Assembly (NCBI GenBank): GCA_001782675.1
Contig: MFPJ01000004.1
Coordinates: forward strand, 1-33,007
DNA length: 33,007 nt
From: Candidatus Levybacteria bacterium RIFCSPLOWO2_12_FULL_39_17
Lineage (GTDB): Bacteria > Patescibacteriota > Microgenomatia > Levybacterales > GWA1-39-11
Direction: 5' to 3'
Part shown: in pieces, positions 1 through 33,007 of the stretch
Numbering within the stretch: the first letter of the stretch is position 1
Layout: the number at the start of each line of letters is the position of its first letter
Notes under the pieces: model-generated
The model's database searches: none
Told to the model about the DNA's origin: nothing
Seen by the model: the letters and a program-made list of their open reading frames with translations, nothing else
Position numbers and translations under genes: made by a program

Positions 1-30
1 ACCTCTTACTATCCAATCCTACACGAGAAT

Positions 31-60
31 TTGTATCAAAGCACGGCGCGCTCATATAAT
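31..60 (+). promoter_or_regulatory. Candidate sigma70 promoter for the RRM-helicase operon
   Basis: TTGTAT (31-36), an 18-bp spacer and a perfect TATAAT (55-60). A second TATAAT lies at 78-83 without a good -35. Transcription would start near 67, leaving a leader of about 257 nt before the RRM gene. That is unusual here, where most promoters sit right on the start codon. No other gene lies between it and 324. Confidence 0.4.
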
Positions 61-66
61 GTGTCT

Positions 67-323
67 TGTAGTTAACCTATAATTTGCTTTATGGTTTCAT
101 GCATGGTACAATGTATTCAAGTCGCAGATTGTGCGCGAGTACATCTGCTTATATTTTGAATTAGTTTTTTAAAAAGATAAAAGATACCTCAATTTTCCAC
201 ATTTGTATCTTCTTCCCACATTAAACGACTTCACTTTTAAGCAGAGGTATTTTTGCACCATTTTAATTTTAAAGAAACCCTCCTTTGCATAAAGCTTCGG
301 AGGACGATGGGAGGTGAAAATTA
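67..323 (+). promoter_or_regulatory. Long 5' leader of the RRM gene with a possible RBS-masking element
   Basis: The first 323 bases hold no convincing gene. The presumed leader has an inverted repeat GCAGAT (124-129) / ATCTGC (143-148). Just before the gene, CCCTCC (278-283) can pair either with GGAGG at 299-303 or with the Shine-Dalgarno GGGAGG at 309-314, so the two pairings exclude each other and could hide or expose the ribosome binding site. A short CTTT-GCAT-AAAG hairpin (283-294) overlaps the same arm. Long leaders that refold with temperature are known for bacterial cold-shock genes. That this one works that way is inference. Confidence 0.35.
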
Positions 324-581
324 ATGACAAATAAATTATTTATAGGAAGCCTTGATTATTCAACAACTGACGCGCAACTTGAAGAGCACTTTTCAAAAAT
401 CGGTAAAGTTTTATCCGCGAAAGTTATTGTAGACAGAATGACCGGACAAGGAAAAGGTTTTGGATTCGTTGAGATGGAAACACCGGAAGCGGCCAAAGAA
501 GCCTTAGATCAGCTTAATGGTTCGCAACTTAATGGCCGTTCAATCGCGGTAAAAGAAGCCACGCCAAGGCCGGAAAGATAA
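324..581 (+). CDS. RRM-domain RNA-binding protein
   Basis: An 85-residue protein that is a single RNA recognition motif with almost nothing else. RNP2 is LFIGSL (residues 5-10) and RNP1 is KGFGFVEM (44-51), both with the aromatic positions that stack on RNA bases. The C-terminus is short and basic (RPER). It resembles the small single-RRM proteins of cyanobacteria and other bacteria, which bind single-stranded RNA and are often induced by cold. The start is fixed by a strong Shine-Dalgarno, GGGAGGTG at 309-316, one of the few in this window. The DEAD-box helicase follows after 3 nt, so the two are surely co-transcribed and probably act together on folded mRNA. Confidence 0.9.
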   Translation: MTNKLFIGSLDYSTTDAQLEEHFSKIGKVLSAKVIVDRMTGQGKGFGFVEMETPEAAKEALDQLNGSQLNGRSIAVKEATPRPER

Positions 582-584
582 AAC

Positions 585-1808
585 ATGTACAATTCGAAGC
601 AAAGAAATCATAGCCATCAAAGAAATGGTAATAATTTTTATGGCGTCCGTCCTCAAAGCCAAAGGAGAAATATCCCGGCAAGAGGCGGATTCCGTCATTT
701 GGGAAAAAAGCTTGATCCAAACCTCTTTATAAAAAAGGCGAAAGAGACAAACGCATACCTTGAGCATATATCAAGCGTGAAATTCTCAGACTACAATATA
801 GTAGACAAGCTGAAACGAAACATTGAGGAGCATGGATACTCTGTTCCTACGGCAATCCAGGAAAAGGCAATTCCTCAGATTCTCGCCGGACGGGATATCA
901 TTGGCATAGCAAATACGGGTACAGGTAAAACTGCTGCCTTTCTTATTTCACTTATTAATAAATCGTATCTTGACCGGAATCAAAGGGTTTTAATTGTTGT
1001 TCCAACTCGGGAACTTGCGATCCAGATTAGCGACGAATTTCGCATATTCGCAAAAGGAACGGGTTTGGAGGTAGTAGCCGCCATTGGCGGAACCAACATT
1101 AAACGCCAGACATATGCTTTAAGACACCGACCGCATTTTGTTATCGGTACTCCGGGAAGACTTAAAGATTTAATAGGGCGGGGAGAACTAAACTTAATGC
1201 TCTTTCAAAATGTAGTTCTTGATGAGGTTGACCGCATGGTTGACATAGGATTCATAAACGACATTAAATATCTCATTTCACTCCTCCCCAAAATACGTCA
1301 ATCATTGTTTTTTTCTGCAACGGTTGACGGTAAAACACAGGATATTTTGCGCAGTTTTGTAATAAATCCCGTGACTGTTTCTGTCAAACAACAGGCTACT
1401 GCGGAAAACATAGAACAGGACATAATAAGACTCACGGGTAACCGCCCAAAGATAGACGTCCTCCACGATCTCTTAATCCAGCCGGGATTTGATAAGGTAC
1501 TCATTTTCGGCAGGACAAAATGGGGAATGGAGAAGTTAGCGCGAGCGCTAAGCGAACGCGGTTTCCAAACAGCCGCAATCCATAGCAATAAATCACAAAA
1601 TCAGCGTCAAAGGGCGCTCGATGAATTTAAAAATGATGAGCTTCAAATATTAATCGCGACAGATGTTGCCTCCCGTGGACTTGATATTGAAGATGTTACA
1701 CATGTAATCAATTATGATGCCCCAACTTCATACGACGACTATATTCACAGAATAGGAAGGACAGGACGCGCCGGAAAACGAGGCACCGCATTAACTTTCA
1801 TCGAGTAA
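585..1808 (+). CDS. DEAD-box ATP-dependent RNA helicase (RhlE-like)
   Basis: A 407-residue RNA helicase with the full motif set in order: Q motif (about residues 85-92), Walker A ANTGTGKT (109-116), PTREL (140-144), TPGR (189-192), motif II DEVD (213-216) instead of DEAD, SAT (244-246), motif V ATDVASRGLDIED (358-370) and motif VI HRIGRTGRAG (388-397). The first 45 residues are basic and rich in Arg, Asn and Gln, likely an RNA-binding tail. The protein stops about ten residues after motif VI, so it has no C-terminal accessory domain. Its RNA-binding partner is probably the separate RRM protein encoded 3 nt upstream. It is expected to unwind short RNA duplexes in mRNA decay, ribosome assembly or cold adaptation. 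Confidence 0.92.
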   Translation: MYNSKQRNHSHQRNGNNFYGVRPQSQRRNIPARGGFRHLGKKLDPNLFIKKAKETNAYLEHISSVKFSDYNIVDKLKRNIEEHGYSVPTAIQEKAIPQILAGRDIIGIANTGTGKTAAFLISLINKSYLDRNQRVLIVVPTRELAIQISDEFRIFAKGTGLEVVAAIGGTNIKRQTYALRHRPHFVIGTPGRLKDLIGRGELNLMLFQNVVLDEVDRMVDIGFINDIKYLISLLPKIRQSLFFSATVDGKTQDILRSFVINPVTVSVKQQATAENIEQDIIRLTGNRPKIDVLHDLLIQPGFDKVLIFGRTKWGMEKLARALSERGFQTAAIHSNKSQNQRQRALDEFKNDELQILIATDVASRGLDIEDVTHVINYDAPTSYDDYIHRIGRTGRAGKRGTALTFIE

Positions 1809-1812
1809 ATAA

Positions 1813-2988
1813 ATGGTTAAATCTGTATTAATTGTATTGAAGCATCTTATATATGGCGGAACAGAAAAATATACCTTAAATTTAGTCAATTCGCTAACCG
1901 ATAAAGGAATATCTGTAACTCTTATTTCAGGCGATGGCCCACTCGCAAATCACATTTCCCCTAAGGTAAATCTTCACATAATGCCCATAAGCAGGAGTCC
2001 CAGAATAAAGGAAATTACTGAGAGAAGAATTTTGGAAATTGCAAGAGTCTGCAGCCCTCAGATAATTCATACACAGTGTAGAACATCAATGGTAAATAGC
2101 CAACTTGCAAGAACTTCACTCAATCTGCCCCTAATTACTCACGAACATCATATGTATGATTCGCAGGATTACCCTTTCATAGTAGCTGAGTTAAGAAATG
2201 GTGCCGAAAAAATCATAACAATTGGTCCTTACACTGCCAGAGAGCTTACTAAAAATGGTATAAAAAAAGACGGAATAATCTCTATCCTTAATGGAGTTGA
2301 TGTCAATATTCTCCCAGTTACAACTCGCGAACGATCCGCAGCCAGAATGATTCTAGGAATTCATAAAAAGGACAAGGTAATTGTTTGTCTTTCAAGGCTT
2401 GAGCAGGGTAAGGGAATTGATAAGCTGGCCAGGGGATTTATTGAGGTTGCAAGCCAAATACCTGAAGCAAAGTTATTTATTATTGGAGATGACGAAACAA
2501 ATCTTGTAAAACCCTTCTTAAAAGAGCTAATAGAAAAAAATAACCTCAAAAACAGATTATTCGTATTAAATGGCGAATACAATATCAGAAAATATCATGC
2601 TGTGGCAGATGTTTTTTGTTATCCGGCACTTGGTAAAGGGATGGCTGTTATGGAGGCCATGGCAGCAGGTCTGCCGGTGGTAGGAAAGAGAACATTTAGA
2701 AAACCACTTGTGGTTCAACATGGTGTAAGTGGAGTGATGACGGATGAAACTGCTTCTTACAAGATAGACCCCGGTAAAATAGCCGAAAGTTTGATATATC
2801 TTCTTAACCGTCCTAAATTATCACAACAAATGGGTAAAGCCGGCAGAGCAAGAATAAAAAAAAGGTTTGGTCTAGACAGAGTTGTAAAAAACATTATTGA
2901 AAGTTATGAGGAGGTAATAGAATCACATAGAACATCTTCACCTAGAAGCCTGGGCTTGTCTGAAAATGCTTCTTTCTTAACTAATTAG
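1813..2988 (+). CDS. GT4-family glycosyltransferase
   Basis: A 391-residue GT-B glycosyltransferase of family 4. The N-terminal Rossmann half has the GGTE loop (15-18) that packs on the acceptor and nucleotide. The C-terminal half has SRLEQGKG (194-201), with the Arg and Lys that hold the donor phosphates, and the E-x7-E-like segment VMEAMAAGLPVVG (279-291). It transfers a sugar from a nucleotide sugar to a glycan or lipid acceptor on the cytoplasmic face; neither substrate can be read from the sequence. It starts 4 nt after the helicase stop and is probably the last gene of that operon, although a role with RNA-handling proteins is not obvious. The last 20 residues are low in conservation. 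Confidence 0.85.
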   Translation: MVKSVLIVLKHLIYGGTEKYTLNLVNSLTDKGISVTLISGDGPLANHISPKVNLHIMPISRSPRIKEITERRILEIARVCSPQIIHTQCRTSMVNSQLARTSLNLPLITHEHHMYDSQDYPFIVAELRNGAEKIITIGPYTARELTKNGIKKDGIISILNGVDVNILPVTTRERSAARMILGIHKKDKVIVCLSRLEQGKGIDKLARGFIEVASQIPEAKLFIIGDDETNLVKPFLKELIEKNNLKNRLFVLNGEYNIRKYHAVADVFCYPALGKGMAVMEAMAAGLPVVGKRTFRKPLVVQHGVSGVMTDETASYKIDPGKIAESLIYLLNRPKLSQQMGKAGRARIKKRFGLDRVVKNIIESYEEVIESHRTSSPRSLGLSENASFLTN

Positions 2989-3007
2989 GGCGCGAAATCA
3001 ATACAAT

Positions 3008-3037
3008 TTGAATTTTTAGCTTCAGGTCTGTTATAAT
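3008..3037 (+). promoter_or_regulatory. Promoter giving a leaderless hydrolase mRNA
   Basis: TTGAAT (3008-3013), 18-bp spacer, TATAAT (3032-3037). Only 6 nt separate the -10 box from the ATG at 3044, so transcription should begin on or next to the start codon. Confidence 0.7.
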
Positions 3038-3043
3038 CCCCGG

Positions 3044-3637
3044 ATGGCAGAAAGGCGAGTTATTTTTATTATCCCGGGCTTCAGGCAACACCCCAAAAAT
3101 AAGGCTTATCAAGAGATTTCGAAAATTCTTGAAAGCGAAGATTATTTCCCGATTTTAGTCAAGATCGAATGGAAGAAGAGCACAGTTTCCGAAAATACTG
3201 AATATTTTTTAAAACTTTATAAAAAAATAAAGGCGAGGAAAAAATATATACTGGGATTTTCATATGGCGCAATGATTGCGTTTGTCGCATCGACAAAAGT
3301 TAGGACTTCAGGGCTTATTCTTTGTTCTTTATCCCCATATTTTAAAGAGGATCTCTCGAATAAAAAGAAGGAAAGTTTTTCTGCTCTCATGTCTTATCGC
3401 TACGAAGATTTTACAAAATTAAATTCATCAAATCTTGCGAAGAATATAAAAGCAAAAAAGATTCTTATGCTTTACGGATCCCAAGAAGCAAGGTCTTTAA
3501 TTAAAAGAGTTAAAGAAACCTTTGAACAAATCGATTCAAAACAAAAACATTTGGTTTCAATAAGAAAAACAGAGCACGAAATAGGAAACAAAAGATATAT
3601 CGAATCCATTCATCTTGCGGCAAAAAACTTCCTATAA
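3044..3637 (+). CDS. Alpha/beta-hydrolase-fold protein
   Basis: A 197-residue small alpha/beta hydrolase. The first strand runs into IIPGF (9-13), which would give the oxyanion-hole loop. The nucleophile elbow is GFSYGA (71-76) with Ser73, and the expected catalytic His is His178 in TEHEIG. The acid is less clear; E148 or a nearby residue after LMLYGSQ is in the usual place. There is no signal peptide and no lid domain, so it is a cytoplasmic esterase or thioesterase-like enzyme of unknown substrate. The gene has its own promoter and no Shine-Dalgarno. Confidence 0.7.
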   Translation: MAERRVIFIIPGFRQHPKNKAYQEISKILESEDYFPILVKIEWKKSTVSENTEYFLKLYKKIKARKKYILGFSYGAMIAFVASTKVRTSGLILCSLSPYFKEDLSNKKKESFSALMSYRYEDFTKLNSSNLAKNIKAKKILMLYGSQEARSLIKRVKETFEQIDSKQKHLVSIRKTEHEIGNKRYIESIHLAAKNFL

Positions 3638-3679
3638 ACTTTTAAAACATCTGTCATTTTGGAATTTATTTTTTTATCC

Positions 3680-3701
3680 CGTTGACTGGACAACTGGACA
3701 A
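3680..3701 (+). promoter_or_regulatory. Degenerate copy of the TrpR-associated element upstream of the methyltransferase
   Basis: This 22-nt stretch matches the element before the TrpR-like gene (21942-21963) at 19 of 22 positions, and the three differences are transitions. Its core is CTGG-ACAA-CTGG where the other copy has CTAG-ACAA-CTAG. It ends 37 bp before the -35 box of the methyltransferase promoter. It may be a weak or decayed operator, or simply a dispersed repeat. No other good copy was found by eye. Confidence 0.4.
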
Positions 3702-3738
3702 AATAGATTCTATTGCGAACAATTCCGAAAAATCGGAC

Positions 3739-3767
3739 TTGACATATCTCTTAGAACTTTCTAAAAC
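3739..3767 (+). promoter_or_regulatory. Promoter giving a leaderless methyltransferase mRNA
   Basis: A perfect TTGACA (3739-3744), 17-bp spacer, TAAAAC (3762-3767), then 7 nt to the GTG start at 3775. An inverted repeat TCCGA-AAAA-TCGGA (3724-3737) lies one base upstream of the -35 box and could be an operator. Confidence 0.65.
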
Positions 3768-3774
3768 TTTATTA

Positions 3775-4563
3775 GTGAAAAACTATGCCGCAATAAATAG
3801 AGATTGGTGGAACAAAGCAACACCCATTCACGCCTCTTCAAAATTATATGACCTCGAAAAATTTAAAAAAGGAAAAACCAGTCTTCAGGCAACGGAAATT
3901 CAGGAAGTAGGAAATGTCCGCGGAAAGACACTTCTGCACCTCCTTTGCCACTTTGGCATGGATACTTTATCCTGGGCAAGGCGGGGGGCAGATGCTACGG
4001 GAGTCGATATTTCGGATAGATCGATAAGGCTTGCAAGGAAATTGAGCCGCGAAATTGGTATCCCGGCAAAATTTATCTGTTCTGATATACATGATCTACC
4101 CAAAGTTCTCGATAAAAAATTTGATATTATTTTTGCTTCATACGGAGTGCTTTTGTGGTTATCAAACATTAAGAAATTCGCAAAAATTGTAAATCATTTT
4201 CTTTCAGAAAAAGGCATGTTTTACATAGTTGAGCTCCATCCCTTCACAAATATTCTAAGCTGTGACCTTAAGATTGATTATAAGTACTTTCAAAAAGGCC
4301 CGCATATTGATGACTCAAACGGTACCTATACCGATTGGAGTGCTGACATAAAAGGTTTCACCTATAATTGGAACTACACTCTTGAGGACATAATAAATTC
4401 TTTGATTAACGAGGGGTTAAAAATAGAATATATTCATGAGTTTCCTTATACAATGTATGATCAATTTCCGGGTCTGATGGAAAAAAATAAAAAAGGACAA
4501 TATGTTCTAAAAGACAAAAAAATCCAAATCCCCCTCCTCTTCTCCCTCAAGGCAACAAAGTAA
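3775..4563 (+). CDS. Class I SAM-dependent methyltransferase
   Basis: A 262-residue methyltransferase, counted from GTG 3775. SAM motif I is LLHLLCHFGMDTL (53-65), the HFGxDTL variant of the usual glycine-rich loop, followed by the acidic residue of motif II in GVDIS (76-80) and SDIHDLP further on. The family typically begins with a segment like INRDWWNKATPIH, which is exactly where the GTG start falls. The reading frame stays open upstream to a TTG at 3682, but that would place the promoter inside the gene. Substrate is unknown; relatives methylate small molecules. It stands alone between two promoters. Confidence 0.75.
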   Translation: MKNYAAINRDWWNKATPIHASSKLYDLEKFKKGKTSLQATEIQEVGNVRGKTLLHLLCHFGMDTLSWARRGADATGVDISDRSIRLARKLSREIGIPAKFICSDIHDLPKVLDKKFDIIFASYGVLLWLSNIKKFAKIVNHFLSEKGMFYIVELHPFTNILSCDLKIDYKYFQKGPHIDDSNGTYTDWSADIKGFTYNWNYTLEDIINSLINEGLKIEYIHEFPYTMYDQFPGLMEKNKKGQYVLKDKKIQIPLLFSLKATK

Positions 4564-4573
4564 CAGCTTCTGA

Positions 4574-4579
4574 TATAAT
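4574..4579 (+). promoter_or_regulatory. -10 box for the flavin-barrel/cyclase gene pair
   Basis: A perfect TATAAT 15 nt before the ATG at 4595. No clear -35 box at the right distance. The predicted leader is about 9 nt and contains AGGGA, a weak Shine-Dalgarno. Confidence 0.45.
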
Positions 4580-4594
4580 TGCTTCAGGGAAAAT

Positions 4595-4993
4595 ATGGCG
4601 TTAAATAAAAGGGAAATTGAGAGACTTTTGAAGTCGGAGATTGTTTATCTTGCCACTTGTGATACGAAGGGAAACCCGCATGTAAAACCTATTTGGTTTA
4701 TATTCGATCAGGGCAAGATTTGGTTTGAAACCGATATAATAACCAGGGCTTTTAAAAACATAAAAGAAAATAATAAAATTATGCTTTGTTTTGGCGGAAG
4801 AGAAACTTATCTTGTCTGGGGAAAAGTTAAATGGTATAAAGAAAAAGATGCTCCGGTTGAATTTAGGAAAATGTTTTGGAAGAAATATGGAAAGTTTATG
4901 GATGATAGCTATATAACAGATAAGACAAGAATTTTTGAAGTAATTATCGAAAAAGAAATGTCCTGGCACTATGCCGATAAAGGCTGGGAATAA
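4595..4993 (+). CDS. Pyridoxamine 5'-phosphate oxidase-like split-barrel flavoprotein
   Basis: A 132-residue protein of the PPOX split beta-barrel superfamily. The opening pattern (REIERLLKSEIVYLATCDTK, then GNPHVKPIWFIFD) is the strand-turn-strand that binds FMN or F420 phosphate at a dimer interface. FETDIITRAFKNIKENNKI follows, as in members annotated as pyridoxamine oxidase family or F420-dependent enzymes. The Trp-rich C-terminus (SWHYADKGWE) closes the barrel. It is probably a homodimeric flavin-dependent reductase or oxidase acting on an unknown small molecule; true PdxH activity is unlikely at this length. The cyclase-family gene starts 2 nt after its stop, so the two form an operon. 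Confidence 0.75.
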   Translation: MALNKREIERLLKSEIVYLATCDTKGNPHVKPIWFIFDQGKIWFETDIITRAFKNIKENNKIMLCFGGRETYLVWGKVKWYKEKDAPVEFRKMFWKKYGKFMDDSYITDKTRIFEVIIEKEMSWHYADKGWE

Positions 4994-4995
4994 TT

Positions 4996-5607
4996 ATGAA
5001 ATGGATTGATTTATCAGTTGTAATAAATGAAAAAACTCCGGTTTATCCCGGAGATCCTAAGACAAAAATTGAACCAGCCGGAATTCTTGAAAAAGACGGA
5101 TACGAAGACCATTATGTTAGCATTGGAACTCATGCGGGGACGCATATAGATGCTCCCAGACACATGGTAAAAAATGGTCGAAGCCTAGACCAAATCTCTG
5201 TAGATAAATTTATCGGTAAAGGCGTGTTAATAAAAATTAGTGATAAAAAGTTTGATTTAGACGCAATAAAAAGCACAAATATAGAGCAAGTGGATATTGT
5301 GCTTTTTTACACGGGCATTTCGGAAGTTTACCACCAATCAGAATACTACGACAATTATCCGGCCATCACCAAGGAGATAGCGGAATATTTAGTTAATAAG
5401 AAAGTTAAAATGGTGGGAGTTGATATGTGCAGCGTGGATCATGAACCTTTCCCTGTTCACAGGATTTTATTGAGGAACGAAATCTTGATAATAGAAAACC
5501 TGACAAATCTGCAAGAACTTGAGAATGAAGAATTTAAGATTTATGCTTTTCCGATTAAACTTGAGATCGACGGCGCCCCTGCAAGAGTCCTCGCAGAAAT
5601 TCACTAA
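4996..5607 (+). CDS. Cyclase-family metal-dependent hydrolase (kynurenine formamidase-like)
   Basis: A 203-residue member of the cyclase/KynB family. The diagnostic HxGTHxDxPxH metal-binding motif reads HAGTHIDAPRH (residues 46-56). The N-terminus WIDLSVVINEKTPVYPGD is also typical, and GVDMCSVDHEP further on supplies the other active-site side. Known members hydrolyse N-formylkynurenine or related amides and lactones using Zn or Mn. No other tryptophan-degradation gene is near, so calling it a true KynB would be over-reading. It is translationally close to the flavin-barrel gene (gap 2 nt), which hints at a shared small-molecule salvage or detoxification step. Confidence 0.8.
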   Translation: MKWIDLSVVINEKTPVYPGDPKTKIEPAGILEKDGYEDHYVSIGTHAGTHIDAPRHMVKNGRSLDQISVDKFIGKGVLIKISDKKFDLDAIKSTNIEQVDIVLFYTGISEVYHQSEYYDNYPAITKEIAEYLVNKKVKMVGVDMCSVDHEPFPVHRILLRNEILIIENLTNLQELENEEFKIYAFPIKLEIDGAPARVLAEIH

Positions 5608-5619
5608 AAACTTTTTTGC

Positions 5620-5625
5620 TATAAT
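5620..5625 (+). promoter_or_regulatory. -10 box of a leaderless gene
   Basis: TATAAT exactly 6 nt before the ATG at 5632. It rules out the in-frame TTG at 5626, which would lie directly at the end of the -10 box. The -35 region is weak. Confidence 0.55.
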
Positions 5626-5631
5626 TTGGGG

Positions 5632-6099
5632 ATGAGTTATAGAAATCAAGGACCGAACCACAAGAAAACAATAACTATTTGCTGCTCCGCTTCTTTCTAC
5701 AAAAGCGCGCTTGAAATTGAGAAGAATCTTAAGAAAATGGGATTTCATGTTAAAGTTCCAAAAACTGCCCGTACAATGAAGCGGACCGGAAATTTTAAGG
5801 TTGAGGATTATAAAACCTGGTTTGCAAACGAGAAGCATTATCGCTTAAAGAAAAATCTTATGGATGATCACTTTAAAAAAGTTATCGAATCCGACGCGAT
5901 TCTTGTCGTGAATAATGAAAAGAAAGGGGTGAAAGGCTATATCGGCGGAAATGTCTTAATGGAAATGGTAATTGCCTACCATTACAAGAAGCCCATTTTT
6001 GTATGGAATCCTATTGAAAAAGGTTTCCAGTTTGAAGAGGAAATAATAGGAATGGGGTCTAAAATAATCAATCGGGATTTGTTAAAGGTGAAAATATAA
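5632..6099 (+). CDS. Nucleoside 2-deoxyribosyltransferase-like protein
   Basis: A 155-residue Rossmann-like protein. It opens with a strand ending in SASFYKSALEIEKNLKKMG and has the later signature ESDAILVVNNEKKGVKGYIGGNVLMEMVIAYHYKKPIFVWN. In the deoxyribosyltransferase-like superfamily this region carries the catalytic Glu in the ME-M-x-A helix and a glycine-rich loop. Members move deoxyribose between bases or hydrolyse nucleotides in salvage or pool cleaning. A hit to a specific subfamily cannot be claimed by eye. The KKMGFHVKVPKTARTMKRTG insert is basic. Start chosen from the -10 box 6 nt upstream. Confidence 0.6.
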   Translation: MSYRNQGPNHKKTITICCSASFYKSALEIEKNLKKMGFHVKVPKTARTMKRTGNFKVEDYKTWFANEKHYRLKKNLMDDHFKKVIESDAILVVNNEKKGVKGYIGGNVLMEMVIAYHYKKPIFVWNPIEKGFQFEEEIIGMGSKIINRDLLKVKI

Positions 6100-6113
6100 A
6101 GCATAAGATTTGA

Positions 6114-6119
6114 TATACT
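6114..6119 (+). promoter_or_regulatory. -10 box of a leaderless gene with GTG start
   Basis: TATACT ending 6 nt before the GTG at 6126, matching the spacing seen at 3044 and 5632. No good -35 box. Confidence 0.5.
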
Positions 6120-6125
6120 CGTTTT

Positions 6126-7241
6126 GTGAGGGCTTTATTCTATATTCTTATTATTTTTTTTGTTGTTCACCTTTTTATTGTCCTTGGCATTAATCAAATT
6201 CCCATTTTCCAACTTGATTTTCCTTTTAAAAGCATCGTTGAGGTTTATGAACCTAAGATACTCTCTCCTCTTGCCGGTTTTGACGGAGCGCACTATATTA
6301 TGATTGCAAAATTCGGTTACCAGCAGTATCAGGAGGCTTTCTTTCCTCTTTATCCTGTCCTCGTAAATCTTTTGCCGATATTTAACCCTTTGGTTTCAGG
6401 TCTTTTGATCTCGTGGTTATCTTTGATCGCAGGCTCCTATTTTTTTTACAGAATTACGAATCTTATTCTTAAGAGAAAAAATGATTATTGGTCCCTCATT
6501 TTTTTGCTTTCGTTTCCTTCTGCTTTCTTCTTCATAACAGTTTATTCTGAAAGCCTTTTTCTGGCCACTGCTTCTTTAGCCCTATTTTTTATTTTTAAAA
6601 GAAATTTCAAACCGGCTGCGCTTTTTTGTATCCTTGCCTCTCTGACAAAATTACAGGGATTTTTTTTAATAATTCCTTTTCTGTTTTCGGTATTTGAGGC
6701 AAAAAAGGGAAATAAATTATTTAATATCTTAATTGCTCTATCGCCAATATTAGGTCTTGCTGCTTACTCAATATTTTTATTTTTCAGAACGGGAGACCCT
6801 CTTTATTTCTATCATTCACAAGAAGCTTTTGGCGCAAATAGAATAAGTACAGGATTCGTTTTTCTCCCGCAGGTATTTTTTCGATATCTTAAAATTCTAA
6901 TAACAGCAGATTTAAATTTTCAATATTGGATTGCTTTTTTGGAATTATCCGTTTTCCTTATAGTCTTTGCCGTATTGCTTTGGGTTTTATATTTAAACTT
7001 TAAAAAGAAAGATTTTTCTTTTGAATTTTCTCTTAATCTTTACTCTCTGGCTGCGCTGATGCTTCCAACGCTGACCGGCACATTAAGCTCTATTCCCCGA
7101 TACTCTCTCATAGCATATGGCTTCTTTATTGCTCTTTCAAAAATACGAAATGTCAGTTTAAAAATTCTAATAGGATTAATTTTTTCGATCCTTCACCTCG
7201 TTCTTTTTTTCTATTTTATAAAGGGGTATTTTGTAAGTTAA
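6126..7241 (+). CDS. PIG-V-like GT-C membrane mannosyltransferase
   Basis: A 371-residue integral membrane protein with about ten hydrophobic segments. The first lumenal/periplasmic loop has FDGAHYIMIAKFGY followed by FFPLYPVLV, the pattern of PIG-V/GPI-mannosyltransferase-2-like proteins, where the Asp is catalytic. TVYSESLFLATASLALFF and SIPRYSLIAYG are the other conserved blocks. Such enzymes take mannose from a lipid-phosphate donor on the outer membrane face. A candidate donor synthase, the DPM1-like protein at 30017-31147, is in the same window. The start is GTG, set by the -10 box 6 nt upstream. Its TAA abuts the TAG of the converging glycosidase gene with no base between. Confidence 0.75.
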   Translation: MRALFYILIIFFVVHLFIVLGINQIPIFQLDFPFKSIVEVYEPKILSPLAGFDGAHYIMIAKFGYQQYQEAFFPLYPVLVNLLPIFNPLVSGLLISWLSLIAGSYFFYRITNLILKRKNDYWSLIFLLSFPSAFFFITVYSESLFLATASLALFFIFKRNFKPAALFCILASLTKLQGFFLIIPFLFSVFEAKKGNKLFNILIALSPILGLAAYSIFLFFRTGDPLYFYHSQEAFGANRISTGFVFLPQVFFRYLKILITADLNFQYWIAFLELSVFLIVFAVLLWVLYLNFKKKDFSFEFSLNLYSLAALMLPTLTGTLSSIPRYSLIAYGFFIALSKIRNVSLKILIGLIFSILHLVLFFYFIKGYFVS

Positions 7242-8576
7242 CTATTTTCTCTTTTTTCTGTGAGTTAAAAGATCCAGCGCGGTTGCGGCAGTCCAAGCTT
7301 GAATTCTGCAAGCTTCCTGACCGCCTGAATTTTTATATCTCTGATACGAACCGTTTTCATCCTTTGTGTAAAGTTCAATGGGAGTTCCGAAATATTTAAT
7401 TGGACGAAGCGATGCTTTTCTTAATTTTACCGCTTCTGAAATAAATCCCCAACGGACCAATCCCTCATGGACCATTCCATTTAATTTGGGCCAGAAACTC
7501 CCGTTGTGGTATGAGTCCTGTTTCGGATTAAAAGTTGGGGATTTAGTGCTCATTGTTCGAATTCCCGCATCTTTATCAAAAAGATCCGGTTCAAAAGCTC
7601 GCCTGACAATATCCGGGATATACTTGGGTTCAATTATGGAATATTTCTTTCCTTGCTTTCGATATGACGCCCATAAAAGAAGGAGAGGGTTTCCCGTAAT
7701 TGTTTTAACTTTATTTTTATTTCCGTCTAAAGCCTGCGCCGCGTAATGGAGCCCTTGGTCTTTGAAAATAAAATTTTTGTTAAAGTTTCTTTTTAAATTT
7801 TTTGCAAAATGTTTTAATTTCACCGAGTATTCTTGATTGTCTATTCCAAGCTTGTTTTGCTTGAAAAAATTTGCCCATAGTCTTAATGCAAGCCAAGCAT
7901 ATCCCTGAACCTCGACAGGAGCTATTGGATAAGAAGGCAGTGAGCCGTCCGCTTTTTGTAAAGACTCAAGCGAATCGGTCCAAGAATGAACCAAAAGGCC
8001 TCCGTGTGTCCTCTGCGGGTGAACTCCATATTCCAGAAGATGATCCCGATCACGATCTCCATAATTCATTATCCAATCAAGACCCGATTCAACTGCCGGA
8101 AGAACATGAAGCAAAAATTCTCCATCACGAGTAAACTTCCAGTATTTATAAATTGCAATAAGAGCAAGGGGCGTTGAGTCAATTGAGTCAAAATTGCGAA
8201 GAATCCCATCCGGATAAACATACCAAGGTTTTTCCCGTTTTATCAGATGATCGAAATTGTCCCTTCTGTATTCATGGATGAATTTACCCGGTTCTTCTCC
8301 ACTGTCAATATTAACCTCTTTACCTTGAAGAGCGACAAGACCAATAAGCGCTCTTTTTGAAATTTCAAATAATTTAATTTTATCCAAAATGTCTGTTTTG
8401 GAGTTGGAACATGCTCGAATAATTTTAAGAATTGTAATTGCGCTGTCTCTTCCAAAAATACACCCATAAATTTCATCTTTTCCGGAAGCATAAATTCCAT
8501 CCTTGGAAACAAGAGACAAGAGGCTGTCATGCATTAATTTCCTGAATAACAATTTACTTATTGATAATTTTCTCAT
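7242..8576 (-). CDS. (Alpha/alpha)6-barrel glycosidase, amylo-alpha-1,6-glucosidase-like
   Basis: A 444-residue soluble protein with the repeated helical-hairpin pattern of an (alpha/alpha)6 toroid. Recognisable blocks are CIFGRDSAIT near residue 40, GKFIHEYR, DSIDSTPLALIAIYKYW, SWTDSLES, VEVQGYAW and YHNGSFWP. These resemble the C-terminal glucosidase domain of glycogen-debranching enzymes and GH63-type hydrolases such as mannosylglycerate hydrolase. There is no signal peptide, so it acts in the cytoplasm. The acid/base pair cannot be assigned with certainty; Asp/Glu in SWTDSLES and in EVQGY are candidates. It lies 56 nt after a GT4 gene on the same strand. A weak promoter (TTGACT, 17 bp, TTAACT; 8593-8621) could also serve it alone. 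Confidence 0.65.
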   Translation of the reverse strand: MRKLSISKLLFRKLMHDSLLSLVSKDGIYASGKDEIYGCIFGRDSAITILKIIRACSNSKTDILDKIKLFEISKRALIGLVALQGKEVNIDSGEEPGKFIHEYRRDNFDHLIKREKPWYVYPDGILRNFDSIDSTPLALIAIYKYWKFTRDGEFLLHVLPAVESGLDWIMNYGDRDRDHLLEYGVHPQRTHGGLLVHSWTDSLESLQKADGSLPSYPIAPVEVQGYAWLALRLWANFFKQNKLGIDNQEYSVKLKHFAKNLKRNFNKNFIFKDQGLHYAAQALDGNKNKVKTITGNPLLLLWASYRKQGKKYSIIEPKYIPDIVRRAFEPDLFDKDAGIRTMSTKSPTFNPKQDSYHNGSFWPKLNGMVHEGLVRWGFISEAVKLRKASLRPIKYFGTPIELYTKDENGSYQRYKNSGGQEACRIQAWTAATALDLLTHRKKRK

Positions 8577-8632
8577 GAGACAGAATGAATTAAGTTAACA
8601 CATGGCAAGAAAACGAGTCAAGCAATTGAGGC

Positions 8633-9718
8633 TTAATTTTTTATTGGAGATTTTATGACCGGAGATTTAAATATCTCTGTTTTGCTTATCCTTAAAATCT
8701 TTTCATAAAGCTGTTCATACTCGAAAATCATCCTTTCAGCATTAAATTTTTGAAGGGCGTATGTCCTGCAATTTTTTCTTTTTATTTTGCCGATTGACCT
8801 GACATATTCAATCATTTCCGTAGTGTCTTCAGCAATAAATCCTGTCTTTGTATGTTTTATAATCTCAGGAATCGATCCTCTTCTGAATGCTACCGGCGGA
8901 CATCCGCACGCCATTGCTTCAATAAGGGTTAAGCCGAAGGGCTCACGCCATTCAATTGGATGCAGGAGACAAAGAGCCCTCATTAATTTATTCCTTTTTT
9001 GAGTAGTCACTTCACCCACCCAAGTAATTTTATCCGAAAGTTTTGGTTCAATATACCTCTTGTAATAAGGGATTTGTGAAGTATCCAGTTTGGCGGCAAT
9101 TATTAAGGGAAGATTTAAAAATTCGGCAACCTCAATTGCATGATGAAGCCCTTTATCCGGATGAATTCTGCCCACAAATAGAAGATAGCCATCATTTTCA
9201 TTAGCAAACGGATAATTTTCCATTTCAAGTCCATTGTAAATGTTTGCGATGTAATTGAGGCTTGGCATTGGCTTTCTTTGGGCATAAGAAACACTCACAA
9301 AATAGGGATTATTTGAATCAGCGGCAATACTTTCATAAAGTCTTTTCCCATCAGGAGATGGGGCTCCATGCAAAGTCATAACTACCGGGGTAGTTGCAAG
9401 GATTGAGGTAGGAAGAGAAATGTAACCTGCGTGATCCTGAATAATATCAAACTTATCCTGCATCTTGTAAGCAGTCCCCACATTCAACATTGCGATTTGT
9501 TCGGCACCATAAGGATTTTTATACTGAGATTCTCTCAAGGATTTTGGATATACCGAGATGAGATTGGCGCTTGTTTTTGAGTCACCGCTTGCAAACAAAG
9601 TCACTTCATGGCCCCTGTTTACCAAACCCTCAGTGAGCGCATGAACAACACGCTCGGTGCCTCCATATTTTTTAGGCGGGACAGTTTCGCCCATGGGCGC
9701 AATTTGGGCAATTTTCAT
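8633..9718 (-). CDS. GT4-family glycosyltransferase
   Basis: A 361-residue GT-B enzyme counted from the ATG at 9718. Features: KYGGTERVV (residues 17-25), DHAGY and TLHGAPSPDG in the acceptor half, FVGRIHPDKGLHHAI with the donor-phosphate Arg and Lys, and EPFGLTLIEAMACGCPPV, the classic E-x7-E motif. It differs from the other GT4 in the window (1813-2988) and resembles glycogen-synthase-like GT4 proteins common in bacteria. The last 15 residues (KSPVIKSPIKN) look like unstructured tail. It is followed on the same strand by the (alpha/alpha)6 glycosidase, a pairing that suggests making and trimming of the same alpha-glycan or glycoside. Confidence 0.85.
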   Translation of the reverse strand: MKIAQIAPMGETVPPKKYGGTERVVHALTEGLVNRGHEVTLFASGDSKTSANLISVYPKSLRESQYKNPYGAEQIAMLNVGTAYKMQDKFDIIQDHAGYISLPTSILATTPVVMTLHGAPSPDGKRLYESIAADSNNPYFVSVSYAQRKPMPSLNYIANIYNGLEMENYPFANENDGYLLFVGRIHPDKGLHHAIEVAEFLNLPLIIAAKLDTSQIPYYKRYIEPKLSDKITWVGEVTTQKRNKLMRALCLLHPIEWREPFGLTLIEAMACGCPPVAFRRGSIPEIIKHTKTGFIAEDTTEMIEYVRSIGKIKRKNCRTYALQKFNAERMIFEYEQLYEKILRISKTEIFKSPVIKSPIKN

Positions 9719-9725
9719 AGATAAC

Positions 9726-9731
9726 AATATA
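9726..9731 (-). promoter_or_regulatory. -10 box of the leaderless GT4 gene
   Basis: TATATT on the minus strand, 7 nt before the ATG at 9718. An in-frame TTG at 9727 overlaps this box and is rejected as the start. The -35 is poor. Confidence 0.45.
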
Positions 9732-9791
9732 ATGTTTGAAGATTCAGAAAATCCCAGAGAGACGTAAGGATCTTGTAAGGAAGAAAAAATA

Positions 9792-9820
9792 TTGACAAAG
9801 ATTTTTAATTTTGCTACAGT
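9792..9820 (+). promoter_or_regulatory. Promoter giving a leaderless guaBA mRNA
   Basis: A perfect TTGACA (9792-9797), an ideal 17-bp spacer, TACAGT (9815-9820), then 5 nt to the ATG at 9826. It shows that an in-frame TTG at 9811 is not the start. Confidence 0.75.
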
Positions 9821-9825
9821 TAATT

Positions 9826-10995
9826 ATGGAGCCCCAAAATTCAATCTCTTCCTTAGGATTAACTTTCAATGATGTTCTTCTTCTCCCCGGATATTCCGAT
9901 TTCACACGAGCAGAAATTGACCTTTCCACAAATTTAACCCGTAAAATAAAGCTAAGAATTCCTTTTGTATCATCCCCCATGGATACGGTAACAGAACATA
10001 AACTTGCAATTGCGCTTGCTGAAATTGGAGGAATTGGGATAATACATCGTAATTTACCAATATCCCAACAAGTAAGGCAAGTTGAGAAAGTTAAAAATGC
10101 CCATTCGAAAATCTCACAACAATCCAAGCTCCCGGTAGGAGCGGCAATAGGATCAAGTCCGGGATTTGAAGAAAGAGTAAAAGCTCTGGTTAAAGCAGGG
10201 ACTGATGTATTATTAATTGATTCCGCTCACGGTTATACTAAATTTGAGATAGACACTATTACTTATATAAAAACCCATTATCCGAAAATGGAGGTTATAG
10301 CCGGGAATATAGCAACATATGAAGGAGCAAAAGCTTTAATCTCAGCAGGCGCAGATGCTCTTCGTGTAGGTATGGGACCGGGATCAATTTGCACAACAAG
10401 AATAATAAGCGGCATGGGAGTTCCTCAAATTACTGCAATAAGAGAAACTGCTAAAGCGGCTAAGGCAACCGGAACACCAATTATTGCAGACGGAGGGATT
10501 ACATATTCGGGAGATATGGTGAAGGCTTTGGCCGCCGGCGCTTCAACTCTCATGATGGGTGAATTTTTTGCATCAACCGAAGAATCTTCCGGAAAGAAAA
10601 AACTGCTTCCTCCTTCCCGCGTCCCGCAAAGATTCAAAAGTATATTAACAAATGGAAAAAAGTTTGTCTTTAAAGAGTATCGCGCGATGGGATCGGAATC
10701 TGCTATGAAGAAAGGCGCAAAAGTAAAAAGTGAGGATGAATTTCATGGCAAAAACTACAAGGACAGGACTTTGATTGCTGAAGGCGTGGAGGCCTTGGTA
10801 ATTGTAAGGGGAACTGTCGCGGAAGTCATCGAACTTGCATTGGGAGGAGTAAAGTCAGGATTTTACTATATTGGCGCAAAAAATATACTCGAGCTTCACA
10901 AGAAAGCTCACTTTATACAAATAACCCAACAGTCGTTGGTAGAAAGTCATCCGCATGATATTTTGATAACTAATCCCGGAAAAAGCTATATGTAA
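9826..10995 (+). CDS. guaB: IMP dehydrogenase without CBS domains
   Basis: A 389-residue protein that oxidises IMP to XMP with NAD, the first committed step to [14 protein letters not shown] (14-24), SSPMDTVTE (49-57), GNIAT (160-164), the catalytic loop GPGSICTTR with Cys189, ADGGI (221-225), and YRAMGS (285-290) are all present, as is the C-terminal ESHPHDI typical of IMPDH rather than GMP reductase. The tandem CBS (Bateman) module that normally sits after about residue 95 is absent, so adenine/guanine nucleotide control through it is lost. About 15 extra residues lie before YRAMGS, and the Arg-Tyr pair expected in the flap (as in SSDRYF of E. coli) is not evident. guaA follows after 4 nt. 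Confidence 0.88.
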
Positions 10996-10999
10996 AACA

Positions 11000-12532
11000 A
11001 TGATTCTAATTATAGATTTCGGCTCGCAAACCACTCATTTAATCTCACGAAGACTTAAGGACCTAGGGATAAAATCGGAAATTGTCGAACCTCAAAGTGC
11101 GAAAGAAAGAATTTCAAAAAATAAACCGCTTGGAATAATTTTGTCCGGCGGTCCTTCGTCTGTTTATAAAAAAGATTCGCCTTCTGTCTCAAGGGAATTA
11201 TTTAAACTCGGAATTCCTACTTTAGGTATTTGTTATGGCATGCAGCTAATGTCAAAACTGCTGGGAGGCAAGATTGTCTCAGGGCGCAAAGAATATGGTC
11301 CCGCAATTTTAAAAATTTCATCCCGATTAGGTCGGGATCAAATTACAAATAAATTACCTAAATCCTCCACAGTGTGGATGAGCCATGGAGATGAAATTAT
11401 TAGTATTCCGAAAGGCTTTGAAATAATTGGATCAACCGAATCGGTAAAATATGCTTTTGTTGGAAATTTTTATACGAACAATTTCGGTGTTCAATTCCAT
11501 CCTGAAGTGGAACATACAAAAAATGGAACGCAAATACTTAGGAACTTCTCAAGAATTTGCAAGATTAAACTATCGAGTAAGAAAATTGACATTGACGGTC
11601 TGATTGATCAAATTAATAAAGATGTTGGAGAGAAATACGTAATAGGCGCCGTCTCGGGAGGAGTTGATTCAACCGTTGCAGGAACTCTTGTTGCAAAAGC
11701 TATCGGTAAAAGATTTATTCCGGTTTATGTTGAGAATGGATTAATGAGAGCGGGAACAAAAAAGCATGTTTTAAGAATATTCAAAAGGTTCGGAATAAAA
11801 CCAACTACCGTTAAGTGCCAAGAGGAAACAATTAAAAGATTGAAAGGAATCACGGATCCGGAAGAAAAACGGAAAATAATAGGAAAATCTTATATTGAAA
11901 TTTTTGAACAGCAGGTAAAGAAACTAAAGAAATTTAACAAGCATATTAAGTTTTTAATGCAGGGAACAATTTACTCTGATGTAATTGAAAGTCAGGGAAC
12001 AAAACATGCTTCAAAAATTAAAAGCCACCATAATGTGGGAGCTTTGCCGAAAAATATGAAATTAAAACTGCTTGAGCCGGTTCGATTTTTTTATAAAGAT
12101 GAGGTTAGAGCTATAGGAAAAGATCTCGGACTTCCGGATGGGTTCGTACAAAAACAAGTATTTCCCGGTCCCGGATATGCTGTTCGAATAAGAGGAGAAG
12201 TAACACCGGAAAGGTTATCAAAAATAAAAATCGCAGATAAAATTGTTTTAGAAGAACTGGAAAAAGCAGGATTAATTGATAAAGTTTATATGTCCTTTCC
12301 CATAATGACAGGGGCAGAATCTGTCGCGGTAAAAGGTGACGGGCGTTTTTTTGGGGAAGTTATTGCTCTTCGAATTATTGAGTCAAACGACGTAATGACA
12401 GCTGCTTGGTCTCGAATTCCTTATGACATCCTGCAGAAAATTTCATCTCGGATAGTCAATGAGGTCCCTAATATCTCTCGCGTGGTTTACGATATCACAA
12501 CCAAACCTCCCGCCACAATGGAATGGGAGTAA
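11000..12532 (+). CDS. guaA: GMP synthase (glutamine-hydrolysing)
   Basis: A 510-residue single-chain GMP synthase, full length for the family. The glutaminase domain carries the triad Cys78 (GICYGM), His167 and Glu169 (FHPEVEH). The ATP-pyrophosphatase domain starts near residue 200 with the P-loop SGGVDST (219-225). The C-terminal dimerisation domain ends in the invariant PPATMEWE. It converts XMP to GMP using glutamine and ATP. It sits 4 nt behind guaB, so the pathway from IMP to GMP is one transcript. No Shine-Dalgarno is obvious before the ATG; translation may depend on coupling with guaB. Confidence 0.96.
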   Translation: MILIIDFGSQTTHLISRRLKDLGIKSEIVEPQSAKERISKNKPLGIILSGGPSSVYKKDSPSVSRELFKLGIPTLGICYGMQLMSKLLGGKIVSGRKEYGPAILKISSRLGRDQITNKLPKSSTVWMSHGDEIISIPKGFEIIGSTESVKYAFVGNFYTNNFGVQFHPEVEHTKNGTQILRNFSRICKIKLSSKKIDIDGLIDQINKDVGEKYVIGAVSGGVDSTVAGTLVAKAIGKRFIPVYVENGLMRAGTKKHVLRIFKRFGIKPTTVKCQEETIKRLKGITDPEEKRKIIGKSYIEIFEQQVKKLKKFNKHIKFLMQGTIYSDVIESQGTKHASKIKSHHNVGALPKNMKLKLLEPVRFFYKDEVRAIGKDLGLPDGFVQKQVFPGPGYAVRIRGEVTPERLSKIKIADKIVLEELEKAGLIDKVYMSFPIMTGAESVAVKGDGRFFGEVIALRIIESNDVMTAAWSRIPYDILQKISSRIVNEVPNISRVVYDITTKPPATMEWE

Positions 12533-12598
12533 GTGCGGACACAAGAGGCGAGCCTATCCCGCTCACGGTCTTGGAAGAAGCATCTCCGGGTTCAAGAA

Positions 12599-12961
12599 TT
12601 AGATAAGCTTAAGAATATAAGGGGCAAATACCATTATTCCCACAATTGCTGATCCGATTGAAAATATCAAAACCATTCCCGCTGCCACATCTTTTGCGAT
12701 TTTTGCTTCTTCTCTTCGCTCTGTTGTGATAAGGTTTATCATCTCTTCAATTGAAGTGTTAATCATTTCCGCAGAAATTACCATAACTATCATTACTAAC
12801 AATAAAATAATCTCAGGAAGCGTAATGTGGAGCAGGATTGCAGCTGCCATAACTAAAATTGCAATTGAGAAATGAATTTTTATATTTCTATTTTCCCTAA
12901 ATGCATGAACTAACCCCGCAAATGCAAAACCAAATGACTGCAATATATTATGATTATCCAT
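12599..12961 (-). CDS. dgkA: DgkA-family lipid kinase (undecaprenol or diacylglycerol kinase)
   Basis: A 120-residue, three-helix membrane kinase. The signature AEMINTSIEEMIN (64-76), with Glu65, Asn68 and the Glu pair 72-73 that bind metal and ATP, and AKIAKDVAAG (86-95) identify the family. ENRNIKIH (23-30) is the usual amphipathic surface segment. In Gram-positive-like bacteria this family phosphorylates undecaprenol, and the PAP2-like gene directly upstream (gap 3 nt) supports a role in recycling the polyprenyl carrier for cell-wall and surface glycans. It ends the gltX operon. The 66 nt between it and the converging guaA gene are GC-rich but hold no recognisable feature. Confidence 0.85.
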   Translation of the reverse strand: MDNHNILQSFGFAFAGLVHAFRENRNIKIHFSIAILVMAAAILLHITLPEIILLLVMIVMVISAEMINTSIEEMINLITTERREEAKIAKDVAAGMVLIFSIGSAIVGIMVFAPYILKLI

Positions 12962-12964
12962 GTC

Positions 12965-13546
12965 TTATGCAAAATATTTTACAACGAAGTAAACAAGAAT
13001 AACAAGAAAAACTCCGAGTCCGGCTCCAACAATAGTCTCAGACAAAAAATGTCTCTTAAGTTTTATTCTTGACCAGGCAACAACCGGCGCCAATAATAAT
13101 GCTATCCAAAAAATTCCCCCGTACAAAATTCCCAATACCATAGTAAAAGAAGAAAAAACAGCAAGATGAAGGCTCGCCTTTATTTTTCTGTTTATAAGAC
13201 TTGCAAGAGCAAGCCCCAGGAGAAGTCCGCCAAGCGCTACCAAGAGAACTTTGGGACCATTAAGAATAAAAACCAATATCAGATAAATAAACGCGATAAA
13301 ACTCGTAAAAATAAAGACGGTTTTCCTTTCCTTCTGTTTTGTTATGTCAAGATCCGAAAAAAATCCCTGCCTTACGCCGTAAAAGATAAACAGAGCAACG
13401 GTTGCCGCGAATAAAAATGAAGCAAATGTCCACTGAAGAGAATACAACATGTTTCCGCTTGTCTTAAAAATTAAGGCATAAAATATAGGTGCGGAAACTA
13501 CAATCGGATTTGAAATAGCAGATATAATTTGGGCAAATAAATTCAT
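12965..13546 (-). CDS. PAP2-like membrane phosphatase with degenerate motifs
   Basis: A 193-residue protein with five or six membrane helices laid out as in PAP2 phosphatases. K123 and SLH (125-127) stand where the PSGH block is expected, and SR-x5-H-x3-E (159-170) matches the final SR-x5-H-x3-D motif with Glu replacing Asp. The Arg and His that hold and attack the phosphate are present. It may hydrolyse undecaprenyl diphosphate or another lipid phosphate, and it is flanked by the DgkA-type kinase, which would fit lipid-carrier recycling. Its ATG overlaps the gltX stop by one base (TAATG), a mark of translational coupling. Confidence 0.6.
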   Translation of the reverse strand: MNLFAQIISAISNPIVVSAPIFYALIFKTSGNMLYSLQWTFASFLFAATVALFIFYGVRQGFFSDLDITKQKERKTVFIFTSFIAFIYLILVFILNGPKVLLVALGGLLLGLALASLINRKIKASLHLAVFSSFTMVLGILYGGIFWIALLLAPVVAWSRIKLKRHFLSETIVGAGLGVFLVILVYFVVKYFA

Positions 13547-14796
13547 TATATTGCTTCTTTTAACCTTCTCAAGGTTTCATCTTTACCTAAAATTTCAATT
13601 ATTTCAGGAAGAGGCAGGCCTTCTCTTCTTCCCGTGATTAAAACATAAAAAAACGGCATTTTGACTTTATGTTTTTCCATTAATTTACGCAGCGCGATAA
13701 GAATTGAATCCTTGGTCCAGCTTTTGAGTTCCTGAAGCTTTCCTATCGTTATCTTTGCAAGATCTACCTCTTCCCGATTTAGTACTTCTTTTTTAAAGGA
13801 AAAGACAGGTTCAATAAGTACAAAAAAATCTTGAAATGTGCTCATCCTTGGCTGTGCCAGTTCAATTAGTTTTGGGAGCGCTCCTGTTTCAGGAATTTTA
13901 AGATTTGTTCTATCTGCATACTCTTTAAGCTTTTGTATCAATTCTTCTTGGCTAAAGCTTCTTATATAAATTCCATTTATCCAGTCAAGTTTCTTAATAT
14001 CAAAAATTGGACTTCCCGTATTAACATCTTTTAAATCGAACAAATCAATCATCGTTTGAAGATTCATTATTTCTTGATTTTCCCCCGGGTTCCATCCAAG
14101 CAAGGCCATGAAATTTGAGAGGGCCTCACGAAGATATCCTTGATCTCTATACTCAAGAACAGATTTTGCCCCATGCCTTTTTGATAATTTTGTTTTATCC
14201 GGACCCAAAATTACAGGCAAATGAGCAAATACAGGAGGTTCCCAATTAAACGCTTGATATAAAAGTAAGTGCTTGGGAGTCGATGAAATCCATTCATCGC
14301 CGCGAATAACATGGCTTATATTCATTGCATGATCATCAACTACGCTTGCCAAATGATATGTGGGAAAACCATCTGATTTGAGAATTATAAAATCTTCAAT
14401 TACATCACTTTTAAAAACAATTGTCTTATTGCCGATTGCATCTTTCCACGCTAAGGTTTTTCCTTTTGGAATTATGAATCTGATCGCTCCTTCGTCTTCT
14501 TTTGCCAATTTTCTTTCAAGTAAATTTTTTGCCGCTTGTTTATAGAGATCTAGCCTCTCAGATTGAGTGTAAATTTTATCAGGCTCAATCCCAAGCCAAG
14601 AAAGAATTTCAAAGATAGCTTCTTTTGAACCCGGTGCAATCCTTTTTTGGTCCGTATCCTCAAGTCTTAAAATAAATTCCCCATTATTGTGCCTTGCGAA
14701 TAAAAAGTTAAACAATGCGGTTCTGGTGTTGCCGACATGAGGAATACCTGTTGGACTGGGAGCGATTCTTACTCTTACATTTTTAAAGCTGTGCAT
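13546..14796 (-). CDS. gltX: Glutamyl-tRNA synthetase, shortened
   Basis: A 416-residue class I synthetase that charges tRNA with glutamate. The HIGH-type motif is in APSPTGIPHVGN (12-23) and the KMSKS-type motif is KLSKRHG (203-209). The helical anticodon-binding half follows. Family members are usually near 460-490 residues. The deficit is in the catalytic half: between NLLERKL (91-97) and GAIRFIIP (103-110) only about five residues remain, where others have some 40 including a Cys-rich piece. The start is supported by a promoter with a 7-nt gap to the ATG. First gene of an operon with the PAP2-like and DgkA-like genes. Confidence 0.93.
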   Translation of the reverse strand: MHSFKNVRVRIAPSPTGIPHVGNTRTALFNFLFARHNNGEFILRLEDTDQKRIAPGSKEAIFEILSWLGIEPDKIYTQSERLDLYKQAAKNLLERKLAKEDEGAIRFIIPKGKTLAWKDAIGNKTIVFKSDVIEDFIILKSDGFPTYHLASVVDDHAMNISHVIRGDEWISSTPKHLLLYQAFNWEPPVFAHLPVILGPDKTKLSKRHGAKSVLEYRDQGYLREALSNFMALLGWNPGENQEIMNLQTMIDLFDLKDVNTGSPIFDIKKLDWINGIYIRSFSQEELIQKLKEYADRTNLKIPETGALPKLIELAQPRMSTFQDFFVLIEPVFSFKKEVLNREEVDLAKITIGKLQELKSWTKDSILIALRKLMEKHKVKMPFFYVLITGRREGLPLPEIIEILGKDETLRRLKEAI

Positions 14797-14803
14797 ACGC
14801 TTG

Positions 14804-14833
14804 ATTTTACCACAGCTTCTAACCTATACTCAA
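14804..14833 (-). promoter_or_regulatory. Promoter giving a leaderless gltX mRNA
   Basis: On the minus strand: TTGAGT (14828-14833), 18-bp spacer, TAAAAT (14804-14809), then 7 nt to the gltX ATG at 14796. Confidence 0.65.
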
Positions 14834-14858
14834 TTAAAGGTCTTTTTTTGATCTCTCG

Positions 14859-14878
14859 CCCTGAGCGAAGCCGAAGGG
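14859..14878. repeat. Interspersed GC-rich repeat unit
   Basis: The 20-nt sequence beginning CCCTGAGCGAAG and ending CCGAAGGG is a short, partly self-complementary unit that I recognise as a recurrent intergenic motif in many bacterial genomes from metagenomes. It is much richer in GC than its surroundings. It lies between the divergent gltX and 14905 genes. Only one copy is in this window. Confidence 0.45.
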
Positions 14879-14904
14879 TTGATTTTTGATATTTGATATT
14901 TATT

Positions 14905-15939
14905 ATGGCTCATTTAGCTGATGTAACACGAGAAGTTAGAATAGCTTTAAAACTTTTGACAGCATCTCTTATTATTGTTGTTTTTCTTTTTATCTTTTTT
15001 AAGGGTGGATTAATTATGAAGAATCTTTTTTTCCCAACTCCCCCTCTTCCGCCTGAGGAAAAATTCGGCAAGCTTCCCAGGGTTTCTTTTCCGGCTCAAA
15101 AAATTGAGAATATAAATTATAGGATCAATACTTTATCCGGAGATCTTCCGAATTTTCCGGATAGAATCAATGTCTACAAAGTAAAGAAAAAAAATCCCAG
15201 TATTATAGCGCTTCAAACGGTCCGGGAGAATCTTAAATCCCAAGGTTTTTCGGAAAATGAAGTAAAAATTAATGATTCTCTATATCAATGGACCAGCAAC
15301 AATCAAGTGGTTATTCAATACAATATATTTAATGACTATTTTAAAATTAATTCTAATTTTCTCGTTAATCCTTCTTCTCCCCCTGAAGGAGCAGGAGCAA
15401 AAAAAGACAGAACATTTAATGCGTCTATAGATTTTCTTCAGGGCCTTGGCCTTGAAACATCCGACTTTGCTGAAAACGAGTCTGACATAGCTTACCTTAA
15501 AATTACAAATGGAACATTAACTGTAGCGGAAAATCAAAACGATGCTCAATTCGTCCGCGTAGACCTTTTTCAAAAAAATATAGACAAGGATTATAAGATT
15601 TATTATCCCACGGCAAAAAATTCCACAACATATTTCATCTTTAAGAATGATTCTTCGCCATCAAAAATCGTAGCAGGAAAATATCAGCACCTTCTGCCCG
15701 ATGACTCTTCCACCTACCCCATAATAACGGCAGAGCTGGCTTTTGAGGAATTGAAAAAAGGGAATGTTCTTGTTTTTAACGATATTCAAGGCAAAGATAC
15801 TATTGATATAACAGATATAAGTCTTGGATATTATGCGGGAGAAGAAAACCAGCAGTATTTTCTTCCGATAATTGTTTTTAAGGGAAACGCCTTTAAAGCT
15901 TATGTACAGGCGATATCTGAAACCTCAATAGGAAATTAA
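14905..15939 (+). CDS. Membrane-anchored protein of unknown function
   Basis: A 344-residue protein I do not recognise. A short cytoplasmic N-terminus is followed by one hydrophobic segment (about residues 13-36) and a proline-rich stretch (PTPPLPPEEK); the rest is soluble with alternating strand-like segments. It therefore looks like a signal-anchored extracellular protein. LVNPSSPPEGAGAKKDRTF is a likely flexible loop. An earlier in-frame TTG at 14893 is less likely than the ATG at 14905, which places the basic TREVR just before the helix. Its last 15 bases overlap the end of the converging carboxypeptidase gene. The neighbour suggests an envelope role, nothing more specific. Confidence 0.7.
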   Translation: MAHLADVTREVRIALKLLTASLIIVVFLFIFFKGGLIMKNLFFPTPPLPPEEKFGKLPRVSFPAQKIENINYRINTLSGDLPNFPDRINVYKVKKKNPSIIALQTVRENLKSQGFSENEVKINDSLYQWTSNNQVVIQYNIFNDYFKINSNFLVNPSSPPEGAGAKKDRTFNASIDFLQGLGLETSDFAENESDIAYLKITNGTLTVAENQNDAQFVRVDLFQKNIDKDYKIYYPTAKNSTTYFIFKNDSSPSKIVAGKYQHLLPDDSSTYPIITAELAFEELKKGNVLVFNDIQGKDTIDITDISLGYYAGEENQQYFLPIIVFKGNAFKAYVQAISETSIGN

Positions 15940-16827
15940 GTTCAAGTTTTTGATTGCATCGATTATGTTGTTTGTAGCCTGGAATCTATCGGGGCTGTTT
16001 AACACAACAATTATATAAAGTTTCCCTTCTTGAATAAGAGATGAAACCAAAACGCCACCGGCTTCCTCCGTAAAACCTGTTTTTACACCGACAACTCCAT
16101 CCCTGCTTAAAAGTTCGTTTAAATTAACAAGTTTATGCTCAATTTTTTTACTCACATCATAGACGGTTGCTGTTTTTGTTGAAACTATTTGTGCAAAATA
16201 TTTATTCTTTAAAGAATACGCTGCGAGTCTTGCCAAGTCATAAGCAGTCGTATAATTATCATCAGAATAACCTGACTGATCAATAAATTTAGTATTCTTG
16301 AGCTTTAGTTCCATTGCTTTTTCATTCATCCTCTCGATAAATTCATCAGGACCCGCAGGGTAATTTTGGGAAAGAACAAAGGCCGCGTCATTTCCCGATG
16401 GAAGCATTAATCCATAAAGAAGATTTTTTACAGTTATCACTTCGCCATCCTCAAGTCCCATTTTTGACCCTTTTACATCCTTAATATTGCTCACAATAAG
16501 AGCCTCATCTTGAGGATACTCATCTAAAACAACCAATGCTGTCATAATTTTTACGGCAGATGCCGGGGAGAAACGCAAGTCTTCATTTTTGCCTGCAATC
16601 CTTGAGCGCGTCCGGGGATCATAAATAATAAAAGATTTTGAATTTACATGTAAGTCTTCAATATTCTTATCAAAAAAAGCAAGCGAAATCGGTTTTGACT
16701 CGCCTCCAATAGGCAAGACTCTATTTTCCCATGTTATTAAAAGTAAATAGATCAAAAAAGACAATATGAGAAGATTCAGGAGACCAAAAGAAAGTATTAA
16801 GTGAGATCGATTAAATTGAACCCGCAT
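15925..16827 (-). CDS. D-alanyl-D-alanine carboxypeptidase (peptidase S11)
   Basis: A 300-residue penicillin-binding-type carboxypeptidase counted from the ATG at 16827. An N-terminal helix (about residues 10-33) anchors it in the membrane. The active-site triad of motifs is complete: S90-AV-K93, S144-G-N146, and K249-T-G251. It trims the terminal D-Ala of peptidoglycan stem peptides outside the membrane. The protein stops soon after the catalytic domain and lacks the C-terminal beta-rich domain of DacA/PBP5. The frame is open further upstream to 16908, but that extension overlaps the aspartyl-tRNA synthetase gene; the chosen start lies 13 nt after that gene's stop. It ends in TGA, evidence that TGA is a stop here. 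Confidence 0.9.
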   Translation of the reverse strand: MRVQFNRSHLILSFGLLNLLILSFLIYLLLITWENRVLPIGGESKPISLAFFDKNIEDLHVNSKSFIIYDPRTRSRIAGKNEDLRFSPASAVKIMTALVVLDEYPQDEALIVSNIKDVKGSKMGLEDGEVITVKNLLYGLMLPSGNDAAFVLSQNYPAGPDEFIERMNEKAMELKLKNTKFIDQSGYSDDNYTTAYDLARLAAYSLKNKYFAQIVSTKTATVYDVSKKIEHKLVNLNELLSRDGVVGVKTGFTEEAGGVLVSSLIQEGKLYIIVVLNSPDRFQATNNIIDAIKNLNLISY

Positions 16828-16840
16828 TTGAGCCGACAAA

Positions 16841-18202
16841 TTATTTTTTAGAAAATCGTTCGTCAATCCTTTCCATATCTCTTGGAAAAAGACTGGCTTC
16901 CCGGACATTTTTAAGGCCTAATGTCTTCATGGTAATCCTCTCCATCCCAAATGAAAATCCTCCCTCGGGAGGCATCCCGTAGGCAAACGCCTGAAGATAC
17001 ATTTCAAAATCCTTAGGATTCAAACCCCTTTTCTTAAGACTGCTGACTAACTCCTTGTAATCGTGTATTCTTTGACTGCCGCTTAAAATCTCAATCCCCC
17101 TAAATAGCAAATCATAGCTCAGGCTGTATTCCGGATTTTTAGGATCGGGCATAGTATAGAAAGGTTTTGCTGTTGTGGGAAAGTGAGTAATAGTGACAAA
17201 GTCGCTTTTATGTTTTTTTCTAGCCCACTCGCAAATTTCAACTTCATCCTGAGGAGCAAGATCCTTTTCTCTCCTAAAGTCTCTTCCATATTCCTTATAA
17301 ATTATTTCCTGTGCCTCTCTTACGGTAAGTCTTGGTATCTTACCATACGCAATACTTTCCATTTTGAAATCTTTTAAGATGCCGCCGCAAGCTTCTTCCA
17401 CGTGTCTTAACATTGTCACCGCAACTTCCTCAAGTAAATCCAACAGATCATTAAAATCAACAAACCCAATCTCGCAATCCATTTGGGTTGTTTCGGATAG
17501 ATGTCGGGTTGTTACCGAAGGTTCGGCTCTGTATGCGTGAGCAATAGTCCAAACCCTTTCAAATACCGTAACCAACATTTGTTTGTACAACTGTGGGCTT
17601 TGCGCCAAAAATGCCTTGTGATCGTAGTATTTCATCTCAAAAAGCCCTGCCCCTCCTTCTGTAGCGCTGGCAACTATAGTAGGAACAACAATTTCCGTAC
17701 AGCCTATTTTTTTGCTTGCAATTCTGAATCCTTCAACTATTGCTTCTTGAACTTTAAAAATTTGTGCAATTTTTCTATGACGGAGCGTCAGTGCGCGGTA
17801 ATCAAGAAGTGTAGGCAATTCAAGATTTAACTCCTCTGCTCCCATATCAAAAGGAAGGGATTCTGCCTTTGACAAAATAGTGATTGAGTTAATTTCAATT
17901 TCTACATTTCCCGTTTCTAAATCTCTGTTAATGGTATTCTCCGGCCTATTTTTTACAACCCCTACTGCTTCAACAACAAACTCGGGCCTGATTTCTTGCG
18001 CTAATTTATAGCTGTTCTCTGATGCTTTTGGATTTATAACTAATTGTACAAGTCCCGAACGATCCCTAAGGTCAAAAAAGATGAGTTTTCCGTGATCTCT
18101 CCTTGTTTTAATCCAGCCGGCAACCTTCACTTGCTTCCCAATAAGATCATTACTGTCCAGCACCAAGCTTCTTTTCAGTTGTGGTGAACCTAGTTGAACC
18201 AT
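16841..18202 (-). CDS. aspS: Aspartyl-tRNA synthetase, archaeal-type (probably non-discriminating)
   Basis: A 453-residue class IIb synthetase. The OB-fold anticodon domain (first about 110 residues, with KVAGWIKTRRDHGKLIFFDLRD) is followed by a catalytic domain with FLAQSPQLYKQ, motif 2 (RAEPSVTTRHLSE) and motif 3 (FGMERITMKTLGL). It lacks the large GAD insertion of typical bacterial AspRS and follows the archaeal/eukaryal layout. Such enzymes often charge both tRNA-Asp and tRNA-Asn, the latter needing GatCAB to finish. The ATG at 18202 is set by a promoter just 7 nt upstream; an in-frame TTG at 18238 is inside the -35 box. Confidence 0.88.
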   Translation of the reverse strand: MVQLGSPQLKRSLVLDSNDLIGKQVKVAGWIKTRRDHGKLIFFDLRDRSGLVQLVINPKASENSYKLAQEIRPEFVVEAVGVVKNRPENTINRDLETGNVEIEINSITILSKAESLPFDMGAEELNLELPTLLDYRALTLRHRKIAQIFKVQEAIVEGFRIASKKIGCTEIVVPTIVASATEGGAGLFEMKYYDHKAFLAQSPQLYKQMLVTVFERVWTIAHAYRAEPSVTTRHLSETTQMDCEIGFVDFNDLLDLLEEVAVTMLRHVEEACGGILKDFKMESIAYGKIPRLTVREAQEIIYKEYGRDFRREKDLAPQDEVEICEWARKKHKSDFVTITHFPTTAKPFYTMPDPKNPEYSLSYDLLFRGIEILSGSQRIHDYKELVSSLKKRGLNPKDFEMYLQAFAYGMPPEGGFSFGMERITMKTLGLKNVREASLFPRDMERIDERFSKK

Positions 18203-18209
18203 AGAGTAT

Positions 18210-18238
18210 ATTTTACCTTTAATTGCTTCCCTTGACAA
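18210..18238 (-). promoter_or_regulatory. Promoter giving a leaderless aspS mRNA
   Basis: On the minus strand: TTGTCA (18233-18238), ideal 17-bp spacer, TAAAAT (18210-18215), then 7 nt to the ATG at 18202. Its -35 box overlaps that of the divergent promoter on the plus strand by five bases. Confidence 0.75.
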
Positions 18239-18260
18239 GCACTTCCCTTTTTGCTAAGAT
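18232..18260 (+). promoter_or_regulatory. Promoter of the structured leader and orphan gene
   Basis: A perfect TTGACA (18232-18237), ideal 17-bp spacer, TAAGAT (18255-18260). Expected start near 18267. The near-palindrome CTTGACAAG provides the -35 box for this promoter and for aspS in the other direction, so the two cannot easily be occupied at once. Confidence 0.7.
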
Positions 18261-18266
18261 TCAAAC

Positions 18267-18381
18267 ATAAGCATGAAAGTTTCTCGTCGTTTTATTAAGA
18301 ACAATATCCTCGTCTTTTAGACGCGGGGGGTTGTTTGGTGATAGAAACTTAAACTTCCCTGCAAAAAAGCGGGGATTTTTT
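18267..18381 (+). ncRNA. Structured leader RNA, possible riboswitch or attenuator, class unknown
   Basis: About 115 nt from the predicted start to the end of a terminator. AAGTTTCT (18277-18284) pairs perfectly with AGAAACTT (18343-18350), closing a 58-nt domain. Inside it, CGTC-TTTTA-GACG (18311-18323) is extended by CCT/GGG and ACAA/TTGT pairs to about 18301-18334. An intrinsic terminator follows at once. A 15-codon reading frame (ATG 18273 to TAG) lies in the first half and could be a leader peptide. I do not recognise a known riboswitch family, nor the GGAA/AGCAG motifs of SRP RNA. It could also be a free small RNA. Confidence 0.45.
18357..18381 (+). terminator. Intrinsic terminator placed directly before a start codon
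   Basis: Stem CCCTGC (18357-18362) / GCGGGG (18369-18374) with an A6 loop, then A and six T (18376-18381). The ATG of the next gene starts at the next base. GGGG of the 3' arm is also the only Shine-Dalgarno candidate for that gene, so the hairpin could control both transcription and translation. Confidence 0.65.
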
Positions 18382-18732
18382 ATGGAAACAGAACAAGAAA
18401 TAGATAGAAAAACAAGAAGAGAAAAAAGAATTCGAATGAGAGAGTTGAAGTCGGTATTGGGACCTGCAGAACGGTTCCAAATGTTTAGCTTCGAAGAGGC
18501 TTTATCTTCATATTTGCAAACTCTTGAGAGCAAAGGCGCTCCCGAAGAGGACATAAAAAAAATATATTTACAAAATGCAGTTAGATTTTCAAATAGTCCT
18601 TTCGAAGGAAGGATGGAACAAATAGGGTCGTTACAGAATATCGTACGAGACATAAAATTAAGCAATAATGGCACTAATGGCCATAGAGAAAGCGAGGTAT
18701 TTTTAAAACCCAATAACGAACACCCACTTTAA
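18382..18732 (+). CDS. Small charged protein of unknown function
   Basis: A 116-residue soluble protein I do not recognise. The first third is strongly charged and helical (EIDRKTRREKRIRMRELK), the middle FSFEEALSSYLQTLESKGAPEEDIKKIYLQNAVRF looks like two helices joined by a turn, and the tail is polar and probably disordered. No membrane segment and no cysteine. The frame is open upstream to a TTG at 18331, but that region forms the leader structure, so ATG 18382 is preferred. Its expression seems to depend on the leader and terminator just upstream. The stop codon overlaps the recJ stop on the other strand by two bases. Confidence 0.6.
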   Translation: METEQEIDRKTRREKRIRMRELKSVLGPAERFQMFSFEEALSSYLQTLESKGAPEEDIKKIYLQNAVRFSNSPFEGRMEQIGSLQNIVRDIKLSNNGTNGHRESEVFLKPNNEHPL

Positions 18733-20405
18733 TTATTTTTAAAATCTCTGATTTTTAATTGTATTTTTTCTCTTCCATTCCACTCATCCTTTTCTATTGA
18801 ATAAACAATATCTATTTTGTCGCCGATGCGGAATTTAAAATCTGTTTCTCCTGCGCCAAAAGCAATTGCATCAAAAACTTCCGAACCTTCTTGCGATAGA
18901 CTGAATTTTACATGTTTGCCATCACCAACAAATCTCATATTTTCTATAATGACTTTCCTGCTGACAAACAAAGGCTGAGGATTTCCCATCCCAAAGGGAG
19001 CAAGTTTTTGAATTTCCTGATAAAGATCTTGAGAAATAATGGAAAAATCTATTTCGGTATCTATCTTTAGAGTTTTTTCAAGAATTTTGTCTGAAATAAC
19101 CCTTCCGGCATGTTGAATCAGTGCTGTTTTGAATTCCTCGATTTTGCCCGTTTCAATCGTGAAACCCGCCGCCATTGGATGACCCCCGGCATCAACCAAT
19201 AAATGCTTAAATCCTCTTAAAAAAGCAATCATATTAAAACCCGCAATCGACCTTGCCGAACCTTTTGAATAAATTTCGCCTTCTGAAACAACTACTGCCG
19301 GTCGGTAATAAGTCTCAACCAAGCGGGAAGCGATTAAGCCGATCACCCCCTGATTATAATTTTTGTTATGAATGAATATGAATTTCTGATTAGAACCTGC
19401 CTGTTTCAAAAGTAAATCCGCATGAATAGTTGATTCCTCGGTCACGAGACGCCTGTTTTTATTCGTCTCGTCAAGTGAATCGGCCAAACTTTCGGCGCGG
19501 TTTTTATCCTTTGTGCAAATTAATCGTAAACTATCCAGAGCGTGACTGATACGGCCTGTTGCGTTAAGTCTTGGTGAAATAATATGGCCGATTTCATAAA
19601 CTCCAATTTCTTCCTTTTTAATTTTTGCTCTTTCAAATAAAGCAAGCAAGCCCGGCCTTTTTGTTTTTCTTAAAGCATCTATTCCGAATTTAACAATTGC
19701 TCTGCTTGGACCAATTAATGGAACTAAATCGGCAACTGTCGCCAAAGCAGCCAACTCTAAATGAGCATCAATACTTTTGACTTTTGAATTGTAATTTTGA
19801 ATTTTGAATTTTGAATTTTGAATTTCTTGCGCAAGCAAATATGCTACTCCCGCTCCGCATAGTTTCGTTGTGTGGATTATTGCAAATGCATCTGGATCTT
19901 TATCCGAACAAACATGATGGTCCGTTATTACAACATCTATTCCATTTTTGTTCGCGAATTCAACTGCCTCATTGGCAACGATTCCATTATCTACCGTGAT
20001 TATTAATTTGACATTTGAAATTTGAGATTTGATATTTGAAATTCCTTTAGACGAAAGGCCATACCCCTCATTCACCCTGTGAGGAACATAAGGGATCACA
20101 TTTTTATAAGACTTATAAATAGTTTCCCAGAGAATTGCCGTGCCGCTTATCCCATCCACATCATAATCACCATATATTATTATTTTTTCATTCTTCTCAA
20201 TTGCTTTTTCAATTCGAAAAATCGCTTTTTTAACTTGTTCCTGATCGATTCCGACATTCTCAAGCGTTACTTCCTCAAGCTTTGGATCTAAAAATTCCTC
20301 CATCTCTTTTTTTGTTCGAACACCGCGATTTTCAAGCAGAATTCGAATTATATCTTCACGGGATTTTTGATTTTTGATTTTATTTACGGTTTTCCACTTT
20401 TTCAT
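18729..20405 (-). CDS. recJ: Single-stranded-DNA-specific exonuclease RecJ
   Basis: A 558-residue 5'-3' exonuclease of the DHH superfamily acting in recombination and repair. Motifs: YGDYDVDG (78-85), VDN (138-140), the DHH triplet in TDHH (161-164), VADLVPL after residue 225, the DHHA1 motif GGHPMAAGF, and a C-terminal OB-fold with VKFSLSQEGSE. Two loops are encoded by low-complexity DNA repeats: residues about 121-133 (GISNIKSQISNVK) and 195-211 (IQNSKFKIQNYNSKVKS). Both fall between conserved blocks, so the enzyme should still fold. The start ATG follows TATAAC directly, so the promoter arrangement is unclear. Confidence 0.92.
   Translation of the reverse strand: MKKWKTVNKIKNQKSREDIIRILLENRGVRTKKEMEEFLDPKLEEVTLENVGIDQEQVKKAIFRIEKAIEKNEKIIIYGDYDVDGISGTAILWETIYKSYKNVIPYVPHRVNEGYGLSSKGISNIKSQISNVKLIITVDNGIVANEAVEFANKNGIDVVITDHHVCSDKDPDAFAIIHTTKLCGAGVAYLLAQEIQNSKFKIQNYNSKVKSIDAHLELAALATVADLVPLIGPSRAIVKFGIDALRKTKRPGLLALFERAKIKKEEIGVYEIGHIISPRLNATGRISHALDSLRLICTKDKNRAESLADSLDETNKNRRLVTEESTIHADLLLKQAGSNQKFIFIHNKNYNQGVIGLIASRLVETYYRPAVVVSEGEIYSKGSARSIAGFNMIAFLRGFKHLLVDAGGHPMAAGFTIETGKIEEFKTALIQHAGRVISDKILEKTLKIDTEIDFSIISQDLYQEIQKLAPFGMGNPQPLFVSRKVIIENMRFVGDGKHVKFSLSQEGSEVFDAIAFGAGETDFKFRIGDKIDIVYSIEKDEWNGREKIQLKIRDFKNN
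19775..19825. repeat. TTTTGAA low-complexity repeat inside recJ
   Basis: Tandem copies of an 8-bp TTTTGAAT-like unit (minus strand ATTCAAAA). Translated in the recJ frame it gives the IQNSKFKIQN type of peptide. It lies between the conserved CGAGVAYLL and ADLVPL blocks. Confidence 0.75.
20008..20044. repeat. Second TTTGAAA-type repeat inside recJ
   Basis: Degenerate tandem TTTGA(A/G/T)AT units, encoding GISNIKSQISNVK just before the conserved LIITVDNG. Compared with E. coli RecJ the loop is only about two residues longer, so the repeat appears to have replaced sequence rather than enlarged the protein. Confidence 0.6.
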
Positions 20406-20436
20406 GTTATACTCGTTTCAAGTTTAAAGTTTAAAA

Positions 20437-20472
20437 TGCCTGCCCGACAATGCTAGTCATTGCAGGCGGGCA
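20437..20472. repeat. GC-rich hairpin repeat between recJ and the CCA-enzyme gene
   Basis: Left arm TGCCTGCCCGACAATG (20437-20452), 5-nt CTAGT loop, right arm CATTGCAGGCGGGCA (20458-20472). The arms pair with one bulge and a few mismatches. The GCCTGCC core is shared with the palindrome inside the yqeY-like gene (22634-22647). It lies upstream of the -10 boxes of both divergent genes. Confidence 0.6.
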
Positions 20473-20496
20473 AAATTCAAAATTATGGTTTAGAAT

Positions 20497-20502
20497 TATA
20501 AT
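20497..20502 (+). promoter_or_regulatory. -10 box of the leaderless CCA-enzyme gene
   Basis: TATAAT ending 5 nt before the ATG at 20508. The -35 candidate TTCAAA is only 15 bp away and weak. Confidence 0.5.
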
Positions 20503-20507
20503 AGCAT

Positions 20508-21881
20508 ATGGAAAAAGCAGGTCCAAAGGCAATTATTTTGATTTATAAAAAGTTAAAAGGCGCCGGCTTTGAGGTTTATTTTGTAGGCGGGTGCGTGAGA
20601 GATTTTTTAATGGAACAACCTATCAAGGATTGGGATTTAACAACAAATGCCACGCCTCCACAAATTCAAAAAATCTTTCCCTATTCTTTTTATGATAATA
20701 GGTTTGGAACTGTTGGGGTGCCATTTGAAAAAGGAAAAGGTGAGGAAGATGTTTTTGAAAAAAACTTTGTCGAAATTACAACTTATAGACGAGAAAGTGG
20801 ATATGAAAATCTAAGGCATCCGGGGAAAATCGAATGGGGGAAAACTATTGAGGAAGACTTATCGCGTCGGGATTTTACAATAAATGCAATAGCCCTTGGA
20901 CTTGCTCAAGAGATCATCGACCCCTTTGGGGGTAGAGAGGACATTAAAAATAAAGTAGTTCAGACCGTGGGCAATCCTGAGGAGAGATTTAACGAAGATG
21001 CTCTTCGATTATTAAGAGCTATTAGATTTGCAAACCAGTTGAAATTTAAGATTGAAGAAAAAACCTGGAAAGCAATAGTCAAAAATGCGCTCCACATAAC
21101 AAAAATTTCAGCGGAAAGAGTAAGGGCTGAGCTCTTGAAAATTCTTTCAACAGATCAAGCTTATGAAGGAATTTTGCTTTTAGATCAGGCGGGAATGCTG
21201 GGTATGATAATTCCTGAGCTATCCGAAGGCAAAGGAGTTTCCCAGGTAAGACCCGGAAGACATCATAAAACCGATGTTTTTACTCATAATATTCTGTCTC
21301 TAAAACATACTCCATCTCCCGATCCAATTATAAAGCTTGCGACACTGCTGCACGATGTGGGCAAACCCCGAGTGGCCGGAAAAGACAAGGAAGGACATGT
21401 TATTTTTTACAATCATGAAGTCAAAGGCGCTCAAATGGCTCGGGAAATTGCGCAAAGGTTAAGATTTTCCAACAAACAAAAAGATAAAATCGTGAATTTA
21501 ATAAGATGGCATATGTTTACTGTTGATGAACATATCACGGATAGCGCGGTAAGAAGATTTATTAGACGAGTAGGTGTTGAAAATGTGGCCGATATGATGG
21601 ATTTGAGAATTGGAGATAGGCTTGGAGGAGGAACACAGACTGCTGAAAGCTGGCGACTTAAAAAGTTTAAAGAAAGAGTCGCGTCAGAACTTAATCCTCC
21701 ATTTACAATCAACGATATGGCGGTTGACGGAAATGATGTGATGAGGGAATTTAAGATTGGACCGGGCCCGAAAGTGGGCGAGCTTTTAAAAAAGCTTTTT
21801 GAGGAAGTTGACGAAGATTTATCGAAAAATACTCGTGAATACCTCCTCAAAAGAATCCACGAGATTTCACGAAAAAAATAA
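20508..21881 (+). CDS. CCA tRNA nucleotidyltransferase / poly(A) polymerase family, with HD domain
   Basis: A 457-residue class II nucleotidyltransferase. GGCVRD (27-32) and DWDLTTNA (41-48) form the catalytic head with the metal-binding Asp pair. RRDFTINA and EDALRLLRAIRFA belong to the neck and base-recognition parts. An HD phosphohydrolase domain follows (LLHDVGKPR, then FYNHEVKGA and RWHM). It adds or repairs the 3' CCA of tRNAs; the HD domain may remove 2',3'-cyclic phosphates. Length and domain order match PcnB/Cca proteins of bacteria, and poly(A) activity cannot be excluded. It has its own promoter, divergent from recJ. Confidence 0.92.
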   Translation: MEKAGPKAIILIYKKLKGAGFEVYFVGGCVRDFLMEQPIKDWDLTTNATPPQIQKIFPYSFYDNRFGTVGVPFEKGKGEEDVFEKNFVEITTYRRESGYENLRHPGKIEWGKTIEEDLSRRDFTINAIALGLAQEIIDPFGGREDIKNKVVQTVGNPEERFNEDALRLLRAIRFANQLKFKIEEKTWKAIVKNALHITKISAERVRAELLKILSTDQAYEGILLLDQAGMLGMIIPELSEGKGVSQVRPGRHHKTDVFTHNILSLKHTPSPDPIIKLATLLHDVGKPRVAGKDKEGHVIFYNHEVKGAQMAREIAQRLRFSNKQKDKIVNLIRWHMFTVDEHITDSAVRRFIRRVGVENVADMMDLRIGDRLGGGTQTAESWRLKKFKERVASELNPPFTINDMAVDGNDVMREFKIGPGPKVGELLKKLFEEVDEDLSKNTREYLLKRIHEISRKK

Positions 21882-21941
21882 TTAAATATCCCTTAAGTCT
21901 TATTGATTTTATTTGGACAAACAGTAATAATAAAATCGTAT

Positions 21942-21963
21942 CGTTGACTAGACAACTAGATAA
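21942..21963 (+). promoter_or_regulatory. Trp-operator-like element before the TrpR-family gene
   Basis: Core CTAG-ACAA-CTAG at 21948-21959, embedded in CGTTGA...AGATAA. CTAG half-sites with 4 bp between them have the same spacing as in the E. coli trp operator (CTAG-TTAA-CTAG). It ends 5 nt before the TrpR-like start codon and overlaps a possible -10 box (GATAAT, 21959-21964), the place for autorepression. A TAAAAT at 21931-21936 is an alternative -10. Confidence 0.55.
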
Positions 21964-21968
21964 TTGAA

Positions 21969-22379
21969 ATGAGAAGGTATAAACGATTAGATAAAAGGGA
22001 TATATTAGAAGCGCTTAATGAGTTGAGAAATGCTTTTCTTGCTGCTAAGGATGGTAACGAGGTTGACAAAATAATGGATGGACTTTTAACTCATGACGAG
22101 AAGCTAAGAATAGGAAGAAGAATATTAATAGCAGGATGGTTAACCTCGGGTTTTGGAATAGAAGAAATAGTTAGGCAATTGAAAGTAGGCAAAAACACAG
22201 TCATGCATGTTTCAAGGAGATTAGAAAAGTATAAAGAATGCTTTGATTTAATTGCGAAGCGTCAAAAAATTGTAGAAAAGGAATATCAAAATAAAAAATA
22301 TAGATTGGTTGGAGGTTCGCAATTAGTTTTTAAACGAAAAGAATATACCGGTTTTAAAAGAAAAGACGTTAAGAAATAG
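21969..22379 (+). CDS. TrpR-family transcriptional regulator (YerC/YecD-like)
   Basis: A 136-residue DNA-binding protein. The TrpR fold covers about residues 12-90: LLTHDEKLRIGRRILIAGWL (39-58) matches the [20 protein letters not shown] helix pair of E. coli TrpR. The helix-turn-helix follows in FGIEEIVRQLKVGKNTVMHVSRRL (62-85). The last 40 residues are a Lys/Arg-rich tail not found in TrpR and may add DNA contacts. No tryptophan biosynthesis gene is in view, and ligand residues cannot be assigned. Operator-like elements lie immediately before and after the gene, which suggests it regulates itself. Confidence 0.85.
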   Translation: MRRYKRLDKRDILEALNELRNAFLAAKDGNEVDKIMDGLLTHDEKLRIGRRILIAGWLTSGFGIEEIVRQLKVGKNTVMHVSRRLEKYKECFDLIAKRQKIVEKEYQNKKYRLVGGSQLVFKRKEYTGFKRKDVKK

Positions 22380-22397
22380 TCCTTTTAGATCCGTATC

Positions 22398-22419
22398 GTC
22401 GTCTAGTCGACTAGACGAC
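22398..22419. promoter_or_regulatory. Perfect 22-bp palindrome, trp-operator-like, after the TrpR-family gene
   Basis: GTCGTCTAGTC followed immediately by its exact reverse complement, with core CTAG-TCGA-CTAG (22403-22414). The flanking CGTATCGT (22393-22400) and the following GATAAATT also match the element before the gene. As RNA it would be a stem without a loop and no U-run follows, so a DNA operator is more likely than a terminator. The 132 nt between the TrpR-like and YqeY-like genes hold nothing else except the -10 box at 22500. Confidence 0.6.
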
Positions 22420-22499
22420 TGATAAATTATGCAATAGATAAACTTTTATCCTACGCTGTACCCTACAACAATAGCCAACTGATTACCTAACATTTATTG

Positions 22500-22505
22500 T
22501 ATAAT
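22500..22505 (+). promoter_or_regulatory. -10 box of the leaderless yqeY-like gene
   Basis: TATAAT 6 nt before the ATG at 22512. An in-frame TTG at 22497 lies partly inside this box and is rejected as start. No good -35 box. Confidence 0.55.
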
Positions 22506-22511
22506 GTCTAT

Positions 22512-22985
22512 ATGCTTAAAGATAAGATTCAGGGGGATTTGCAAAAGGCGATGATCGCAAAAGACGAGCTTAGGCTCTCTACTTTGAGGATGCTTAAATC
22601 AGGAATTCAATATTTTGAAATTGCAAAAAGCCTGCCTGCCGGCAGGCGGGGCGGGGCGGGATATGAGGCGACAGATGAGGATGTAATTGAAGTAATTGGG
22701 CGGGAAATCAAAAAGAGAAAAGAATCAATCGAACTTTATAAAAAAGGCGGGCGGGAAGAGCTTGCTCAAAATGAACAAAAAGAAATTGAGATACTTCAAA
22801 ATTATTTACCCGAACAAATTTCCGAGGAAGAGGTTCGGAAATTAATTAAAGAAACAATCAGCCAAACAGGCGCATCAACAATCGCGGATATAGGAAAGGT
22901 TATGGGAACACTCATGCCAAAAGTTAAAGGAAAAGCAGATTCAACTTTGGTAAGCAACCTTGTCCGAACTGCATTATCTTCATAG
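22512..22985 (+). CDS. GatB/YqeY-domain protein
   Basis: A 157-residue protein of the YqeY family, which shares the tail domain of the amidotransferase subunit GatB. LRLSTLRMLKSGIQYFEI, the REIKKRKESIELYKKGGREELAQNEQKEIEIL segment and the C-terminal DIGKVMGTLMPKVKGKAD are all standard. Family members are near 148 residues; the excess is explained by residues 41-50 (LPAGRRGGAG), which are encoded by a GC-rich palindromic repeat inserted in frame between two helices. The family is thought to act on tRNA or tRNA-dependent amidation, but its function is not firmly known. The start fits both the promoter and the family N-terminus. Confidence 0.88.
   Translation: MLKDKIQGDLQKAMIAKDELRLSTLRMLKSGIQYFEIAKSLPAGRRGGAGYEATDEDVIEVIGREIKKRKESIELYKKGGREELAQNEQKEIEILQNYLPEQISEEEVRKLIKETISQTGASTIADIGKVMGTLMPKVKGKADSTLVSNLVRTALSS
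22634..22647. repeat. In-frame GC-rich palindromic repeat in the yqeY-like gene
   Basis: A perfect 14-bp palindrome GCCTGCC-GGCAGGC, flanked by CCT on the left and three GGGGC-type repeats on the right (to about 22660). It encodes LPAGRRGGAG. The region is almost pure G+C in an AT-rich gene. Confidence 0.75.
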
Positions 22986-22990
22986 ATTTT

Positions 22991-23881
22991 TTATTTTTGT
23001 TTTTTTCTCTCCCACTCATACCAAACGATAAGCAAAGGGGAGGCGTTAAATATGGATGAGTAAGTCCCTGATATTATTCCTAAAAGCAAAGCAATTATAA
23101 ACCACCTAATGCTTTCTCCTCCGAATAAAAGAAGCGAGAATAAAACAATAACAACAGTTAGGGATGTATTTAAAGATCTATTCATTGTCTCAAGTAATGA
23201 ATTATTAACAATTTCTTCAAATTTTAAATTATAACTTTTCTTCAAATTTTCTCTAATTCTGTCAAAAACAACGATGGTATCATGAACGGAAAAACCCATT
23301 ACTGTCAGAAGAGCAGTTATAAATAATGAATCTATTTCTATTCCAAATAACACACCTAAAATCGAGAAAACCCCAACTACAACTAGCACATCGTGAAGCA
23401 AAGCAATAATTGCGCTGACTCCATACTTCCAGGAAGAAACGGGATGGGAAACTTTACGAAAAGCAAATGCTATATATAAGGTTATTGCAACAGATGCAAT
23501 GAGCACTGCTTTCAAAGCGTTTGCCTTAGTTTCTTGTCCTATACTTGGTCCCACGGTTTCAAAACTATTTTCCTTAATGTCACGATGCACTCGACGCAGT
23601 TCTGTTAATATTTTTGCTTTTCCCTTCTGATCAATTGGATTTATTCTTATTGAAATATTTTCTCCTGTTATCTTTATTGAGTGAATTTGTAATTCTTTAT
23701 TTTCTCTTAATTTTTGTTCAATTTTTTTCTTGTCAGGGTTTTTAACTGAGATTTCAAGTTTTGAGCCGCCTGTAAAATCAATTGACTGTTTTAATCCAAA
23801 CAGAATTAAAGAAACAATTCCCGGAATTATAACTATGGAAGATAGTAAAAAGAATAAATTTTTGCGAGCTACAATATTCAT
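22991..23881 (-). CDS. secF: Protein translocase subunit SecF
   Basis: A 296-residue RND-like membrane protein that works with SecD to pull exported proteins across the membrane using the proton gradient. One N-terminal helix, a periplasmic domain, then five helices. SIDFTGGSKLEI (residues about 34-45) is the SecF version of the FTGG motif, and GFSVHDTIVVFDRIRENL is the conserved segment in helix 4. Its ATG overlaps the secD stop by one base (TAATG), so the two are translationally coupled. Tail-to-tail with the yqeY-like gene, 5 nt between the stops, without a terminator that I can see. Confidence 0.95.
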   Translation of the reverse strand: MNIVARKNLFFLLSSIVIIPGIVSLILFGLKQSIDFTGGSKLEISVKNPDKKKIEQKLRENKELQIHSIKITGENISIRINPIDQKGKAKILTELRRVHRDIKENSFETVGPSIGQETKANALKAVLIASVAITLYIAFAFRKVSHPVSSWKYGVSAIIALLHDVLVVVGVFSILGVLFGIEIDSLFITALLTVMGFSVHDTIVVFDRIRENLKKSYNLKFEEIVNNSLLETMNRSLNTSLTVVIVLFSLLLFGGESIRWFIIALLLGIISGTYSSIFNASPLLIVWYEWERKKQK

Positions 23882-25248
23882 TAATCTCTTTCAAAAAACC
23901 GTAATAAATTTTGTGTCACTACGATTGCTGAAAACATGGATACCAATATTCCAATCGCTAAAGCTAACGCAAAGCCTCGAATTATTCCACTACCAAAATA
24001 AAAAAGTATAAAAGTTGTTATCAGGCTTGTTATATTAGAATCTCTTATTGATGTCCAAGCTCGGGAAAAACCTAATTTCATTGCTATTGTTCTTGGTTTT
24101 CCTAAACGCAATTCTTCTCTCATTCGCTCAAAGATGAGAATGTTTGCGTCAACTGCCATACCAATCGACAAAATAAACCCTGCAATTCCTGCAAGAGTTA
24201 AGGTTATGGGCACAAATTTAAATATAAATAAAACAATAATTGTATAAATGACTAATGCTGATGACGCAAGAAATCCTTCCTTTTTATAAAGAAAAACCAT
24301 AAATATAAAAAGCGAAAGCAAGCCGACAATACCGCCAAAAAGGCTTTTTTTAAGCGATTCTATGCCCAAGGAAGGGCCGACTGTCGTCTGCCCTATAAGT
24401 TTAAGAGGCGCAGGAAGTGCTCCCGCATTTAATTGGATAGCAAGATTTTTTGCTTGTTCTTGTCTGAAGCTCCCTGTAATTACGGCATCTCCGTTAAGAA
24501 TCGGCTGTTGCACAACAGGGGCTGAGATTACAACATTATCGAGAACGATTGCAACAGGCTTTCCAACATTTCTTTGGGTAATTTCTGCAAATAATTTTGA
24601 TCCCTGAGGAGTAAAAATCAATTGAACTTGAGGGGTTCCATCTTTTGAGCCATACGCGACTCTTGCCGATTTTAAATCTTTGCCTGTTAATTTTGTTTTC
24701 AGGGGTTCATTTTGAAAAATATTTGTCAAACCAAAGGGATAAAGAAAAGCCTCTTCGGTTGCTATTTTATCGCGACCCTCCTCCCAAAAAGTTAGCTGGG
24801 CTGTCTTTCCAATTAAATCCAGAGCTTGATCAACATTCGTCGCTCCCGGTAACTCAATGATTATTCTATAATCCTGAGCAAGTTTGATTGATTGAATATT
24901 TGGTTCTGTTACCCCAAAAAAATTTATTCTTCTGTCTATCACGCTCCTTGCTGACTCAAAAGCATTGTCTCTTTCCGTTTCGGGGATCTCTTTCATGTCC
25001 ACCTGGTAAATTAACCTTGTTCCACCCTGAAGATCTAAGCCCAAACGATAATTTAAATCCTTCTGAATTTTGAAGAAACCAAGGTTTATATTTATTTTTG
25101 AAGAGTCAAAGTTTAAATTTAAGGTTTTATTTATAATTGGAACTTTAAGCTTTGCGCCTGAAAATTTGATCGAAAAAGGAATATCGATGAAAAAAAGAAT
25201 GATTGCAACAATAAATAAAATTCCAATAAATAATTTCAGATTCTTCAT
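23881..25248 (-). CDS. secD: Protein translocase subunit SecD
   Basis: A 455-residue partner of SecF. An N-terminal helix, a large periplasmic region beginning with RLGLDLQGGTRL, then five more helices. SIGMAVDANILIFERMREEL carries the Asp linked to proton flow. The periplasmic part is somewhat short compared with E. coli SecD but normal for compact bacterial versions. The ATG at 25248 is 5 nt after the stop of the winged-helix gene, and a TTG directly before it is also possible. Expression probably comes from promoters further upstream in the operon. Confidence 0.95.
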   Translation of the reverse strand: MKNLKLFIGILFIVAIILFFIDIPFSIKFSGAKLKVPIINKTLNLNFDSSKININLGFFKIQKDLNYRLGLDLQGGTRLIYQVDMKEIPETERDNAFESARSVIDRRINFFGVTEPNIQSIKLAQDYRIIIELPGATNVDQALDLIGKTAQLTFWEEGRDKIATEEAFLYPFGLTNIFQNEPLKTKLTGKDLKSARVAYGSKDGTPQVQLIFTPQGSKLFAEITQRNVGKPVAIVLDNVVISAPVVQQPILNGDAVITGSFRQEQAKNLAIQLNAGALPAPLKLIGQTTVGPSLGIESLKKSLFGGIVGLLSLFIFMVFLYKKEGFLASSALVIYTIIVLFIFKFVPITLTLAGIAGFILSIGMAVDANILIFERMREELRLGKPRTIAMKLGFSRAWTSIRDSNITSLITTFILFYFGSGIIRGFALALAIGILVSMFSAIVVTQNLLRFFERD

Positions 25249-25253
25249 CAATT

Positions 25254-25829
25254 TTATGCTAAGAGTTGTTCTTCATCCCCTATTAACATAATACGGAGGC
25301 CGTGAATTATAGAGGTAATGAATGGGTCAAGTCTTTTTTTTCTGAAATTAAATTCTTCCTCAGTCATAACAGTATAGTTAATTTCATGTTTTCGTCTGGC
25401 TTCTTCCTGGCGAACCAGTACGGAAAGTTCCGGAACAACGATCGTTCCCACCATTAATAAGTCTACGGCTTCTGGGTTTTCTCTTGTTCCCCTGGCAAAC
25501 TTACCGGATAACATGGCGAATTTGATCCTACCAAGTTTTACCCTATTTTTAATAATATCCTCTCCGATTCCCTTGGTTTTTGCGTTAATATTTAAAAGAT
25601 CAAAGTAGAAGGGATATATTTTATCAAGATAATAATAAACCCTATTGACTCTTGGTTCCCTTTTTAAAATACCCTTCTTTTCAAGATAAATCAACTCTCT
25701 TCTTACGGAATTTATTTCTTCATTTACTCGTCTTACAACTTCTCTAACATGCAGCATTTCCGAGGGGTTATCCAGAAAAAGATTTAAAAGTTTTGTTCTG
25801 GTCTTTGATGTTATGAGATCCGCCAGCAT
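25254..25829 (-). CDS. Winged-helix protein with nucleotidyltransferase-like domain
   Basis: A 191-residue protein counted from the ATG at 25829. Residues 1-70 form a winged helix (TSKTRTKLLNLFLDNP, then VREVVRRVNEEINSVRRELIYLEKKGIL and a YYYL wing). The second half (KFAMLSGKFARGTRENPEAVDLLMVG, then EINYTVMTEEEF) resembles the MNT-type nucleotidyltransferase fold fused to such regulators, though the usual GS of the active site is replaced by GK. It may be a transcription factor with a sensing domain. The frame extends upstream to 25889 into the DUF3048 gene; a TATAAT at 25846-25851 supports the shorter start. secD follows after 5 nt. Confidence 0.7.
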   Translation of the reverse strand: MLADLITSKTRTKLLNLFLDNPSEMLHVREVVRRVNEEINSVRRELIYLEKKGILKREPRVNRVYYYLDKIYPFYFDLLNINAKTKGIGEDIIKNRVKLGRIKFAMLSGKFARGTRENPEAVDLLMVGTIVVPELSVLVRQEEARRKHEINYTVMTEEEFNFRKKRLDPFITSIIHGLRIMLIGDEEQLLA

Positions 25830-25863
25830 AAGTTTATTACCCAGTATTATAAACCCGGATTGA

Positions 25864-27033
25864 TTATTTAACAACAACAGGAGCACCAATACCTAAAATC
25901 TCAAACCAAATGAGGCCACGATTGAGTTTGATTTCCTGCCCGGTTTCATCATAAAGACTTAACCTTGATGCTCTGTCTTTTTTGGACCATGTTCCATTTA
26001 TTTTTCCTCCATCTTGAAATATAATAGCTTTTCCCTTACCGCGTGTACCATAAAGCATGTGAAGATTTCCTTCATATCCGTCATTTGCCCTACTTTCCCT
26101 CATAAATAGAACAATAATATTGTTAGCAGACATTTGCTTATCGGTATTTTTGTCAAAGTGAGCTTTCCCTCCATTAGATCTTAGGTAGACATTACTTGCC
26201 TTATCATAATTCCATTCAACCGAATAATCACTATACCCCTCCCAAAAATTAAAGTTTATCTTTTGAGACAGAGCTCTTTTGTTTTCTTTTGCATCTTCCT
26301 TGAATGAGTATTTAACAAAATCCGCATCCCATCCGTTCCCGTCTTTATCCTTTGCGTTAAGTTTCCTTTTTTCGGCAGTTTCCCAAAGTTTTTCTGTAGC
26401 TGAATACATAGTGTGCTCTGTCGCAACTGGGTGGTCCATTCTTTCATAGTCTCTCCAAAAAGCTGGAAAGCCTATTGAAAACTGATTTAAGTCATTGTAG
26501 GATTGCCATCCGTACTCCTGTATTTGTCCCAAGGCATCAGCAGGCCCGGAGGTATTTGCCCCACCTACATGAGCGTAGAGAGGGTAGTCGGCATACTCGG
26601 AAATAAAATCCAGGAAATATGTCCTTGCTGACCTAACAGGCCCCACAATTCCTGCATCTTGACAATAAAAAACTGCTAAGAATCTGGTTATTCCACCTTC
26701 AGCAACCGCCTCATATATTACATCAGCAAAAGAAATTCCCGATTGAGGCCTTGATTGCTCGTGATTTTCTATCATAATGCCTAATGGCCTATGCTGCTCC
26801 CACCATTTTTTTTGCTGTTTTGAAAATTTTGCTCCATTTAGAGGACACTCTTCAGTCTTTGGTAATTTATCGTCAAATAAAGTCCTTTGGTCGCGGCCTT
26901 TGTCAGCTTCCGGGAAGGGAGTTGTCACAAGATTTGATGAAGGCATAAGGCTCGTAAAAACTATAAAAGATACAAGTGTAAAAGCTATGTAGAGAGTTAT
27001 TCCAAAAATGATATTTTTCTTTTTTTTATCCAT
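25864..27033 (-). CDS. DUF3048 (YerB-like) membrane-anchored protein
   Basis: A 389-residue extracytoplasmic protein. Residues 7-30 are one hydrophobic anchor after a Lys-rich start. The DUF3048 signature RPLGIMIENHEQSRPQSG and then ADVIYEAVAEGGITRFLAVFY begins near residue 82, followed by GPVRSARTYFLDF. The C-terminal part (RLSLYDETGQEIKLNRGLIWFEIL) matches the second DUF3048 domain. No cysteine sits where a lipobox would be. Biochemical function is unknown for the family. It begins one base after the TGA of the DUF4446 gene and has a Shine-Dalgarno (AAAGGA), so the two genes are co-translated. Confidence 0.85.
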   Translation of the reverse strand: MDKKKKNIIFGITLYIAFTLVSFIVFTSLMPSSNLVTTPFPEADKGRDQRTLFDDKLPKTEECPLNGAKFSKQQKKWWEQHRPLGIMIENHEQSRPQSGISFADVIYEAVAEGGITRFLAVFYCQDAGIVGPVRSARTYFLDFISEYADYPLYAHVGGANTSGPADALGQIQEYGWQSYNDLNQFSIGFPAFWRDYERMDHPVATEHTMYSATEKLWETAEKRKLNAKDKDGNGWDADFVKYSFKEDAKENKRALSQKINFNFWEGYSDYSVEWNYDKASNVYLRSNGGKAHFDKNTDKQMSANNIIVLFMRESRANDGYEGNLHMLYGTRGKGKAIIFQDGGKINGTWSKKDRASRLSLYDETGQEIKLNRGLIWFEILGIGAPVVVK

Positions 27034-27034
27034 A

Positions 27035-27514
27035 TCATCCTTTTATTCCCTCTGATAAAAACTGTGCTCCTTTAAGTGCCTTCTCCTCTTCTGCCGACAG
27101 TTCATACTCCATCCCTTTGCCTCTCACGATCCCTTTAGCATACCATCTGGTGCCTGTTCTTGTATGAAGGCTTGATATGACAACTCCGGTATTCTCAGCA
27201 TCAACGAGAGCCAGTATGAAACTCTGATCCCCGCCTGTATCCTTAAATGGGTTAAATCTTACGAGTCCAACCTTTTGTATGTGGGATTGTCCTTGCTTCT
27301 CCAGTTTATCATAATCTTGTTTTAGTCGTTCTATAATTTTTTTATTGTCCTCTTGTCTTTTTATCATATTATCGAGTAACTCAACTATTGATTCCTTTTT
27401 TGCGTTTTTTACAAGCCTCATGTAGTAAAAATAGAATTTTACAAAGAAAAAGGTCAGAATTAAAAACCATATAAGAAAGACTAAGATGATACCTAACTCG
27501 GGGGTAAAATTCAT
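27035..27514 (-). CDS. DUF4446 membrane protein
   Basis: A 159-residue protein. One membrane helix (about residues 8-31), a charged coiled-coil-like stretch (38-75), and then the family signature IQKVGLVRFNPFKDTGGDQSF, with VVISSLHTRTGTRWYAKGI and a C-terminal YELSAEEEKAL. Function unknown; the family is common in Firmicutes and CPR. It is the first gene of the minus-strand operon leading to secDF, with a good promoter upstream. It stops in TGA and the next gene starts one base later, which shows that TGA is a true stop here. Confidence 0.85.
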   Translation of the reverse strand: MNFTPELGIILVFLIWFLILTFFFVKFYFYYMRLVKNAKKESIVELLDNMIKRQEDNKKIIERLKQDYDKLEKQGQSHIQKVGLVRFNPFKDTGGDQSFILALVDAENTGVVISSLHTRTGTRWYAKGIVRGKGMEYELSAEEEKALKGAQFLSEGIKG

Positions 27515-27526
27515 ATGGTACTGACC

Positions 27527-27556
27527 ATTTTAGCCTCTTTTAAGTCTCAGTGTCAA
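27527..27556 (-). promoter_or_regulatory. Promoter of the DUF4446-DUF3048-secDF operon
   Basis: On the minus strand: perfect TTGACA (27551-27556), 18-bp spacer, TAAAAT (27527-27532), then 12 nt to the ATG at 27514. Predicted leader only about 5 nt. Confidence 0.7.
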
Positions 27557-27610
27557 TACTTTTGCCGCTTCATTTAAAACCTGATTAATACCATTAGCTT
27601 CGATTCCCTC

Positions 27611-27638
27611 TTGACACGCACGATAGGAATGTGATACT
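27611..27638 (+). promoter_or_regulatory. Promoter of the small-protein operon
   Basis: Perfect TTGACA (27611-27616), 16-bp spacer, GATACT (27633-27638), then 9 nt to the ATG at 27648, so the mRNA begins about 3 nt before the gene. Confidence 0.65.
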
Positions 27639-27647
27639 TTTTGTTGC

Positions 27648-27914
27648 ATGAGTAAAAAGAGGAGGACGAGAAAGGAAAAAATGATGGCTCTTACTCGAAG
27701 AAGTTATACCCCTTTAGCTAGCATTAACCAATTGGAACCGGAAAAATTATCCCCCAGGATTCCTGAAATGATAAATTTACCCCACGGCTATTCTTATGTT
27801 GGAAAAGATTTAAGGAAAACAATTATTGTTACAAGTATAATTACTGTTTTCAATTTTATACTTTATCTTCTTTTAAAATCAGGAACTATTAGGTTTTTTA
27901 ACATCCAATTTTAA
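27648..27914 (+). CDS. Small single-helix membrane protein, unknown
   Basis: An 88-residue protein I do not recognise. The N-terminus is very basic (MSKKRRTRKEKMMALTRRSY), the middle proline-rich, and residues about 58-78 form one hydrophobic helix close to the C-terminus. It would sit in the membrane with the basic half inside. It shares a promoter with the DUF5679 zinc-ribbon gene that starts 21 nt after its stop. Such a basic tail could bind nucleic acid or ribosomes, but nothing shows this directly. Confidence 0.6.
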   Translation: MSKKRRTRKEKMMALTRRSYTPLASINQLEPEKLSPRIPEMINLPHGYSYVGKDLRKTIIVTSIITVFNFILYLLLKSGTIRFFNIQF

Positions 27915-27935
27915 TTGAAGGGAGGTGAGTAAAAT

Positions 27936-28079
27936 ATGGCAAGCATGTATTGTGTAAAATGTCGTGCAAAAAGAGAAGACGCAGCCGCACAAAAAGTAAC
28001 CATGAAAAACGGTAAACCAGCGTTAAAAGGAAAGTGCCCGGTCTGTGGAACAACAATGTTTAAAATCGGGGCGGCTTAA
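27936..28079 (+). CDS. DUF5679 zinc-ribbon protein
   Basis: A 47-residue protein, too short for usual gene finding. Two CxxC knuckles (CVKC at residues 6-9 and CPVCG at 34-38) form a zinc ribbon; between them MKNGKPALKGK is the family hallmark. It is a common small protein of CPR bacteria with unknown role. A very strong Shine-Dalgarno GGGAGGTGAG (27920-27929) suggests high expression, contrasting with the leaderless genes around it. A strong terminator follows 13 nt after the stop. Confidence 0.85.
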   Translation: MASMYCVKCRAKREDAAAQKVTMKNGKPALKGKCPVCGTTMFKIGAA

Positions 28080-28092
28080 TTTTTCCACATTT

Positions 28093-28144
28093 AAAAAACC
28101 CGATTTAAGTATCCGAAGTTTTTCGATACCAAATCGGGTTTTTT
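28093..28144. terminator. Strong bidirectional intrinsic terminator
   Basis: A perfect 14-bp stem, AAAAAACCCGATTT (28093-28106) with AAATCGGGTTTTTT (28131-28144), capped by a smaller hairpin. T-runs at both ends let it stop the DUF5679 transcript on the plus strand and the sugar operon on the minus strand. Confidence 0.9.
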
Positions 28145-28167
28145 GTTGGGGATCGAGAGGATTTTGA

Positions 28168-28446
28168 TTACTTGGAGTCTTTCTTTTTATTCCGTAAATA
28201 TAAGTAAATGACCACTACGGAAAGACTCGAGAAGAGTTTTATTGCGTTACCAATAATCAAAGGCGCGTTAACAATAAAAATTCCATAATAAAGCCAAAGG
28301 AGTCACATGATGAATATAGATAAAAAGGTAAAAGGAGAAACGTCTTTCACGCTTCTATTCCTTATACTCTTTATGGCTTGAAAAAGAGGATTAAACTCCA
28401 GGATTGTTGTGATTATCAGTATATATTCAAGCGGCGTTAGATTCAT
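28168..28446 (-). pseudogene. SemiSWEET-like sugar transporter interrupted by an in-frame TGA
   Basis: The minus strand encodes a 92-codon frame with a single TGA at codon 48 (28303-28305). The first part (LEYILIITTILEFNP, then IKSIRNRSVKDVSPFTFLSIF) and the second (LLWLYYGIFIVNAPLIIGN, SLSVVVIYLYL) together make a three-helix SemiSWEET half-transporter, with the LWLxYG block right after the break. Length, order and both halves are intact apart from this codon. A strong Shine-Dalgarno (GGAGGA) and position 4 nt after the GT39-like gene put it at the end of the operon. TGA ends other genes here, so it is a recent pseudogene, a readthrough site or a sequence error. Confidence 0.7.
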
Positions 28447-28450
28447 ACAA

Positions 28451-30007
28451 TTATCCTCCTTTGTAATGCACTAATTTATATACTTTGAGGACGGAGACTT
28501 GCCATTCTCCTGCAATTTCAGCTCTACCAAATCCCGCCACTTCCCAAAGAGAATGACCTAGTGGCTGACATGGATTTTCTTCGCAAATGACAAGAAGCTG
28601 ATCGGTAACACTTCTCCTTTCCGGATCAATTTGGGGATTTTGAATAGTAATAGGATGATATCCTTCTGTTTCAAAAATGTATCTATATGCATGATCTGAA
28701 TTTCCTCCCGTGATGAGCGCGAAGTTGAAAGGTTTTCCTTCTGTTTTTTTAAGAATAAATTCCGAGATCATTTTAACCTGCTCATATTGCGCGTTGGGAG
28801 GATATTTTAGAGGGCCATTTGTTAAATTAATATAAAATAGAAAAGTAAAACTCGCAATCGCAATTGCTTTCCAAAAAATATTTTTATTAAAAAGGGAGGA
28901 AAAAAGTGCTCCTGTTAAAAGAAACGGAAGAGGAAACATGAATCCCAAATAATAATCGTATATCGGTTTTTTATAGAGACCAAAAAATAACACCCCTAAA
29001 ATAAGCCATAAAGAGATTAAAAGAAACTTGGAGCTCCTCGTTTCTATAAACTTATATACCACAAACAATGATGATGATATCCCGAGTAACAATGTTAAAT
29101 AAAATCCGATTGCAGCAATAGTATCTGTGCTAACTGATACTTGCTCGGGTTGCGGATAGTTAGTAATAAGCCTACCAAAAAGCCTGAAAAAAACATTATC
29201 TATTATTTCCTTAAAATTCCCGCTGCCTGAGACATTACCTGAGAAAAATATAAAATTTATTATTGTTTTTGTGTTAGGAAAAGAATGTCTTATCTCAAAA
29301 AATAAAAAAGGAGAAAACCCAAAAACAAAACCCAAAAGAAGAGCAAGGTATCCTTTTGCTAAAAGTATGTAATTTCTAGCCTTTTTATTCGAAAACAACA
29401 CGGAAAATAAAAGAAAAAAAACAAGAATTCCTCCTAAGAAAATCGAAAGATAATGAAGTTGTAAAGCTATTCCGAGAAGCAATCCGGATAGAGCTAAAAA
29501 TTTTAAGTTCTTATACTCGACGCCTTTATAAGCAAAATACAAAGTTAAGATCGAGAAAAAAGGCCAGATATTTGGATTCCATGAAGACCTTGAGTGGATA
29601 ATAACCAAAGGAGAAACCGCATACAGAGCTGCCGCGAGTAAGCCGGCAAAATCACCAAAAAATTCTTTACCTATTTTAAAGATAAAAAAAACCGTGGCTA
29701 TTCCAAAAAGCGCAACCATTATAGCCGGTCCGACGGGATGGTAATTTGAAAAAAATAAAAAGGGAGCCATAAAGTAATAATAGATCGGCCCGAGATAAAA
29801 ATCGGCCGCGGAGGCTCTCGGCCCAAGAAGCGTTAGGTCTCCTTTTAAAATTTCACGAACAACTAATACATCTCTGCCTTCATCACCTAGAAAGGTCATG
29901 TAGTCAGAAATTTTATTAAGCCTTAAAAAAGAAGCCAGAATTAAAATAAGAAAGAAAATTAAAATACTGTATTTCTTAATTAAAAGGGATTTAATTCCTG
30001 TAAACAT
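28451..30007 (-). CDS. GT39-like GT-C membrane glycosyltransferase
   Basis: A 518-residue protein with about eleven membrane helices. The first extracytoplasmic loop has FLGDEGRDVLVV (39-50), where Asp42/Glu43 are the acidic pair expected in PMT/ArnT-type enzymes. SRSSWNPNIWPFF and the LQLHYLS stretch follow, as in dolichyl-phosphate-mannose-protein-mannosyltransferase relatives. The last 120 residues form a soluble outer domain. It would transfer a sugar from a polyprenyl-phosphate donor to a surface lipid or protein. The DPM1-GtrA fusion that could make this donor lies 9 nt upstream in the same operon. Confidence 0.82.
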   Translation of the reverse strand: MFTGIKSLLIKKYSILIFFLILILASFLRLNKISDYMTFLGDEGRDVLVVREILKGDLTLLGPRASAADFYLGPIYYYFMAPFLFFSNYHPVGPAIMVALFGIATVFFIFKIGKEFFGDFAGLLAAALYAVSPLVIIHSRSSWNPNIWPFFSILTLYFAYKGVEYKNLKFLALSGLLLGIALQLHYLSIFLGGILVFFLLFSVLFSNKKARNYILLAKGYLALLLGFVFGFSPFLFFEIRHSFPNTKTIINFIFFSGNVSGSGNFKEIIDNVFFRLFGRLITNYPQPEQVSVSTDTIAAIGFYLTLLLGISSSLFVVYKFIETRSSKFLLISLWLILGVLFFGLYKKPIYDYYLGFMFPLPFLLTGALFSSLFNKNIFWKAIAIASFTFLFYINLTNGPLKYPPNAQYEQVKMISEFILKKTEGKPFNFALITGGNSDHAYRYIFETEGYHPITIQNPQIDPERRSVTDQLLVICEENPCQPLGHSLWEVAGFGRAEIAGEWQVSVLKVYKLVHYKGG

Positions 30008-30016
30008 AAAAGAGGG

Positions 30017-31147
30017 CTATTTTTTCTTTTTTCTCCATATTACACGCGAGTACATTGTGAAATTCCAGATCAGGAGAAATCCTGTGCCGATAAGAAAAAA
30101 TAGAAAATAATATTTTCTCCCAATGAATGTATCTCCCAAAAAAATTGTACCGGTTTGAATAAAGATAACACCAAAAGCGGATGTTGCGTAAAATTGAATA
30201 AGTTTTGAGAAATAAGAAAAAATAGTTTTTGCTTTCCTTTCGCCGAAAGTCCACAAGTTATTGAAATTAAAATTTGAAAAAATAGCACAAGCAGCGCCCA
30301 CAAGATTCGCAAACGCAGGCGCCCAATTATATCCTTCAACAAGAATTCTTAAAACTACCGCGTTTATTAAAAAACCAAATCCTCCCACAACCAGAAACTT
30401 ACCGAAAGAACCGGCAGCAATTTCTTTGAGCCTTACCCCGATTACATATTTCAGAAGATCAACTATATATTCTGCCGGAACAATTTTTGAATTTCCCAAT
30501 GTTCTATCTGAAAAATGAAAAGGGACTTCCGCGATTTTAAAACCGTCCCGAACCGCTTTATGTAAAAAGGAAACTTGAAAAGTATACCCTTTAAAATTAA
30601 TCAATTCATCTTTTTCTTTTAGAAAAACTTCTCTTCTCAAAGCTCTATATCCCCCTGTCCAGTCATGTATAGAAAATCTCATAAGAATTGATTTCACAAT
30701 AATATTTCCAATAACCGAGAAAGCTTTTCTTATTAGGGGCCAGTTCTTTGGAATCGAACCCCCATTACTGTATCTTGTCCCTATTGCCATGTCATACCCA
30801 CTGTCTATTTTCTCAAGAAACTCATGAATTTTATGCGGATCATGCTGACCGTCAGCATCCATCTCAAACATAATATCCGCATTGAGTGTTTCAATTGCAT
30901 ATTTCATCGCGCGTATATATGCTGCTCCCAAACCTTTTTTCTGACCGTTATTTAGGTGAATATTTTTCCATTTATGCATTAAAGTCTTAACCTCATTCGC
31001 TGTTCCATCCGGGGAAGAATCATCTGCTACTAAAATATGCATTTCGTGATTTTTGATTTCGGGAAAAATCTTCTCCTCAAGATAGGGAATTATTTTTTCA
31101 ATATTACCTTTTTCGTTATATGTTGGAAGAATAATTACAACCTTCAT
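30017..31147 (-). CDS. Polyprenol-phosphate mannosyltransferase (DPM1-like) fused to GtrA
   Basis: A 376-residue fusion. Residues 1-235 are a GT2 synthase: ILPTYNE (6-12), VADDSSPDGT (40-49), and the metal-binding DAD (97-99) with GQHDP. IGTRYSNGG and WTGGYRALRR are the other DPM1 blocks. From about 245 a GtrA-like domain of four helices follows (FLVVGGFGFLINAVVLRIL), thought to anchor or flip the product. It would charge polyprenyl phosphate with mannose or glucose and present it to the next enzyme. ATG 31147 is preferred; an upstream in-frame start at 31177 lies inside an ACATGT repeat. Confidence 0.88.
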   Translation of the reverse strand: MKVVIILPTYNEKGNIEKIIPYLEEKIFPEIKNHEMHILVADDSSPDGTANEVKTLMHKWKNIHLNNGQKKGLGAAYIRAMKYAIETLNADIMFEMDADGQHDPHKIHEFLEKIDSGYDMAIGTRYSNGGSIPKNWPLIRKAFSVIGNIIVKSILMRFSIHDWTGGYRALRREVFLKEKDELINFKGYTFQVSFLHKAVRDGFKIAEVPFHFSDRTLGNSKIVPAEYIVDLLKYVIGVRLKEIAAGSFGKFLVVGGFGFLINAVVLRILVEGYNWAPAFANLVGAACAIFSNFNFNNLWTFGERKAKTIFSYFSKLIQFYATSAFGVIFIQTGTIFLGDTFIGRKYYFLFFLIGTGFLLIWNFTMYSRVIWRKKKK

Positions 31148-31152
31148 AATTA

Positions 31153-31222
31153 ACATTTGACATGTGACATGTAACATGTGACAAAATGGATTTGGTCATT
31201 TGTCAGATGTCAGTTGTCAATT
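31153..31222. repeat. ACATGT/TGACA low-complexity inverted repeats
   Basis: Tandem TGACATGT-like units (31153-31183), a 12-nt spacer, and a second arm (31195-31222) that repeats the same theme in inverse orientation. It fills the gap between the decarboxylase-like and DPM1-GtrA genes. No function is evident. Confidence 0.55.
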
Positions 31223-31229
31223 GTGGGCT

Positions 31230-32180
31230 TTATAAGCCCCTAAAGTATTCTATAGTCTTTTTGAGTCCTTCATCAAGGGCCACTTTTGGATGAAAATTTA
31301 AAAGTTTTTGAGCTTTTGATATATCAGGTTTTCTCTGATGCGGATCATCTTCCGGTAATTCCTCGTGGATAATTTGAGATTCGGATTTTACGAGCGTTTT
31401 TATCTTTTGCGCCAGGTCTATAATTCTATACTCTTCAGGATTCCCTAGATTTATTACTTGTCCGGACACATTCTTTTTGATCGCGGCAATCAGACCATCA
31501 ACTAAATCATCTATGTAACAGAAGCTCCTCGTCTGATTTCCGTCCCCATAAACTGTAATTTTATCGTTTTTTAAAGCTTGAATAATAAAATTTGAAACAA
31601 CTCTCCCGTCATCTTTTTGCATTTCCTCCCCATAAGTGTTAAAAATGCGAGCAATCCTCACATTCAAACCAAATTTTCTATAATAGGTCATGCAAAGCGA
31701 TTCCCCAAATCTCTTTCCCTCATCATAAACTGACCTTGGCCCAATAGGATTAACGTTACCAAAGCAATCTTCGGATTGAGGGGAAATGGTTGGATCACCA
31801 TAGATTTCCGATGATGAAGCATAAAGAAAGGAGGCTTTTTTCTCTTTTGCAAAATCAAGTAGATTTTTAGTACCCTGCGAATTAACCATTAAGGTCTCTA
31901 TTGGGTAAGCCATGTAGCTCCTGGAACTCTTGGCGTTTGGAGATGCAGGGGATGCAAGGTGAAAAATTCCCGTAATTTCTCCGGAAATTACAGGCACACC
32001 TTTTATAATGTCGTGATTTATGAAGATAAAATTTGTATTTGAAAAAAAAGAGGAAACGTTGCTCTCGGAACCTGTTATTAAATTATCAATACAAATAACT
32101 TGAGCCCCCTCAGACAATAATTTTTCGCAAAGGTTGGAGCCTATAAAACCTGCCCCTCCGGCAACTAAATATGTAGACAT
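31230..32180 (-). CDS. UDP-glucuronate decarboxylase-like NAD-dependent epimerase/dehydratase
   Basis: A 316-residue extended SDR enzyme. GGAGFIG (8-14) binds NAD. HLASPASP, then ETLMVNSQGTKNLL, ASSSEIYGDP (121-130), GNVNPIGPRSVYDEGKR (141-157; Tyr152 and Lys156 catalytic), RIARIFNTYGEEM and DDGRVVSNFI follow the UDP-xylose synthase pattern very closely. It would turn UDP-glucuronate into UDP-xylose; a dTDP- or UDP-sugar relative cannot be ruled out. It sits 23 nt after the gmd-like gene, giving the operon two nucleotide-sugar enzymes. Confidence 0.8.
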   Translation of the reverse strand: MSTYLVAGGAGFIGSNLCEKLLSEGAQVICIDNLITGSESNVSSFFSNTNFIFINHDIIKGVPVISGEITGIFHLASPASPNAKSSRSYMAYPIETLMVNSQGTKNLLDFAKEKKASFLYASSSEIYGDPTISPQSEDCFGNVNPIGPRSVYDEGKRFGESLCMTYYRKFGLNVRIARIFNTYGEEMQKDDGRVVSNFIIQALKNDKITVYGDGNQTRSFCYIDDLVDGLIAAIKKNVSGQVINLGNPEEYRIIDLAQKIKTLVKSESQIIHEELPEDDPHQRKPDISKAQKLLNFHPKVALDEGLKKTIEYFRGL

Positions 32181-32203
32181 AAATTGGAAATAAAAGTGAT
32201 GAT

Positions 32204-33007
<804 letters not shown>

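Follow-up and report, generated by a model that had tools for sequence, protein, structure and literature searches.

A putative ribosome-mediated transcription attenuator with a nearly leaderless leader ORF, recurring beside aspS in Levybacterales

Positions 18267-18381 of a 33,007-nt stretch of contig 4 of Candidatus Levybacteria bacterium RIFCSPLOWO2_12_FULL_39_17 (the whole stretch is called the window here; genome 907 kb, completeness 98.9%) are, with a probability that we put at roughly 0.7, a transcription attenuator under ribosome control whose 15-codon leader ORF is (nearly) leaderless. The evidence, all of it drawn from sequence, consists of the parts of the leader, their recurrence in relatives, covariation and calculated switching. 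When no ribosome is present, or when the ORF is promptly translated and the ribosome released, the closing helix P1 and the protector hairpin (regions 1:2) would form and region 3 would be left free, so that regions 3 and 4 pair and transcription terminates ahead of the orphan gene. Once it has reached the stop codon, a ribosome would cover region 2, which would also favour termination. A ribosome lingering within the ORF, short of its final few codons, would hold region 1 and free region 2, which would then pair with region 3, causing the terminator to fail and the orphan gene to be transcribed. Since the ORF holds no run of codons for a single amino acid, the switch would most likely answer the general state of translation rather than one amino acid; candidate signals are slow elongation, a shortage of any of several charged tRNAs, and ribosome-targeting stress. 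We infer the direction of regulation and the signal, as well as transcription and translation of the ORF.

The promoter upstream of the leader scores 10 of 12 matches with an extended -10 box, and transcription is predicted to start at about 18267 (Table 1). Five promoters were found in the region against 3.7 expected, a count that by itself is not above chance, and a TTGACA-type promoter recurs at the equivalent position in many relatives. The intrinsic terminator, TCCCTGC-AAAAAA-GCGGGGA followed by six T, occupies 18356-18381 and directly adjoins the orphan ATG at 18382, and the sole Shine-Dalgarno-like run in the leader, GGGGA at 18371-18375, lies inside the terminator stem. An earlier note on this DNA had described a promoter, an 8-bp closing helix, an inner hairpin and a terminator whose last T touches the ATG, with the only Shine-Dalgarno candidate in the terminator stem, and every one of these was found where it had been placed; the 15-codon ORF inside the structure had been overlooked. 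The 115-nt leader folds with -35.4 kcal/mol, compared to a shuffled mean of -23.0 (z = -3.75), and 1 of 200 shuffles was as stable.

Table 1. Positions of the leader elements and adjoining genes in the window.
Feature	Position	Strand	Description
Promoter	18232-18260	+	-35 TTGACA 18232-18237, spacer 17 nt, TG-extended -10 TAAGAT 18255-18260
Leader ORF	18273-18320	+	ATG 18273-18275, 15 codons MKVSRRFIKNNILVF, stop TAG 18318-18320
P1 closing helix	18277-18350	+	18277-18284 with 18343-18350; start of the leader ORF pairs with the stretch before the terminator
Protector hairpin (regions 1:2)	18299-18336	+	18299-18305 with 18330-18336 and 18307-18315 with 18319-18328; stop codon in loop
Region 2, GCGGGGGG	18323-18330	+	Imitates the terminator 3' arm; 5' strand of the antiterminator
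Region 3, TTCCCTGC	18355-18362	+	Terminator 5' arm; partner is region 2 (antiterminator) or region 4 (terminator)
Region 4	18369-18381	+	GCGGGGA 18369-18375 and T-tract 18376-18381; 3' half of the intrinsic terminator
aspS-type class II synthetase (D/K/N)	16841-18238	-	Divergent neighbour; locus marker across relatives
Controlled orphan gene P0001	18382-18732	+	116-aa protein, predicted helical bundle

The ATG of the leader ORF lies 12 nt past the -10 box and about 6 nt past the predicted transcription start, so that translation, if the ORF is translated at all, would be (nearly) leaderless. The inner hairpin holds the stop codon of this ORF in its apical loop. Region 2, shortly 3' of the stop, resembles the GCGGGGA of region 4 and can pair with region 3; since it thereby mimics the 3' arm of the terminator, a protector (1:2), an antiterminator (2:3) and the terminator (3:4) are all possible. 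As far as sequence goes, this is the arrangement of a leader-peptide attenuator, with a short ORF between promoter and terminator and its stop between regions 1 and 2. In all 20 full-design leaders scored, the antiterminator arm (region 2) starts at -3 to +4 nt, counted from where the stop codon ends, and the stop codon is at most 8 nt from the centre of the apical loop in 16 of 21 leaders, for which the chance is about 0.07-0.20 each. Compared with shuffles, the aspS-type ORFs are enriched in Lys and depleted in Asp, Pro and Tyr, a mild sign that they may be translated.

MAFFT alignment of whole leaders puts the inner hairpin in the wrong place, and a covariance model was therefore seeded with 8 trimmed leaders and then refined. 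In the model-fitted alignment of 20 leaders, which is biased towards its own model, 89.1% of cells pair and both partners change in 7 of 14 pairs; the whole-structure covariation score is 0.284 versus 0.215 for shuffled alignments (0 of 500 shuffles as high), and slid structures reach at most 0.158. The protector hairpin has a counterpart helix in the 20 leaders. Compensating changes in the closing helix, which had been proposed as a check in the earlier note, were found among relatives: in the six leaders carrying P1, with arms picked by eye and pairing thus favoured, 48 of 48 pairs form and 5 of 8 are changed on both sides, giving a covariation score of 0.767 versus 0.235 for shuffles (0 of 500) and at most 0.150 for slid helices. 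In 8 of 20 leaders, the closing duplex outperforms 98% or more of the spacer shuffles; that of the window, equalled by 83 of 1000 spacer shuffles, is not among these 8.

A metabolite riboswitch governing the orphan gene via termination would likewise present a promoter, a closed domain, an inner hairpin and a terminator at the start of the gene. However, the columns that hardly vary among the aligned leaders fall in the terminator and at the inner-hairpin GG, no conserved unpaired aptamer-like core was found across relatives, and no Rfam family reached its gathering score for the leader or the window, where permissive matches were noise. The T-box covariance model (RF00230) also had no match in the window. 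A riboswitch would moreover leave unexplained why the stop codon is locked to the antiterminator arm, and we regard it as extremely improbable. Where the earlier note had allowed either a riboswitch or an attenuator, the attenuator is thus favoured by the stop codon in the apical loop and the antiterminator arm at the stop, and the riboswitch is disfavoured by the missing core. Its remark that no family with this sequence is known holds at the level of sequence, which matches no known family, but the design of the putative attenuator is of a known kind.

Switching was calculated by folding the nascent RNA with the ribosome footprint removed. In the nascent window RNA, the probability that region 3 is bound by region 2 is 0.01 with no ribosome, rises to 0.95 when a ribosome stalls 3-5 codons ahead of the stop and is 0.65 for one at the stop itself, and the antiterminator is the minimum free energy fold of the nascent stretch (-14.7 kcal/mol). 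The final terminator probability is 0.98 with no ribosome, 0.51-0.73 with a stalled ribosome and again 0.98 with a ribosome at the stop. By calculation, then, the pairings are mutually exclusive and depend on the position of the ribosome. Because little energy separates antiterminator from terminator in the window, and the stalled state at equilibrium still forms the terminator at least half of the time, switching would have to be kinetic. Most other leaders show a similar order of switching. Eleven of 20 switch better than all 60 of their spacer shuffles; the window score beats 56 of 60, a modest result. For four leaders, L127, L149, L151 and L159, hardly any switching is calculated.

The recurrence of the leader was investigated by collecting the aspS loci of the order and reading 49 regions divergent from aspS. 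The full design is present in about 22 of these 49 loci, with almost no shared sequence, and a simpler form in 7 more; both counts were made by inspection, and the relatives are correlated rather than independent samples. As a guard against ORF starts that had first been picked by eye, a blind rule was applied, which takes the best promoter and then the first ATG or GTG 4-25 nt past the -10 box. Of the 21 loci carrying a terminator, 18 have an ORF of 13-20 codons under this rule. The exceptions are L131, where a hairpin lies inside a long ORF, L144, where a spurious ATG comes first, and L147, whose 38 codons may reflect a frameshift. At four loci lacking a terminator (L134, L138, L139 and L161), the same rule opens straight into a gene of 80-96 aa. 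A DNA search of the leader against relatives found no leader, because the sequence is too diverged, and an exact 14-mer scan of the genome contigs gave chance matches only. Within its own genome, the covariance model matches strongly at the window leader only, and the pheS attenuator ranks next. Beyond the order, leaders detected by the model adjoin genes judged by eye to be aspS (L211, L216, L219, L222, L223 and L226), and in L211, L222 and L223 the ORF extends past region 2; the placement therefore appears to predate the order, although its details vary. A comparable switch occupies the equivalent chromosomal place in many related bacteria, which are probably ultra-small. One genome (G079) carries a tandem pair of attenuators beside aspS (L164, 182-269 and 565-654).

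In the simple form (L157, L168, L170, L171, L173, L174 and L175), the ORF stop abuts the 5' arm of the terminator and no separate antiterminator was seen; a ribosome at the stop would there block termination, a logic different from that of the window type. Leader translation itself decides read-through in the growth-rate attenuator of E. coli ampC. By analogy, leader translation as such, and not stalling, might set read-through in the window, with expression of the orphan proportional or inverse to ribosome supply. The abutting stop codon of the simple form and the lack of control codons agree with such a gate, for which the DUF1127 uORF of S. meliloti is a published precedent (PMC12218461), yet a ribosome at the stop of a window-type leader should favour termination (final terminator probability 0.98), and the full protector/antiterminator pair, which a plain gate would not need, has been kept. 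We consider a gate of this kind rather unlikely and favour the reading in which a lingering ribosome permits read-through.

The leader covariance model also detects textbook attenuators in the genomes of the group. In the genome of the window itself, L203 (G000:C35:37267-37365, minus strand) consists of a Phe-rich ORF, MKALDFFFYFTFAS, which includes FFFYFTF, and a terminator, followed by a 115-aa orphan and then pheS; on its sequence it is a classical Phe attenuator. An F/Y-rich leader ORF, MKNNLIVFTYFYFTP, precedes DAHP synthase at L182, and an Ile-rich one with a GTG start precedes an amino-acid kinase that looks like aspartokinase at L184. These attenuators and that of an ileS-like gene (L214) share with the window a short 5' UTR and a stop adjoining region 2, which reads GGGAGG and mimics the 3' arm of the terminator. 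Unlike the window, the amino-acid-type leaders have runs of Phe/Tyr, Ile/Thr or Leu and in most cases lie upstream of cognate genes, from which a small orphan ORF often separates them. At L191, L198, L203 and L214, an attenuator is followed by a small orphan ORF and then by an aminoacyl-tRNA synthetase (pheS, a class IIb synthetase reading as thrS, or ileS-like).

The anatomy of the window leader being identical to that of the Phe-, Ile- and Leu-rich attenuators of the group, its ORF might itself sense one aminoacyl-tRNA, for example through the CGT CGT Arg pair at 18285-18290 or through its Ile/Asn codons; a leader of another order that is divergent from an aspS-like gene (L216, G083:C20:14346-14441) indeed has a Phe-rich ORF (FGFYFTF). 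However, no amino acid is common to the aspS-type ORFs, and none of 32 has at least four of one residue in its last 10 codons, as 7 of 10 amino-acid-type ORFs do. No known biosynthetic or synthetase gene is among the controlled genes, and in the window there is neither a run of codons for a single amino acid nor a cognate gene downstream, where the orphan is followed by recJ on the other strand. An amino-acid-specific attenuator is therefore unlikely. The aspS neighbour suggested that Asp might be sensed, a reading that was rejected because the window ORF lacks Asp codons and the ORFs together contain few Asp residues (3, or 0.29 of the rate in shuffles).

The classical trp, his and pheA/pheST attenuators, like the window, combine a short ORF whose stop lies between regions 1 and 2 with exclusive 1:2, 2:3 and 3:4 pairings and an intrinsic terminator before the structural gene. 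The window differs from them in having no run of control codons, in controlling a small orphan rather than a biosynthetic gene or synthetase, and in an ORF so close to the predicted transcription start that there is no room for a Shine-Dalgarno sequence. A leader ORF free of amino-acid bias is instead what it has in common with translation-sensing uORF attenuators (erm/mef, DUF1127). The ermC leader (PMC2965389) is a precedent for sensing slowed translation without amino-acid specificity, and the uORF of mef(E)/mel (PMC4335068) also senses slowed translation, acting in mef(E) by transcription attenuation. In both, the leader ORF lacks biased codons, as in the window, and the RNA refolds when the ribosome is delayed, as predicted for the window; the window, in contrast, has no resistance gene downstream and no known drug response, and in ermC it is translation rather than termination that is controlled. 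The DUF1127 uORF attenuator of S. meliloti, which uses C-rich codons and RBS masking (PMC12218461), is a further precedent without amino-acid specificity, although it has no protector/antiterminator pair such as that found here, and its genes and phylum are unrelated.

The product of the controlled gene, P0001, matches no family in Pfam, PHROGs or NCBIfam. Its structural model is a helical bundle with a mean pLDDT of 75, confident at about residues 31-90, and a fold search with this model returned no PDB match and nothing below E = 2.4. The only homologue found in the 82 genomes of the order is that of G002, at the equivalent position (28% identity, E = 1.8e-6). It too stands behind a leader of the window kind, so the leader is present where the gene is kept, a point on which the earlier note had made its proposal depend. 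The leader is also kept where the downstream gene differs, as in G001 of the same genus, which has no detectable P0001 homologue and a different ORF in its place, and in others. Common ancestry of all the downstream orphans was rejected, only the G002 gene being clearly homologous and the others forming separate small groups.

Because the element persists at this locus whereas the downstream gene varies from species to species, the terminated RNA of about 115 nt might be the product itself, as a small RNA or as the template of a leader peptide acting in trans, with read-through into the orphan incidental. This is very unlikely, given that the primary sequence is not conserved, that the orphan ATG abuts the terminator, and that P0001 and its G002 homologue can still be aligned. 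The persistence of the leader design in front of differing genes might tentatively, at somewhat less than even odds, be read more broadly: the leaderless-ORF attenuator without amino-acid specificity may be a long-kept sensor of the translation state in an ultra-small bacterial class, fixed beside aspS, with an effector gene that has been repeatedly exchanged or rewritten.

In Patescibacteria-like ultra-small bacteria, the mechanisms of differentiation are described as completely unknown, and regulation of translation is expected to be key (PMC11665869). Gene regulation in these organisms is almost unknown, and a search of openly licensed papers found no description of such attenuators in Patescibacteria/CPR; here a putative leader-ORF attenuator is kept at one locus across many genera, in genomes that also carry ordinary amino-acid attenuators. 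If the proposed mechanism is correct, such bacteria would read their own translation state through RNA, and small orphan proteins would gain a predicted condition of expression.

Of the 82 genomes of the order, 3 have T-box matches that exceed the Rfam cut-off (L229, L230), and 28 more have weaker ones. Elsewhere in the window, two ORFs at 6126-7241 (371 aa) and 14893-15939 (348 aa) had no Pfam match, and 21969-22379 encodes a protein with a weak match to the Trp-repressor family (29.5 bits, Pfam cut-off 27 bits).
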